DNA of 64,000 nt from positions 1 to 64,000 of the forward strand of contig CAMBZZ010000003.1 of NCBI GenBank assembly GCA_945872615.1, in the 5' to 3' direction. This DNA comes from an uncultured Clostridia bacterium (GTDB taxonomy: Bacteria; Bacillota; Clostridia; Christensenellales; UBA3700). Made by a program: the position numbers and the translations under genes. Of the stretch, positions 1 to 64,000 are shown piece by piece. A model generated the notes under the pieces. That model saw only the letters and a program-made list of their open reading frames with translations, did not search any database and was not told the DNA's origin. Each line of letters begins with the position of its first letter. The first letter of the stretch is position 1.

Positions 1-29
1 TGTGCATCAATTATTTTGTTTGATGCACA
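1..29 (-). terminator. perfect 10-bp stem hairpin downstream of the integrase stop (probable terminator)
   Basis: TGTGCATCAA / TTGATGCACA with a 9-nt loop, just 3' of the minus-strand integrase; any T-tract would lie outside the window. Confidence 0.5.
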
Positions 30-43
30 CTTATCGTATGTTT

Positions 44-970
44 TTACAGCAATTTTCCTAAACGATTCATCATATCGGTTTTGTGTTTAAGTAAAGAATG
101 GGTGTAACGATTAAGGGTAATTGTTGCGTTCTTATGCCCCAAAAGTTCAGAGAGCGTTTTTACATCCATACCACATTCTAACGCCCTTGTTGCAAATGTA
201 TGGCGCAAAGAGTGAAAGCCTTTATGTGAAATACCTAGTTTCTTTAATAAAAGTTCAAACGTTCTCTGATATGAGCGTACGAAAACAGCCTTGTCGCCGT
301 CGGCTACTACATACTCACAATTAGACCGCTTCTTGAGATTTTTAAGCAAAGGCAAAATTCGTTTTGGTAATGGAATTACTCGACGGGAATTAACTGTTTT
401 AGGGCTGTCTATAATGCGAATATGTTTTCTCCCGTCATTCCCATCATAACACGTTTTAGACACGAATAATAGACCTTTGGCGAAGTCAATATCACTCCAC
501 TTAAGAGCGAGTAATTCACCGATGCGTAAGCCTGTATATAGGCACAAAACTATACCAAATAGTTTATCCTTTTTGCAGTTTAATACATATTTTTCTATCG
601 TCTTTTGCTCTTGAGAAGAAAAGCACTCCACCACTTTTTCAACTGTTTTAGGACGTTTTATTTTATTTGCTATATATTCGGGAGCAACACCTACTAAATG
701 CGCCGTCTTGAGCGAATTTTGAATAACAGATATAATAATATTAACATAGTTAGCAGACAATTCTTTACAGGTTTTGAGATTGCCACTTATAAGTAAACTT
801 TTAATAAATTTCTGTAACTCAATAACGGATAAGTCGACAATATTGTATTCACCGAGTTTTGGTATTATATGTAGCGAACATATTTGAAAATATCGTTCAT
901 AAGTTCGCTTTTTAGACGAGGGTTTAATATAGTTTTCGAGCCAATCGTAAAGCCAAGTTTTATACTTCAT
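44..970 (-). CDS. tyrosine recombinase / phage-type integrase
   Basis: 308 aa; catalytic-domain pattern TGLRIGELLALKWSDID ... HSLRHTFATRALECGMDVKTLSELLGHKNATITLNRYTH. Confidence 0.93.
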   Translation of the reverse strand: MKYKTWLYDWLENYIKPSSKKRTYERYFQICSLHIIPKLGEYNIVDLSVIELQKFIKSLLISGNLKTCKELSANYVNIIISVIQNSLKTAHLVGVAPEYIANKIKRPKTVEKVVECFSSQEQKTIEKYVLNCKKDKLFGIVLCLYTGLRIGELLALKWSDIDFAKGLLFVSKTCYDGNDGRKHIRIIDSPKTVNSRRVIPLPKRILPLLKNLKKRSNCEYVVADGDKAVFVRSYQRTFELLLKKLGISHKGFHSLRHTFATRALECGMDVKTLSELLGHKNATITLNRYTHSLLKHKTDMMNRLGKLL

Positions 971-1095
971 TTTTTACTCCTTATCTTTTGTAATTGAGAA
1001 ATGCAAAATAATACGTTTTTAAAAGAGTTTGCATATATTTTAGTTAATACCTGCTTCTATCGCACACTAATTTTGCTTTCATAAATAATTATAAT

Positions 1096-1124
1096 AAAAA
1101 AGCCTCCCTAGCGGAGGCTTTTTT
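1096..1124. terminator. bidirectional rho-independent terminator
   Basis: AAAAAAGCCTCCctaGCGGAGGCTTTTTT. Confidence 0.85.
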
Positions 1125-1222
1125 GGGCTTCGTGCGGGAGGAGATACCCTATAGGAAAATGAAAAAACCTATTGACACGAATACGGCGGTGCCGTTGCCC
1201 TTAATTAAAGGAGGTATAACAT

Positions 1223-1291
1223 ATGAACGTTACGAAAAAACGTTGCAAATACTTGTTACTTGACAACTTGATTGTAATACACGATAACTGA
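1223..1291 (+). CDS. putative 22-aa small protein (MNVTKKRCKYLLLDNLIVIHDN)
   Basis: ATG preceded by AAAGGAGGTATAACAT (near-ideal Shine-Dalgarno); too short for the ORF track. Confidence 0.4.
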   Translation: MNVTKKRCKYLLLDNLIVIHDN

Positions 1292-1386
1292 CAACGCGTG
1301 TCAACTATAAAAATTTTTTCTAAAAAATTTGAGGCAAGTGCAACGTTGATTGAGGCTATTGAAATAGGATTGGCTACGTATTTGAG

Positions 1387-3039
1387 TTATTCGTTATCTT
1401 TTATCGTCACGTCGGAATCGATACGCTTGATTGTCTTGCCATACTTGAAAGTGTTGTCCTCAACGAGGCATTTGCCTGCCGATTTGAAATACAGTCCCTT
1501 GCTATGGCGTGATGCGAACAAGTTGGATTTGATCGTAATGCCGCTATGAACGAAACCGTCGTGCACTAGATTCTCGGGTTTGACGCAAACGTAGTATCCC
1601 TCGTTGCCAAAAAACCTATTGCCCTCGATGGTGACGTCCCTCACCATTCCGCTCTCGTACCAACTGTTGGCGTCGTCGGATATGAGAATGGCGTTCATCG
1701 AAGTATTGTAAAAATCGTTGTCTTCAACGACAATCTTGCCCGCGCTGGTCAAAAGCAGTCCGCGTGTAATTATACGCGTAAGAGAATTACCTTTGAAGAG
1801 TACGTCGGGGCATGCGGTGGCATTTTCGACTACCAATCCTTTGACCGCCGTATCTATAGGCGACGATAAAGTAATCTTGATTGTATAGTCGTCAACTAGG
1901 CGTGCATGCCCTACGCGGTTTTCGCCTACGACAAGTAGTGTGCGGGGACTGACGAAGCGCAATCTGTCACCCTCTTCGAAAGGACAATAGCCGAGCGTTT
2001 GGGGGTGCATAAATTTGACGAGTATATCTTGCCCGTCTATTTGAACAATCTTAAAGTGAACGCCGTGTACGTTGAGGCAATCGTCTCCCGCTCCGCAAAA
2101 CTCGTTGCCTACAATCTCGACCTTGCCTCTGCACGAGCATACTTGAATAAAATCCGCCACCGACGCCATCTTTTTACCACTCTCCTTGTCGGGAGCAAAG
2201 GTGCAGTTGACGATAGTCAAGTTTTCGCACCGTTGAAAAACCGTAGCCAAACCGTAATTAAAGCTTTGTCTCACGCCGTCCAAAACTATATCGTTGCACT
2301 TGTCGGCAAAAATTCCTTGATACTTTCTCCTTACGTCGTATAGATGAAACTCGTCGCCTACGCTGCAAAAAATCGGTACGAGATATTTTGCTCTGAACAG
2401 GTAAGGCGCGATTTCTCGGAAACTATAAGCTCCTCGCAACGGGTGAAAGGTCCTAAAAATAACGTCGGGTTGCCCCGTCGGGATTTTGCCTATCCACCAC
2501 GCCGTATTTCTATGGGCAAAAAACGGCGTGCAATATCCCTTGCCGACGAAGCGATAATCACCGTCCGAGCACTCGTATCGGCTGTCTTCGTCCAATGCAA
2601 AGTCAATGTATCCTATACCCTTTTTGACCACCGTAAGTCGATGCATATCGGGATTTTTTGCCTTAAAGGTCACGTTTTTGATTGTAATATTGCTACAGTT
2701 GCACATGGCAACGTTGGTCATCTGTCCCATTGCGATAAAGGTTGAGCCGTTGCCCTCCAGAGTGAGATTTTTGATACCGTCAAAGTATAGTCCCACGGCG
2801 TTGCGGTGTTTTTCTTCGTCCTCTTTCCACTCGTTATCTCCTATCGTGTTGGTAATATACAAGGTAGGTTTGGGCACGCCGTCAACGTCAAGATAATACT
2901 CCCCACGCTCTAAAACAAGAGTTTTGGGCTGCGAATCATCTGACAAACTCAACAATAAATCGTTGAGTCCCTTAGCAACCTCTTGCCCTGCAAGTATTCC
3001 GTAATCTTTGGCGTAAATAATCTTTGTTTCGTCCGACAT
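1387..3039 (-). CDS. right-handed beta-helix glycosidase, probably GH110 alpha-1,3-galactosidase-like
   Basis: 550 aa; repeated NxFxxN beta-helix turns; GAGDDCLNVHGVHFKI and MHPQTLGYCPFEEGDRLRFV resemble the GH110 core; no signal peptide. Confidence 0.7.
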   Translation of the reverse strand: MSDETKIIYAKDYGILAGQEVAKGLNDLLLSLSDDSQPKTLVLERGEYYLDVDGVPKPTLYITNTIGDNEWKEDEEKHRNAVGLYFDGIKNLTLEGNGSTFIAMGQMTNVAMCNCSNITIKNVTFKAKNPDMHRLTVVKKGIGYIDFALDEDSRYECSDGDYRFVGKGYCTPFFAHRNTAWWIGKIPTGQPDVIFRTFHPLRGAYSFREIAPYLFRAKYLVPIFCSVGDEFHLYDVRRKYQGIFADKCNDIVLDGVRQSFNYGLATVFQRCENLTIVNCTFAPDKESGKKMASVADFIQVCSCRGKVEIVGNEFCGAGDDCLNVHGVHFKIVQIDGQDILVKFMHPQTLGYCPFEEGDRLRFVSPRTLLVVGENRVGHARLVDDYTIKITLSSPIDTAVKGLVVENATACPDVLFKGNSLTRIITRGLLLTSAGKIVVEDNDFYNTSMNAILISDDANSWYESGMVRDVTIEGNRFFGNEGYYVCVKPENLVHDGFVHSGITIKSNLFASRHSKGLYFKSAGKCLVEDNTFKYGKTIKRIDSDVTIKDNE

Positions 3040-3164
3040 GCGTTACCTCTCAATCTATGGGCGACTGCCACTCCCGTTTTATTGTAACACATTGACGTAA
3101 GGCTGTCAAACCCGACTATTGACACCTCTAACCCGTTATGCTAAGATAGACCAAAGGAGAAAAT

Positions 3165-4100
3165 ATGAACAACAAATATCAAAAAACGGCAATAGATATA
3201 GTGAAGCAAGAGTGGAAGTGCAAGATAATATCATGCAAATATCTCGGCGGAGGGTCGTTTGGACGAGCCTTTAGAATAGAATTGGACAGAGAGCCGCGCG
3301 TAGTCGTGGTCAAGATTTATCTTGCCGACGGACTGTGCCAAAACGAAGCCGAAGACCTAAGACTTCTCGGCGAGGCGGGCGCAATCAAAGTGCCTAAAAT
3401 ATACTTAGTAAAATCAAAAAACGATGGCTGTGTCTGCGACTGCATTTGTATGGAATACATAGGCGGAAGAGACTGCTTGATGCTAACCCCGAAATATCTC
3501 TTTTGTCCAAGCAAAAGAAGACAATTCGTTGAGGACGCAACCGACGCCGTAATTGCTTTGCATAGTCATACGAGTGAAAAGTTCGGCTATGCTCGCAATC
3601 CTCAATTTGTCAGTTGGCAAGACTTCTATAGACAATACGTAGATGAGATTATGCTTAGTGCAAAGAAAGCTTACGCCGCGGGAAAAATCCAAGATAGAAT
3701 TTTGTCAATAGCAGAGGTAGCATATAGGAACTTTGACAAATTCTTTGACGAAAAGGTGGAAAGAGCTTGCCTATCGCACGGCGATACCAACGTGATGAAT
3801 ATGATGGCGGATAGTAAAACGCTGAGACTAAAAGCCTTTATCGACCCGCTCAACGCGCTCTATTGCGACCCCGACTACGACCTATACCAACTGGGAGCTT
3901 TGTCGGGCGAGTTGCTCGGTATGGTCAAGAGATATAAACAAAAATGCAAGGTGTCGGATAAGTGCGACCTTAAGGTTGCCACGTACGGAATATTTTGCGA
4001 GTTAAATTGCTACGTCAAGACGGGAAGATATACGGGCTTTATAATGAATAAGGCAATCAAAAATCTAAAGAAACAACTAAAAATGCACGACCTGTATTGA
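3165..4100 (+). CDS. aminoglycoside phosphotransferase / fructosamine-kinase family phosphotransferase
   Basis: 311 aa; LSHGDTNVMNMM and FIDPLNALYCDPDYDLYQLG kinase motifs; SD AAAGGAG. Confidence 0.75.
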   Translation: MNNKYQKTAIDIVKQEWKCKIISCKYLGGGSFGRAFRIELDREPRVVVVKIYLADGLCQNEAEDLRLLGEAGAIKVPKIYLVKSKNDGCVCDCICMEYIGGRDCLMLTPKYLFCPSKRRQFVEDATDAVIALHSHTSEKFGYARNPQFVSWQDFYRQYVDEIMLSAKKAYAAGKIQDRILSIAEVAYRNFDKFFDEKVERACLSHGDTNVMNMMADSKTLRLKAFIDPLNALYCDPDYDLYQLGALSGELLGMVKRYKQKCKVSDKCDLKVATYGIFCELNCYVKTGRYTGFIMNKAIKNLKKQLKMHDLY

Positions 4101-4121
4101 CTTATTGACCTATTTCCAATA

Positions 4122-4751
4122 CTAAAATTTCTCTTCAAAAGAAACGTATCCGTCGTCATAGTAAGTCATTATCAACGTGTGTAGATCGCCCCTGCTATCA
4201 ACTGTTCCTGCATCTATACGGACTTGCTTTTTGTCTTCGTCAACGTAAAAATCTTTGTACAAGGTTTTTATTGCCGACCAATCGTATTCGCATTTGATTT
4301 TTTCATCGGGACATACGTCTTTGGTGTCCATAAATAGCGGACTATTTAACGTAATAGTATTGTTACCGTAATGCATATTGACATTTGTCCCGTCCAAAAA
4401 CAAATAGCCCTCGTCAAACTTGCCGAGATAATACCAACGATTGTCTTTGAAATAGAAGTGATACTCTACTCCGTTCAAATAATCGAAGTTGTCGCCGGTG
4501 GCAATATGTAAAGCCACCGTAGCAACGTAATATTCGTTGGATTTTGCCCATTCGTTGAACTTTTGCTCGTCTTTTTCTTTGATTATCCAACTGCCTAAGT
4601 TCCCTCTACCTATCGTGTCAAATCGTCCGAGTACCAAGTCGCCCCTATATATCGTTTCGCTCTTGGTTTGATGAAAACCTTGGCACCCCGCGATTGAAAG
4701 TACCAATACCATTGTAATTATCAATATTATAAGTTTTTTGCTTTTCTCCAT
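4122..4751 (-). CDS. hypothetical lipoprotein
   Basis: Start re-set to MEKSKKLIILIITMVLVLSIAGC (lipobox); the ORF track start is 18 codons too long. Confidence 0.65.
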   Translation of the reverse strand: MEKSKKLIILIITMVLVLSIAGCQGFHQTKSETIYRGDLVLGRFDTIGRGNLGSWIIKEKDEQKFNEWAKSNEYYVATVALHIATGDNFDYLNGVEYHFYFKDNRWYYLGKFDEGYLFLDGTNVNMHYGNNTITLNSPLFMDTKDVCPDEKIKCEYDWSAIKTLYKDFYVDEDKKQVRIDAGTVDSRGDLHTLIMTYYDDGYVSFEEKF

Positions 4752-4868
4752 AGTCGTAAACTTCCTCTCTTTGTCCGTAGTTTTGAAAACCGACGAAATC
4801 AATCGCCTCTAACATATGGATACGAAACCTTACGTATCGTTTTGCGCTAATATTGCTTATAATTGCGG

Positions 4869-5399
4869 TTAGTCTGTTGCGATATTTTCCTTCCAAAGAA
4901 TAGGGAATGCTCCGTTGCCATACGTAAAAATTACTCCTCCTATCGTATCCTGTAATTCTACGTCCACATAGGGAGTAAAGCTGTCTTCTATAACCACTGC
5001 AATCATACCGTTATACGTACCGTAGTATCCAACTCTAATATCTTTTGCCGTCGCTTTGGGATGCAACTGTCGTCCGTCTTTGTCTTTCTCGGCAAGCAAT
5101 TTGATAAGCGCGTCGTTTGTTATTTTGGCTAAAGTCTTTTCATCTAAAATCTTCGGGTCCTTAGGTATCGGAGTTATAGCCGAATAATCAACGCCGTTGA
5201 AGTCAGAATAATCAATGCCGTTGCAATAATAATATGCTATACTCCACAAATCTTCTTGCGTTATTAGTCCGTCGTCGTACGCTTGTTGGAGAGTATAAAA
5301 TTCTCCTTTTGGCTCAAGATTGTTGCAACCGACCAACGTCAAAGCGCATACGATTACGATTATCAACGATAATGCCAAAGAAATTATTTTCGTTTTCAT
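4869..5399 (-). CDS. hypothetical lipoprotein
   Basis: 176 aa; N-terminal MKTKIISLALSLIIVIVCALTLVGC lipobox. Confidence 0.65.
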   Translation of the reverse strand: MKTKIISLALSLIIVIVCALTLVGCNNLEPKGEFYTLQQAYDDGLITQEDLWSIAYYYCNGIDYSDFNGVDYSAITPIPKDPKILDEKTLAKITNDALIKLLAEKDKDGRQLHPKATAKDIRVGYYGTYNGMIAVVIEDSFTPYVDVELQDTIGGVIFTYGNGAFPILWKENIATD

Positions 5400-5700
5400 A
5401 TAGCCCCCTTGTTATTTTCTTATTGTTCTTTCTACTATATAGGTACAAAAATTCTACGTTTTGTTACGGCAAAATTAAATTTTTTATTTTTTTGATTGCA
5501 AGTCAGGATATATAACGTTTAAGCAAATATTTTTAATTTAAGCAAAGTTTTCTTACGTTTGGCGATTTTGTCAAAATGCCCATTGACGCTACGTCTTACG
5601 CTTTGCATTTTTCGCAGCTGATTATGAAAAATACCTACTCGAATTTTGGCGTAAAAAGTCGAAAATTTTTGGAAAAAATCAAGAAAAATATCGTCAAATA

Positions 5701-5729
5701 TTGCATTTGAAATGCAACTATACTATAAT
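5701..5729 (+). promoter_or_regulatory. ferritin promoter with overlapping 17-bp palindrome
   Basis: TTGCATTTGAAATGCAA palindrome (5701-5717) covers the -35 TTGCAT; 17-bp spacer; -10 TATAAT (5724-5729). Confidence 0.6.
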
Positions 5730-5758
5730 TATTGTATTCTTATTAAGGAGGCATTTTT

Positions 5759-6271
5759 ATGCTGGACAAAAAAGTAAAAGAATTGATAAATCAACAAATA
5801 AACAAAGAGTTTTACTCTGCTTATCTCTACCTCGACTTCTCCAATTATTTTGAAGCCAAAGGTCTTGACGGCTTTGCTAATTGGTACAAAGTGCAAGCGC
5901 AGGAAGAAAGAGACCACGCTATGCTCTTCTATCAATATCTCCACAATAACAACGAGTCCGTTACCCTCGATGCCATCGCTAAGCCCGACGTCGTGTTGGA
6001 CAGCGATATGACGGTGCTCAAGGCGGGTCTCAAGCACGAGTTGTACGTAACCTCACTCATCAACGACATCTATGCAGCCGCTTACGAGGTCAAGGACTTT
6101 AGAACGATGCAATTCTTGGATTGGTTTGTCAAAGAGCAAGGCGAAGAAGAAACAAATGCGAACGACCTCATCTCTAAGATGGAACTCTTCGGCTCCGACC
6201 CTAAGAGTTTGTATATGCTCAACGGCGAATTGGCAACCAGAGTATACTCCGCTCCTTCTTTGGTACTGTAA
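5759..6271 (+). CDS. ftnA: non-heme ferritin
   Basis: 170 aa; LINQQINKEFYSAYLYLDFSNYFEAKGLDGFANWYKVQAQEERDHAMLFYQYL and FLDWFVKEQGEEE ferroxidase motifs. Confidence 0.93.
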   Translation: MLDKKVKELINQQINKEFYSAYLYLDFSNYFEAKGLDGFANWYKVQAQEERDHAMLFYQYLHNNNESVTLDAIAKPDVVLDSDMTVLKAGLKHELYVTSLINDIYAAAYEVKDFRTMQFLDWFVKEQGEEETNANDLISKMELFGSDPKSLYMLNGELATRVYSAPSLVL

Positions 6272-6274
6272 TCA

Positions 6275-7021
6275 ATGACGATAGTTTTGCTAACCGCATT
6301 AGGCGTTGGCGGGGCTACTATAATAGGCGCCTTATTAGGGCTGATTTTCAAAAACATATCGCACAAGTTCTCCGATATAGTGCTGGCTTTTGCTTCCGGC
6401 ATTATGCTCGCGGCGGCTGTGCTGGGATTGATATTGCCGTCTTTGGAACACGGAGGAAAATACGGCATACTCATTACTCTAGGCGGAATATTTGCGGGCG
6501 CGATTTGTCTTAACCTTATGGACAAGTTTATACCGCATATGCACAACGCCGACCTCGAAGTTGACCACGAAGAAGCGACCCGTCGTAAAGTCATGCTCTT
6601 CGTGCTTGCCATTGCCATACATAACCTGCCCGAGGGTATCGCGGCGGGCGTAGGCTTCGGCACGGGCGACCATACTCAAGCCTTGATGATTGCAGGGGGA
6701 ATCGCTCTGCAAAACATACCCGAAGGTATGATTGTCATAGGTCCTATGCTGGCGTGCGGAATAGACAAAAAGAAAGCCTTCTTTTTTGCTTTTCTCACGG
6801 GCGTGGTGGAAATCATCGGAACGCTGTTGGGCTACTTTGCCGTATCTATTGCCACCGCCGTTTTGCCTTTTGCACTCGCATTCGCAGGCGGAACGATGTT
6901 ATACGTAGTCAGCGACGAGATGATACCCGAAACACACTCTCACGGACACGAAAGAGGAGCTACTTACGCGCTGCTAATCGGCTTTGGCATAATGCTGGTT
7001 GCCGACACTCTCTTAGGATAG
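6275..7021 (+). CDS. ZIP family metal transporter
   Basis: 248 aa; AIAIHNLPEGIAAGVGFG and GIALQNIPEGMIV metal-binding helices. Confidence 0.92.
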   Translation: MTIVLLTALGVGGATIIGALLGLIFKNISHKFSDIVLAFASGIMLAAAVLGLILPSLEHGGKYGILITLGGIFAGAICLNLMDKFIPHMHNADLEVDHEEATRRKVMLFVLAIAIHNLPEGIAAGVGFGTGDHTQALMIAGGIALQNIPEGMIVIGPMLACGIDKKKAFFFAFLTGVVEIIGTLLGYFAVSIATAVLPFALAFAGGTMLYVVSDEMIPETHSHGHERGATYALLIGFGIMLVADTLLG

Positions 7022-7025
7022 AAAT

Positions 7026-7769
7026 ATGAGTTTACCTATACAAAGAATACTGACTAAGCTCGACGATTATTTGAGCAGAAACGACTATGAGGGCGCCGAA
7101 AAACACCTATCGTATTGGGTGCAAGAAGCTAAAGAAGACGAGATAGACGTGCTGTGTCTGCACAACGAATTGATAGGTCTATATCGCAAGACAGGCAAAA
7201 AACAACAAGCCTTGGAACAAGTGGATATTGCCCTAAAAATGGTGGAGCAATACGGAAAAGAGCAAATGATTGACGGCGCGACGACCTACGTCAACGCCGC
7301 AACTGCTTACAAGGCTTTCGGTATGGCTCAGTTATCCGTTCCGCTCTTTGAAAAGGCACGAATTATCTACGAAAAGAACTTGCCGTCTACCGACCCGAGA
7401 ATTGCGGGTCTGTACAATAATACCGCGCTTGCCCTCGTAGACCTAAAAGAATTCGACCAAGCAAAAAAACTATACGAAAAGGCAATAGATATACTCAACG
7501 ACGCGCCGAGAGGGGCGCTCGAGCAAGCCATAAGTTATCTAAATCTCGCAACTATGCACGAGGTGCAATACGGTCTCTCACAAGGTGAAGAATATATCAA
7601 CGAGTGTCTTGAAAAAGCCTCTCGGCTACTAGACAAGCACAAGGACGATACCAACGGCTACTATGCCTTCGTGTGCGAAAAGTGCGCTACCGTATTTGGC
7701 TACTACGGCTGGGTGATATACGAAAAACAACTAATCAAAAGGTATACCGCAATATATGAAAGGGATTGA
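7026..7769 (+). CDS. tetratricopeptide repeat protein
   Basis: 247 aa; TPR pattern (NNTALALVDLKEFDQAKKLYEKAIDIL); overlaps the next gene. Confidence 0.8.
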   Translation: MSLPIQRILTKLDDYLSRNDYEGAEKHLSYWVQEAKEDEIDVLCLHNELIGLYRKTGKKQQALEQVDIALKMVEQYGKEQMIDGATTYVNAATAYKAFGMAQLSVPLFEKARIIYEKNLPSTDPRIAGLYNNTALALVDLKEFDQAKKLYEKAIDILNDAPRGALEQAISYLNLATMHEVQYGLSQGEEYINECLEKASRLLDKHKDDTNGYYAFVCEKCATVFGYYGWVIYEKQLIKRYTAIYERD

Positions 7770-8688
7770 ACTGTCCAAAGAATTCTTTTATAAATACGGC
7801 AAGCCTACCTTTTCTGCCCTAGGCGAGATATACGACGAGCTTTGTTTTGGTCTGGTGGGTAGCGGGTCGGAGTGTTTCGGCTACGACGACGCCCTCTCGC
7901 AAGACCACGACTTCGGGCTGGGATTTTGCGTATTCGTGCCCGACGAGTTGACTTCGAAGCAAGTATTTGAATTGGAAAGAACGTACTGCTCTCTGCCGAG
8001 AGAATGGGCGGGATACAGACGCAATATCGTATGCCCCGTGGGAGGAAATAGACAAGGCGTAATAAAAATATCCGACTTTTTGACGCAAAAAATCGGATTT
8101 GATAGCGCTGACCTTTCTCTTGAACAATGGTTCTACGTCCCCGAATACTCTTTGGCGGAAACTATCAACGGCGAGTTGTTCGAGGACAACCTCGGACTAA
8201 TGAGCGAGATAAGAAAAAAACTTGTCTACTACCCCGACGACGTGAGAATTAAAAAGCTGGCGGGCAACTTGTTGCTAGTCAACCAATCGGGACAATACAA
8301 CTACCCTCGCTGCGCAAAAAGAGGCGAAACGGGCGCGGCGCAACTTGCCGTGGGCGAGTGCGTCAAGAGCATAATGCAAACTATCTTTTTGCTCAACAAA
8401 AGATATATGCCTTACTACAAGTGGTCGTTTAGAGCTATGAGAGAATTGCCTATACTATCACACTTGTCAAAGGATTTAGAATATCTGCTATCTAGTCCCA
8501 ACGACGAGCAAAGCGTAAAAATCAAAGTCGACAAGATAGAAAAGATATGCGACGACATTGCCCGAGAACTGATTGAACAAAACTTGAGCGACGAGACGGG
8601 CAACGACCTCGAAAGACACGCATACGCCGTCAACGACAACGTTAAAGACCACGTGATAAGGACGAAAAACGTCTTGTGGGCAATATGA
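7756..8688 (+). CDS. DUF4037 domain-containing protein
   Basis: 310 aa; nucleotidyltransferase-like GSGSECFGYDDALSQDHDFG; paired with the TPR gene. Confidence 0.8.
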   Translation: MKGIELSKEFFYKYGKPTFSALGEIYDELCFGLVGSGSECFGYDDALSQDHDFGLGFCVFVPDELTSKQVFELERTYCSLPREWAGYRRNIVCPVGGNRQGVIKISDFLTQKIGFDSADLSLEQWFYVPEYSLAETINGELFEDNLGLMSEIRKKLVYYPDDVRIKKLAGNLLLVNQSGQYNYPRCAKRGETGAAQLAVGECVKSIMQTIFLLNKRYMPYYKWSFRAMRELPILSHLSKDLEYLLSSPNDEQSVKIKVDKIEKICDDIARELIEQNLSDETGNDLERHAYAVNDNVKDHVIRTKNVLWAI

Positions 8689-8698
8689 AATACAATCA

Positions 8699-8731
8699 AA
8701 TAGGCTAAACGAAGTTCGTTTAGCCTATTTT
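8699..8731 (+). terminator. rho-independent terminator
   Basis: AATAGGCTAAACGAAgTTCGTTTAGCCTATTTTG. Confidence 0.85.
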
Positions 8732-8822
8732 GTTTGGTTGATTTGAAGCAGCTTAGTGACGATATATATTAAGTGCAACGTAATCTGCGCGCCTCGAATG
8801 GGTTGTTATAACGCAACTCCGT

Positions 8823-9101
8823 TTATGCATTGGTGGTATCGTCGGGTGGAGTTTGAAGCTTTTTGGCTTGTTTTGCCGCTTGTCTAGCGAGTTTTCTCTC
8901 TTCTTTCTCCGCCCTCTTAGCTTGCTTGACAGCCTCTCTCTCGTCTGCCGTAGCTGCGCGATTGGCAATGACGTTGTCGGTGGCTTCAGACACCTTTTGC
9001 AACAAATATACCGCAAGCATGATTATGATAATGGCGATGAAGATTGCGAGCATTCCCTTCCAAAATACGTTTAATCCTTGCAAAACCGTTTCCTTGTTCA
9101 T
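8823..9101 (-). CDS. OadG-like sodium pump decarboxylase gamma subunit
   Basis: Small single-TM protein MNKETVLQGLNVFWKGMLAIFIAIIIIMLAVYLLQKV with a charged tail, directly after oadB; start re-set 12 codons in. Confidence 0.65.
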   Translation of the reverse strand: MNKETVLQGLNVFWKGMLAIFIAIIIIMLAVYLLQKVSEATDNVIANRAATADEREAVKQAKRAEKEERKLARQAAKQAKKLQTPPDDTTNA

Positions 9102-9111
9102 ACGCCCCTCC

Positions 9112-10215
9112 TTACAACAAAATACTGAGGACGACACCGCCCGCTATTGCCGAAGCAATTTGACCCGACACATTGCAACCTATCGAGTGCATCAATAGGT
9201 GATTTTGAGGGTCGGCTTCCAAGCCCATTTTGTGCACGATACGAGCCGACATAGGGAATGCCGATATGCCCGCGGCACCTATCATCGGATTGATTTTCTT
9301 TTTGCTAAACAAGTTCATAATCTTGGCGAGCATTACGCCTGCAACGGTGTCGAATACGAATGCGCAAAGTCCCAAAGCCATAATCATCAAAGTCTCTACT
9401 CTGAGGAAGTACTCTGCCTTCATCTGCGACGCTATCGTCAAACCGAGTAGCAAAGTGATGAGGTTGGCAAGTACCTTTTGCGCCGTCTCCGACAAGTTGT
9501 CGAGCACTCCGCACTCTCTGATAAGATTACCGAACATGAGACAGCCGACGAGAGATATGGACATCGGAGCAATGATGCCCGCAATTATCGTTACCACTAT
9601 AGGGAAAAGAATTTTGGTGAGTTTACTTACCTTCTTAGGGTTATATTCCATACGGATTTTGCGTTCTTTCTCAGTAGTAATGAGCTTGATAACGGTAGGT
9701 TGAATGATAGGCACGAGCGCCATATACGAGTAGGCAACAACCGTGATTGCGCCGAGGTAATTGCTACCCAAGGCGTTGGCAACGAATATCGAAGTAGGTC
9801 CGTCGGCTGCGCCTATAATACCTATCGCCGCGGCGTCTGCCATGCTAAAACCTAGCAAGGTTGCCAGTACTATCGTGGCGAATATACCGAATTGCGCACC
9901 CGCACCGAAGATGAATAACTTTGGATTGGAAAGTAGCGGTCCAAAGTCAATCATCGCGCCTATGCCGATAAAGAGCAAGAGCGGGAATGCCTCAGCGCCG
10001 TCAATACCTATGTTGAACAGCCACCCTATAATGCCGTTGCTATCCGCCAAAGTTGACAAAGGAAGGTTGACCATTATTGCGCCAAAGCCCATTGGCAACA
10101 ACAAGGCAGGCTCCATCTCTTTGACGATTGCTAGTACGATAAGCACCAATCCGATAATTATCATTACCACTTGTTGCCACGTGATTGCAGAGATACCCTC
10201 AATCAAAAAGCCCAT
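9112..10215 (-). CDS. oadB: sodium ion-translocating decarboxylase subunit beta
   Basis: 367 aa; LLFIGIGAMIDFGPLLSNPKLFIFGAGAQFGIFATI, GIIGAADGPTSIFVA, QNHLLMHSIGCNVSGQIASAIAGG. Confidence 0.93.
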   Translation of the reverse strand: MGFLIEGISAITWQQVVMIIIGLVLIVLAIVKEMEPALLLPMGFGAIMVNLPLSTLADSNGIIGWLFNIGIDGAEAFPLLLFIGIGAMIDFGPLLSNPKLFIFGAGAQFGIFATIVLATLLGFSMADAAAIGIIGAADGPTSIFVANALGSNYLGAITVVAYSYMALVPIIQPTVIKLITTEKERKIRMEYNPKKVSKLTKILFPIVVTIIAGIIAPMSISLVGCLMFGNLIRECGVLDNLSETAQKVLANLITLLLGLTIASQMKAEYFLRVETLMIMALGLCAFVFDTVAGVMLAKIMNLFSKKKINPMIGAAGISAFPMSARIVHKMGLEADPQNHLLMHSIGCNVSGQIASAIAGGVVLSILL

Positions 10216-10245
10216 AATTTTCTCCTTGTAGAAGTATTGTTAAAC

Positions 10246-10283
10246 AAAAAAGACCACATTTTGCCTTATTGCAAAATATAGTC
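10246..10283 (-). terminator. intrinsic terminator inside the oadB leader
   Basis: Minus strand GACTATATTTTGC-aataag-GCAAAATGTGGTC-TTTTTT: 13-bp stem and U-tract, about 30 nt upstream of oadB. Confidence 0.85.
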
Positions 10284-10366
10284 TTGCTAATTGTGATTGA
10301 ACCAGAAATGTTACTTTCAGGTTGTTGGCTCAACCGCATATCTCTATGCCAGCTACTCCCTATATT
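10275..10366 (-). ncRNA. candidate cation-sensing riboswitch aptamer (yybP-ykoY-like core) in the oadB leader
   Basis: Minus strand AATATAG-GGAGTAGC ... GCAAGA-CTATATT; closing stem plus GGGAGUAGC/GCAAGAC elements resembling the manganese riboswitch core; hairpin GCATA-GAGA-TATGC inside; 3' strand of P1 lies within the terminator. Confidence 0.55.
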
Positions 10367-10382
10367 ATTTGGTTGTATCTTA

Positions 10383-10411
10383 ATAATAGCAACATTATTA
10401 GGCAAAGTCAA
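10383..10411 (-). promoter_or_regulatory. promoter of the oadB leader
   Basis: Minus strand TTGACT-17 bp-TATTAT. Confidence 0.65.
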
Positions 10412-10445
10412 TAATATATGACAAAATTGTCCTAGACACGTTTAC

Positions 10446-10474
10446 TTGACCTACCGATAAGCTTACTATATAAT
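10446..10474 (+). promoter_or_regulatory. promoter abutting a start codon
   Basis: TTGACC-17 bp-TATAAT, then 6 nt (AATTGT) and ATG at 10481; no SD. Confidence 0.7.
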
Positions 10475-10480
10475 AATTGT

Positions 10481-10651
10481 ATGGAAAATAAAGAAATATA
10501 TGTCGTAAAAGAAATTTGCGGCGACTACGCCGTGCTCCAAGCCGAAAACGGCGACCTACTGGATATAAGCGTTTTTTTGCTCCCATACGACCTGATGATA
10601 GGCGACAAGTTGGAGTGTGTAAATATGCTGGAATATCGCAAAATGAGTTAA
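10481..10651 (+). CDS. 56-aa DUF3006-like small protein
   Basis: MENKEIYVVKEICGDYAVLQAENGDLLDISVFLLPYDLMIGDKLECVNMLEYRKMS; below the ORF-track length limit; consensus promoter directly upstream. Confidence 0.65.
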   Translation: MENKEIYVVKEICGDYAVLQAENGDLLDISVFLLPYDLMIGDKLECVNMLEYRKMS

Positions 10652-10663
10652 AAAGTCGAGACT

Positions 10664-10855
10664 CTCATCAATTTGACGAGAGAATGAATTGCTCCTTGCG
10701 AAGCATTAATTGCAACAATTTGCATGAATTGCCTAACGGCATGAATTGCACCAACGGTGCATTATGGAGCAATTCAATTCATGGAGCGAAACGAGAAATC
10801 ATGGCGAAGCCAATTAATGACGGCAACGCTGTCAATTCATTTAATTAGGAGAAAA
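10664..10855. repeat. hairpin array A (ATGAATT / AATTCAT linkers)
   Basis: Mini-hairpins GCC-TAAC-GGC, GCACC-AAC-GGTGC, GGC-GAA-GCC, GACGGC-AAC-GCTGTC between ATGAATT (left half) and inverted AATTCAT/AATTAAT (right half) linkers. Confidence 0.7.
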
Positions 10856-10913
10856 TACAATCTTTCCCCGATGACGGGGCACGTATAAAAGTGTCGACAA
10901 TTAGGAAAAATTG

Positions 10914-10941
10914 CGGGCAGATACTATTAGGTATCTGCCCG
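10914..10941. terminator. rho-independent terminator downstream of fucO
   Basis: CGGGCAGATAC-tattag-GTATCTGCCCG. Confidence 0.75.
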
Positions 10942-11035
10942 TCTTTGTTGTACTTATTCCTAAGTTTGGATAACCAATACTATTGGCTATCGCAGTAAGT
11001 CTAATTACGCCTTTACGTATCCATCTATTAGATAA

Positions 11036-12184
11036 TTACAGCAAACTCTTGTAGAGAGCGATGATGTCTTCCTTAGTCGGGTCTTTAGGGTTGCCGGGTC
11101 TGCAAGCGTCGTCCATAGCCGATTGAGCAAGGAAGTCAACGTCCTCTTCTTTGACGATTGCTTTGAGGTCTTGCGGAATGCCGACGTCGATAGATAGTTG
11201 TCTTACAGCGTCTACGGCTGCCTTGCGATACTCTTCTTGAGTCATATCGTCTACGCCCTCAACGCCCATAGCGCGGGCAATTTCTCTATATTTTTCGCCC
11301 GTTGCTTCGGCATTGTAAGCCATAACGGTTGGCAACAAAATTGCATTGCCGACGCCGTGCGGCGTATCGTAAACAGCTCCCAAAGCGTGAGCCATAGAGT
11401 GAACGATACCTAGTCCTACGTTGCTAAAGCCCATACCCGCGATATATTGACCGAGCGCCATGCCCTCTCTACCTTCTTTGGTGCCTGCAACCGCGCCACG
11501 AAGCGAACGAGATATAATTTCGATAGCTTTGAGGTGGAACATATCCGTCATTTCCCAAGCACCTTTGGTGGTGTAACCCTCGATAGCGTGGGTCAAAGCG
11601 TCCATACCCGTAGATGCCGTCAAGCCCTTAGGCATGGTGGACATGAGTTCGGAGTCGATGATTGCAACGACAGGAATGTCGTGTACGTCTACGCATACGA
11701 ATTTGCGTTGTTTTTGTCTATCGGTGATAACGTAGTTGATAGTAACTTCTGCAGCGGTACCTGCCGTGGTTGGAACGGCGATGATTGGCACGCTTGGATT
11801 TTTGGTAGGCGCTACGCCTTCCAAACTTCTAACGTCGCCAAACTCGGGATTGGCTACGATGATACCGATAGCCTTGGCAGTGTCGATAGACGAGCCACCG
11901 CCTACTGCAAGTAGGTAGTCCGCACCGCTCTCTTTGAAGGCTTTGACGCCGTCAAGTACGTTTTCGATTGGCGGATTGGGCACGATGTCCGTATGTACCG
12001 TATAAGCCAGACCCGCTTGATCCAAAACTTCCGTTACTTTGGAAGTAACGCCTACGTTGAATGTCGCTTTGTCGGAGCAAACGAAAGCCTTGGTAAAGCC
12101 CTTGCTCTTGACAATGGACGCAAGTTCTGCTCGTGAGCCTGCGCCGTGGTATGATTGTTCGTTGAGAACGATTCTGTTTGCCAT
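11036..12184 (-). CDS. fucO: lactaldehyde reductase / iron-containing alcohol dehydrogenase
   Basis: 382 aa; very FucO-like: MANRIVLNEQSYHGAG, VPTTAGTAAEVTINYVITDRQKQRKFVCVDVHDIP, GQYIAGMGFSNVGLGIVHSMAHALGAVYDTPHGVGNAILLP. Confidence 0.92.
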   Translation of the reverse strand: MANRIVLNEQSYHGAGSRAELASIVKSKGFTKAFVCSDKATFNVGVTSKVTEVLDQAGLAYTVHTDIVPNPPIENVLDGVKAFKESGADYLLAVGGGSSIDTAKAIGIIVANPEFGDVRSLEGVAPTKNPSVPIIAVPTTAGTAAEVTINYVITDRQKQRKFVCVDVHDIPVVAIIDSELMSTMPKGLTASTGMDALTHAIEGYTTKGAWEMTDMFHLKAIEIISRSLRGAVAGTKEGREGMALGQYIAGMGFSNVGLGIVHSMAHALGAVYDTPHGVGNAILLPTVMAYNAEATGEKYREIARAMGVEGVDDMTQEEYRKAAVDAVRQLSIDVGIPQDLKAIVKEEDVDFLAQSAMDDACRPGNPKDPTKEDIIALYKSLL

Positions 12185-12283
12185 AATAAGCCTCCTATTT
12201 TATTTATCTTAGCCGAATAATAATCGGCGAATGTCTATCGCTCGTCTTGTTGAAGCGTGTCTAGTACTTGCGCAAAAGTCTAA

Positions 12284-14029
12284 TTAGAGATAATGTTGGT
12301 CGGAAATAACCACACAGTCGGTCTTGTTGCCGTCAAGTTCCAAAACGATTATTTCGTTGTCCTTTTGTTTTAGCCATACGCCCGGCAAATACAACGACCT
12401 TTGCGGCCCTATATTCCAATATCTGCCTAGGTTGTGCCCGTTGACCCAAACGTATCCCTTGCTAAAGCCCTTCATATCAACGAAACAATCGGCATTGCTC
12501 GAAGCGTCGAATTGTGCCTTGAAGAATTTCGGATACTTTTCTGCGCCGAGGCTCCAATCTAACTTGTCGATATTGTCGAGTGGAATGGAAGTTACTTCGT
12601 AATCGAATATATTGTGCGGTCCGAGCAAAAGTCCCGACATACCCTTGCGGTCGTTGATATGGTTGCCGTAATTGACTCTGCCCATTGCCTCGACCAAAAC
12701 GCCTATCTCCCTCTCGCCGTCAAAGCCCGATACCATAAAGGAATTGCGTCTATGTTTGCGAGGAGCTTTTCCCGTCACGTCGCATATACCCTTGAGTTTT
12801 CCGTCTATATATACGTGTGCCCTATCGTGCAATCCATCAATTGACAATACGCCCATAGTATATTTGCCCTTCATCACGGTCTTGTAATAGATAAGTCCGT
12901 AATTTTGGTCGTAATACTCCATATGTTTTGCCGCACCGCTATGGTGTTTGATGCCGATATTGTCCAAGTTTTCAAACAACCCCGTACACTCGGTCAGTTG
13001 GACTTTGCCGATATACTGAAGTTGTACCGTTGGCGGCAAAGGCTTGAGTTCTATCCCCTGTCTAGTGCACAACAATTCTCTCACGGCATGGTAGGCGGGA
13101 GTATAATCGCCCCATTCGTTGAGCAGAGCGCAGTAATCGTAACTGGTAACCGTAGGTTGGTATGCGCTGTAATGGTTGGCACCCGCATTAAACCCGAAAT
13201 TGGTGCCGCCGTGAAACATATAAAAATTGAAAGATGCGTCTATATCGAAGAAGGTATTGAGCTCTTTGATAATGGACTTGTGGCTGCGCGTGTGGTGTTT
13301 TTCGCCCCAATGGTCAAACCAACCGCACCAAAATTCCATACACATCTTAGGTCCGTTGTCGGGGAAGCGGTCGAGCGCTTTCATTCTTCCGCTGACGTTG
13401 CTACCGAAGTTGAGGGTCTTGAACGTGCCTTCCAAAGTACCCGACGATACCATATTGCACCAATCTCCGTCGGAAGTAAAGGTCAATACGTCCACGCCCA
13501 ATTCTTGCATCATATCTCGCATATATGCAAGATAACGCTTGTCGTTGCCGAAACTGCCGTACTCGTTCTCAATCTGCATAGCAATGATATTGCCGCCTTT
13601 GGTGCATTGCAAAGGCACGAGTATACTCATCAGTTTTGTATAATAATCTTTGACGTGACCTAGATACTCGGGACTATAGCATCTTAAATCGACGTTTTTG
13701 TCCTTGAAGAGCCAAGCAGGAAAACCGCCCGCCTCCCACTCGGCACATATGTAAGGACCGGGTCTTACGATGACGTTGAGCCCCAGTCGTCCCGCCGTAG
13801 CTATATACTCGGCAATGTCCAGGTCTCCTTCGAAACAAAATTCTCCCTTCTTAGGTTCGTGTAGATTCCAACACACGTAGGTCTCTACCGTGTTGAAACC
13901 TGCAAGTTTGAGTTTGGTAAGTCTATCTTCCCAGTACTCGTGCGGTATGCGGAAGTAGTGCATTGCTCCCGAATAAACGTTGTACTTTTTGCCGTCAAGG
14001 CGAAACTCGTTGTCTTTGATCTCGAACAT
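12284..14029 (-). CDS. beta-galactosidase (GH35)
   Basis: 581 aa; YSGAMHYFRIPHEYWEDRLTKLKLAGFNTVETYVCWNLHEP, VRPGPYICAEWEAGGFPAWL, QIENEYGSFGNDKRY. Confidence 0.94.
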   Translation of the reverse strand: MFEIKDNEFRLDGKKYNVYSGAMHYFRIPHEYWEDRLTKLKLAGFNTVETYVCWNLHEPKKGEFCFEGDLDIAEYIATAGRLGLNVIVRPGPYICAEWEAGGFPAWLFKDKNVDLRCYSPEYLGHVKDYYTKLMSILVPLQCTKGGNIIAMQIENEYGSFGNDKRYLAYMRDMMQELGVDVLTFTSDGDWCNMVSSGTLEGTFKTLNFGSNVSGRMKALDRFPDNGPKMCMEFWCGWFDHWGEKHHTRSHKSIIKELNTFFDIDASFNFYMFHGGTNFGFNAGANHYSAYQPTVTSYDYCALLNEWGDYTPAYHAVRELLCTRQGIELKPLPPTVQLQYIGKVQLTECTGLFENLDNIGIKHHSGAAKHMEYYDQNYGLIYYKTVMKGKYTMGVLSIDGLHDRAHVYIDGKLKGICDVTGKAPRKHRRNSFMVSGFDGEREIGVLVEAMGRVNYGNHINDRKGMSGLLLGPHNIFDYEVTSIPLDNIDKLDWSLGAEKYPKFFKAQFDASSNADCFVDMKGFSKGYVWVNGHNLGRYWNIGPQRSLYLPGVWLKQKDNEIIVLELDGNKTDCVVISDQHYL

Positions 14030-14102
14030 AATCTCTCCCTAATATTTATTATAATAATTATAGCATTATGTAAATTAAATTTCAAGACCCATTTTTGCAA
14101 AA

Positions 14103-14132
14103 ATATCGCCCACCGCATAGGGTGAGCGATAT
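14103..14132 (-). terminator. probable terminator between two minus-strand genes
   Basis: ATATCGCcCACCgcataGGGTGaGCGATAT hairpin. Confidence 0.5.
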
Positions 14133-14156
14133 TAATTGTGTGTATTGCAAAGGCAA

Positions 14157-15557
14157 TTATCTACCGTTTCTCAATTCTTGATAGATTGTGTTAAGATTAA
14201 TTTGTGTGTCAGGCTTGAGGTCTACTTTGGTGGTGCCGTAACCCACGACTTTGCAAGTCTTGCAAAGCGCCTCGGATCCAGGAGGCATTGGGAACTCTCT
14301 GATCTCAAAATTGATGTCCTCAAGTCCGTGGAAGACGGCATTGTTTTTTTGGAGTTTGCCCGTTGCAAGTATAATCATACCTGTTTGAATCCACTTCTTG
14401 TCCTTATATTTGTAGAAGAAACTATCGTATTTCTTATCGCCGATATTGCGCTCAACTAAAGCATTGATTGCGGAAGCACCGCTTTCGGTGTTAGGCATAA
14501 GTTTCGTATTTTCGGTATTCTTCCAGTTGTATATGTCCAAGAATCCTTCGATAGTTACGTCGGCAAAGTTCTTAGGATTGCTGTAATTGCCCGCGTCGAT
14601 ATATCCCCACAATACGATACCCGCAGTCAAAGAGTTGGCGATGACGTTGTTCTTAAATACCATATTGGTACCGCCCTCGTTGTTGGTCTCGATGGAGACG
14701 GTGGAGTCGGAGGCGTTGCGGATTATACAACCCTCTACGGTAACGTCGCATGCGTTGAAGAAAGTAACTTTGTGGCTGTTTTCCGCAATAACGTTTTTGA
14801 TAGTACCGCTAGGTCTAAATTCTCTATTGCCGTCGAAACAGATGAGTACGCCGTATCTTTCCAAAGTAGTAAGGTCGAGGCTCGTTTCGGTCTCGTCCAA
14901 AACTCTACCCGTAATTTTGAAGTCTTGTAAAACGATACCTTGTGCTTTAGAGCATTCGAGCACCGTTGCACCCTCTTTGCCCTTTTTGTTTTCGATACAT
15001 TTTGCTATCTCATATGCATCAAAAGTGTGTCCGTTGCCGTAAATACTATTTTTTACAACGATGTTTCTTATACCTTCAACCTCAACGAGAGCATTTTCGA
15101 TATTGCGAGGCTCTACGAAAGTGAGGTTCTTTTGTACGACAACTTTGGCTTGTTGTTGTGTTGCGTAATAGAATTCAGGAAAAGTAAACACGTTGATACC
15201 GTCTACTATGTAGACCTTCTTATTCACATCATCTCTTCCCGACTCTTTGATTACCAAATCAAACTCGCCCGTCGTAGCCGTAACCGTAAGCATCTCGCCG
15301 TTGAGACTGGCTTTCCCGGTATAATTTTTGAGTTCAAAGGTCGCGTTGGTACCAAAAACTCTAGACAAATCAACGGAGTTGTTGGTGGTGAGAGCACCGT
15401 TATCGAAAGTCTTGTTGCCTACGTAAAAGTCGTTGGCGGTATAAACTTCCAAAGGCACTATGTCAACGGGAGTAGCCTTAGGCGCACAACCGATGAAGCA
15501 CACCGAAAGCACGGAAAACAATACTACTAGTACTGCTATAAATGCAACTTTTTTCAT
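14157..15557 (-). CDS. right-handed parallel beta-helix lipoprotein
   Basis: 466 aa; lipobox LSVCFIGC; IKNVIAENSHKVTFFNACDVTVEGCIIRNASDSTVSI repeats. Confidence 0.75.
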   Translation of the reverse strand: MKKVAFIAVLVVLFSVLSVCFIGCAPKATPVDIVPLEVYTANDFYVGNKTFDNGALTTNNSVDLSRVFGTNATFELKNYTGKASLNGEMLTVTATTGEFDLVIKESGRDDVNKKVYIVDGINVFTFPEFYYATQQQAKVVVQKNLTFVEPRNIENALVEVEGIRNIVVKNSIYGNGHTFDAYEIAKCIENKKGKEGATVLECSKAQGIVLQDFKITGRVLDETETSLDLTTLERYGVLICFDGNREFRPSGTIKNVIAENSHKVTFFNACDVTVEGCIIRNASDSTVSIETNNEGGTNMVFKNNVIANSLTAGIVLWGYIDAGNYSNPKNFADVTIEGFLDIYNWKNTENTKLMPNTESGASAINALVERNIGDKKYDSFFYKYKDKKWIQTGMIILATGKLQKNNAVFHGLEDINFEIREFPMPPGSEALCKTCKVVGYGTTKVDLKPDTQINLNTIYQELRNGR

Positions 15558-15799
15558 AATTCCTCCTAAAAAGCTTTTTGATAAGCCATATGTGATTTAA
15601 TTATACAATATTTATAGAAAAAATACCATACCATACGGCTTTTTAGTTGGAATTTTTGTGTTAAAATTTTGTTAATATATAAATAATGATTATTAACACT
15701 TAATTATAACTTAAATCAGACCGATTTTATTACAATAAATTTATTTTGGTATTGACAAGTAAGGCAATACAAGTTAGCATTATCATATAATGAGGGCGT

Positions 15800-16690
15800 A
15801 TGAATAACAAAATTGCAAACAATATTTGGATAGCTATAAAAGTGTTGGTCGGTGCCTTATTGATGTCCGTATCGATACATACCTTTACGATACCCGCCAA
15901 GTTTTTCCCGGGAGGAGTGTCGGGTATCGCTTCTATGATACAGATTTTGACAGGCTTCGAGGCAAGTTATACCGTGCTGATAATCAATTTTCCTCTTATC
16001 GTATTGGCTTTTTTTGTCAAAAACAAGACCTTTGCCGTCAAGTCTTTGGTGGGCACGGTGCTAATGGCGGGCATGCTGAGACTGTGGTCCTTTATAGGTT
16101 TGTACACCTATTCCAATCCGTCGCAACCTCTGCTCTCCGCCATTGCGGGCGGTATTATCTCCGGCGCGGGAATAGGACTTTTGGTGGGCAGTGATTTTTG
16201 CCCCGGAGGAACGGAAATTGCAGGCGTTTTGCTACAAAAAAAGCATAACTCGGTATCGATGTCGTATATAATCTTAGCAATCAACTGCGTGGTGGTATCC
16301 GTCGGTTGCATTTTGTATAAATTCGCGGGAAGAATGGCAACGACGGAGATTATCACTATAGCTATATGTTCTTTGGTGCAAATATACTTCAACTCCAAGA
16401 GCATGGATATTGTACTCAACGGCGGTAGGCAAGCCGTCAAGTTTGAAGTCGTGACTGAAAAAACTCAAGAATTGACCTCCGCGATTTTGAGCGAAATAGG
16501 TCGTAGCGTAACCATTATGAACTCTCACGGCGGATATAGCCAAGCCGACAACAACGTTTTGATTTGCGTGGTGTCCCGCTCGCAAATATCTTCTTTTAAA
16601 CGCCTACTAAAAAGAATCGACCCGCACGCTTTTGCATTTGCAATCAATACGCGAGAAGTGTTGGGGCGAGGTTTCAAAAAGGTAAAATAA
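15800..16690 (+). CDS. YitT family membrane protein
   Basis: 296 aa; TM N-terminus with FFPGGVSGIASMI and GGTEIAGVLLQKK; C-terminal DUF2179-like VTIMNSHGGYSQADNNVLICVVSRSQISSFKRLLKRIDPHAF. Confidence 0.9.
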   Translation: MNNKIANNIWIAIKVLVGALLMSVSIHTFTIPAKFFPGGVSGIASMIQILTGFEASYTVLIINFPLIVLAFFVKNKTFAVKSLVGTVLMAGMLRLWSFIGLYTYSNPSQPLLSAIAGGIISGAGIGLLVGSDFCPGGTEIAGVLLQKKHNSVSMSYIILAINCVVVSVGCILYKFAGRMATTEIITIAICSLVQIYFNSKSMDIVLNGGRQAVKFEVVTEKTQELTSAILSEIGRSVTIMNSHGGYSQADNNVLICVVSRSQISSFKRLLKRIDPHAFAFAINTREVLGRGFKKVK

Positions 16691-16857
16691 CGATAGTATT
16701 GGATTGAGCGTTGCAATATATTCACTAACGCGTACGCGTAGTTGTTCAACATCGACTACTTGCGATTTTCCGCTTTGAATAAAAAATATCCGTATCAATA
16801 TTCCGCTTCGATTGAGGCGGATTTTCGTATAATATCATACTTAGATTAGGTAAGATT

Positions 16858-16897
16858 GAGATAGGCGTGCTAAAAATTGTTTGACTATGCCTATCTC
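16858..16897 (+). promoter_or_regulatory. long-loop hairpin in the uppP upstream region
   Basis: GAGATAGGC ... GCCTATCTC, 9-bp perfect stem, 22-nt loop. Confidence 0.4.
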
Positions 16898-16941
16898 GTT
16901 ATTATCTTCTCTCCGTAAGAATAAACTGCATTGGAGGGCTT

Positions 16942-17742
16942 ATGGAGATTTGGGAAGGAATATTACTTGGGCTCGTGCAAGGTTTTACGGAATTTTTGCC
17001 TATATCGAGCAGCGGACATCTAGTACTCGTGCAAGAGATAATCGGCACGTCCGACGACAACGTATTGTTGTTTGACACGCTGTTGCATTTGGCTACTCTG
17101 GTGGCGGTATGCGTAGCTCTAAGAAAGCAACTGCTACGTATAATCAAAAAACCGCGTAAACCTTTGCTTATGCTGATAGTGGCGAGTATCCCCGCGGGCA
17201 TCGTGGGACTGTTGCTGAGCGATAAGATAGAAGCGCTGTTTTCGACGACCAAATATCTATGGATATTCTTTGCAATCTCGGCAATTCTTTTGATTGTCAG
17301 CGACTATATTCCTTCTCGGTCAAGCGAGCAAGATCAAAACTTACCGCTCGGCTCTATCGGTATGCAACAAGCCGTGGCTATGGGATTGATGCAAGCCGTG
17401 GCAGTTTTGCCGGGGATAAGCCGAAGCGGAAGCACCATAGTGGGAGGCATTGCAACGCAAGGTCGCAGACGCGACGTGACAGACTTTTCTTTCTTGATGA
17501 GTATTCCTATTATTTTGGCTTCCGTACTGCTTCAAACGTTGAAGATTGCTGGGGGCGAAGTTGCCCTCTCCTTGCCGCTTGCGGCTACTTTGTCGGGCAT
17601 GATTGCGGCAACTGTAAGCGGATATTTGTCAATAAAGGTCATGCTAGGGCTTGTACAAAAATGTAAATTGAAATATTTCGGCGTGTATCTAATCGTATTG
17701 TCGTCTATAGTACTGCTCAACAACTTTACTTGTTGGTGGTAA
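16942..17742 (+). CDS. uppP: undecaprenyl-diphosphate phosphatase
   Basis: 266 aa; LGLVQGFTEFLPISSSGHLVL and PGISRSGSTI motifs. Confidence 0.96.
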   Translation: MEIWEGILLGLVQGFTEFLPISSSGHLVLVQEIIGTSDDNVLLFDTLLHLATLVAVCVALRKQLLRIIKKPRKPLLMLIVASIPAGIVGLLLSDKIEALFSTTKYLWIFFAISAILLIVSDYIPSRSSEQDQNLPLGSIGMQQAVAMGLMQAVAVLPGISRSGSTIVGGIATQGRRRDVTDFSFLMSIPIILASVLLQTLKIAGGEVALSLPLAATLSGMIAATVSGYLSIKVMLGLVQKCKLKYFGVYLIVLSSIVLLNNFTCWW

Positions 17743-17792
17743 GCAAAAACAGTACTACCGCCAACGCCCCTATTCTCCAATCGGAATAGGGG

Positions 17793-18191
17793 CTATCGTA
17801 TATTTGGCTCGGACCTCCCGCTCTCCGATTGGATAGAATCTACTTTGGTATCGTCCGCGAGACTAATCGCCGCCTCGTGCGCCGTCTCTATATCATCGTC
17901 TTGTCGAAGGCGATTTTCTTCAAAATTATCGATACGTATTGAGTTTTGCCCCTCTTCTTCGTCAAAAGCAATGATGCTTTGCTTGTTGATTTGTTGATTG
18001 AAAACACGAGAAAGCAGTTGGAGTTGTTTGGCGAGTATTGCATTGTATCGAGTAAAGCCGTGCACGTCGACGGTAAGATCTACGGCGCTCTTATCTTGCC
18101 TAGTCATCGTGGCAAGCACGTCGAGCAGGAGTTTTTGCTCTTTGATTATCAATGCTTTTAGTTTGTCTACTTTTCGATTTACGTCCTTCAT
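17793..18191 (-). CDS. hypothetical protein (coiled-coil-like)
   Basis: 132 aa ORF in an otherwise empty interval. Confidence 0.5.
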   Translation of the reverse strand: MKDVNRKVDKLKALIIKEQKLLLDVLATMTRQDKSAVDLTVDVHGFTRYNAILAKQLQLLSRVFNQQINKQSIIAFDEEEGQNSIRIDNFEENRLRQDDDIETAHEAAISLADDTKVDSIQSESGRSEPNIR

Positions 18192-18309
18192 ATACGTCCC
18201 CTTGACAATATATGTACCTTTTTCGACAAAGGTTAGGGTATTAATCGGTAATTGCGTATTGACATAGCATATTTTAGTTGCTAAACTAAAGTTATAAGGG
18301 AGATATTAT

Positions 18310-19356
18310 ATGCAAGAGCGCATTTCTGAACTCAGACAACCCACGTCGCCACCCGAAAGCCTTGTTGACAAGGACGGGCAAGCGGTATTCGGCACTTTTG
18401 ACAAAGAGATAAAAAATCTCAATCTGATAGATTGCTATCGTCCTTACGGCAAAAGAATGACCCGCCCTATACAAGACTTTAAGTTGACGGAATGGGAAGC
18501 TACCGAAGTCGTTACCGACGAGTGTGCCATAGTGTCTGCTATCTATTCTATGGGCAAAGTCGGCTTTGGTATCGTGGTTGCATTCGACCGCAAAACTCAC
18601 GACATCGACTTTTGGCTAAAACCAGCCACGTCTAGCACCCTGCAAGTCGCACCTAATCTAATAAACTCAACGAGTTTTATCAAAACGAAAGCTCTATCCA
18701 TTGAAGTAAAAAACGATATGGACAAAGGCAAAGCGTCTACCTCGTGCTCACTCTCCAACAAAAAGGGAACTATGGCTTATAACGTCAATCTCACGAGACT
18801 ATCGCCTCCGAGCGTGGTATCGATACCATTCGGAGACAATATGCCTCTATATACTCAAAAGGACTTCTTTAGCGCGCACGGGTATATAGAAAAAAACGGA
18901 GAACGAGTTAGCTTTGACGACGCAGTTGCCGTAATAGACGATCACAAGGGCTATTATCCAAGGCGCGCTCACTACGATTGGTTGACTACGATGGGTAAGA
19001 TAAATCACGACGGGCAAGAAACGTATATTGCTCTCAACCTTACGCTCAATCAGTCTATAAACCAACATGACTACAACGAAAATCTCGTATGGCTAAAAGA
19101 CAGACAGATTATTCTTCCGCCAGTCACCTTTGAAAAACACCAACAAGTGTGGCGCGTTTATGACCAATTCGATAGAGTTAATATAGCCTTCGAAATTCAA
19201 AATACTTACGTAATGACGCCCAACGTAGGCGTGGCAAAAGTAGAATATTATTTACCTTTCGGAGTGGTGTCGGGCTACGTAAGAGACGATGACGACACGG
19301 CATACGACCTATCCGGGTTGATAGGAATTGCCGAAGACAAAACAACGTTGTTGTAA
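18310..19356 (+). CDS. DUF2804 domain-containing protein
   Basis: 348 aa; DDHKGYYPRRAHYDWLTTMG signature; promoter TTGACA-17-TAAACT and SD upstream. Confidence 0.75.
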   Translation: MQERISELRQPTSPPESLVDKDGQAVFGTFDKEIKNLNLIDCYRPYGKRMTRPIQDFKLTEWEATEVVTDECAIVSAIYSMGKVGFGIVVAFDRKTHDIDFWLKPATSSTLQVAPNLINSTSFIKTKALSIEVKNDMDKGKASTSCSLSNKKGTMAYNVNLTRLSPPSVVSIPFGDNMPLYTQKDFFSAHGYIEKNGERVSFDDAVAVIDDHKGYYPRRAHYDWLTTMGKINHDGQETYIALNLTLNQSINQHDYNENLVWLKDRQIILPPVTFEKHQQVWRVYDQFDRVNIAFEIQNTYVMTPNVGVAKVEYYLPFGVVSGYVRDDDDTAYDLSGLIGIAEDKTTLL

Positions 19357-19366
19357 AACAAAAATT

Positions 19367-19388
19367 ATCCCGAGAATACTCTCGGGAT
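19367..19388. terminator. bidirectional terminator
   Basis: ATCCCGAGA-atac-TCTCGGGAT between convergent genes. Confidence 0.85.
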
Positions 19389-19395
19389 TTTAATA

Positions 19396-20733
19396 TTATT
19401 TAATGACGGTTAGTTGCTCTAGTGAAGATACGTCCACGTCTAAATCTACGGGACTTTCTCCCCTCAATACGGTAAGTTGAACTTGGTCTCCGAGCCTTAC
19501 CGTAAGCATGAGATCGGCTACGTCGTATATTCTGTTGACGGTTTTTTCTACGCCGTTGATCGATATGGTATCGATTACGTCGCCTACTTGCAGTATTCCG
19601 TCGGCAAGTCCTCCCGCAGAAACTTTGGAGACAACACAAGTCTCTTTGATATAGTATTCGTCGGTAATCGCGTCGTATGCCAGCACGCTATCTTGAGCCG
19701 TGACGTCAAAGTTGAAAACCAACTTTCGTACTTTGCCGTCGCTACTATCAAGAACATTGTCAACAACGTTTTTGACGACCCCTATCGGAATAGCATAGCC
19801 TACGTTATCTATGCTGGTAGAATTGTATTTGGCATTGACTATACCTATAAGTTGTCCGTAAGCGTTGAATAATCCTCCGCCGCTATTGCCGCTGTTGATT
19901 GCGGTATCGATGCGCATAACTCGCATACTTATAGTTCCGCTATTGTCCACCGCGCTAATACTTATATGCTCGCTTTCCACGCTGACTATACCCGAGGTCG
20001 CAGACAATCCCTCCGCCTGCGGATTGCCTATCGCAATAGCCTTCTCTCCTACTTGGCTACCGCCATCCGAGAGAGTAACTTGACGCGCGTAACTATTTTT
20101 TAGCACATCGCTGTTTTCTACCTTCAAAACAGCTAAATCGTAGTTCATCGAGCCGCCTACGTACGTGGTAGCTATTGCTTGACTTTCGCACTCTCCGCCG
20201 TATAGATATGCTTTTATCGTATCGTACACGCCGTCGTCAACCGAGCCGTCGTAAACTACGTGATAGTTGGTCACTATGATAGCATAGCCCGCCTCTTTGT
20301 TGAGTTTGTAGATAATACCCGCGCCTGCGGAGCCGCTCGTCGAAGACGAGTTATACGCTTTGACGCTGACAGCCGACAAAAGGCATTGTTCTATGATGTC
20401 GCTGTCGTCTATCGTAAGGTCTATCGTAAGCCCCAACTCGTCTTGCAAAAATTGGTAAAAGGTGCCCGTGTAGCCGTTTTCTTGCACTTCTTGTTCGTAC
20501 AATTCTCTCAAGTCGGCTATAGTAATGCTTTGCCCGTCCGCGCCGTTAAGTCCGTTGCTTCCGTTGATACCGTCGGCGCCCTTGAGGCTCTCTAGCCATT
20601 GTTGCTCTGTGCCCTCGAAGCCGTTGTTGACGGCAATTTCGTAAGCCGATAAGCCGCCATTTTGACATGCGCACAACGATAGCAACGCTACGACTATTAT
20701 AGCTATAAGGGCAATCTTCCACTTTTTCGACAT
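19396..20733 (-). CDS. S1C-type (HtrA/DegP-like) serine protease lipoprotein with PDZ domain
   Basis: IVTNYHVV (His), YDLAVLKV (Asp), INSGNSGGGLFN (Ser), C-terminal PDZ (VSKVSAGGLADGILQVGDVI); lipobox LLSLCAC; Gly-Xaa-Xaa segment near the N-terminus. Confidence 0.9.
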   Translation of the reverse strand: MSKKWKIALIAIIVVALLSLCACQNGGLSAYEIAVNNGFEGTEQQWLESLKGADGINGSNGLNGADGQSITIADLRELYEQEVQENGYTGTFYQFLQDELGLTIDLTIDDSDIIEQCLLSAVSVKAYNSSSTSGSAGAGIIYKLNKEAGYAIIVTNYHVVYDGSVDDGVYDTIKAYLYGGECESQAIATTYVGGSMNYDLAVLKVENSDVLKNSYARQVTLSDGGSQVGEKAIAIGNPQAEGLSATSGIVSVESEHISISAVDNSGTISMRVMRIDTAINSGNSGGGLFNAYGQLIGIVNAKYNSTSIDNVGYAIPIGVVKNVVDNVLDSSDGKVRKLVFNFDVTAQDSVLAYDAITDEYYIKETCVVSKVSAGGLADGILQVGDVIDTISINGVEKTVNRIYDVADLMLTVRLGDQVQLTVLRGESPVDLDVDVSSLEQLTVIK

Positions 20734-20972
20734 ATAAATCACCTCTCGTTCGATATAATGTTGAAGCGTTCTTCGGTGTTTTCCTACCGATTTTTATGAC
20801 TTTATGCTAACAGTATTGGCTTAAAGATTTATTAAATTTCGCCCTCTCCGCTTGTTTTTTACTCAATATTTACCTATACAAAACGATGCGTTTTGTTATA
20901 TTATTCAACTTATTCTTTTATTGTCTCTTGACCTTAGGTCGATATTATGATTTAATAATTAGGGAGAGAAAT

Positions 20973-21911
20973 ATGAAAAACAAGTTTTTGGCTATTATCA
21001 TTGTATTGACGATTGTAATTTGTTGCGTCGGGCTGGTCGCTTGTAACGATGACGAGTTGCCTCAAGACGCAGTCAATGGCTCTTACTAAGGGGTCGATTA
21101 CTCTACTTTGACCAAAGTAGAATCCACTTCGGCGTTTGACTTATACCAGCAAGTGTACGAAACATACAAAAACGACACGGGCTACTTCCGCGACGAGTTG
21201 TTCCACTTTAAGACGACGGGTATTGAGCAATGCTCGCACTTCGTCGTGTATAGGGACGGCGACAAGTTTTTGTCTCGCGACGTTAAGGTGGGCTACGGCA
21301 TAGGTCCCGGGGAAGCATACGACCTAAAGACTTTGTACTTCGACGGCACCGATTATTACTCTAATAACTACGTCAAAAATAAGAATATCGTAGAAAAGAA
21401 AAAATCTCTGCAAGGTACAATGGCTGACTTCAACGTCAAGAGCTACGGAACGCTGACTGCTAACTCCGACATTGACGCTTGCAACGCCAGAATGTTAGAC
21501 GATACCTCGCATTTGACTACTTTTATCATGAACGACCGCTCTTTGCTATCCAAACTTCACAACGACAACGTGTATGCGGACGCCGAAGGCACGTATTATT
21601 TTACCATAGCTCTCGATTGCTCGGCGGAAGTCTTGGCTAATAGCCAAATAGCCGCTAAACAAGAATTTATCGATCGTACGACGTGTAGTGCGGAAAGTTT
21701 TGAGATGAATATGGATACTACGATTGACTTTACCGTACGAGAGATAGACGGCGTACTAAAGATTACTTCTTGGCTACGTCACGAAAAATATCAAGGCAAG
21801 GCTTTGGGGCTGGCTCTTTTGAAGTGCGAGCAAACTTGCAAGAGTGTGTTGACCTACGGTCAGCCTCATTGCACCATTGACCAAGACGTGATAAAATCTA
21901 ATATAGCTTAA
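20973..21911 (+). pseudogene. lipoprotein gene interrupted by an in-frame TAA
   Basis: MKNKFLAIIIVLTIVICCVGLVACNDDELPQDAVNGSY*GVDYSTLTKVESTSAFDLYQQ...; TAA at 21087-21089 is in frame with the 267-aa downstream ORF. Confidence 0.7.
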
Positions 21912-21929
21912 TCTAAGAAACAAAAAATT

Positions 21930-21956
21930 GCCCTGCTAAATAGCAGGGCTTTTTTG
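21930..21956 (+). terminator. rho-independent terminator
   Basis: GCCCTGCTAAATAGCAGGGC followed by TTTTTTT. Confidence 0.9.
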
Positions 21957-21992
21957 TTAAAAAATCAATTTTCTTAATACGTATCGACTTTT

Positions 21993-24900
21993 TTAGTTTA
22001 TTTTGCGCAAAATCGCTAGATTTTTGGCAGGAATTTTGACGTCACCGCCGAGTTTGTCTATGCAATAGAGATTAGCCGTATCAATATCCGCCAACCTCTC
22101 TAATTGTCCAAACTGCGTCAAGTCTACGTAGGCGTCGCCGTCGGTAGGATTGGCAATATAGATATAGTCGCCTATGCGGTAGGCAAGCGCGCCCCAAGCA
22201 GAACGAACGGCAAGCCACTCGAATTGCTCTTTGGCAGTACCGAGGTCTCTAAACGCTCTATTGTGTCGTCTAATGCGGATAAGTCCTTGATAATAGTCGG
22301 ATATATCGCAATAAGCGTCCTTTCTATTCCAATCCAAAGCGTTGACGTCGTCGCCCGCATTGTAACTGTTGTCGTTCATTTGTTTGGTGCGACAAAATTC
22401 TTCACCTGCTTGCATAAAGGCAAGTCCCAAAGAACTCATCACAAAGAAGGCTCCGAATTTGGTAGCAATCTTGATTTCTCTCTCGCTTGGCATGGTCGCT
22501 TTGAGTTGGTCGTACAAGGTATAGTTGTCGTGCGCCGACATATAACAAACGTTTTGACTTGGGCTATTGAGTTTGAAAACCACACCGTCACGCTTATCGC
22601 TCGCCCCTTCTATTCCGCTCATAACGGCACTCAGAGAAACAGCCATTCCTTGCAAAAAGCCTCGCGATAGATGATTGTCACCTCTCAAGCCGTCTCTATA
22701 CGAGGAATTGAATACCCCCACTTTGCTCGGCAACAATGCAAGATTGGACGTGTCCGCGGGGACTATCCACGGAGCGGGAGGTAACGCCCACCAAGGCTCG
22801 CCGTACGACAAAATAGTTTTGCCGAGTTTGCTCTCCAACTCGTCAAGTCTATCTCGAATTGCAACCACGGTATCTATATCGTACAGTCCCATGAGGTCAA
22901 ACCTAAAGCCGTCGATATGATATTCTTCCACCCAATAGGTGAGAGAATCTATAATAAATTTGCGCACCATTGGCTTTTCGGTAGCAATTTCGTTGCCACA
23001 GCCCGAGCCGTTGAAAAATTTGCCGTCGGCAAACTTGCGATAATAGCAATCCCTTGCTACCTTTTCGAAGTTGGAGCTCTCGGTGCGATAGGTATGATTG
23101 TACACCACGTCGGCTATAACACCGATACCGTTGTCGTGCAAAGTTAGAATAAGTTGCTTGAGTTCTCTTATCCTTGCCTCAGGGTCGCAAGGATTGGTGC
23201 TATAAGAGCCTTCGGGCACGTTGTAATTGCATGGATCATAGCCCCAGTTGCGTTGCCAAAACTCTCTCTCGTCCACACTCTCGAAGTCGGCGATAGGCAA
23301 CAGTTGAACGTAGGTAACCCCCAACTGTCTCAGATAATCCACAAGGCACGCCTTGCCGCACACGGTCTTGTATCCTGTCGCAAACCCTCCGTATCTGCCT
23401 CTAACTTCAAAGCTATCCGGCATACCAACGCTAAAATCTCTTACGTGTACTTCCCATAATATCGGGGTTGCGTTGCCTCGATATTTGTCTTGTTCCCAAC
23501 CGTCGGGGTCTGTACCGGACAAGTCGACTATCATTGTGCGACAACCGTTTAGCCCCACAGCTCTGGCATAAGGGTCTATGCACTCTTTGCCGTCTATCTC
23601 GTATGCATAATACTTGCCCGTCATATCTTGCTCTACCGTGCACCTAAAGACGTCGCCTTCCTTAACCATCTCGTAGGTTGCGATAGGGCTTTGGGCAAAA
23701 GCCGTTTCAAAAATCTCCACCTTAGCAAAGTTGGTAGGAGGTGACCATACGGCGAAAGTCGTTGCCTTGCCGTTGACGTTGACGCCTAAATCGAAGCGCG
23801 TCTTTTTTACTTTGTCAACTTTGCCAAGTCTGTCGTATTGACGCGCAATCGCCTTTATCCTCTTGGCAAGTTTAGTCAATTCTTTATCGCTCGGAAAATC
23901 GATACGGCAACTCCAGTTGAGCTCGGACACGCTGCCCGGGGTATTGATTCTGCCCTCCTCACCGAGGTACAGCCAATCGGCAAAAGGTACGATAGCCACG
24001 TTGGACCTACTTGCAAAAACCAATCTTATGAGCGTGTCGGCAATGTCCTTGGCACTATCGCATTGGCACGTAACGTCCATCAACGAACACTCGTCATTGA
24101 TACTACGCTTGAGTTGCGACAACTTCGCCTCGTCGCTTAGACAAATAAACTGCATCAAAGTCGAGTTGTCGTGCGTGCCCGTGTATGCTATGCTCTTGCG
24201 AGGATAATTGCTCGGTCTGTTGTCACTGTCAACGTCGCCGTCCATGCCGAACTGAACCACTCGCATTCCGCAATAGCCCGTCTTGGACAAAAGCTGTCTT
24301 ACGCCGTCGTCTATAAGTCCCAAGTCTTCGGCAACTATATTAAGGTGAAGTTTGTCGGCGAACAATTCGAAGCCGACGCCTTGTTTCCATTCCCCGTCTA
24401 TAGCGTTCTTAGCTCCGTAAGGAACGCTATAATATCTATCCATTGCTCTAAAATGGTCTATGCGTACAACGTCGTATAATTCAAAGGCTTGGGCAATGCG
24501 CTCGTTCCACCAATCGTAGCCCTCCTCTTTCATCTTATCCCAATCGTACAAAGGGTTGCCCCACAACTGTCCTTCTTCGCAAAAATAATCGGGCGGAACG
24601 CCTGCCACCGCTTTGGGAACAAAATTGTCGTCAAGTTGGAAATTTTGCGGGCGGCTCCAAACTTCCACGCTGTCCAAAGCCACGTAAATAGGCATATCGC
24701 CCATAATCTTGACGCCTTTGGAATTGGCATATCCTTTCAACCCGAGCCATTGCGATTGTGCGACCCACTGCGTCCATAGATAGAAGCCCACTTCGTGCGA
24801 GTTTTGTTCGGCATACCGCTCGACTTGAGCACTGTCGAAAATGCGGTATCGCTGCCACTCATACCAAGGCGAATCGTCCTCGTCTTTGAGTGCCATAAAT

Positions 24901-25334
24901 ACGGCGTAATTCAAAAATCTTTTACTCTTTACCCAATCGAGATATTGTTCGGTAGGTTGGAAATTGTCGTACGCTATGCGTAAAAGTCGAAGTTTGATAG
25001 GAGTGATAGCCGCGTAATCTACCCTCTCTCCGTCGATAGCCTTCAACTGCTCAAGATGCTTAGAAGTAAGCAAACCTTGTTCCTTCAAAGAAACAAGGTC
25101 GATATAATTGACGTCTATTGCTTGCGCGCTGACAGACTGATATGGCGAGCCTCCCATGCCTGTAGGTACAAGCGGCAAAACTTGCCATACGCTCTGTCCC
25201 GCCTCTACCAAAAAGTCGACAAAACGATATGCGGATTGTCCGAAAGTCCCTATTGCAAACGGGGAGGGCAATGCCGAAACCGGCATCAATATGCCGGATA
25301 TACGCCTATTGTTGATGTTGTGTGTACAATTCAT
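21993..25334 (-). CDS. bifunctional 4-alpha-glucanotransferase (GH77) / type I pullulanase (GH13) fusion
   Basis: 1113 aa; MalQ motifs VVRIDHFRA, VAEDLG, YTGTHDN; pullulanase motifs NWGYDPCNYNVPEGSYSTNP, GFRFDLMGLYD, SYGEPW, SAHDN. Confidence 0.92.
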   Translation of the reverse strand: MNCTHNINNRRISGILMPVSALPSPFAIGTFGQSAYRFVDFLVEAGQSVWQVLPLVPTGMGGSPYQSVSAQAIDVNYIDLVSLKEQGLLTSKHLEQLKAIDGERVDYAAITPIKLRLLRIAYDNFQPTEQYLDWVKSKRFLNYAVFMALKDEDDSPWYEWQRYRIFDSAQVERYAEQNSHEVGFYLWTQWVAQSQWLGLKGYANSKGVKIMGDMPIYVALDSVEVWSRPQNFQLDDNFVPKAVAGVPPDYFCEEGQLWGNPLYDWDKMKEEGYDWWNERIAQAFELYDVVRIDHFRAMDRYYSVPYGAKNAIDGEWKQGVGFELFADKLHLNIVAEDLGLIDDGVRQLLSKTGYCGMRVVQFGMDGDVDSDNRPSNYPRKSIAYTGTHDNSTLMQFICLSDEAKLSQLKRSINDECSLMDVTCQCDSAKDIADTLIRLVFASRSNVAIVPFADWLYLGEEGRINTPGSVSELNWSCRIDFPSDKELTKLAKRIKAIARQYDRLGKVDKVKKTRFDLGVNVNGKATTFAVWSPPTNFAKVEIFETAFAQSPIATYEMVKEGDVFRCTVEQDMTGKYYAYEIDGKECIDPYARAVGLNGCRTMIVDLSGTDPDGWEQDKYRGNATPILWEVHVRDFSVGMPDSFEVRGRYGGFATGYKTVCGKACLVDYLRQLGVTYVQLLPIADFESVDEREFWQRNWGYDPCNYNVPEGSYSTNPCDPEARIRELKQLILTLHDNGIGVIADVVYNHTYRTESSNFEKVARDCYYRKFADGKFFNGSGCGNEIATEKPMVRKFIIDSLTYWVEEYHIDGFRFDLMGLYDIDTVVAIRDRLDELESKLGKTILSYGEPWWALPPAPWIVPADTSNLALLPSKVGVFNSSYRDGLRGDNHLSRGFLQGMAVSLSAVMSGIEGASDKRDGVVFKLNSPSQNVCYMSAHDNYTLYDQLKATMPSEREIKIATKFGAFFVMSSLGLAFMQAGEEFCRTKQMNDNSYNAGDDVNALDWNRKDAYCDISDYYQGLIRIRRHNRAFRDLGTAKEQFEWLAVRSAWGALAYRIGDYIYIANPTDGDAYVDLTQFGQLERLADIDTANLYCIDKLGGDVKIPAKNLAILRKIN

Positions 25335-25395
25335 AGCTGTAATATATCTTATAGCGCGTTGCGAATTATCGCGAGCGCGAATACGTTAGTCGTAA

Positions 25396-27039
25396 TTAGG
25401 ACAACGTTGCACAATTTTTCATATCGAATCTAAGCACTTTATCGTTGCCGTCGACGCTATATTTGACGGTAACTTGCGTGCCGTTTTGCGTGACGTCCTC
25501 CACCCACGTCTCACCCTCTTGCATCACCTCTGCAAAAAGTTTCTTTTGGCTGTCGTTGTATCTGCCCGTGTCGTCGCTGGTAAACAAAACCGAGCCGAAA
25601 ATTTTGATAAGCGTAGCAAGTAGTCTTTGTTGCGAAGGTGTAAACTTGACGTTGTAGTCTCTGATTGTAAAGACGTCGGGATCACACATAAACGCCCTCT
25701 TGTTGAGGTGTCTGCGATACAGAATATTGTACACCGCCTCTTGGCTCGACACGTCCTCACGGTGGGAGATTTTTTGGATAAATGTCTTCTTCCAACTAAG
25801 TCCCATGTCTGCGCCAATTCTCATATACTCAACTCTGCCAAAACATGGCATAAGCGGAGTACCGCAACCTAGAATCTTCCTATCGCCAACGCATTCTCTC
25901 AGCAACGTAATCGCGTCGTACATAATGGTTGCCCTCGATTTGTTGTATGCAGGCACCATCGCCGCGCAATACAAAAAGTCAAGTTTGAATAAGTCGAAGC
26001 CCATATCTCGATAATATGCAAAGCAATCTTTGATATACGCTCTGACTTCTTTGTTATAGATGTCCAAGGCGTAAAATCCGCCCCAGTTGGTACCGCAGTT
26101 TATCTTTTTGCCGTCTCTGCCTTTGACAAACCAGTCAGGGTGTTGGTTGACGAGCTCCGAGTTCTTTTGAACGCCGAACGGTGCCATCCACAAGCCCGCT
26201 TGCAAGCCCTTGGCGTGTATGGCTTTGACTATGCCGTCAAGTCCGTTAGGAAATTTGACGGGGTCGATGCTCTTCCATTCGCCAACTTTGGTCTGGTAGC
26301 CGTCGTCGATTTGGAAGGTGTTGATAAGCCCCGTGGAAGCAATACTTTCGAGGTCGTTGAGCACGATACTTTCGCTGATGTTTTGATAATAATTGTACCA
26401 AGTCGTGTATCCTTTGATAACGGGATACATAGGTCTAGGTATGCCCATCATAGCAAAATACTTGTCAAATACCTCATTGTATTCGCCCTTGAGTGAGATG
26501 AGCCTAAATAGCGTGTAAGTATTGTCAATCAATACGCCCTCCACGTCCTTGTATATGCGTATGCGATTGGCGTTCATGTCAGCTTGAATAACGGTATAGC
26601 CGTCCTTGTCGCTGAGAGAACCCACGAAATCTATCTCGTCTCCTCTGCGAACGTAAGCGTATCCGTGAGAGTGGAATTGTCCTTTCTTTTTTGGTTGTTC
26701 AACCCATAGGTAGTCGCCGTAGTTGATCATACCCAGCATCTTGCCGATCGGAGTCTTGTTGAGCAAACCTTGGTCTGCCATTTTTTGATCGCAAGTAAAC
26801 TCTCTACTGTCCGTCCACGACTGGTAACCGTTGGCAAAAAACTTGTCGCCGGGGGCAAAATCATATTCCATCTCAAGCCATACCTTCTCTATCTCGATAG
26901 GAATATTAACCACAATGTCCAAAGTCAGACAAGCGTTGTTTTTGGTGTACTTGAGCGTAAAATCGTCGCCCCCCGACGTGGCGGTTTTAATTTCTCGTCC
27001 GTCTTTGTACCTAATATGTAAATAATAGTTTTCGAGCAT
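25396..27039 (-). CDS. alpha-galactosidase (GH36 / clan GH-D)
   Basis: 547 aa; INTFQIDDGYQTKVGEW, GLQAGLWMAPFGVQKNSEL, DLFKLDFLYCAAM. Confidence 0.85.
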   Translation of the reverse strand: MLENYYLHIRYKDGREIKTATSGGDDFTLKYTKNNACLTLDIVVNIPIEIEKVWLEMEYDFAPGDKFFANGYQSWTDSREFTCDQKMADQGLLNKTPIGKMLGMINYGDYLWVEQPKKKGQFHSHGYAYVRRGDEIDFVGSLSDKDGYTVIQADMNANRIRIYKDVEGVLIDNTYTLFRLISLKGEYNEVFDKYFAMMGIPRPMYPVIKGYTTWYNYYQNISESIVLNDLESIASTGLINTFQIDDGYQTKVGEWKSIDPVKFPNGLDGIVKAIHAKGLQAGLWMAPFGVQKNSELVNQHPDWFVKGRDGKKINCGTNWGGFYALDIYNKEVRAYIKDCFAYYRDMGFDLFKLDFLYCAAMVPAYNKSRATIMYDAITLLRECVGDRKILGCGTPLMPCFGRVEYMRIGADMGLSWKKTFIQKISHREDVSSQEAVYNILYRRHLNKRAFMCDPDVFTIRDYNVKFTPSQQRLLATLIKIFGSVLFTSDDTGRYNDSQKKLFAEVMQEGETWVEDVTQNGTQVTVKYSVDGNDKVLRFDMKNCATLS

Positions 27040-27189
27040 AACTATCTCCCTTATTTATTTTAATTATTATAACATAAATAAAAATACTTGACAATACCCT
27101 ATTTGGGAGCGTTTTGCACTTTTTATGCAAAAAAAATACACCCCGCCGCTTGACGAGATGTATTGCTTGTCGATTGTTTTGACCACCGA

Positions 27190-27513
27190 TTAGTTTTGGC
27201 GCCAATTATATACGGTAACCTCACTCTGGGTTGCGCTCTCAACGACTACGGTGTGGTTGACGATTTCTTCTCCCCACATTCCTTTATCCACGCCTTCCCA
27301 ATTAGGCTTGCAAAGTACTTTATATTCCAACGTTTCGCCTTCATTAAATCTTCTAACGATTCTAAATACGCCGTTTTCCTTTTTTACTTTGAGTGCCTTG
27401 GCAGGGTTCCAATTACCGAGCTTAGCATGATTGCCGCAGATGTAGATGCAATCAACGTCCTTATTAGTCTTGTTTTCTACGTGAAAAGTCACGCAACAAA
27501 CTTTATCTTCCAT
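27190..27513 (-). CDS. stand-alone CBM20-like starch-binding domain protein
   Basis: 107 aa; IYICGNHAKLGNWNPAKALKVKKENGVFRIVRRFNEGETLEYKV; no signal peptide. Confidence 0.7.
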   Translation of the reverse strand: MEDKVCCVTFHVENKTNKDVDCIYICGNHAKLGNWNPAKALKVKKENGVFRIVRRFNEGETLEYKVLCKPNWEGVDKGMWGEEIVNHTVVVESATQSEVTVYNWRQN

Positions 27514-27549
27514 ATTTGTACCTCCAAAATTATTATTAACTAATGCTAA

Positions 27550-28386
27550 TTATAATATTTTACGTCGAATTGTCAACTTTTTGACTATCGTTATATCAAA
27601 ATTTGCCCTTATTTGCATTTTTTCTATCTTTTCTAAGCGTTGAAGCAACTTTTTGGGCGTAGTGTACAAATACGGGGTCATTGCCAATAGACTATCTATT
27701 TCTCTATGCGAATTTAATTCAAAAGCATAATCGAGTTGAAGGTTTTGCACGCTTTTTAGCGGCTCGAAGTCTACGGAAAAACTTTTCGGATACGCCTTGT
27801 CTCCGTATATAGCTTGCTTGAGTTCCCATAGATGATATGGCGCTGGACTGACGAATACCGCAACGCCGTCCTCCTTAAGCACCCTATAAATCTCATCCGT
27901 TGCGTAAGGCGCAAATACACATATCAGCACGTCGATACTGCCGCTCGGAATAGGTAAATCGAATGAGTTGGCAACGCAAAAATCAATACACGTATCGAGT
28001 TTTCCGCCTATTTTGATTGCTTCTTTGGATATGTCCGCGGCAAGATAGCGATAGCTATCGCCGTGCCTTGCGGCAATATGGCAGATATAATATCCGTAGC
28101 CGCAACCAAGGTCGAGAATAGTGCCTCCCATAGGACAATATTGACCTACGAGATCGGCTAGTTTGTCTGCGAGCGGTTGATAGTGACCTAATTGCAAAAA
28201 TGCGCGTCTTGCCTCTATCATCTGCTTGTTGTCACCTATTTTTTCTCCCGACTTTTGGCTAATATTGAGATTGACGTAATTTTCTCTAGCCACGTCGAAG
28301 CAATGTCCATTACCGCATTTGCAAGTTCTTCCTTCGAGCACGAGCGAAGCGCCGCAAACGGGACACGAAAACTTGTCGAATTTCAT
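27550..28386 (-). CDS. rlmA: RlmA-like 23S rRNA (guanine-N1) methyltransferase
   Basis: N-terminal zinc knuckle FSCPVCGASLVLEGRTCKCGNGHCFDVARENYVNL; GTILDLGCGYGYY; start re-set to MKFDKF after SD GAGGGG. Confidence 0.85.
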   Translation of the reverse strand: MKFDKFSCPVCGASLVLEGRTCKCGNGHCFDVARENYVNLNISQKSGEKIGDNKQMIEARRAFLQLGHYQPLADKLADLVGQYCPMGGTILDLGCGYGYYICHIAARHGDSYRYLAADISKEAIKIGGKLDTCIDFCVANSFDLPIPSGSIDVLICVFAPYATDEIYRVLKEDGVAVFVSPAPYHLWELKQAIYGDKAYPKSFSVDFEPLKSVQNLQLDYAFELNSHREIDSLLAMTPYLYTTPKKLLQRLEKIEKMQIRANFDITIVKKLTIRRKIL

Positions 28387-29321
28387 AGTACCCCTCGCAC
28401 CAATTCCCATAGACCTTGCATTTGTGCTACTACGTAGTCGTCGTAAATGACAAAGCGCGGAAGGAGATATTCGGGCAATCTCTTGGATATTGCGTTGACA
28501 TACGACGACGCTTTGGCAGTATCTTGCGCAAATATTGTCATAGAGTGAGGATTGTACATGGCGATGGCATTGAGCGCCGCTCTAACCGCCTTGTCGCCCA
28601 CCAAGCCTCCCATATTGGGACAATATTTGAGTTCTCCCGCATAACCGCTTGCCCCCTTAAAGACTTTGCCGTCTATGCTTACGCCGATACCCACGGAGTT
28701 TTTGTCAACGTACAATGACACTTGTATATCGCCCTCTTCGTCTTGGCAACCCGTCAAAGAGAATAGTTTCATATCGTTTTCGATACGTATCTTGACGCCC
28801 GTCTTAGTCTCAATTTGTTCTACGATATTGACCTTTCTTAGACCTAATCGTGCCCATTCTTCTATCATAGGTCCGTTGACCACACACGGTAAAGATATTG
28901 CGCACGTTTCTACGAGGACGTCCTCTATCGTTATACCTTCAACTATCCTAGTCAAAGCCACGATAAAGTCGCTTTTGTCGCATTTCTTTTGCACGGTCGA
29001 CAAAACTTTACCCTCAAAATCTCTTATTTGATAAACGACTCCCTCTTCTCTTACCACTATCAATGCAAAGTGAATAAAATCGGGATTGAGCGCGTAAATC
29101 TGCGCCCTCCTACCTCCCGACGAATTGGCTATTTCTTTCTTGACCGCAACGTCAGCTTCTTGAGCAAGCCTCAAGGCGTGTGCCACGGTAGGATGAGATA
29201 AGCCCGTCGCCTCAACAATATCGGCAATGGTACATTTTTGATTTTTTTTGAGATAATCCACCACGTCGCCTACACTAGGAATTTGTGCAACGGTTTGAGC
29301 GTATCTTTGTAATTTATACAT
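28383..29321 (-). CDS. ROK family transcriptional regulator
   Basis: 312 aa; HTH TIADIVEATGLSHPTVAHALRLA plus ROK-type VGIGVSIDGKVFKGASGYAGELKY. Confidence 0.85.
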   Translation of the reverse strand: MYKLQRYAQTVAQIPSVGDVVDYLKKNQKCTIADIVEATGLSHPTVAHALRLAQEADVAVKKEIANSSGGRRAQIYALNPDFIHFALIVVREEGVVYQIRDFEGKVLSTVQKKCDKSDFIVALTRIVEGITIEDVLVETCAISLPCVVNGPMIEEWARLGLRKVNIVEQIETKTGVKIRIENDMKLFSLTGCQDEEGDIQVSLYVDKNSVGIGVSIDGKVFKGASGYAGELKYCPNMGGLVGDKAVRAALNAIAMYNPHSMTIFAQDTAKASSYVNAISKRLPEYLLPRFVIYDDYVVAQMQGLWELVRGVL

Positions 29322-29364
29322 CGTTCACCTTTTCAAAACTTTTGTAAATGTATTGCGCATCTCT

Positions 29365-29393
29365 ATTATAACGGAGTAAATACCGACTGTCAA
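29365..29393 (-). promoter_or_regulatory. promoter of the ROK regulator
   Basis: Minus strand TTGACA-17 bp-TATAAT (exact consensus). Confidence 0.8.
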
Positions 29394-29416
29394 ACGACTG
29401 ACTTATGAAAATGACA

Positions 29417-29442
29417 AAACGCTATCCTTTTCGATAGCGTTT
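29417..29442. terminator. terminator downstream of the fucose operon
   Basis: AAACGCTATC-cttttc-GATAGCGTTT. Confidence 0.75.
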
Positions 29443-29490
29443 AGAATTGTTTGTATGATGATAATTAATCTGGCTGATAAGATAGACGAC

Positions 29491-30942
29491 TTATTTTTTT
29501 AGTTGGAGATAATTGCTATATTCTCTATCCCATATCTCTCTATCGGAGCGAGGATAAAATTCGATAGGCTCGAAGGTGGTTTGAGCCAAAGCATAAGCCT
29601 CGCTCGTGTCCTTGATTTCGCCAAGTCCGTATAGTTGACCGAGTGCGTTGCCTATTGCCGTAGCTTCCACACAGCCCCCTATGACCTTGATGCCGAGGCA
29701 GTCAGATACCATTTGGTTGAGTAGGTGATTGTTGGTGCCACCGCCTATGATATGCAACGTATCGTAACTCTTTCCCGTTATCGCTTGCAAACCTTCTAAC
29801 GCATAGCGATATTCCATAGCCAAAGAATTGTACACACAGCGAGCAATCTCGCCTATGCCCGTAAGCTCGACGCCTTGGGTATCTTTTACGTATTTGACTA
29901 TCCTCTCATCCATGCCGAAAGGCGGAGAAAAGATATTGTCAGCCACGTTGATATAGCCCTTAAAATCATCGACCTTTTGGCATTCTTGGACTATCTCCGA
30001 CCAAGTGATAGGTCGACTTTTTATCCACTCGCGCCTACACTCTTGAATAATCCACATACCCATAATATTTTTGAGCAAACATATCTTGTCGCCAAAGCCT
30101 ATCTCGTTGGTGTAGCCTTCTAGGTAAGTCACGTCGTTGACGATAGGCTCGTCCGATAGCGTGCCAAATAGCGACCAAGTACCGCTGCTAACGTAGAGAG
30201 GCTGTTTGTCCTCTTGCATAACGGTCATAATGGCGCACGCCGTGTCGTGTCCGCAAGTCAATATTACGGGGATGTCGTAAGTTAGATTGATTTTGGCTTT
30301 GATTTCCTCTTTGAGATTGCCAAGCACGCTTCCTATCGGCTTGACGGGTGCAAAGTTGCTATCCTTCAAACCTAACTTGTCAAGAAAGCCTTGGTTGTAT
30401 CCGTCGAGATAAAAGCCGCTCGTCGTTGCAATAGTGGCGTCGCTAGCCATTTTGCCCGTCAGCATATAGCCCAGCAGATACGGCATATAGAGTATGGTAT
30501 CGCCACCTTCGACTTTATTGCTCTTTTGTTGAGCGATGAGTTGGTATGAGGTATTGAACTCGTTGAGAGATATGCCCGCCATGTCGAAAGTTTCTCTCTT
30601 AGTAAGCAATTCTTGCTTATCAATACAACCCGCCGTGCGGTTGTCGCGATAGTGATATGGCATCTCTTTGATATTGCCGCCGATGTCCACCACGCCGTAG
30701 TCGACGCCCCAAGTGTCTATACCGATAGAGTCGATTTTTTGTCCTTTAGCCGTCGAAAACTCGATACAGGTCGTGATTTCTCGCAATAGCATATCAACGT
30801 CCCATCTCAAGGTATCTCCCACTTTGACGGCGTTGTTGTCAAACCTATGAACTTCTCGATAGTTCATTTTGCCACCGTCACACTCGAATACTATTCCTCT
30901 ACCGCTACTTGCGCCTAGGTCTATCGCCAAAACTCGTTTCAT
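29491..30942 (-). CDS. rhamnulokinase-type FGGY kinase (presumed L-fuculokinase here)
   Basis: 483 aa; VLAIDLGASSGRGIVFE, GIDTWGVDYGVVD, HIIGGGTNNHLLNQMVSDCLG; RhaB-like sequence in a FucI/aldolase operon. Confidence 0.9.
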   Translation of the reverse strand: MKRVLAIDLGASSGRGIVFECDGGKMNYREVHRFDNNAVKVGDTLRWDVDMLLREITTCIEFSTAKGQKIDSIGIDTWGVDYGVVDIGGNIKEMPYHYRDNRTAGCIDKQELLTKRETFDMAGISLNEFNTSYQLIAQQKSNKVEGGDTILYMPYLLGYMLTGKMASDATIATTSGFYLDGYNQGFLDKLGLKDSNFAPVKPIGSVLGNLKEEIKAKINLTYDIPVILTCGHDTACAIMTVMQEDKQPLYVSSGTWSLFGTLSDEPIVNDVTYLEGYTNEIGFGDKICLLKNIMGMWIIQECRREWIKSRPITWSEIVQECQKVDDFKGYINVADNIFSPPFGMDERIVKYVKDTQGVELTGIGEIARCVYNSLAMEYRYALEGLQAITGKSYDTLHIIGGGTNNHLLNQMVSDCLGIKVIGGCVEATAIGNALGQLYGLGEIKDTSEAYALAQTTFEPIEFYPRSDREIWDREYSNYLQLKK

Positions 30943-30943
30943 C

Positions 30944-32185
30944 TTACCACCCGTTGAAAGTATCGTTGATTTCTTTGACTTGTTCGTCGTTGATTGGCAC
31001 TATGTCGGCAATAGCGAGCGCAGATATAATGGAACGCGCGCTATAGTCTAGCACTTCCAATCTATCGAATGCCTTGGTCACGTTTTTACCTATGGTAAAT
31101 ACGCCCTCGTTGTCGATGATGAGTGCGGGAGCCGTAGTCGAAAGTAAGCCTGCGACCTTGTCTGCACTAGCGATAACGTCGTACTCTGCGCGCGTTACGT
31201 CTTTGAGCATTATGTAACTCTCGGGGATGAGGCGAGCGTTGAGTGGCTTGTGAGATACCGCAAAGCCCATAGTCGCGCTTGGCATTGAAATCATCACGCA
31301 GTTGACCTCAGGTTTGGTGTCAAAAATCTCCTTGATATAGGCAAGATATTTGGTGCTTTCGAAGGAAGATATATTGTCTCCTACGCAATAGACTATATCC
31401 TCGGGTTGGACTTTCTTTCTATCAACGCTGTCGGGATTAAACAAAAATCCCTCGCCCGCTCTAACGGCGATAGTACCGAAAGTCGAAGACATAAGTTTGT
31501 TGTTGTAACTTCTTACGCAAAAGTCGCAAATCTCTTGCTTTTGTGCTTCTAATTCTCCGCTCTTATCTTCTATTACGCAGAAGTCTGTCTTTTGCAACTC
31601 TACTCGTTTTGGCTTCTTTACTCCGCCCAGCATACTTGCATTGATAAGTGTTTGGCAAAGATAGTCCAAGGTTTCGTATCTCATAAAAGCTTTGTCGAGG
31701 TCACTGTCGGCTACCGTCGCTCCGTGGTTGTCCATCATCACGGCGTTGTATCCCTTCTCAAACTCCGACTTGACGATATTGCCAAGCTTAAGACTTCCGG
31801 GGAGCTCGTAGCACGAGCCAACCACCTCGCCTAAAACGTCCTCGTAGGCTCTTGCCACCGAAGAATCGGGCACTCTGCGAGCCGTTGCATAAGCAACTAC
31901 GGCAGGTGCGTGCGCGTGCACGACCGCCTTGAGGTCGCTCCTCATCTTGTAAATATTGCTGTGGAAAGGAAGTTCCATAGACGGAGGGTACTGCCCGATG
32001 CGAGTTCCGTTGGGCAATACTTCTGCTATATCGTCTACCACCAAAGTGCCTTTGTCCTTACTGCTCGGCGTGATGAAGATATGTCCGTCTTGGTCAATCG
32101 TCGAGATGTTGCCGCCGCTGGTGGAGGTAAGGGAACTGTGGTAGACCCTATTCATCGTATCTAATACTTTTTGTTTCATGTCCAT
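30944..32185 (-). CDS. tandem class II aldolase (L-fuculose-phosphate aldolase-like)
   Basis: First domain TSGGNIS, AVVHAHAPAVVAYA, NHGATV; second domain starts near QEICDFCVRSYNNKLMSSTFGTIAVR; start chosen near MDMKQK/MKQK. Confidence 0.85.
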   Translation of the reverse strand: MDMKQKVLDTMNRVYHSSLTSTSGGNISTIDQDGHIFITPSSKDKGTLVVDDIAEVLPNGTRIGQYPPSMELPFHSNIYKMRSDLKAVVHAHAPAVVAYATARRVPDSSVARAYEDVLGEVVGSCYELPGSLKLGNIVKSEFEKGYNAVMMDNHGATVADSDLDKAFMRYETLDYLCQTLINASMLGGVKKPKRVELQKTDFCVIEDKSGELEAQKQEICDFCVRSYNNKLMSSTFGTIAVRAGEGFLFNPDSVDRKKVQPEDIVYCVGDNISSFESTKYLAYIKEIFDTKPEVNCVMISMPSATMGFAVSHKPLNARLIPESYIMLKDVTRAEYDVIASADKVAGLLSTTAPALIIDNEGVFTIGKNVTKAFDRLEVLDYSARSIISALAIADIVPINDEQVKEINDTFNGW

Positions 32186-32187
32186 AA

Positions 32188-33945
32188 TTATTTGTAAAGC
32201 GGTCCGTAATTTTTGCACGCTCTGTAGTCTACGCTCTCCTTGTCGCCCGTGCCGAATGCAGTCCAGCAGTGTGGTCTAAAGAGTTCGTCGTCGTCAACGT
32301 TGTGCATGTTGACAGGAATGCGAAGCATACTTGCCAAAGTGATGAGGTCTTTGCCTATATGCCCGTACGTAAACGCGCCGTGGTTGGCGCCCCAATTTGC
32401 CATGACGGAATATACGTCCTTGAATGCCGACTTTTTGTCGCTAAGTCTTGGAGCAAACCAAGTGCTTGGCCATGTAGGGTCGGTTCTCTTCCAAAGCTTG
32501 GAGTCAACGTCGTCAGGCAATACGACAGTCCAACCCTCGGCGATTTGCATAACGGGTCCCAGTCCGTCGATGAGGTTGATTCTCACCATGGTAACGGGCA
32601 TCTCGGCAGCCGTACGGAATTGAGAACTAAATCCGCCGCCCCTAAAGTATTGCAAGTTGGCTTGCGTCCACTGAGTTGCGCCCATGCAAGCGTCGATGTC
32701 CTCATCCTTCATATTCCACCACTGTTTCATCACAGCCTTACCGTCTTCTTTGGACATTGCGCTTCCGTCAAGTGCGGCTGCGCCCGAGTTGATGAGGTGG
32801 ATAAATCCGCCTGCAGCTTTGCCCGTCGGTTTCCAACCCGTAACTCTTTCTACCGATTCAGGCGACCAAAAAGTTCTTACGTCTGCAAATACGCTGGCTC
32901 TTTGGTTGAGCAATTTGCTAAACAACATTGCCAAGCCGTTGAGACAATCGTTTTCGGTGGCGAGAGTAAACGGCTCCTTCTTACCGTTCCAATCGAAAGT
33001 GGAATTGAGAATAGCCTCGGTAAAGTCTCCGTTAGGCAACCAATCCGTCCACATTCTTTGACCTTGGAAACCGCCCGCAATAGCGTTTCTACCCAAAGAT
33101 TCTTCCGGATAGCCCATCTCTTTGAGTTTTGGATTGCCAAGCATAATATCCTTGATGACGAGAGTCATCTTGGCGATAAATTCCCATTGAGCGTCCTTTT
33201 CTTCTCTCGTCCTTTGCTCTGCGTTAATATCAATGCCTTCTTTGCAGTTTTTCTTGATCCAAGCAAGTTCCTTGGCGTATTCGTCGTGGTCGTAAATGCC
33301 GAGCGTAACGCGGCGATTAATCTCCGACATATCCACCCATTCCGCTCTGATGCCGAGATACTTTTGCAAGAAGTTAGCGTCAACGTAAGAGCCGCCGATA
33401 CCCATGGATACCGAGCCGAGCCCGACGTAGGCTTTGTTTCTCATTTCGCCCACTGCCAATGCACAACGAGCAAAACGCAAAATCTTCTCTTGCACGTCTT
33501 GAGGAATACTCGTATCACCCATATCTTGCACGTCTTTGCCGTAGATGCTGAATGCAGGCAAGCCTCTCTGTGCGTGTACCGCCATCGCTGCGGCAAGATA
33601 AACGGCGCCCGGTCTTTCCGTACCGTTGAAGCCCCATACCGCTTTGATAGTGTGAGGGTTGACGTCTATAGTTTCGCTGCCGTAACACCAACAAGGCGTA
33701 ACCGACAAGGTTGCAACTACGTTGTTCGCCTCAAACTTCTCGGCGCAGTCTGCCGCTTCTTTGCCTCCCGCTATAGTGCCGTCGGCTATGATAACCCTTG
33801 CGGGCGTGCCGTCGGTGTAAAAAACGTTGTCTTCAATCAATTTTTTTGCCGACAAAGCGAGATTCATAGTTTGCTCTTCGAGGCTCTCTCTTACACCCAT
33901 ACATCTTCCGTCGATGATAGGGCGAATACCTATCGTTGGTCTCAT
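32188..33945 (-). CDS. fucI: L-fucose isomerase
   Basis: 585 aa; [69 protein letters not shown]. Confidence 0.96.
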
Positions 33946-33974
33946 TGCTTATTCTCCTTATATGTTTTGTGTTT

Positions 33975-34679
33975 TTAGTTATTTTCGTTCGTCAGATCGC
34001 TGACGACTTTGCTTGCTATTATCAAGCCCGCAACCGACGGGCACCATGCTACCGACGCGGGCGTCGGTTTGCGCTGACCTTCTTGCGCTTGCCTTTTGAT
34101 TGGCAGTTGACGAGAACATACCGTAGTCAAACTCTTGATGCCTCGAGCTTTGAGTTCTCTGCGCATTACTTTGGCAAGGGCGCAGTTTTGGGTATCGAAG
34201 ACGTCCTTGATTTCAAAAGCCGTCGGGTCGGTCTTGTTGCCCGTGCCCATACTGCTAATTACGGGTATGCCAAGCTTGTCCGCTTGCATTATTATTTCGA
34301 TTTTTGCACTCACCGTGTCTACCGCGTCGACGATATAATCCACGCCGTCAAGATTTACTTCGTCGTCGCCCGGCAAATAAAACTTGTCGTAAGTTCTCAC
34401 CTTTGCCGTAGGATTGATGTCAAGTATTCTATCCTTGGCAACCTCCACTTTCTTTTTGCCCACGGTGCTGTGTAGAGCGATGATTTGTCTATTGAGATTG
34501 CTAAGTGACACGACGTCGTGGTCTATCAAAATAAAACTTCCTACGCCGCTTCTTGCCAAGCCCTCTACCACGTATCCGCCTACGCCGCCTACGCCGAAAA
34601 CAGCCACGCAAGAATTACTCAACCTATCCACGGCACTCTGCCCCAATAGCATTGCCGTCCTCGAAAATTGCTCGCTCAT
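33975..34679 (-). CDS. tcdA: tRNA threonylcarbamoyladenosine dehydratase (ThiF/MoeB family)
   Basis: MSEQFSRTAMLLGQSAVDRLSNSCVAVFGVGGVGGYVVEGLARSGVG; the ORF-track N-terminal extension is intergenic, start re-set. Confidence 0.88.
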   Translation of the reverse strand: MSEQFSRTAMLLGQSAVDRLSNSCVAVFGVGGVGGYVVEGLARSGVGSFILIDHDVVSLSNLNRQIIALHSTVGKKKVEVAKDRILDINPTAKVRTYDKFYLPGDDEVNLDGVDYIVDAVDTVSAKIEIIMQADKLGIPVISSMGTGNKTDPTAFEIKDVFDTQNCALAKVMRRELKARGIKSLTTVCSRQLPIKRQAQEGQRKPTPASVAWCPSVAGLIIASKVVSDLTNENN

Positions 34680-34786
34680 AGATATATTATAATATAGAAA
34701 ATATATATTTTCAATACATATAAAAATTTTTTGGCAAAAAAAAGAACGGATTGGTGGCGTAGCAATATGACGTTTTCCACGTCGCT

Positions 34787-35174
34787 GTGATGTTGGTCTA
34801 TAGACAAATGACGTGCCTTCGGCGTGAAGTTTGCCTGACGGCAAGCATATGCTACGCAGTGATGTTTGTCTTACGACAAGTGATGTTTCTTCGCAGTGAT
34901 GTTTGTCTTACGACAAGTGATGTTTCTCCTTGCGGAGAAGTTATTGATAATATTACAATACTATTAGCGTTGTCAGTCCCACTTTGAACTTAGGTCTACG
35001 CAATAATTGCTATATTGTTACGCAGTGATGTTTGTCTGACGACAAGTGACGTGCCTTCGGCGTGATGTTTGCCTTACGGCAAGGGAGGTTTCTCCTAAAG
35101 GAAAGTTACGGATAAGAATTCAATTACTGTTGCAAAGCAACAATACCACTTTGACCATAGGTCAAAACATCACT
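34787..35174. repeat. hairpin array B (GTGATGTTT linkers), two tandem blocks with a conserved tail
   Basis: TTGTC-TTAC-GACAA, TTGCC-TGAC-GGCAA, GCC-TTC-GGC, CTCC-TTGC-GGAG units joined by GTGATGTTT; tail ...CACTTTGA(A/C)C(T/A)TAGGTC; ends with inverted linker AACATCACT. Confidence 0.8.
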
Positions 35175-35213
35175 AAAAAAATAGCCCGCCTACCTTATAA
35201 GTAGTGGGCTATT
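35175..35213 (-). terminator. terminator of the ABC transporter operon
   Basis: Minus strand AATAGCCCACTAC...GTAGGCGGGCTATTTTTTTA. Confidence 0.8.
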
Positions 35214-35230
35214 CGTCGTTTATTCTGCGA

Positions 35231-36031
35231 TTAGTTCATCAACATTCGGTCGTTAGCCATCTGCGTGCCTGCCACTTCCTCAAACTTTTTGAGCAAGTCG
35301 GCAACGGTAAGATTTTTCTTTTCTTCGCCTTTGACGTCGTAGATGATTGCGCCGTTGTGCATCATAACCAATCTATTGCCGTATCTGATTGCGTCCTTCA
35401 TATTGTGCGTAATCATAATGGTTGTGAGGTTGTCCTTGGAGGTAATCTCTTCGGTCAGTTCCAACACCTTGGCGGCTGTCTTTGGGTCGAGCGCCGCTGT
35501 GTGCTCGTCCAAAAGAAGCAAGTCTGGTTTTTTGAGAGTAGCCATAAGCAAAGTAAGCGCTTGGCGTTGTCCACCCGATAGCAAGCCGACTTTGGAAGAC
35601 ATTCTTTCTTCGAGATTGAGCCCAAGCATAGCTAGCTTTTCTTTATAGATAGCATGCTCTGCTTTGGTTACGCCCCAACCTAAGCCTCTCTTTTTGCCTC
35701 TACGGTTGGCGAGAGCAAGGTTTTCGATAATGCTCATATTGGCAGCCGTACCTACCATAGGGTCTTGGAACACTCTGCCGAGCATAGACGCTCTCTTGTA
35801 TTCGGGATATTTGGTTATATCCTTGCCGTTGATCTCTACGCTGCCTTCTTCGGGGAGAAATACTCCCGAGATAATGTTGAGCATAGTGGATTTACCCGCG
35901 CCGTTACCGCCAATAACTGTGATAAAGTCGCCCTCTTGCATCTCGAGATTAAGTCCGTTGAGAGCCTTCTTTTCGTTGATAGTGCCGATATTGAAGGTCT
36001 TGTGAATATTGTTAAGCTTAAGCATTTTCAC
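35231..36031 (-). CDS. ABC transporter ATP-binding protein (COG1101-type)
   Basis: 266 aa; Walker A GGNGAGKST, LSGGQRQALTLLMA signature, LLLDEHTAALDP. Confidence 0.93.
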   Translation of the reverse strand: MKMLKLNNIHKTFNIGTINEKKALNGLNLEMQEGDFITVIGGNGAGKSTMLNIISGVFLPEEGSVEINGKDITKYPEYKRASMLGRVFQDPMVGTAANMSIIENLALANRRGKKRGLGWGVTKAEHAIYKEKLAMLGLNLEERMSSKVGLLSGGQRQALTLLMATLKKPDLLLLDEHTAALDPKTAAKVLELTEEITSKDNLTTIMITHNMKDAIRYGNRLVMMHNGAIIYDVKGEEKKNLTVADLLKKFEEVAGTQMANDRMLMN

Positions 36032-37028
36032 TATCCTCCTTTTCGGCGCTCTCTACTATTTGATTGGCAACCTCGTCGTTCATAATCACGTCGGTAGGAT
36101 TGCCCAACGCTTCTTTGACACGCTTGGAGTTGTGCGACCTGAAGTTACACTTGAACTTACCTTTGAGATTAGGCAAGGATAGTGCGATAACTACGAGCAC
36201 TGCCGTGAGAAGTTTGATATAAGCGGTAGGAAGACCCGCAAATATGATAAGCGTTATTATTTCTCTATAGACTATACTTCCGATAAATACGCTTATTATT
36301 CTCCACAAAAAGTTGTGTTTTGCACTAATTATCGCTTCTCCGATGATGACCGAGGCAAGTCCGATTACTATGGAGCCTACGCCAAAACTAATATCACCGT
36401 AACCGAATTGTTGCGCCACCAAAGAGCCTGAAAACGCTACGAGCGCATTGGAAATCATAAGTCCTATTATCTTGGTATTGTCGGTGTTGATACCTTGTGC
36501 ACGACACATCTTTTCATTGGCACCCGTAGCGCGAATAGCGCTACCGATTTCCGTTCCGAAAAACCAATAACTTGCGCCTATGATTATTGCGGAGATTATC
36601 AATCCTATAATGAGGATTATGAGGTTTCTTGCCACAGCGTCATTAAACCACGCGCTGACAATAGCAAACATATTGACACCGATAGGCAAAGAAAGAGTAG
36701 GCATACCCATTATGATGAGATTGACGGAATACAACGCCGTCATAGTCAAAATTCCCGCCAAAATAGGAGCTATCTTGAACTTGGTGATTAGTAAGCCCGT
36801 AACCATACCCGCTACACCGCCTACCAGCATAGCAACGAGGCTTGCAAGTAGGGGGTCGCAGTTGTTGTTGATGAGCAATGCGACGATGGCACTACCGGTA
36901 GCGAAACTACCTTCTACCGTCAAATCCGCAACGTCCAGCAGTCTATAGGTGATATAAACGCCAAAAGCCATTATACCCCATAGCACGCCTTCGCCCGCAC
37001 CGCCTAATATTGTCATTAGAAATCCCAT
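36018..37028 (-). CDS. ABC transporter permease (COG4120-type)
   Basis: 336 aa polytopic; overlaps the ATPase; YRLLDVADLTVEGSFATG. Confidence 0.9.
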   Translation of the reverse strand: MGFLMTILGGAGEGVLWGIMAFGVYITYRLLDVADLTVEGSFATGSAIVALLINNNCDPLLASLVAMLVGGVAGMVTGLLITKFKIAPILAGILTMTALYSVNLIIMGMPTLSLPIGVNMFAIVSAWFNDAVARNLIILIIGLIISAIIIGASYWFFGTEIGSAIRATGANEKMCRAQGINTDNTKIIGLMISNALVAFSGSLVAQQFGYGDISFGVGSIVIGLASVIIGEAIISAKHNFLWRIISVFIGSIVYREIITLIIFAGLPTAYIKLLTAVLVVIALSLPNLKGKFKCNFRSHNSKRVKEALGNPTDVIMNDEVANQIVESAEKEDSENA

Positions 37029-37049
37029 TGTGTTATCGTCCGCCTATGA

Positions 37050-38051
37050 TTATTGCAAAGCCAAGATAGCGTCAGGGATTGTGTAACCGATTTGTTCTGC
37101 AATAGTCTCGTTGATGGACAATGCGAAGCCTTCGGTCTGGTATCCGACTGGCATTTCGGCAGGATTTTTGCCGTTGACCAAAATATCAAACGCCATTTTT
37201 GCGGCAACTTTGCCGAGTTCGTAATAATCGATACTATAGGTAGCAACTCCGCAAGCGTCGTTCATACCGCCTTCACCGCATACGATAGGGATATTGTAGT
37301 TGCCCGCAGTATTGGCAGAATGTACGGATGCTGCGGCGGTAGCAAGAATGTTATCGGTAGGAATATAGAGACATTCTACTCCTGCAGCTGCCGCTCTTCC
37401 CATTGCGCTTTGGATTTCCGTTGCGTCGTTGATGGTAATACGAGTTACTCTATCCTCACCGAGATAATCGATAAGCATATCTGCTTGAATCTTGGAGTTG
37501 TTCTCTTTTGCAGAATACAACACGCCGTATTTAGCGGTAGCCGAATCTTTTACTACGAGTTTCATCAACTCGGCTTGTTGTTCGATTGGGTTCATATCGC
37601 TACATCCGGTAACGTTAGCGCCCGGTCTGTCTTTGGTAGCAACTAATTTTTCCGCTACAGGGTCGGTCACCGCGCTAAATACTATAGGAATAGTCTTGGT
37701 AGCGTTGGCAGCAGCCACGGACGGAGACGTAGCGATTGTATAAATGAGGTCCACGTTTTTGTTGACCAACGTACTTGCGTTGGTAGAGTTGTTGTTTGCT
37801 TCACCGTTGGAGTTGGTATACTCGAAATTTACCGTTTTGCCTGCTTCTTCCATAAGAGAGGTAAGTTCGGTCTTAAAACCTTCGTAGGCTTTGTCGAGTG
37901 CAACGTGAGGCAATAATTGAATTACGCCTATCGTGTAGTCGGCTTTGGTACAGCCTGCGAAAGAGAATGCCGAAAATGCAACGAGCATTATTACGAGCAT
38001 TGATACGATGTAAATTTTCTTCATCTTCATAGTCTTTTTTTGTTTTGCCAT
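37050..38051 (-). CDS. ABC transporter substrate-binding lipoprotein (PF04392 / TrpX-like)
   Basis: 333 aa; lipobox FSFAGC; YTIGVIQLLPHVALDKAYEGFK, IPIVFSAVTDPVAEKLV. Confidence 0.92.
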   Translation of the reverse strand: MAKQKKTMKMKKIYIVSMLVIMLVAFSAFSFAGCTKADYTIGVIQLLPHVALDKAYEGFKTELTSLMEEAGKTVNFEYTNSNGEANNNSTNASTLVNKNVDLIYTIATSPSVAAANATKTIPIVFSAVTDPVAEKLVATKDRPGANVTGCSDMNPIEQQAELMKLVVKDSATAKYGVLYSAKENNSKIQADMLIDYLGEDRVTRITINDATEIQSAMGRAAAAGVECLYIPTDNILATAAASVHSANTAGNYNIPIVCGEGGMNDACGVATYSIDYYELGKVAAKMAFDILVNGKNPAEMPVGYQTEGFALSINETIAEQIGYTIPDAILALQ

Positions 38052-38083
38052 CGTGGTGGCCTCCTTATTTTTAATACTTTTTT

Positions 38084-38112
38084 ATTATAAAACAATAATG
38101 CGCGCGTGTCAA
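38084..38112 (-). promoter_or_regulatory. promoter of the ABC operon
   Basis: Minus strand TTGACA-17 bp-TATAAT (exact consensus). Confidence 0.85.
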
Positions 38113-38239
38113 TAAAAAATTTTTGGCTATTACTAGATATTATAGCGTCATCGAATATCCATAATATACGACACTTTTTTTGAGGGTGGGCATGCTAAAA
38201 CGGTGGGCTAATTAGCATATATGCTCGTTCTTAAACCTC

Positions 38240-38258
38240 AAAAAACTCGATACGTGTC
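38240..38258. repeat. 19-bp intergenic repeat copy 1
   Basis: AAAAAACTCGATACGTGTC, identical to 53479-53497. Confidence 0.7.
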
Positions 38259-38324
38259 GACAATTTTGACTTTTTTGCAATATAATTTGCTTTTTTGTAA
38301 ATCTCCTTCGATAGAATAACAGCC

Positions 38325-38358
38325 AAAAAAATTACGGCATTATTTCAATACCGTAATT
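38325..38358 (-). terminator. terminator of the hydrogenase operon
   Basis: Minus strand ATTACGGTATT-gaaat-AATGCCGTAAT-TTTTTTT. Confidence 0.9.
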
Positions 38359-38379
38359 CTTGTATTTGATAACGTTTCG

Positions 38380-40086
38380 TTACTCTTCGTGCTTGCCGTC
38401 TTTGACGTAGTCGATATGCAACAGCTCGTGTCTTCTCTTGCCTATGATATAGTCGTAAATTTGAGTAACGGCTGGGTTTTGGTCGGAGGACTTGATTTGC
38501 AACTTTCTATCTACGTGATACAAGCCTCTCGCTCTATGTTCTCTATCCTTATACTTGGTGCAAGGTTGTCCGCCTCCGGCGATACAGCCCTCAGGACAAG
38601 CCATGACTTCGATAAAGTCGTAATATACTTTGCCCGACTGCAAGTCTTTGATGAGCTCGCCCGCAGCTTTTAGTCCGTAGACGATAGCGATTTTGACCTC
38701 CCTATCTCCAATCATGATGCTCGTAGTTTTGAGGGTTTCTCTTCCTCTTACACCGATGATTGCGATTTTGTCGAGCGCCTCTTTGCTCTTGTCGGTGCTA
38801 CATCTACGAATAACGGCTTCGGTAACGCCACCGGTTACGCCAAATATTACGCCCGCACCACTAAAGAGCCCAAACGGCATATCGGGAGCTTCGCCCTCTA
38901 GTTCGTTGAACAAAATACCCGCACGCTTGATCATCTTGACGAGTTCTCTCGTGGTGATGACGAGGTCGGTCTCTTGTCTGCCGTCCGCTGCGGTAAACTC
39001 AGGTCTATCGGCTTCGTACTTCTTCGCCGTACAAGGCATGATTGCTACGACGTAAGTTTCTTTGCCGTCGTCCTTTTTGTTGTAGTAATCTTTGATTACG
39101 CTACTAAACATACTCATTGGGCTACGACAAGTGGATACGTTAGGCTTGAGCTCGGGGTGCATCTTTTCTACGTACTGTATCCAGCCCGGACAGCACGACG
39201 TAAACATTGGGAATACGCCGTTGTTGTTGAGCCTATCCAAAAACTCGTTGGACTCTTCGATAACCGTCAAGTCGGCACTCAAAGAAGTGTCGTAAACCTC
39301 GTCAAAGCCGAGTTTGTGAAGAGCTGCCACTGTCTTACCAAGTCCGTTTCTTCCCGCCTCGAAACCAAACTCTTCGCCTATTGCCACTCTTACGGCAGGG
39401 GCAATCTGCGCAACGATACGCTTGCCTTCTTTGTTGCCAAGCAAGTGCCACAACTTGTCGGTCTGGTTGTTGATGACGATAGCACCCGTAGGACATACCG
39501 CCGCGCATTGTCCGCAGTTGACGCAGTTGCTCTCCGCAAGCGGACGATTGAATGCCGGCGTCACTCTAACCTCGCTGCCTCTATGAGCAAAGTCTATAGC
39601 GCCGATACCTTGCACTTCGCTGCACATACGCACGCAGTCGCCGCACAAGATACATTTGTTAGGGTCTCTAACGATACCTTTGGCACTCTTGTCTATCTCT
39701 GCTTTTGGACGAGTGTCCTCGAATCTTATCTTTTTGATACCGAACTTGGCTGCCAAGTCTTGCAGACGACAGCTTCCGTTTCTCTCGCAAGTGGTGCAAT
39801 CTTTGCAGTGGCTGGCAAGCAAAAGTTCGAGTATCATCTTGCGATGTCTGTGCAACCTCTCGGTGTTGGTCTTGATGACCATTCCGTCCTTAGGCGGGGT
39901 GGAACAAGATGCGTGAATGTTTCCTCTATCGTCCTCAACCACGCACATACGACACGCGCCGTATATTGACAAGTCGGAATTGTAACAGAAGGTTGGCAAT
40001 TCGATGCCTGCTTTTCTGATGACTGCGAGTATGTTTTGTTCGTCGGTAAACTCTACTCTATGTCCGTCGATAATCATTATTCCCAT
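38380..40086 (-). CDS. NADH-linked [FeFe] hydrogenase catalytic subunit (HydA/HndD-like)
   Basis: 2Fe-2S and 4Fe-4S domains; H-cluster motifs FTSCCPGWIQYVEKMHPEL, IMPCTAKKYEADRPEF, EVMACPEGCIAGGGQP; start re-set to MGIMIIDG after GGAGG. Confidence 0.93.
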   Translation of the reverse strand: MGIMIIDGHRVEFTDEQNILAVIRKAGIELPTFCYNSDLSIYGACRMCVVEDDRGNIHASCSTPPKDGMVIKTNTERLHRHRKMILELLLASHCKDCTTCERNGSCRLQDLAAKFGIKKIRFEDTRPKAEIDKSAKGIVRDPNKCILCGDCVRMCSEVQGIGAIDFAHRGSEVRVTPAFNRPLAESNCVNCGQCAAVCPTGAIVINNQTDKLWHLLGNKEGKRIVAQIAPAVRVAIGEEFGFEAGRNGLGKTVAALHKLGFDEVYDTSLSADLTVIEESNEFLDRLNNNGVFPMFTSCCPGWIQYVEKMHPELKPNVSTCRSPMSMFSSVIKDYYNKKDDGKETYVVAIMPCTAKKYEADRPEFTAADGRQETDLVITTRELVKMIKRAGILFNELEGEAPDMPFGLFSGAGVIFGVTGGVTEAVIRRCSTDKSKEALDKIAIIGVRGRETLKTTSIMIGDREVKIAIVYGLKAAGELIKDLQSGKVYYDFIEVMACPEGCIAGGGQPCTKYKDREHRARGLYHVDRKLQIKSSDQNPAVTQIYDYIIGKRRHELLHIDYVKDGKHEE

Positions 40087-40090
40087 TGCT

Positions 40091-41968
40091 TTAGTCCTCC
40101 TTGATTGCCTTGAACGGACAAGCCGTCTCGCACGCACCGCACTTGATACACTTGTTAGGGTCTATCTTAAACGGCTTTTTGATCTCGCCGCTAATAGCCA
40201 TGACAGGGCATTGTCTTGCACATTTGCTACAACCTCTACATACCTCGGGGTCGATATAGATAGTCTTGAGTTTGCTACATACGTGGGTAGGACACTTTTT
40301 GTCGACTACGTGGGTCACGTACTCGTCTCTAAAATATTTTAGGGTACTGATAACAGGTCCCGCAGCCGTCTTGCCAAGTCCGCACAATGCCGTTGCGCTG
40401 ATAGTTTCGGCAAGTTCCAACAACATATCGAGGTCCTCGAGCTGTCCTTGACCCGCTACTATCCTTTCGAGAATCTCTTTCATTCTCTTGGTGCCCTCTC
40501 TACAAGGCACGCATTTACCGCAAGACTCGTTTTGGGTAAAGTTCATAAAGAAACGCGCCACTTCTACCATACAAGTGTCCTCGTCCATAACTACTAGTCC
40601 GCCGCTACCTATCATCGCACCCACCTTTTTGAGTGAGTCGAAGTCGAGCGGAAGGTCGAGGTGTTCTTCCGTCAAACAACCGCCCGACGGTCCGCCTATC
40701 TGCACTGCCTTAAACTTCTTGTCGTTTTTGATACCGCCGCCGATGTCGAATACGACTTCTCTCAACGTCGTACCCATAGGCACCTCGATAAGTCCCGTAT
40801 TGCGCACGTTGCCCGTAAGCGCAAACGCCTTAGTTCCGGGACTGTTGGCAGGTCCGATACCCAAAAACCACTCTGCGCCGTTGACTATGATGAGCGGTAC
40901 GGTAGAGAAGGTCTCTACGTTGTTGAGTACGGTAGGCTTGCCGAACAAACCTGCTTCTACGGTACGAGGCGGCTTAACTCTAGGCATACCTCTGTTACCT
41001 TCGATAGACGCCGTCATTGCGCTACCTTCGCCGCAGACGAACGCGCCCGCGCCTTGGTTGATGTGAATATCGAAACTAAAGCCGCTACCAAGTATATTTT
41101 TGCCCAAAAGTCCAACTTCTTTGGCTTGTTCTACCGCCTTGTGCAGACGAGATACTGCCAACGGATATTCTGCTCTTACGTAGATATAACCCGTGTCTGC
41201 GCCCGTGGCAATGCCCGCTATCATCATACCTTCGAGTACGGAATGAGGATTGCCTTCCATAATGCTACGGTCCATAAACGCGCCAGGGTCGCCCTCGTCG
41301 CCGTTGCAGACTATGTACTTTTGTTGTTGTTTTTGCTTAGCAACTTGCGCCCACTTGCGTCCCGTTGGATAACCGCCACCGCCTCTACCTCTAAGGTTGG
41401 AAGCAACCATTGTGTCGCAAATCTCTTGCGAAGTCATGTGGAAGAGTGCCTTTTCCAACGCGCTATATCCGCCTTTGGCGATATATTCGCCAATATCTTC
41501 CGCGTCAATGTGTCCGCAGTTGGCAAGTACGGTACGAGTTTGCTTAGCGTAGAACGGAATGTCGTCTTGCTTGGCAAAAGCCACGTTGTTTTCGTAGATA
41601 AGCCTGGTGATAAGCTCGTCGCCCGCGATAGACTTGTCTACTATCTCTTCGCAGTCTTCGAGTTTTACCTTAGTATATAGCCAACCCATAGGGTCTATTC
41701 TAAGCAAAGGACCAAGTTCACAAAAGCCGTTGCAACCGCTCTTTTTGACGCCTATTCCGCTGTGGTCAACGTGACTCTCTAGCGATACTTGCACGTCGAT
41801 GCCTTTGGCTTGACACAATTCGATTATGCGGTGATATATCTTGTCGGAACCGCCCGCAAGACAACCCGTGCCCGCACAAACCAAGACTTTCTTCTTTTGG
41901 CTGTCAAGATTTTCTTTGCAGGTTTCTCTAAAAACTTTGAGTTCGACGTCGCTCTTAAACTTTTCCAT
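40091..41968 (-). CDS. NuoF/HydB-like NADH-binding hydrogenase subunit
   Basis: 625 aa; LRGRGGGGYPTGRKW, CNGDEGDPGAFMDRSIMEGNPHSVLEGM, ESCGKCVPCREGT, C-terminal 2x[4Fe-4S]. Confidence 0.95.
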   Translation of the reverse strand: MEKFKSDVELKVFRETCKENLDSQKKKVLVCAGTGCLAGGSDKIYHRIIELCQAKGIDVQVSLESHVDHSGIGVKKSGCNGFCELGPLLRIDPMGWLYTKVKLEDCEEIVDKSIAGDELITRLIYENNVAFAKQDDIPFYAKQTRTVLANCGHIDAEDIGEYIAKGGYSALEKALFHMTSQEICDTMVASNLRGRGGGGYPTGRKWAQVAKQKQQQKYIVCNGDEGDPGAFMDRSIMEGNPHSVLEGMMIAGIATGADTGYIYVRAEYPLAVSRLHKAVEQAKEVGLLGKNILGSGFSFDIHINQGAGAFVCGEGSAMTASIEGNRGMPRVKPPRTVEAGLFGKPTVLNNVETFSTVPLIIVNGAEWFLGIGPANSPGTKAFALTGNVRNTGLIEVPMGTTLREVVFDIGGGIKNDKKFKAVQIGGPSGGCLTEEHLDLPLDFDSLKKVGAMIGSGGLVVMDEDTCMVEVARFFMNFTQNESCGKCVPCREGTKRMKEILERIVAGQGQLEDLDMLLELAETISATALCGLGKTAAGPVISTLKYFRDEYVTHVVDKKCPTHVCSKLKTIYIDPEVCRGCSKCARQCPVMAISGEIKKPFKIDPNKCIKCGACETACPFKAIKED

Positions 41969-42437
41969 TTTCTTTCTCCTTAATCTCTTTGATGAGCTCT
42001 TTGACTTTGTCCGGCGTCATTGCGGGATAAACCACGTCGTTGAGGGTCAACACGGGCGCAAGTCCGCACGCGCCGAGGCAAGACACCGTCTCTATCGTAA
42101 ACATAAGGTCGTCGGTAGTGTCTTGGTTGATAAGTCCGAGTTCTCCGCGCAAAGCGTTGATAACGGCTGTGGACTTACGCACGTGACAAGCCGTGCCGTC
42201 ACATACTCTAAATACGTATTTTCCCTTTGGCTCAAGCGAAAAGTTTTCGTAAAAAGTCGCTACGCTGTAAATCTTGGCAGGACTGATTTGCAATTTCTTA
42301 GCAACGTATTCCATAACTTCTTGGGACAAATATCTGTACTTGCCCTGAATCTGTTGCAAAATACTGATGAGATTGGTGGCACTGTTGCCATTGGCTTCCA
42401 AAATCTCGTCAATGACCGTGCAATCTTCTATATTCAT
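41955..42437 (-). CDS. NuoE/HydC-like thioredoxin-fold [2Fe-2S] subunit
   Basis: VATFYENFSLEPKGKYVFRVCDGTACHVRKS, CLGACGLAPV; start re-set to MNIEDC after GGAGG. Confidence 0.93.
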   Translation of the reverse strand: MNIEDCTVIDEILEANGNSATNLISILQQIQGKYRYLSQEVMEYVAKKLQISPAKIYSVATFYENFSLEPKGKYVFRVCDGTACHVRKSTAVINALRGELGLINQDTTDDLMFTIETVSCLGACGLAPVLTLNDVVYPAMTPDKVKELIKEIKEKENGKV

Positions 42438-42579
42438 AACTTCCTCCGTTTTGGTAACTGTCACCATTATATCAAATAATAAAAATAAAGACAATACAAT
42501 AGCCCAAAGTTTGTGACAAAAATAACGATTATTTTCATTCATCTTTTCAATTATTATATTTTCCGCCACGAGAGCGACA

Positions 42580-42606
42580 AAAAAGACGGCTGTTTGCCGT
42601 CTTTTT
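42580..42606. terminator. terminator downstream of upp
   Basis: AAAAAGACGGC-tgttt-GCCGTCTTTTT. Confidence 0.85.
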
Positions 42607-42622
42607 GATGATAATAATTAGA

Positions 42623-43261
42623 TTATTTGGTACCGAATAGTCTATCGCCCGCATCGCCGAGTCCAGGGAGGATATAGCAATGCTCGTTGAGCTCTCTATC
42701 CAAAGTAGATACGTATATCTTGACGTCAGGGTGGTCGGCGGCTACTCTCTCAAGTCCTACTGGTGCTGCGATGATACTCATCATTGTGATGTCGGTCACG
42801 CCTTGTTTCTTGAGGAAGCCGATTGCTTCGCTGGCGCTGCCGCCCGTGGCTAGCATCGGGTCAAGCAAAAATACCTTCATATTTTCGATGCCTTGAGGCA
42901 GTTTGCAGTAGTATGCTTGAGGCTCCATAGTTTCTTCGTCGCGATACATGCCGATATGTCCCACTTTGGCGGTTGGCAAAAGGGTGTGAATACCGTTGAC
43001 CATTCCAAGACCTGCTCTAAGGATAGGTACGATAGCTACCGACTTCTCGACAATCATAGTTTGGGTGCAAACTTCGAGCGGGGTCTCTATCTCGACTTCT
43101 TTGGTAGGAATGTCCTTGAGTGCCTCGAAAGCCATAATGGAAGTAATCTCTTCTACGAGCTCTCTAAACTCTTTCATTCCCGTATTTTTGTCTCTCAAAT
43201 GCGCGATTTTATGCTTGATGAGAGGATGGTCGAAGACCATTACGTTTGGATATTCTTTCAT
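42623..43261 (-). CDS. upp: uracil phosphoribosyltransferase
   Basis: 212 aa; [63 protein letters not shown]. Confidence 0.97.
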
Positions 43262-43277
43262 AATTTTCTCCTAATTT

Positions 43278-44729
43278 TTAGTTGTTGTCCGTGCTTTCTG
43301 TAGCAACGGTTTCTTCTACTACGGCTTCTTCGGTTGTTTCTTCAACGACAGCGTTTTCTTCGGTTGCTTCTTCGCTCTTGACGAGTTCTCCGCCGTAAGC
43401 ACTACCGACGATAGACTCTTGCTTATTCTTACCTCTACCAATCATAAAGATTGCGTTGAGAATGATACCGATAAAGGTAGCGACTGCAAGTGCCGAGAAG
43501 CTGAGTATGCCGATATTGAGAGTTTTACCTGCCGCGCTCATACCGATACCGATAACGAGAATGACAGAACAGATAATCATGTTTTTGCTATCGGAGAAGT
43601 CAACCTTTGCCTCAACGATAGTCTTAAGTCCGTTGGCTGCAATCATACCGTAGAGAATAAGCGAAGCGCCACCGATTACGGGAGCAGGAATCGTGCCGAG
43701 GACGGCGCCGAACTTGCTGAAGATACCGAGCACTACCGCAAAGATACCCGCAACGAACAATACGTTAGGATTGTAGTTTTTGGTGAGGGAAAGCACTGCG
43801 GTGTTCTCGCCGTAAGTGGTGTTGCAAGGACCGCCGATAAGACCTGCCGCCATGGTTGCAACGCCGTCGCCGAGCAAGGTACGATGTACGCCCGGGTCGG
43901 TGATGAAATCTTTACCGCAAACGATAGAACTTGCGTTGACGTCGCCGAGGTGTTCCATAAAGGTAACGATAGCGATTGGAGCAAACATCAAAATTACCGC
44001 TACCAAATCTTTGTTCCAAATCTTGCCGAGAGAGCCGTACCAGCCGAACGCCTTGGTAAACTCGCTTGGTTGGAACAAAATCCAGCCGCTGTTGATTACG
44101 GTGTCAAAGTTGACGATACCGAAGCAAAGCGCAACGATATATCCTACTACTATACCGAGCAATACGGGGATAATCTTGAAGAAGCCCTTAGCAAATACCG
44201 AAAATCCTATGATGGTTGCCGCCGTTGCGATACCCGCAATTACGTAGCCGATAGTCTGCGTAGACGTTGCGCCTGCAGGTGCAACGAAGTTGTTGATAGC
44301 GACAGGTGCAAGACACATACCTATAACGATGATTACAGGACCGACTACGATTGGTGGGAAAAGCTTACGGATAAAGTTGGTGCCGACGAGTTTGATAATC
44401 AGCGACAAGATTACGTAAACGAGACCCGTACAGAGTACTGCTATACTGAGTTGTGCCATAGCGTAGTTCCAAGTCTCCGAGCCAATAGCGCCCTTGTCTC
44501 CCATTTGTGCACAAAGCGCACTCAAGAAAGCAAAGCTAGAGCCCAAGAATACGGGTACTTTGCGCTTGGTGATGAAATAAAAAATAATCGTACCTATACC
44601 TGCCGAGATAAGAGCGATTGAGATACTCATGTTGGCAAGAATCGGTACGAGAATGGTTGCGCCGAGCATTGCGAAAACGTGTTGGAAGCTTAAGACGGCT
44701 TCTTTTGGTGTAATAAAACCTTTTTTCAT
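43278..44729 (-). CDS. uracil permease (UraA / nucleobase:cation symporter-2 family)
   Basis: 483 aa; AVLSFQHVFAMLGATILVP, GLIGGPCNTTYGENTAVLSLT; Glu/Val-rich C-terminal tail. Confidence 0.93.
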   Translation of the reverse strand: MKKGFITPKEAVLSFQHVFAMLGATILVPILANMSISIALISAGIGTIIFYFITKRKVPVFLGSSFAFLSALCAQMGDKGAIGSETWNYAMAQLSIAVLCTGLVYVILSLIIKLVGTNFIRKLFPPIVVGPVIIVIGMCLAPVAINNFVAPAGATSTQTIGYVIAGIATAATIIGFSVFAKGFFKIIPVLLGIVVGYIVALCFGIVNFDTVINSGWILFQPSEFTKAFGWYGSLGKIWNKDLVAVILMFAPIAIVTFMEHLGDVNASSIVCGKDFITDPGVHRTLLGDGVATMAAGLIGGPCNTTYGENTAVLSLTKNYNPNVLFVAGIFAVVLGIFSKFGAVLGTIPAPVIGGASLILYGMIAANGLKTIVEAKVDFSDSKNMIICSVILVIGIGMSAAGKTLNIGILSFSALAVATFIGIILNAIFMIGRGKNKQESIVGSAYGGELVKSEEATEENAVVEETTEEAVVEETVATESTDNN

Positions 44730-44877
44730 AAGTTTTCCCCTTTGTAAACTTCTTTTACAATTATTTTACACTAAATCACGCCGTTAGACAATAACATTTT
44801 TATGTTTTTATAATTTTTTTTATTTTATCAAAAATTATTGCAACTTTATACAATTCATTTAGATATTTTTTGTACTT

Positions 44878-45219
44878 TTAGCTGAGAGAGTTGCCTATCA
44901 CAAAAATAGCTACCTCCGCCACGACGGGCAATACCATAAAAATCACGAAGTAAGCAACGTCGCGCTTTTTGTGCAACGATTGTTTGTTGACCGCCGATAT
45001 AATCAACCCCGCCAAACTCAATATTATCGCCACTCCGCTCATCGCCGTGCCGACGATAGCCACTACAAACGACAATACCAACGGCAAGCTCTTAAGTTCA
45101 TTGGGCTCTTTGTCCTTATCTTGCCTATACGCGTCGGCAACAGTCAAACTCAAAAATACTATTATTGCAATCAAAACCAGTGCAACTATAATTTTGAATG
45201 CCTTGACTGCTTTATTCAT
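44878..45219 (-). CDS. hypothetical membrane protein
   Basis: 113 aa with three predicted TM segments. Confidence 0.55.
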   Translation of the reverse strand: MNKAVKAFKIIVALVLIAIIVFLSLTVADAYRQDKDKEPNELKSLPLVLSFVVAIVGTAMSGVAIILSLAGLIISAVNKQSLHKKRDVAYFVIFMVLPVVAEVAIFVIGNSLS

Positions 45220-45298
45220 ATACCGCTCCTTTTTGTACGTCTATTTGACAATTTAATTATACACCTACTGTCAAGCAACGAGTATCTCTACAACAAAA

Positions 45299-45318
45299 TC
45301 GCCACCCTAGGGTGGCGA
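45299..45318 (-). terminator. 20-bp perfect palindrome, probable terminator
   Basis: TCGCCACCCTAGGGTGGCGA followed on the minus strand by TTTTG. Confidence 0.65.
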
Positions 45319-45344
45319 AACTAGTCGGGCAAGATTGTCTATTT

Positions 45345-46328
45345 TCAACTTTCCTCTACGAATTCTCCGTCGATAGCCGACTGATACATCATCCAATATC
45401 CTCTGCCGTCATCGGCAACGGGCAACCATTGTCTGCACGTTGCGTTGCAAGGCGGCGGATTGGAGTTGTCCTTGTCTGGCACGCCGTAACAAATAATTTG
45501 CGGCGTATCGTCGTAATATATTATTCCCGTCACGTAATAGCCTTCCTCACCCGTCGGCACTCTCACCCACTTACTGTTCTCAATAAGTCTTTCAAGTTCT
45601 TCGTCGGCTTGATAGGTTGCAAAGAGTTTGTCTAATTCTTCTTTGATAGACTCGTAGAAATCGGCAGACTTCTTTTGCGGTTCATCGGTTATTTCTTCAT
45701 CAGAGTTAGGCGTAGGCTCTTCATCCGCTTCCCTTTGCATTGCGGATTGCATTGATTCCTCGGCATGATCTCTTTCGATAATACCGTCGGCACTTTCTTC
45801 ATCGTTTTGCCAATGATCTTCTTCTAATCTCTCATTCGATTGATGCGAATCGTCTTGATTTTGTCGCATATCGTTTTTTTCTATCGTACGGCTTTCTGCA
45901 CGGTCGTCTAGTTGTTCGCGATAACGTTGCTCGACCGTCTCTTGTCTATCGTTAGATTGCTTCGATTGTGAATTTTGGGGATATGTATCGACTTTTTGGT
46001 CTCTATGGTATGCCTCTAGCCTTTTGTTTATCTCATTAAAAATATGCGACTGACCGAGAGGATTGCCATTGACGCTGCCTTTGGCAACTATTCTTCCGTC
46101 AGACATTGCAACGACGGTTATAGTAGCGTCCACGTCGACGTTGTCTAAGCTAGCGATACTGTCGCAATCGCCGAGATAAACCAATTTGTTTTTTTCAAAA
46201 ATGCCAAGCATAGCGTCTTTTACGCCGAAAATTTTGGCTTTGGCTATACACTTGTCACTCAACTTCTCTATTTTGACGTATCCCGATACGTCACCGCTCA
46301 ACACGATAAGTTTTTTATTGATAAACAT
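45345..46328 (-). CDS. hypothetical protein with charged low-complexity linker and compact C-terminal domain
   Basis: Start MFINKKL after SD AGGAGGGG; disordered Q/D/E/R-rich centre; C-terminal WVRVPTGEEGYYVTGIIYYDDTPQIICYGVPDKDNSNPPPCNATCRQWLPV. Confidence 0.65.
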   Translation of the reverse strand: MFINKKLIVLSGDVSGYVKIEKLSDKCIAKAKIFGVKDAMLGIFEKNKLVYLGDCDSIASLDNVDVDATITVVAMSDGRIVAKGSVNGNPLGQSHIFNEINKRLEAYHRDQKVDTYPQNSQSKQSNDRQETVEQRYREQLDDRAESRTIEKNDMRQNQDDSHQSNERLEEDHWQNDEESADGIIERDHAEESMQSAMQREADEEPTPNSDEEITDEPQKKSADFYESIKEELDKLFATYQADEELERLIENSKWVRVPTGEEGYYVTGIIYYDDTPQIICYGVPDKDNSNPPPCNATCRQWLPVADDGRGYWMMYQSAIDGEFVEES

Positions 46329-46476
46329 AGCCCCTCCTATCACAATAAACTATGCGCAAGTGCATATCATTATTACTTTTTATCTGTGCAAAACGGCGAT
46401 ATTTTGTTGGATTTTGGCAACAAAAAACGGACGATTTCGTCCGCTCTTATATTATAATATTTATCAATATCCAATA

Positions 46477-47301
46477 TTAAATTATAGACAACTTGTCCGA
46501 TAGCTCCACGTACTGCCCCAAGGACAAACTCTCGCCTCTGACTCTTATATCCAATCCCATATCCGTCAAAGCTTGCTCCGCTACGCTTCTATCTACTCCC
46601 AACTGCATAAGATTGTTGACAAGCGTCTTCCTTCTCATAGCAAAGCCCGCTCTTATCACCTTCTTAACCTTAGACTTGTCCACGTGGTCGTACTTGTCGT
46701 CGAGGTCAATGCGCACGATGCAACTGTCGACTTTGGGTTGTGGGACGAAGAGGGTCTTAGGCACGGTGCGAGTAATCTTTGTCTCTCCCTCTAAAGCGAT
46801 AGCCAAAGTTATCACGCCGTAATCCCCGCTACCTTCCTTGCTAACTATACGCTCGCCCACTTCTTTTTGAATCATCACCGTCACGCTGTCGGGTTTGTGT
46901 TCGCTCTCCAAAAAACGCATTATTAGAGGTGTGGTGATATAATAAGGAAGATTGGCAACGACCTTGTACTTAGTACCCGTCATTGCGATGAGTTCGTCTT
47001 CGCTCACCTTTTGAAAATCCTTAAAAATTACCTCTACCTTGTCGTCCAAACCTTGTAGCGACTGCGACAAAATAGGAACGAGATTGCGGTCTATCTCAAA
47101 GGCGTACACCTTTTTGGCAACGCTTGCAAGTTGTCTGGTCAGCGTACCCGCTCCCGCGCCTATCTCAACTACCACGTCGCCTTGCGTAATTCCGCTGTCA
47201 GCGACCATCGCATTAAGAAGATTGACGTCGGTGATAAAGTTTTGACCAAACTGCTTGTTGAATCTAAAGTTGTTGTCTCTTAGCAATTCGCTTATATTCA
47301 T
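46477..47301 (-). CDS. rsmA: 16S rRNA (adenine1518/1519-N6)-dimethyltransferase
   Basis: KQFGQNFITDVNLLNAMV, VVEIGAGAGTLTRQLA, KVVANLPYYITTPLIMRFL; start re-set to MNISELL. Confidence 0.95.
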   Translation of the reverse strand: MNISELLRDNNFRFNKQFGQNFITDVNLLNAMVADSGITQGDVVVEIGAGAGTLTRQLASVAKKVYAFEIDRNLVPILSQSLQGLDDKVEVIFKDFQKVSEDELIAMTGTKYKVVANLPYYITTPLIMRFLESEHKPDSVTVMIQKEVGERIVSKEGSGDYGVITLAIALEGETKITRTVPKTLFVPQPKVDSCIVRIDLDDKYDHVDKSKVKKVIRAGFAMRRKTLVNNLMQLGVDRSVAEQALTDMGLDIRVRGESLSLGQYVELSDKLSII

Positions 47302-47894
47302 AACAACTCTCTCACTCTCAATTTTGCTCCGATTTCCTCGGCAATTTTGCGCGCTTTGGCTATCTCTTCTTGTCCTATGCAATCCACCACGCTAAGCACT
47401 ACGTTGCCGCCCGCTTTGACGCAATTTCTCGCAAAGTCAAGCATAATATCGAATGCCTCTAATCCGTAATCGCTATGACATATAGCGTCGTACTTGACCT
47501 TGTCGGTAGCGTTGAGCGAAACGTTGATAGTATCCATATTTTTGCTCATCTCGCCAGATATGTCTCTACCGTTGATTTGGCTACCCTGTCCGTTGGTATT
47601 GATTCTGGTCCTGCCACCCTTAGAGTGAACGTAGTCGCATATCTTGATTATTTCGTCAAACTTGTAGGTCGGCTCTCCGTATCCGCAAAATACAACTTCG
47701 CCGTAATCCGATATATCGTACTCTCTCTCGAGAATATCGATAACTTGCTCTGCGGTCGGCTCGTCCTTAATCCACAAGTCGCCGTATATAGGTTTGTCGT
47801 AATATCTCACGCAAAATTCGCACCTATTGCTGCAACGATTGGTGAGATTGATATATAAGTTATTGTCCACGGTGTACACGTATTGTTGTCCCAT
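47298..47894 (-). CDS. TatD family-associated radical SAM protein
   Basis: 198 aa; NLTNRCSNRCEFCVRYY and VVFCGYGEPTYKFDEI; between tatD and rsmA. Confidence 0.92.
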   Translation of the reverse strand: MGQQYVYTVDNNLYINLTNRCSNRCEFCVRYYDKPIYGDLWIKDEPTAEQVIDILEREYDISDYGEVVFCGYGEPTYKFDEIIKICDYVHSKGGRTRINTNGQGSQINGRDISGEMSKNMDTINVSLNATDKVKYDAICHSDYGLEAFDIMLDFARNCVKAGGNVVLSVVDCIGQEEIAKARKIAEEIGAKLRVRELL

Positions 47895-47904
47895 ACTTCC
47901 TCCG

Positions 47905-48675
47905 TCAGTCTACTATTTTGTAGAATAATCTCTTGGTGTTGGCGCTAGTTCTTTCTATCACGCTCTCCACGTCCTCGCCAAGCACTTCCGCCACCTTTTG
48001 TGCAACGAGGCTTACGTACTTAGGCATATTGGGCGTGCCTCTAAAAGGTACGGGCGTCATATAAGGACAGTCGGTTTCTAGCAAAAGTCTGTCGGGGCTA
48101 ATTGCCTTGATGACCTCTTCCTTTTTTGCGTTTTTGAAGGTTATCGCTCCGCCCAAAGCGTAATAACAACCCAGCTTATCAAAGAGTTTTACGCTCTCTA
48201 CGGACCCGCTGTAACAATGCAACAAAATTCCTCTCTTTATATCGCTCGCATATTGCGACAATAAGTCTAAGGTGTCCTTGTAACTCTCCCTTACGTGCAA
48301 CACTACCGGCAAGTCGAGAGTGGTCGCAAGCTGGAGCTGTCTTTCGAACGCTACGAGCTGGCTCTCTCTAGGCGGGTCGGGATAGTGATAGTCTAATCCT
48401 ATCTCGCCCAAAGCCACCACCTTGGGGTGAGTAGATAGCCTTCGATAGGTTTCAAGATGCTCGTCCGTCAACTTTTCCGCTTCTTGAGGGTGCGTGCCTA
48501 TGATTGCGTAGACCCCTGAGTTGTTCTCGGCAAGGTCTACGGCTCTTAGCGAACTGTCGCAATCGAATCCCACCTCACAAAACTTCATAGGCATATCCAT
48601 CGTGTCTTGCAATATTTGCGAGCGCAACTCGTCCAGCGCGCTGTCGTTGACGTGAGCGTGAGAGTCTATTATCAT
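47905..48675 (-). CDS. tatD: TatD family hydrolase
   Basis: 256 aa; MIIDSHAHVND, LGEIGLDYHYPDPPRESQ, LLLETDCPYMTPVPFRG. Confidence 0.95.
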   Translation of the reverse strand: MIIDSHAHVNDSALDELRSQILQDTMDMPMKFCEVGFDCDSSLRAVDLAENNSGVYAIIGTHPQEAEKLTDEHLETYRRLSTHPKVVALGEIGLDYHYPDPPRESQLVAFERQLQLATTLDLPVVLHVRESYKDTLDLLSQYASDIKRGILLHCYSGSVESVKLFDKLGCYYALGGAITFKNAKKEEVIKAISPDRLLLETDCPYMTPVPFRGTPNMPKYVSLVAQKVAEVLGEDVESVIERTSANTKRLFYKIVD

Positions 48676-50630
48676 CTTATTTCGCTACCCGACTTCATTT
48701 TGGTAGCTGGAGAGATAAGAGTAAGGTTGCCCTCATCGTCACTTGCGCAAAGTACCATGCCTTGCGACTCTATGCCACATAGCTTGACAGGCTTGAGGTT
48801 GGTGACTACCACCACTTGTTTACCAACCATTTCTTCAGGGGTGTAATACTTGGCAATTCCGCTGACGATAGTGCGCAAACTTCCCTCTCCGAGGTCTACT
48901 TTGCTACAAAGCAACTTGTCCGCCTTAGGCACCTTTTCGCACTCGACAATCGTGCCGACTTTGAGTTGTACCTTCTCGAATTCTTCGATACCGATTTCTT
49001 GAATAGTAACTGCGTTTTCCACTTGTTTTTCTTCCTTTGCTTTAGCTTGTTTCATTTGTTCTTCGATTATGCCGTCCATATACGCCAGCTCTTTGTTGAG
49101 GTCGTATCTGACGAAGAGCGCTTCGCCCTTATCCACCGTAGTACCGACTTTGGTTGCGCCGAAAACTGCTAGAGAATCAAAACTCTTGAGTGCCTCGTCC
49201 TCGATACCGAGCTTGGCAAAAATCTTGTCGGGCGTCTTGGTGAGGAAAGGTCTGAGAGTGGTTGCAACGTATCTTATTGCCTCGCACAAGTTGTACATAA
49301 CGGTTGCAAGTCTTACCTTACCCTCCTCGCTCTTGGCAAGTATCCAAGGCGTGGTTTCGTCGATATATTTGTTGGCTCTTTGGATAACTTCCCATATATG
49401 CTCGAGTGCTTGAGGCACGGCGAGTTGGTCTATATCCTTGCACAACTTGCCGTACAAACCTTGACACAATTCTTTGAGTTCGGCATCTATCGGCTCCTCG
49501 GCATTAGGCGCAGGTATTTGACCGCCAAAGTACTGCGTTACCATTGCCGTAACTCTCGATACGAGATTGCCGAGTTCGTTGGTCAAGTCGCTGTTGATAC
49601 GCTTGATAAAGCTCTCGTTGGTATAACTGCCGTCTTGTCCGAATTGCACTTCTCTGAGCATATAGTATCTGAGCGCGTCCACTCCGTATCTGTCGCACAA
49701 GATAAACGGATCTACTACGTTGCCTTTGGACTTGCTCATCTTGTCGGTGCCAAACTTGAGCCAACCGTGCCCGTATACCTTCTTTGGAAGAGGTATATCG
49801 AGCGCCATCAAGATTGCAGGCCATATGATAGAGTGAAATCTTACTATTTCTTTGCCCATCATGTGTATATCGGCAGGCCAATATTTGTCAAACAAAGTCG
49901 TATCGTCGCTGCCGTAGCCGAGCGCCGTGATATAGTTGGTAAGAGCGTCAAGCCATACGTAAACTACGTGTTTTGGGTCAAAAGGCACTTTGATACCCCA
50001 ATCGAACGACGTCCTCGATACGCACAAGTCTTGAAGTCCCGGTCTTAAGAAGTTGTTGAGCATCTCGTTTTGACGAGATAAGGGTTGCAAAAAGTCGGGA
50101 TTTTCTTCGATGAGTTTGATAATTCTATCTTGATACTTGCTCATCTTGAAGAAGTAACTCTCTTCTTTCATGAGTTCTACAGGTCTACCGCAATCGGGGC
50201 ATTTGCCGTCAACGAGTTGCGACTTGGTCCAAAAGGCTTCGCAAGGGGTACAATACCAGCCCTCGTATTCGCTCTTGTAAATGTCGCCTTGCTCGTAGAG
50301 CTTGTTGAATATCTTTTGTACTGCCTTCTCGTGATATTCGTCGGTGGTACGGATAAATTTGTCGTAAGAAATGTCGAGGAGCTTCCAAAGGTCCTTGAGC
50401 TCTCCAACGATTTTGTCAATATATTCTTTTACAGGGACGCCCGCCGCTTGAGCAACTTTTTGAATCTTTTGTCCGTGCTCGTCGGTACCCGTCAAATAAA
50501 AGACGTCCACGCCTTGCATTCGTTTGAAACGAGCGATTGCGTCGCAAACGATAGTCGTATAGCAAGTGCCGATGTGCCACTTGCCGCTTGGATAATAGAT
50601 TGGTGTGGTAATATAAAATTTTTCTGCCAT
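48672..50630 (-). CDS. metG: methionyl-tRNA synthetase
   Basis: 652 aa; YYPSGKWHIG, GTDKMSKSKGN (KMSKS), C-terminal tRNA-binding OB domain. Confidence 0.97.
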   Translation of the reverse strand: MAEKFYITTPIYYPSGKWHIGTCYTTIVCDAIARFKRMQGVDVFYLTGTDEHGQKIQKVAQAAGVPVKEYIDKIVGELKDLWKLLDISYDKFIRTTDEYHEKAVQKIFNKLYEQGDIYKSEYEGWYCTPCEAFWTKSQLVDGKCPDCGRPVELMKEESYFFKMSKYQDRIIKLIEENPDFLQPLSRQNEMLNNFLRPGLQDLCVSRTSFDWGIKVPFDPKHVVYVWLDALTNYITALGYGSDDTTLFDKYWPADIHMMGKEIVRFHSIIWPAILMALDIPLPKKVYGHGWLKFGTDKMSKSKGNVVDPFILCDRYGVDALRYYMLREVQFGQDGSYTNESFIKRINSDLTNELGNLVSRVTAMVTQYFGGQIPAPNAEEPIDAELKELCQGLYGKLCKDIDQLAVPQALEHIWEVIQRANKYIDETTPWILAKSEEGKVRLATVMYNLCEAIRYVATTLRPFLTKTPDKIFAKLGIEDEALKSFDSLAVFGATKVGTTVDKGEALFVRYDLNKELAYMDGIIEEQMKQAKAKEEKQVENAVTIQEIGIEEFEKVQLKVGTIVECEKVPKADKLLCSKVDLGEGSLRTIVSGIAKYYTPEEMVGKQVVVVTNLKPVKLCGIESQGMVLCASDDEGNLTLISPATKMKSGSEIR

Positions 50631-50771
50631 ATTGTTCTCCTTTGACAGGTTGATTGCCTTATATTTTATATATTATATACTTTTATTTTGAGATTGTAAA
50701 ATAATATTGCCTCAATAACGCATTTTTGATGACTATCGTGCCAAAATAACTTTGTACGCTTGGGCGCTTAC

Positions 50772-50800
50772 TTGACTTATATCCGCCACTTTGGTATGAT
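50772..50800 (+). promoter_or_regulatory. promoter close to the MFS start codon
   Basis: TTGACT-17 bp-TATGAT; ATG at 50820; predicted leader about 13 nt, no SD. Confidence 0.6.
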
Positions 50801-50819
50801 ACTGTTTGGCAAATAAAAA

Positions 50820-52076
50820 ATGAAAAATCTAACCTATAAATCTACTCTCCATAGCTGTTACGTAGCCTATATAGTGCAAGCGACGATAGTCAACCTTGCA
50901 CCTATTTTGTTTGCAATTTTTCAAGACGGATACGGACTAAGTCTGTCTCTTCTTTCGGCTTTGGTACTAGTCAACTTTTCTTTCCAACTGATAATCGACC
51001 TCTTTGCAGCCAAAATCACCGACGCGCTAAAGTTTAGAGGTACGATGATATTTGCCCTCTCTTTGACCATCATCGGACTAGTATTGCTGGGCACGCTCCC
51101 AAGAGTGATGCCCAATCACGCGTTTTTGGCGATATTTATAGCCACCTTCGTCTATTCCGTCGGCGGTGGTTTGTTGGAAGCGGTGGTCAGTCCTCTTACC
51201 GACGCTCTTCCTCTTGGAGAAAAGCACGGCGCAATGGCTCTTTTACATTCCTTCTACTGTTGGGGACAATTAGGCGTGGTACTGCTGTCAACTTTGTTTA
51301 TCAAAGTATTCGGCGGCGACAACTGGTATATTTTGCCTTATATTTGGGCGATTATTCCTCTTGTCAATCTAATTATGTTTTTGTTCGTTCCGCTCGTAGA
51401 CCCCGTATCTTCTAAGGAGCGCACGCCCGTACGAAAGCTATTTGCTTCACCGCTATTCGTACTTGCATTCCTCGCAATGGTCTTTAGCGGCGCGAGCGAA
51501 GCGATAATAGCGCAATGGTCGTCGCTCTTTGCCGAAAAGGGACTTGGAGTGAGCAAGTTTGTGGGAGACTTGTTAGGTCCTTGCTTCTTTGCCTTGCTAA
51601 TGGCTTTAGGCAGAGTATTCTTCGGACTATTCAGCAACAAGATAAACCTCGAAAAACTACTAAAAATCAGCTCTTTTTCCGCAATAATTTGCTATCTTTT
51701 GACGGCTCTCGTGCCTTTGCAAATAATATCGCTCTTAGCTTGCGGATTTACGGGATTGACGGTGGCGCTACTGTGGCCGGGTACGCTCAGCAATACCGCG
51801 GAAAGATTTCCTCTCGGAGGGACTATGCTCTTTGGTCTACTCGCCTTTGCGGGAGACCTAGGTTGCACGGTAGGACCCGCCGTATCGGGAATGATTGCCG
51901 ACGCCATAGTCAACAGCCCCGATATGCAAGCACTCGCGCTTAGACTAGGTATAGCCATAGAGGGATTGGGGCTTAGAGGGGGAATACTTGTCTCTACGGC
52001 TTTTCCTATCGCGTTGTTCGTATGCCAAATAATCAGCTCAAAGCTATCCAAAAAGTCGAAAAATATAGCACAATGA
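50820..52076 (+). CDS. MFS transporter
   Basis: 418 aa, about 12 TM segments; LPLGEKHGAMALLHSFYCWGQLGVVLLS. Confidence 0.88.
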   Translation: MKNLTYKSTLHSCYVAYIVQATIVNLAPILFAIFQDGYGLSLSLLSALVLVNFSFQLIIDLFAAKITDALKFRGTMIFALSLTIIGLVLLGTLPRVMPNHAFLAIFIATFVYSVGGGLLEAVVSPLTDALPLGEKHGAMALLHSFYCWGQLGVVLLSTLFIKVFGGDNWYILPYIWAIIPLVNLIMFLFVPLVDPVSSKERTPVRKLFASPLFVLAFLAMVFSGASEAIIAQWSSLFAEKGLGVSKFVGDLLGPCFFALLMALGRVFFGLFSNKINLEKLLKISSFSAIICYLLTALVPLQIISLLACGFTGLTVALLWPGTLSNTAERFPLGGTMLFGLLAFAGDLGCTVGPAVSGMIADAIVNSPDMQALALRLGIAIEGLGLRGGILVSTAFPIALFVCQIISSKLSKKSKNIAQ

Positions 52077-52238
52077 TAGGTTTTGACCATTTTTGATTGT
52101 AAAAAGTCAACAATTATCGTTCGCTCGTCGATTAAAAAAATTGTGCAACCGACAAAAAAATTTTTTATGATACTTGCTATATATACCTATTATGTATTAT
52201 AATAATTGCTGTGAGAATTCCACAATGGAGGAACTAAA

Positions 52239-53426
52239 ATGAAAACTATCGGAACAATTTCCAGAGGTATCAAAGCCCCTATCATCAAGACGGGCGACGA
52301 CTTGGCTACTATCGTAGTAGATTCTGTGCTTGCCGCAAGCAAAGAAGGCAAGTTTGAATTGCAAGACAGAGACGTCGTTGCTATGACCGAGGCTATCGTG
52401 GGTAGAGCGCAAGGTAACTACGCTACGCTTGACCAAATCGCCAAAGACGTCAAGATTAAGACGGGCGGCGAAACCGTAGGACTTATCTTCCCTATCATGT
52501 CGAGAAACAGATTTTCTATGATTCTCAAAGCTATCGCTATGGGCGTCAAGAAACTCATCATTCAGTTGTCTTACCCTTCAGACGAAGTGGGCAACCCTCT
52601 TATCCCTATGGATATTATCGACGAAAAGGGCGTCAATCCATATACCGACGTGTTTGACGAAGAAAAATATTACGCTACCTTTGGCAAAATATTGCATCCG
52701 TTTACGGGTCTTGACTATATCGAACTATACAAAAAAATGGCGGGCGAATTTTGCGATTGTAGGATCATCCTTGCCAACAATCCAAAGGCTATCTTGCAAT
52801 ACACCGACGTGGTTATCAACGCGGATATTCATACCCGCAATCGTACCAAACGCATCTTGAAAGAAGCAGGCGCATCTAAGGTCTTCAACCTTGCGGACTT
52901 TATGACCGAGAGCGTGGACGGAAGCGGTTACAACGCAGACTACGGTCTATACGGAAGCAACCTCGCTACCGACAACTCTATCAAACTCTTCCCAAGAGAC
53001 GGACAAGCTTTGGTTGACAAAGTAGCTGCTATCTTCAAAGAAAAGACGGGCAAAAATATCGAAGTTATGATTTACGGCGACGGCGCCTTCAAAGACCCAA
53101 TCGGCGGAATTTGGGAGCTTGCCGACCCTGTCGTTTCCCCTGCTCACACCGCAGGTTTGATAGGTAGACCTAACGAACTCAAGCTCAAATACCTTGCCGA
53201 CAACGCAATCGGCGACCTCAAAGGCGAAGACGCAAAGAAGGCAATGCAAGACCTCATCAAAGCTAAGAAGGAAGACCTTACGGCAGATATGGCTTCGCAA
53301 GGCACTACGCCAAGACGCCTTACCGATTTGCTCGGCAGTCTATGCGATTTGACGAGTGGTAGCGGCGACAAGGGTACTCCTATTATCCTTATCCAAAACT
53401 ACTTTACCAACTACGCCAACGACTAA
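52239..53426 (+). CDS. coenzyme F420-0:L-glutamate ligase-like protein (CofE family)
   Basis: 395 aa; QDRDVVAMTEAIVGRAQGN, IYGDGAFKDPIGGIWELADPVVSPAHTAGLIGRPNELKLKYLADN. Confidence 0.75.
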   Translation: MKTIGTISRGIKAPIIKTGDDLATIVVDSVLAASKEGKFELQDRDVVAMTEAIVGRAQGNYATLDQIAKDVKIKTGGETVGLIFPIMSRNRFSMILKAIAMGVKKLIIQLSYPSDEVGNPLIPMDIIDEKGVNPYTDVFDEEKYYATFGKILHPFTGLDYIELYKKMAGEFCDCRIILANNPKAILQYTDVVINADIHTRNRTKRILKEAGASKVFNLADFMTESVDGSGYNADYGLYGSNLATDNSIKLFPRDGQALVDKVAAIFKEKTGKNIEVMIYGDGAFKDPIGGIWELADPVVSPAHTAGLIGRPNELKLKYLADNAIGDLKGEDAKKAMQDLIKAKKEDLTADMASQGTTPRRLTDLLGSLCDLTSGSGDKGTPIILIQNYFTNYAND

Positions 53427-53441
53427 TTACTAACAAAAGAT

Positions 53442-53468
53442 TGCACGCCTAATCGGCGTGCATTTTTT
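53442..53468 (+). terminator. rho-independent terminator
   Basis: TGCACGCC-taatc-GGCGTGCA-TTTTTT. Confidence 0.9.
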
Positions 53469-53478
53469 CAACAAACAT

Positions 53479-53497
53479 AAAAAACTCGATACGTGTC
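53479..53497. repeat. 19-bp intergenic repeat copy 2
   Basis: AAAAAACTCGATACGTGTC, identical to 38240-38258. Confidence 0.7.
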
Positions 53498-53508
53498 AGT
53501 GATTTGAC

Positions 53509-53539
53509 AAAAAAGGCTCGCATTTATTGCGAGCCTTTT
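53509..53539 (-). terminator. terminator of purC
   Basis: GGCTCGC-atttatt-GCGAGCC with flanking A6 and T4. Confidence 0.85.
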
Positions 53540-53555
53540 GATTGTGTTGATATGA

Positions 53556-54239
53556 TTATTTGCCGAGAATCATTGCGGTGAGGTCTACAGGGTCAACGAT
53601 TTTGCCGTCCTTGTATACTCTCATATTGCCCGAAGCGATTTCGTCGATGAGGATAACTTCGTCGTTGTTGTAACCGAACTCAAACTTTATATCCCACAAC
53701 TCGAGACCCTTCTTGGCAAGCTCGTCGGCTACGATTTTGGTGATAGCCAAGGTTTGCGCTTTCATGCTATCGAACATCTTTTGGTCCATAATTCCAAGCA
53801 CTTCTAGTCCTTCGCTGGTAACGAGTGGGTCGCCCTTGGCGTCGTTCTTAAATGTAGTCTCTACGTAACCGCCTTCAATCTTGGTGCCGTCCTCGATATA
53901 GTCGCCGTATCTACGTACGAAACTTCCCGTTGCTACGAGTCTGCAAATAACTTCTAGTCCTTTGCCAAACACGGTTGCAGGCAACACTTCCATAGTGGCG
54001 TTGTCAATATCCGCACTCACGTAGTGAGTCTTGATACCTGCTTTTTTCAAAATTTCAAAGAACATAATCGACACTTCGAGATTGGCTTTGCCGATACCTT
54101 CGATAGTAAGTCCGACGGTGTTTTCACCCGGATCGAACACGCCGTCTTTTCCCGTGCAATCATCCTTGAATTTAAGCAAATAGTTGCCATTGTCCAAAGC
54201 AAATACGTCTTTCGTCTTACCTGTGTAAATCTTTTTCAT
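53556..54239 (-). CDS. purC: phosphoribosylaminoimidazole-succinocarboxamide synthase
   Basis: 227 aa; [55 protein letters not shown]. Confidence 0.97.
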
Positions 54240-54375
54240 TTCCTTCTCCTTAAAGCTATGATAGTGGGTCTTGCAACCGACACTTATTTTATATCACAAC
54301 GAAGGGGCTTTTGGCAAATTGATAAATACAGTTTTTTTATTTTTATTGTCCGTTTGATTGATTTTTTACTTCTTC

Positions 54376-55269
54376 TCAGTGTTGCTCAACAACCATATAC
54401 GGATTGACGTGCACGGTGCAATGTTTGACGTCCTCAAACTCTCTTTCGATACCGTCGTGTACCTCTTCGGCAATATTATGAGCGTCTTCCAGCCTCATAT
54501 CCTTGTCGACGGCAATCTCGATTTCGACGTAAATTCTATTGCCAAACAGCCTCGTCTTGAGCATATCAACGTCTTTTACGCCCTCGCAAGCCATAATAAA
54601 CGTCCTCATTTTGGCTTCGGTCGCTTCGTCGCACGCCTCGTCGGTCATCTTGCGTATCGCTTCTCTAAATATCATTACGCCCGACCTTAATATCATCAAC
54701 GCGATGACTATGCTGGCTATGCTATCGAGTATGCCTACGCCCAACATTGCGCCTACCGCGCCCACCAAACTGCCCGCCGAACTCAATACGTCGGTGCGAT
54801 TGTCCCACGCGTCGGCTTTGAGCGCATCGCTCTTAATTTTTTTGCCAAAGTGCATGGTTACGTGATACATAATCTCTTTGACGACGATAGATCCCGCCGC
54901 TACTATCAACACTATCTTACCCGGGACGGCAATCTCCTTGTAACTGCCGTCTACTATCATCTTGATACCGTTGTATCCCACCATAATGCCCGTGACACAG
55001 ATGATTACCGCAAGAATAACCGCTGCCACGCTTTCGAATCTTTCGTGACCGTATTTATGATTTTCGTCCTCTTCCTTTCCCGCAAGCCTGATGCCGATGA
55101 GAGTAATCAATCTGCTAAAAACGTCTCCTGCCGAATTGATACCGTCGCTCAATACGGCGTAAGAACCCGCAAACACGCCCGCACATACTTTGGCTATTGC
55201 TAAGCCGAGGTTGACGAACAAACTGGCAATAGATACTTTGGTCGCAGTCTCGGTGTATTGTCGATTCAT
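54376..55269 (-). CDS. cation diffusion facilitator (CDF) family transporter
   Basis: 297 aa; GSYAVLSDGINSAGDVFSRLI, GHERFESVAAVILAV, DAWDNRTDVLSSAGSLVG. Confidence 0.94.
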   Translation of the reverse strand: MNRQYTETATKVSIASLFVNLGLAIAKVCAGVFAGSYAVLSDGINSAGDVFSRLITLIGIRLAGKEEDENHKYGHERFESVAAVILAVIICVTGIMVGYNGIKMIVDGSYKEIAVPGKIVLIVAAGSIVVKEIMYHVTMHFGKKIKSDALKADAWDNRTDVLSSAGSLVGAVGAMLGVGILDSIASIVIALMILRSGVMIFREAIRKMTDEACDEATEAKMRTFIMACEGVKDVDMLKTRLFGNRIYVEIEIAVDKDMRLEDAHNIAEEVHDGIEREFEDVKHCTVHVNPYMVVEQH

Positions 55270-55299
55270 TTTTCCTCCTACGTTGCCTACGCGGCGAGC

Positions 55300-55394
55300 G
55301 GTTGCACGCTACCCTATATACGAATATTGCGCCTATGGTATCCCATAAGCGCAACCTTATTGCCACGTGGCCCGACTGTATCTACAGTCTGATT
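55300..55394 (-). ncRNA. structured leader of the CDF gene (switch-like, class unassigned)
   Basis: Hairpins at 55374-55389 and 55327-55354 (12-bp stem); 55300-55310 can pair with 55348-55356 as an alternative. Confidence 0.45.
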
Positions 55395-55400
55395 GATAAC

Positions 55401-55429
55401 ATTATAATACTATTCGCTTGCTTTGTCAA
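55401..55429 (-). promoter_or_regulatory. promoter of the CDF gene
   Basis: Minus strand TTGACA-17 bp-TATAAT (exact consensus). Confidence 0.85.
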
Positions 55430-55458
55430 ACAAGCGACATTCGCCTCGGGCTCGCCTA

Positions 55459-55836
55459 TCAAACCATAGGTAGTTTGGTCATCCACAAGCCGTGCAAATT
55501 ACAATATGCGTATACCGCAATAGGCTTTTCGTCCACCAAAGAAAAGGTAACTTGCGGATAGCCGCCGCATTTCTTTCTTTGTGCGCCCTTGGTAGTCTCT
55601 AAGCAAACCCATTGAATATAATGCTCGGGAGTCATAGGATGAGGCACGACGCCAACGTTGACTTTGACGGTATTGCCGTCTATGATTACGTCAGGCAAGT
55701 GTTTCTCTGCGCCCGTCTCCTCCTTGCTGGCAATTAGCTGGGTCATAGGCTCTCCGCAACATTGCATCACTACGCCGGAATTGTTGATCATTCCGACAAA
55801 ATTGCCACACTTTTTGCATACAAAAAACTTTTTCAT
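55459..55836 (-). CDS. dfx: desulfoferrodoxin
   Basis: 125 aa; CKKCGNFVGMINNSGVVMQCCGEPM; PHPMTPEHYIQW; AYCNLHGLW. Confidence 0.95.
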   Translation of the reverse strand: MKKFFVCKKCGNFVGMINNSGVVMQCCGEPMTQLIASKEETGAEKHLPDVIIDGNTVKVNVGVVPHPMTPEHYIQWVCLETTKGAQRKKCGGYPQVTFSLVDEKPIAVYAYCNLHGLWMTKLPMV

Positions 55837-55921
55837 AAAAACTCCCCCCTGTTTTTATTGAGCGACAAACCCATATCGCTACCTCAACGGTCGCAAAGGG
55901 CGGTCTATCGTCTTGTTGATT

Positions 55922-55943
55922 ATATTATAGCACAATATAATAT
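55922..55943. promoter_or_regulatory. inverted repeat overlapping the desulfoferrodoxin promoter
   Basis: ATATTATA-gcacaa-TATAATAT; includes the -10 region. Confidence 0.45.
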
Positions 55944-56149
55944 GTTGTCAATATGCGACTTTGTTCGTCGTCAATATTATTTTTCGGACAAAATAATCTC
56001 GCTCCCGTCGGACTTATATCCAATCACGTCAATTTCGGTTATATAGACGCGGAGTGGCAAAATCTCTAAATAAAGCTTCAAAACAAAAAAGTAGGAAAAA
56101 CCCTACTTTCTTTATTTGTTTTTGGATATACGTCAGATTGGCGGCTAAC

Positions 56150-57088
56150 TTATTTTTTGAGTTTCATCACTTCTTTGGCTTTGGCTACTATGTCCTCGGC
56201 AGTCATTTTGTATATTTGCTTTAGATATGGCATCTTGCCTACCTCGCCAAATGTATCGGGTACGCCGATTGGCAAAACGGGCGTTGGCATACTCATAGCG
56301 AGCACTTCCGATACGGCGCTAAATAGACCGCCCATGATATTGTGATTTTCTGCGGTAACGGCGCAACCCGTCTTGGCTACCGACTTGACGATAGTCTCCT
56401 TGTCGATAGGCTTAATGGTATGCACGTTGATAATCTCGGCGTCTATGCCTTCTTTTTGCAACAAGTCCATTGCTTTGACAGTCTCTTGCACCATAATACC
56501 GGTACAGAAAATAGTTACGTCCTTACCCTCTTTGATAGTATCTGCTTTGAACAAGTCAAACTTATAGTCCTCACCGAATACGTCGTCGATTTTTTTACGG
56601 AAAAGTCTGATATAAACAGTTTTGCCGAGCCCAGCTATGATTGGTAAAGCTTGCTTGAGTTGTACGGTGTCGACTGGCTCGAAGATTACTATGTCGGCTA
56701 TACTTCTCAGCACTCCGATGTCTTCCATACCCATGTGCGTTCCGCCGTTGATTTCCGCGCAAATGCCGGGGTCGGTGCCTACGATAGTGATAGGTTGCTT
56801 GGCATAGCAGGAAGAAAGGGTAATTTGGTCACATACTCTGCGAGAAACGAAAGGCGTAAAGGAGGTGATGAACGGCTTGTATCCGTAACTCGCCATACCC
56901 GAAGCGATAGACACCATATTTTGCTCCGCAATACCTACGTCAATGGCTCTGTCGGGAAAGTCCTTTCTAAGTCCCCAAGTTCCGCTTGCTTTGGCAAGGT
57001 CGGCGTCGATAACCACAACTTTGGGGTCTTGTTGCATCATTTGTTTGAGTTGCTCTGCCAGAACGGCTCTCATTTCCATATCCGCCAT
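56150..57088 (-). CDS. transketolase, C-terminal subunit
   Basis: 312 aa; VVVIDADLAKASGTWGLRKDFPDRAIDVGIAEQNMVSIASGMA; TAENHNIMGGLFSAVSEVL. Confidence 0.94.
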   Translation of the reverse strand: MADMEMRAVLAEQLKQMMQQDPKVVVIDADLAKASGTWGLRKDFPDRAIDVGIAEQNMVSIASGMASYGYKPFITSFTPFVSRRVCDQITLSSCYAKQPITIVGTDPGICAEINGGTHMGMEDIGVLRSIADIVIFEPVDTVQLKQALPIIAGLGKTVYIRLFRKKIDDVFGEDYKFDLFKADTIKEGKDVTIFCTGIMVQETVKAMDLLQKEGIDAEIINVHTIKPIDKETIVKSVAKTGCAVTAENHNIMGGLFSAVSEVLAMSMPTPVLPIGVPDTFGEVGKMPYLKQIYKMTAEDIVAKAKEVMKLKK

Positions 57089-57089
57089 A

Positions 57090-57899
57090 TTACGCTCTCC
57101 TAATTTCTTCTATATATTTTTCGACGTCTTCCCAAAGCATCGGCATACTATGGTTGCCGTAACCCTTGTCTTCGATATACTTGACGCCCTTGCCTTTGAT
57201 TGTGTTGGCAATAATCATGGTTGGTTTACCTTTGCAAGCCTTGGCGTTAGCGATAGCGTCGTCTATTTGGTCAAAGTCGTGTCCGTCGATGACGACCACG
57301 TTCCAACCAAAACTCTCCCACTTCTTGTTGAGCGGCTCCAAAGAGTTGACGTCGTCGGTGTTGCCGTCTATCTGCATCTTATTGTAATCGGTAAAGGCGA
57401 TGAGATTGTCAAGCTTGGCTTGTGCGGCAAACATACCCGCTTCCCAAATCTGTCCTTCTTGGCTCTCTCCGTCACCGATAACGGTATAAATGTACGCGCC
57501 GTCCTTGTCGAGTTTGCTTGCCAAAGCAATACCCACGGCGCAACTAAAGCCTTGTCCCAAAGAGCCCGTGGTCATATCTATACCGATGGTCTTGTTCATA
57601 TCGCAATGGCTAGGAAGATTGGTGCCGGAATGGTTGAGCGTAAGCAATTCTGCCTTGTCAAAATAACCTTTGTTGGCAAGAGTAGCGTACACGGCAGGTC
57701 CTGCGTGTCCCTTAGAACATACCAGTCTGTCTCTACCCGCCATGTGAGGATTGGTAGGGTCGATATTCATGTGTTTGTAGTACAAACTGACCAAAATTTC
57801 TACGATAGACAGACAGCCTCCGATGTGTCCGACGCCTATCGAAGCAATACACTTACATGTGTCTTCTCTGATTATTTTGCAAATTTCCTCTCTTTGCAT
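57090..57899 (-). CDS. transketolase, N-terminal subunit
   Basis: 269 aa; GHIGGCLSIVEILVSLYYKHMNI, VIGDGESQEGQIWEAGMFAAQAKLDNLIAFTDYNKMQIDG. Confidence 0.94.
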   Translation of the reverse strand: MQREEICKIIREDTCKCIASIGVGHIGGCLSIVEILVSLYYKHMNIDPTNPHMAGRDRLVCSKGHAGPAVYATLANKGYFDKAELLTLNHSGTNLPSHCDMNKTIGIDMTTGSLGQGFSCAVGIALASKLDKDGAYIYTVIGDGESQEGQIWEAGMFAAQAKLDNLIAFTDYNKMQIDGNTDDVNSLEPLNKKWESFGWNVVVIDGHDFDQIDDAIANAKACKGKPTMIIANTIKGKGVKYIEDKGYGNHSMPMLWEDVEKYIEEIRRA

Positions 57900-57985
57900 A
57901 TCCCGCTCCTTCGGTACAGATAAAAAAAATTGTCAAACCAAAAAGTATTCGACAAATTCCTCCTTTTTCTTATAAGTCTATCATA

Positions 57986-58435
57986 TTATATACCGAATAT
58001 TTTGTCAAGCAAAGCGGTGCACCCAACCTCTATATCCTCGTAAGTTTTTTCGAAGTCTCCGGTGTACCACGGATCCGCCACGTCGCGGTCAATATTTGCC
58101 CAATCGAGCAGTTTGGTTATCTTGTGTTTTGGGTCGCCACCTAACATTCTATAGAGATTGGTGACGTTGTATCTATCCATTGCGACTATATAGTCGAATT
58201 CCTCATAGTCTTGCCTCGTTATTTGCCTTGCTCTTTTAGCCGAATAGTCTATATCAAGTCTATCGAGTATAGCTCGCGTGCCGTAATGCACGCCGTTACC
58301 AATTTCCTCTCTCGACGTTGCCGCCGACTCGACCAACGCCTTTATTTTTCTTTCTTCTAGTTTCTTTTTGGTCACGAATTCCGCCATTGGCGAGCGACAT
58401 ATATTGCCGTGACATACGAAAAGTATCTTTTTCAT
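57986..58435 (-). CDS. low molecular weight protein-tyrosine phosphatase
   Basis: 149 aa; ILFVCHGNICRSPMAEF (CX5R) and DPWYTGDFEKTYEDI. Confidence 0.95.
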   Translation of the reverse strand: MKKILFVCHGNICRSPMAEFVTKKKLEERKIKALVESAATSREEIGNGVHYGTRAILDRLDIDYSAKRARQITRQDYEEFDYIVAMDRYNVTNLYRMLGGDPKHKITKLLDWANIDRDVADPWYTGDFEKTYEDIEVGCTALLDKIFGI

Positions 58436-58472
58436 AGTTGTCTCCTATTTTTATTTCGGGTCACTATTACGA

Positions 58473-58964
58473 TTATTTCATTACGTCGTTTAGTTTTTCG
58501 ACGATGCAACTCTTGTTTGCATAATACTCAAGCATCTCGCCGATTTTGCTTTTGTCATAACTTGTGATACAGTCAGCCAATACGTGCACGGTATATCCCG
58601 TTTTGACCATATTGTAGACGGTGGATTTTACGCAAGCAGTGGCGTCAGCTCCCACAACGTAAAATTCGGTAATATCGTGTACTCGTATAAAGGAAATAAA
58701 CTCGTCGCTCGTCAACGCATTACTCTTGGTCTTGACAAAAACGTCGTTGGATACGACTTTTAGTTCCGGAACCAACTCGGCACCGCGAGTACCCGCCTTA
58801 AAAGTTCTGGTGCCGTCGGTCAGATTGTTATGTCTGATATAGACGACTTTTATACCTTTTTCAACCGCCCAATCTATTGCTTGGTCGACACGCTCTATGA
58901 TTTCCTTGTAGTTTTTGGTTATATCGTTTTGAAGGTCAATCACGACCAATGCTTTGTTATTCAT
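58473..58964 (-). CDS. isochorismatase-family cysteine hydrolase
   Basis: ALVVIDLQNDITKNY, VVGADATACVKSTVYNMVKTGYTVHVLADCITSYD; start re-set to MNNKAL. Confidence 0.9.
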   Translation of the reverse strand: MNNKALVVIDLQNDITKNYKEIIERVDQAIDWAVEKGIKVVYIRHNNLTDGTRTFKAGTRGAELVPELKVVSNDVFVKTKSNALTSDEFISFIRVHDITEFYVVGADATACVKSTVYNMVKTGYTVHVLADCITSYDKSKIGEMLEYYANKSCIVEKLNDVMK

Positions 58965-59098
58965 AATCTTCTCCATTGTATAATCTATCTATTTTTACTT
59001 GCCTTATTTATTACTAATCGCTTTTTCCAAAAGTACCCCATCTTGGCTACTATCTCCGCCAATACGTTGTCGATTGTTGCGGCTCTTATCTACCCGAC

Positions 59099-59392
59099 CT
59101 ATTCTACGATAATCGCCCTTGCATCTACGCTATCTACTCTTTTGTGCATAATCGCTTGATATTCCTTGGAAGCAAAGCACTCGTCCAACGCTTGTCTGGA
59201 CGGAAATCTGATTATAATCACTCGTTGTGGGTTTCTTTCGGGATGAAGCGCCGTAATCTTATCCGTTCTAACCAAATATTCTCCGCCGTAGCTCTCTACG
59301 ATAGGCTTTACCTCTCGTATATACTCGTCGTACGCACCTCTACCTTCTCTCTCGTCAATATACGTATCTACAACAAAATAACAATAATCCAT
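59099..59392 (-). CDS. DUF1330 domain-containing protein
   Basis: YCYFVVDTYIDERE...IIIRFPSRQALDECFASKEYQAIMHKR; start re-set to MDYCYF. Confidence 0.88.
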   Translation of the reverse strand: MDYCYFVVDTYIDEREGRGAYDEYIREVKPIVESYGGEYLVRTDKITALHPERNPQRVIIIRFPSRQALDECFASKEYQAIMHKRVDSVDARAIIVE

Positions 59393-59458
59393 AACTACTT
59401 TCTCCTCATACAACAAGCGACCGTCGTTGCAAACAACGGATTAGTTTTCCACGTAGGC

Positions 59459-60204
59459 TTACCCAACAGTAGACACACTATCGACTATTTCGGATCTTTC
59501 CTTTTCAGACTCTATACCCAGTACGACGTTTTCTAATTCGTTTATCAATCCTCTTGCCTCGGCAATTTTTGTTTTCATTTCGTCGTAAGAATATATCTTA
59601 TCCCATGCAGGATAGAAGATAGCGACAGCGGTCAACTTCTCCAATCTATTGAGCGAATCTCTCGTTTGCTCTACGCTGACGAAGATAGGAATATCTCCCG
59701 CCACGGGCACGGTATCGCCAATAAAAATCACGTCTCCTATACGATAAGACACCCCGTCGACGGAATGCCCCGCCGTACCGACAACCTCAACGCAATCATC
59801 TTGGGACAAGGTAATTATATCACCGTCTTTGACAACGCAATCCACAATGGCAGACTGTCCTGCCAAACTATAGAAGTTGGGGATTGGGCGCTCTCTAAAT
59901 TGCAAATCTATATCTTCTATCCACGGACGTTCTCCACCGCTTGCATAAATTTTCGCTCCGTATTTTTGGCGAAAATAATTGGCGGTGCCGATATGATCGG
60001 GATGAGCGTGGGTCAAAAATATCGCTCTCAATTCCGTCGGCTGATGACCGCTCTCAATCAGAGCTTTCTCAATTATCGTCTCGCTTCTCGCAACCCCACT
60101 ATCTATCAAATAGCACCCTTCTTCATTGGACAAAAGATAAACGTAAACAAATCTTTTGATGGCTGGCGTTACGAAAAAATCAATTTTTATTGTTTTACTT
60201 CCAT
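59459..60204 (-). CDS. MBL-fold metallo-hydrolase with apparent N-terminal frameshift
   Basis: LTHAHPDHIGTANYF, GTAGHSVDGVSYRIGDVIFIGDTV; conserved N-terminus IKIDFFVTPAIKRFVYVYLLSNEEGCYLIDSG lies upstream of the called start and is one base out of frame with ATG at 60204. Confidence 0.75.
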
Positions 60205-60395
60205 ATTGTTCTCGCGGTCTTTATCCTCAAAATATCGTTTCGATGCAAGTCCCCCCTCTATTTGTCGTCTGTATAATGATTACTATTGCTTGTGTTATGC
60301 ATTAGTCAAGACAGATTGTCGGTTTTTTATTTTTGACGACCTGTATCGATTTTTTGATGTTTTATATAGCAAAATCGTATTGCTATTTTGGCAAA

Positions 60396-60422
60396 ACTCA
60401 CCGCATATACGGTGCGGTGAGT
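60396..60422 (-). terminator. terminator of nagB
   Basis: Minus strand ACTCACCGCA-ccgtata-TGCGGTGAGT-TTT. Confidence 0.8.
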
Positions 60423-60455
60423 TGCGTGATGGTTACTCTCTTAAGCCGTTTGGAA

Positions 60456-61184
60456 TTAGTTCAAAAGACTTGCGGCTGCTTCGTCTACGACTACTACCAC
60501 GTCGGGGTGATTTTGCAATACGCTGGCAGGGCAAGCAGGGTCAACGGGACCTTGCACCATTGCTTTGACGGCGCTCGCTTTGCCTTGTCCGCTGGCAAGT
60601 ACCAAAATCTTCTTAGCGTTCATGATATTGGCGATACCCATAGTGATTGCGTGGGTTGGCACGTCGGCAAGACTGTCGAAAAATCTTGCGTTGTCGCTTC
60701 GAGTGCCCTCGTGAAGTTTGACGATATGCGTAGTGCTGTCAAACGGAGTGCCCGGCTCGTTGAAACCGATATGTCCGTTGCTACCTATGCCGAGCACTTG
60801 TACGTCTTGTTGCATAGTTGCAAGCAATGCCGTATAGTCGGCGCACGCTTTGTCGGGGTCTCCCGTGTTGCCGTCGGGCAAATTGACGCTATCTTCGTCG
60901 ATGTCGATATGATTGAAAAGATTGTCGTGCATAAAATAATAGTAACTTTGGTCGTGTGTCTTTGGCAATCCAACGTATTCGTCGAGATTGACGCTACGAG
61001 CATTCTTATAACTTACGTTGCCCGCCTCGTAATCGGCAACCATGTTTTTGTACAATCCGATAGGCGTAGAGCCCGTTGCCAATCCAAGAATTGCCTTACC
61101 TTCGGTATCTTGCATTACTTGTTTGATGACCTCGTAGGCTTTTGCACTCATTTCCGTATAGTTTTTGGTAACGATAACTTTCAT
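60456..61184 (-). CDS. nagB: glucosamine-6-phosphate deaminase
   Basis: ILGLATGSTPIGLYKNMV, NLDEYVGLPKTHDQSYYYFMHDNLFNHIDI, GIGSNGHIGFNEPGTPF; start re-set to MKVIVTK. Confidence 0.96.
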   Translation of the reverse strand: MKVIVTKNYTEMSAKAYEVIKQVMQDTEGKAILGLATGSTPIGLYKNMVADYEAGNVSYKNARSVNLDEYVGLPKTHDQSYYYFMHDNLFNHIDIDEDSVNLPDGNTGDPDKACADYTALLATMQQDVQVLGIGSNGHIGFNEPGTPFDSTTHIVKLHEGTRSDNARFFDSLADVPTHAITMGIANIMNAKKILVLASGQGKASAVKAMVQGPVDPACPASVLQNHPDVVVVVDEAAASLLN

Positions 61185-61412
61185 AATACTCTCCTTGTTT
61201 GAGTTGTTGATATTAATATACGCATAATAAGCCAAAAAGTCAATATTTTGAGCGCTCCATAGGCTGTTTGATTATATCTTTTTTTTATAAAAACTGCAAA
61301 ATATTACCGTTTTTGGGCAAAAAACAAAAAAAATGAAAAATTCGTTTGTTATATACCTTGCATTATGTTATTATATAAAATAATTGACGACAAAGTTTTT
61401 GGCTAGAGTTTT

Positions 61413-61430
61413 GGCTCCGGAGCCAAACTA
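61413..61430 (+). promoter_or_regulatory. 18-bp perfect palindrome upstream of citrate synthase
   Basis: TTTGGCTCCGGAGCCAAA about 50 nt upstream of the start codon (coordinates within a few nt). Confidence 0.5.
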
Positions 61431-61477
61431 AAGTGGCAAAAAAGCTGTGCAACGCTACGTTGCAACAAGGAGACGAT

Positions 61478-62845
61478 ATGACATTCAAACAAGTTCTCAA
61501 AAAATCAGAAGAATACATCTCGCAACTAAGCGACCTCGCTTTTAAGTGTGACCAAATCCAATCGGAGCTCTACGACCAATACAAAGTATTTAGAGGGCTT
61601 AGAGACAAAAACGGCGTGGGCGTCGTGACAGGTTTGACGGAAATATCCGAGATGAACGGTTTTGCCACCAACGAAAAGGGCGAGAGAGTACCTATCGAGG
61701 GCGAAATGTTTTATCGCGGTATCAATATATACGACCTCGTCAAAGGTTTCAACGGCAAGAGATACGGCTATGAAGAGTGCGCGTATTTGCTCTTGTGCGG
61801 TTCTTTGCCCAACAAAAAACAACTCGAAGATTTTACCAACCTGTTGAGCATGTATCGCAAACTCCCTGAGAGTTTCGTCCGCGACATCATTCTCAAAGCA
61901 CCTTCTAAGGATATGATGAACGCCTTGGCAAGAAGCGTATTGACCTTATACTCTTACGATAGCAACCCAGACGATATTTCTATCAAAAACGTATTCCGTC
62001 AGTCCATTCAGCTCATAGCGCTGATGCCTATGCTTGCCGTGTACAGTTACCAAGCCTACAATCACTATCACCTTGGCAAAAACTTGTATATCCGCTATCC
62101 TAAAGACAACCTCTCGACGGCGGAAAATATCCTCTATTTGCTCAAAGGTAGCAAGGGCTTTACTCAAGAAGAAGCAAGAATGCTCGATATGTGTATGGTA
62201 TTGCAAGCCGAGCACGGCGGCGGTAACAACTCGACCTTTACTACCCACGTAGTTACTTCTTCGGGCACCGATACCTACTCTTGCGTGGCAGCGTCGCTCG
62301 CTTCTCTCAAAGGTCCTCGTCACGGAGGAGCCAACCTCAAAGTTATCCAAATGCTCGACGACATAATGAAAAACGCCGACGACATCACCGAAGAAGGCAT
62401 CGCCGACTATCTGCGCAAGATTCTCAACAAAGAAGCCTTCGACGGTTCGGGACTAATCTACGGACTTGGACACGCGGTATATTCCCTCTCCGACCCGAGA
62501 GCCAATATCCTGCACGAATATATCGAGAATTATATGTCTAAGAGATACCACAACAAGTTCCACCAACTCTATACAAGATTGCAAAAAATCGCGCCTAAGG
62601 TCATCAGCGAAAATAGAGTTATGTATAAGGGCGTAAGCGTCAATATCGACTTCTACACGGGTTACGTGTATAGATTATTGGAGATACCAGAAGTGTTGTT
62701 CACACCAATCTTCGCCGTATCGAGAATAGTTGGTTGGTCGGCGCACAGACTTGAAGAGCTCTCCAATAAGGGCAAGATTATTCGTCCCGCATATATAGCC
62801 GTATCTCCGAGAAGAGAATACGTAGACTTGGAAGATAGAGATTGA
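61478..62845 (+). CDS. citrate synthase (citrate/2-methylcitrate synthase type)
   Basis: EHGGGNNSTFTTHVVTSSGTDTYSCVAASLASLKGPRHGGAN, GLGHAVYSLSDPRA; start re-set to MTFKQV after AAGGAG. Confidence 0.93.
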   Translation: MTFKQVLKKSEEYISQLSDLAFKCDQIQSELYDQYKVFRGLRDKNGVGVVTGLTEISEMNGFATNEKGERVPIEGEMFYRGINIYDLVKGFNGKRYGYEECAYLLLCGSLPNKKQLEDFTNLLSMYRKLPESFVRDIILKAPSKDMMNALARSVLTLYSYDSNPDDISIKNVFRQSIQLIALMPMLAVYSYQAYNHYHLGKNLYIRYPKDNLSTAENILYLLKGSKGFTQEEARMLDMCMVLQAEHGGGNNSTFTTHVVTSSGTDTYSCVAASLASLKGPRHGGANLKVIQMLDDIMKNADDITEEGIADYLRKILNKEAFDGSGLIYGLGHAVYSLSDPRANILHEYIENYMSKRYHNKFHQLYTRLQKIAPKVISENRVMYKGVSVNIDFYTGYVYRLLEIPEVLFTPIFAVSRIVGWSAHRLEELSNKGKIIRPAYIAVSPRREYVDLEDRD

Positions 62846-62922
62846 TTGTTGGAGATATATTCTCGCCGCCTATTGACGGCGAGAATTTTTTTGTAAAATT
62901 TTGCAAACTTAATTTCAAATAT

Positions 62923-62951
62923 TTGACCTCGTTTTATGCCTTTGTTATAAT
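62923..62951 (+). promoter_or_regulatory. promoter abutting the bioY start codon
   Basis: TTGACC-17 bp-TATAAT; ATG 9 nt after the -10 box. Confidence 0.75.
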
Positions 62952-62960
62952 GTCGGTGAT

Positions 62961-63554
62961 ATGAAAAACTCTGCGACGACAACTATGACTACCAAAAACA
63001 TTGCATCGATAGGACTTATGACGGCGGTATTGTGTTTGCTCGGTCCTATTTCCCTTCCTATAGGTCTCGTTCCTATCACGTTGGGCACCCTCGGCATCTA
63101 TCTTACCGCTTATCTGTTAGGCTGGAAAAAGGGCGTCTTGTGCACGATAATATACCTACTTTTGGGAATGGTAGGAGTGCCTGTCTTTTCCAATTTCGGC
63201 GCAGGACTTGCCAAACTCGTCGGACCTACGGGCGGATACCTCATCGGATATATACCAATGTCGTTTATAATAGGTTTCTTCGCCGATAAATTCCGCAACA
63301 ACAAGCCTATGCAACTGCTCGGTATGATATTGGCGACGATAGTTTTGTACGCAATAGGTACTGCTTGGTTGAGTGTTGCGGCAAAACTCACCTTTGCCAA
63401 AGCTCTTGCCGCAGGCGTGACGCCTTTTATCGTAGGCGACGCAATCAAAATCGTTATGGCAATGATACTCGGTATGCCTATCAAGGATAGAGTTGCCTTG
63501 TTCAATCAACAAGACAAGGTTTCTAAAGAAAATCTCGAGGAAGAAAATAAATAA
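62961..63554 (+). CDS. bioY: biotin transporter BioY (ECF S component)
   Basis: 197 aa; PISLPIGLVPITLGTLGIYLTAYLLGWKKG, LLLGMVGVPVFSNFGAGLAKLVGPTGGYLIGYI. Confidence 0.95.
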   Translation: MKNSATTTMTTKNIASIGLMTAVLCLLGPISLPIGLVPITLGTLGIYLTAYLLGWKKGVLCTIIYLLLGMVGVPVFSNFGAGLAKLVGPTGGYLIGYIPMSFIIGFFADKFRNNKPMQLLGMILATIVLYAIGTAWLSVAAKLTFAKALAAGVTPFIVGDAIKIVMAMILGMPIKDRVALFNQQDKVSKENLEEENK

Positions 63555-63568
63555 CAATGCTTTAAACA

Positions 63569-63599
63569 AAAATGCGTATCTTAGCGATACGCATTTTTT
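63569..63599. terminator. bidirectional terminator
   Basis: AAAAATGCGTATC-ttagc-GATACGCATTTTT. Confidence 0.88.
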
Positions 63600-63636
63600 A
63601 TTTGAATCTAGCATTTTGATAGCAACTAAATTGTTA

Positions 63637-63987
63637 TCAATCCTTTTTGACGGTCTGCACGGTCATAATAATCGGCACCGCCAAAAATACTATACCCATA
63701 ATAGTGCCCGCAACGAAGATAAAGTATTGTAGCCCCGTGGACTTGAATATGTCCATAAATTCGTTGCAAATATCGGTGACCATAGGCACGTTGATACCCT
63801 TCATTGCCCAAAAGCAACCTACGAAAGTACCCAAGAGCGGAAGGGTAAGAATAGTGCTGTAAGTGCAGTTGATGATTGCAAGCGTGTTCTTAACCTTACC
63901 CTTGAAGGTGGTGGCAAAGCGTGCAAAGAGCATAATCCCGCACGCCATAGTGACGACGATTACCACGTATTTTAGCAACAATCTCAA
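63637..63987 (-). CDS. hypothetical membrane protein (N-terminus uncertain, near window edge)
   Basis: 116 aa with several TM segments; may extend past the window. Confidence 0.5.
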   Translation of the reverse strand: MRLLLKYVVIVVTMACGIMLFARFATTFKGKVKNTLAIINCTYSTILTLPLLGTFVGCFWAMKGINVPMVTDICNEFMDIFKSTGLQYFIFVAGTIMGIVFLAVPIIMTVQTVKKD

Positions 63988-64000
63988 GTTGTCAAGGTAC

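Follow-up and report, generated by a model that had tools for sequence, protein, structure and literature searches.

What are the hairpin arrays that lie behind a weakly DUF3006-like gene, and once more some 24 kb farther on, in this 64 kb window (the whole stretch of 64,000 nucleotides that was analysed), and how did they come to be there? Reading the letters directly, we found that the pieces of the first block, array A, lie where the original prediction had placed them: linkers of one family separate small hairpins on the left, and inverted linkers separate hairpins on the right (Table 1). The array is slightly longer than the earlier limits, at about 230 bases, and both of its ends carry a terminal hairpin. 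A word count across the window flagged arrays A and B and no other region; the window contains 7 occurrences of ATGAATTG as compared to 2.6 expected, and 5 of the 7 are inside array A.

Table 1. Positions of array A, its parts, its copies and array B (window numbering unless a contig of the source genome is named).
Feature	Position	Strand	Basis or remark
Upstream gene, weak DUF3006 match	10481-10651	+	Stop codon 4 nt before array start
Whole array A element (copy without IVP gene)	10655-10884 (approximate)	+	Homology to C1:146101-146301 (92%); C1 copy flanked by rlmD and IVP gene
Left end: GTCGAGAC and terminal hairpin CTCTCATCAATTTGACGAGAG (10662-10682)	10655-10686	+	From last codons and stop of rlmD
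Left half: linkers ATGAATT(G)/ATGAATTG at 10684, 10724, 10741, variant ATTAATTG at 10706; hairpins GCAACAATTTGC (10712-10723), GCCTAACGGC (10731-10740), GCACCAACGGTGC (10748-10760)	10684-10765	+	Direct reading
Outer stem, encloses left half: GAATTGCTCC (10686-10695) / GGAGCAATTC (10766-10775)	10686-10775	+	Minimum-energy RNA structure; covariation
Right half: inverted linkers AATTCAT, AATTAAT, CAATTCAT; hairpins GGCGAAGCC (10803-10811), GACGGCAACGCTGTC (10819-10833)	10776-10841	+	Direct reading; consensus fold
AATTAGGAGAAA, ribosome-binding site of missing IVP gene	10843-10854	+	C1 copy: AATTAGGAGAAAAA-ATG, IVP start
Right end TTTCCCCGATGACGGGGCACGT, resembles rlmD stretch for FPMTGHV	10863-10884	+	19/22 nt equal to C1 rlmD
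Array A copy	C1:146101-146301		92% over 201 nt
Array A copy	C11:77-233		80%
Array A copy	C4:27908-27985		87%
Array B, same design, linker GTGATGTT, without IVP gene	34755-35170	+	Word count; G122 relative

The RNA fold of positions 10640-10880 reaches –69.5 kcal/mol as compared to –51.6 kcal/mol (sd 4.3) in dinucleotide shuffles (z –4.2), and the DNA fold gives z –3.7. For the trimmed array, folded as RNA, z is –3.2 on the plus strand and –4.3 on the minus strand. In every comparison, on both strands, 0 of 200 shuffles matched the fold energy of array A. These shuffle controls, together with the homologues described below, refute the idea that the array arose by chance or from the base composition of AT-rich intergenic DNA (its linkers are AT-rich), to which we give next to no credence. 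The original prediction also proposed that the two halves could pair through their linkers into a single long stem with side hairpins. Pairing between the halves is present; however, the best-supported long pairing of the array A RNA is an outer stem that encloses the left half only, and the right half makes its own hairpins. Within this outer stem, GGAGC (10766-10770) is a better partner for GCTCC (10691-10695) than the local hairpin GCTCCTTGCGAAGC that had been proposed for it. In an alignment of 12 homologous arrays of the ATGAATTG family, the linker columns are invariant while the stems vary, 7 of the 32 predicted pairs have changes on both sides, and the outer-stem pair at alignment columns 11/101 is retained through four pair types.

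The 1.68 Mb source genome (G000) holds three further copies of array A, and relatives of it are present in six genomes that belong to different families within the order (best match 85% over ~118 nt, in G108), so that the homologues anticipated for ATGAATT arrays do exist. The copy on contig C1 starts at the stop codon of a gene, behind GHVETLVKLTRV, that from its conserved C-terminus we take to be rlmD (23S rRNA m5U methyltransferase), and it ends in the Shine-Dalgarno sequence of a gene that encodes a 117-aa PF05635 protein (23S rRNA IVP/four-helix bundle, E 6.5e-25; hereafter IVP). This IVP gene covers C1:145779-146093 plus an extension to its start. Array A is homologous to this copy from GTCGAGAC, which consists of rlmD codons, through AATTAGGAGAAAA, just ahead of the IVP start codon, and the letters of its left end equal the rlmD codons VETLVKLTRV plus stop in the C1 copy. 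No IVP gene is found directly downstream of array A, which ends at the ribosome-binding site; we therefore call it a gene-less copy.

Behind array A, TTTCCCCGATGACGGGGCACGT is close to the rlmD stretch that in the intact gene directly precedes GTCGAGAC. Because this rlmD-like stretch sits behind GTCGAGAC and not before it, the arrangement suggests, on a short 22-nt match, that array A is a circular permutation around the rlmD His-Val codons. Searching the rest of the genome for the rlmD-like att motif gave two further matches, both looking like ordinary sequence. In the sister genome G001, the locus orthologous to that of array A lacks the array. There, ATATGTATCGACTTTTT stands behind the DUF3006-like gene and resembles a short repeat of the window that ends in TATCGACTTTTT or similar (21967-21993, 45971-45997 and 38013-38039). 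A search of phage DNA with array A gave no match, and the IVP protein is present in 2 unannotated fecal phage records. A phage-type tyrosine recombinase gene lies at the start of the contig (window 44-970).

PF05635 genes are found in 39 of the 149 relatives. To quantify the repeats upstream of IVP genes, we oriented 60 IVP loci by the gene (first set, 58 of them scored) and took the best 7-mer, on both strands, in the 300 nt upstream. A 7-mer present at least four times was found at 38/58 IVP loci as compared to 5/272 controls; at least five occurrences were found at 22/58 loci, in 1/272 tiles from the same loci and in 0/65 upstream regions of other ORFs. In a second set of 80 loci, retrieved by IVP protein from GTDB genomes, the corresponding values were 70/80 against 5/189 controls (at least four) and 57/80 against 1/189 (at least five). 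The two sets have a few loci in common (e.g. L150 and L111) and are therefore nearly, not fully, independent. When we folded 40 arrays of the second set, the mean z was –4.7 as compared to –1.1 in controls.

The linkers seen at IVP genes include ATGAATTG, AGTTATAT, CGATATA, (R)TGAAAT, ACATCACT, GTGAAAT, ACATCAC, AACATCG, ATGAAGC and more, and array A fits the design of these IVP-linked arrays, with a linker-hairpin left half, an outer stem and an inverted-linker right half. Array B belongs to a linker family of its own (GTGATGTT/ACATCACT), of which an IVP-linked array with ACATCACT is present in G122 (L075) and fragments are present in the source genome (C1:141889 and C8:32047). The view that two unrelated linkers of one design point to a broad family class is thus upheld by IVP-linked arrays with many linkers and by the homologues in relatives; what the original prediction missed is the tie of the class to IVP genes and its insertion behind tRNA genes and rlmD. 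IVP genes with little or no array also exist (e.g. L058, L064 and L098). At L057, L065, L066, L068, L082, L084 and L088, plain tandem short repeats (e.g. GGTCAGT, AGAATGC or GGTAATA) replace the hairpin array. IVP genes are also found on Nostoc plasmids.

To compare linker and protein, we scored for 135 elements whether each pair shared a repeated 6-mer and how similar their IVP proteins were. A shared 6-mer was found in 3% of pairs below 40% IVP identity, 11% at 40-50%, 21% at 50-60%, 82% at 60-70% and 98-100% at 70% identity or higher (Mantel r 0.53, a value reached in 0 of 1000 permutations). By this measure the linker is specific to the IVP lineage. Common descent can account for part of the coupling; in the ATGAATTG family, however, it is the linkers that stay constant and the stems that vary. 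The IVP gene itself is under purifying selection (dN/dS 0.04-0.13 in six comparisons). The solved structure closest by sequence is 2RLD, whose entry holds five chains; we take the family to form pentamers.

The arrays and their IVP genes occupy a narrow range of sites. In the second set, 33/80 loci have a tRNA gene that ends within ~120-285 nt ahead of the IVP start codon, on the same strand in all of them, and none lies downstream. In the first set, a same-strand tRNA gene is directly upstream at 13/60 loci, with one more farther off and one on the opposite strand; among control ORFs, 0/134 have a same-strand tRNA gene directly upstream. At the tRNA sites, the end of the tRNA gene does not recur downstream as a direct repeat of 12 nt. 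In G030, the element lies between tRNA-Met and a terminator-like hairpin, and in seven congeners the terminator directly follows tRNA-Met; we read the tRNA-Met loci of these congeners as empty sites. An empty-site search at L097 was uninformative because the flank is itself a high-copy repeat. This flank (L097:500-1380, in G036:C8) is dispersed: G036 has 26 matches to it and G042 has 34.

Elements at rlmD are found in G000, G108, G126, G053 and G119 and at L144, L145, L146, L147 and L157. Beyond the IVP gene, or beyond the cargo where there is any, a displaced rlmD end is readable in G108 (HVETLVLLDRR and stop), L144, L145, L146 and L208. Cargo between the IVP gene and the displaced end is of the DUF2716 and DUF5071 types (L144 ~1911-2390, L145 ~1934-2356), and between rlmD and its displaced end in G108, L144 and L145 integrase and mobilisation genes are absent: the interval holds the IVP ORF with or without such cargo. 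Contig G126:C128 carries two tandem elements, one with a deleted IVP gene, and a GGCATGTCGAATCAGT repeat is present on both flanks of the L144 rlmD element. The left-end hairpin is present in all rlmD and tRNA cases that we read; at rlmD one of its arms consists of host codons, and at tRNA genes it is terminator-like. Three tandem arrays in G104:C91 (L110) each have their own copy of the hairpin, which is therefore part of the element there. At the rlmD 3' end of G001 (L226, G001:C55, ~1340-3380 in rlmD orientation), a cassette with a 571-aa ORF resembling DUF262 proteins occupies the same codons, with a displaced rlmD end (HVETLVQLTRK and stop) behind it. Because G001 carries a different cassette at the same codons, the rlmD 3' end is a wider integration hotspot in this group.

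We compared these units with known systems. Rfam gave no match at cut-off in the window and, when E was relaxed to 10, nothing but eukaryotic or streptococcal matches below threshold; array A, with linker ATGAATTG, does not reach the cut-off of RF01706 (Gut-1). The Gut-1 model describes hairpins joined by (R)TGAAAU linkers over only ~77 nt of one half, and it scores above cut-off on (R)TGAAAT arrays upstream of IVP genes (e.g. L158, L160, L161, L162, L163, L164, L171 and L173). Judged by these model matches, the (R)TGAAAT-linker subfamily of IVP-linked arrays is the Gut-1 RNA of Rfam. Gut-1 is present in 36/149 relatives, often in many copies each, and it occurs together with IVP in 27 genomes as compared to 9.4 expected (p 4e-13, a guide only because the genomes are related). 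In the paper that described it, Gut-1 is listed as a likely noncoding RNA from human gut samples that was found in environmental sequence only, and the main text of their paper mentions neither IVP nor insertion (PMC2864571). Our literature searches, with most subscription papers outside their scope, found no paper tying IVP to hairpin arrays. The class had been predicted to be broader and possibly undescribed; it is broader, its members being readable as IVP-linked small mobile elements, and it is not wholly undescribed, since the Gut-1 branch is already in Rfam.

The 23S rRNA IVSs with an IVP/S23 ORF have been described as small selfish elements with borders of complementary sequence and unexplained mobility (PMC4990558). 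They have the PF05635 protein in common with the array elements, which in contrast lie behind tRNA genes or in rlmD rather than in rRNA and carry a linker-hairpin array. IVSs are cut out of RNA by RNase III. Array A is likewise not inside a 23S rRNA gene: it lies behind the DUF3006-like ORF, its C1 copy lies behind rlmD, and the window is without an rRNA match. In REP/RAYT systems, short palindromic repeats track a cognate encoded protein, gene-less copies included. The array elements resemble REP/BIME-RAYT systems in having palindromic repeats matched to a cognate protein and gene-less copies; however, that protein is a four-helix bundle and not a Y1 transposase. PF05635 was the only family found in the units read for this comparison, with DUF2716/DUF5071-type cargo in some rlmD elements. 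With integrative elements at the rumA/rlmD 3' end, the array elements share the target site, the restored gene end, the displaced old end and the tandem units, but the units read (~0.5-1.2 kb) contain no integrase or mobilisation gene.

We read array A as a MITE-like copy, lacking IVP, of a small mobile 'IVP element' of ~0.45-1.2 kb, with a probability of roughly 0.7; we deduce insertion by comparing metagenome-assembled genomes, and mobility and IVP binding are inferred. As far as aligned units reveal, the full element comprises a left-end hairpin, a left half with linkers of 7-8 nt, an outer stem, an inverted-linker right half, a ribosome-binding site, a PF05635 gene and sometimes cargo. It sits directly behind a same-strand tRNA gene or within the last rlmD codons, with the old end or terminator of the host gene displaced behind it. 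Array A retains all parts as far as the ribosome-binding site and has lost the gene. The IVP protein would bind the array of its own element, as an RNA leader or single-stranded DNA, via the repeated linkers; the resulting complex would protect or move the element, and gene-less copies would be moved in trans. Insertion may proceed via a circle whose junction lies at the rlmD His-Val codons (CAY-GT-SGARAC), with a recombinase that probably comes from the host or another element. The end hairpin would restore the terminator at tRNA genes and the reading frame at rlmD, and insertion would therefore be cheap for the host. Points against this reading are that the element itself encodes no known mobility enzyme, that the rlmD-like right end of array A is a match of 22 nt, that common descent contributes to the linker-protein coupling and that some IVP genes have little or no array.

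An integrase acting in trans is a strong rival. The array-IVP unit would then be ordinary cargo, moved by an integrative element whose site-specific recombinase acts at rlmD and tRNA 3' ends, its hairpins would be recombination sites or terminators and IVP would have no role in movement, an account that we consider serious and somewhat more doubtful than probable. Such 3' ends are classical integrase targets, and rumA is a known ICE target; the GGCATGTCGAATCAGT-type repeats on the flanks of the rlmD element, the tandem units, the different cassette at the same site in G001 and six large serine recombinases in the source genome all fit. The linker-IVP coupling and the purifying selection on IVP are left without account, however, the tRNA end is not repeated downstream as a 12-nt direct repeat, and G053, with six IVP matches, shows no recombinase in a survey that covered the large serine type. 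As a discriminator, large serine recombinases were discarded, being too common to tell cases apart. Because a trans-acting integrase is compatible with a helper role of IVP, our confidences in the two explanations sum to more than one.

If the arrays are instead regulatory leaders or noncoding RNAs, as Gut-1 has been viewed, they would control the IVP gene or act alone, and their scatter would be ordinary duplication. That Gut-1 is one subfamily, that the stems covary and that the IVP ribosome-binding site follows directly on the arrays, which share the strand of the upstream gene, speak for this; the insertion indicated by many gene-less copies, empty sites and displaced host ends makes it unlikely as a full account. 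If the arrays were REP/BIME- or MITE-type repeats that depend on a DNA transposase from another locus, and IVP were a chance neighbour, this would explain short palindromic repeats at gene ends, gene-less copies and high copy number in some genomes, but both sets show IVP and arrays together far more often than controls do, and homologous units terminate at the IVP gene or just behind it, and we regard this view as rather improbable. Retro-mobility, in which an Avd-like IVP aids a reverse transcriptase in copying the array-IVP RNA, starts from the finding that Avd of diversity-generating retroelements is a structural relative of PF05635 (PMC10053308). A weak co-occurrence of reverse transcriptase with IVP genomes (p 0.005; 0.07 with only IVP matches over cut-off) is in keeping with it. 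Diversity-generating retroelements have a reverse transcriptase, whereas PF00078 had no match in the source genome and no reverse transcriptase was seen in the array elements read. None was detected in G108, G053, G143, G104 or G138 either, all of which, like the source genome, carry IVP elements; a reverse transcriptase is thus not required in the same genome. One acting in trans is disfavoured because none was detected in the source genome, which leaves retro-mobility very improbable.

The PF05635 protein and its cognate array may be a mobility or maintenance unit and the elements a new kind of minimal mobile element, of which Gut-1 and perhaps the 23S rRNA IVSs would be branches and array A a gene-less satellite mobilised in trans; we put this forward tentatively, with the odds against it. 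The shared architecture connects the Gut-1 RNA with the IVP/four-helix-bundle family, both of them orphans. For the unexplained mobility of 23S rRNA IVSs there is now a tractable relative, whose ends can be read, whose linkers match the protein and for which empty sites and gene-less copies exist, and a frequent intergenic hairpin repeat of gut Clostridia, blank in annotation, would be accounted for.
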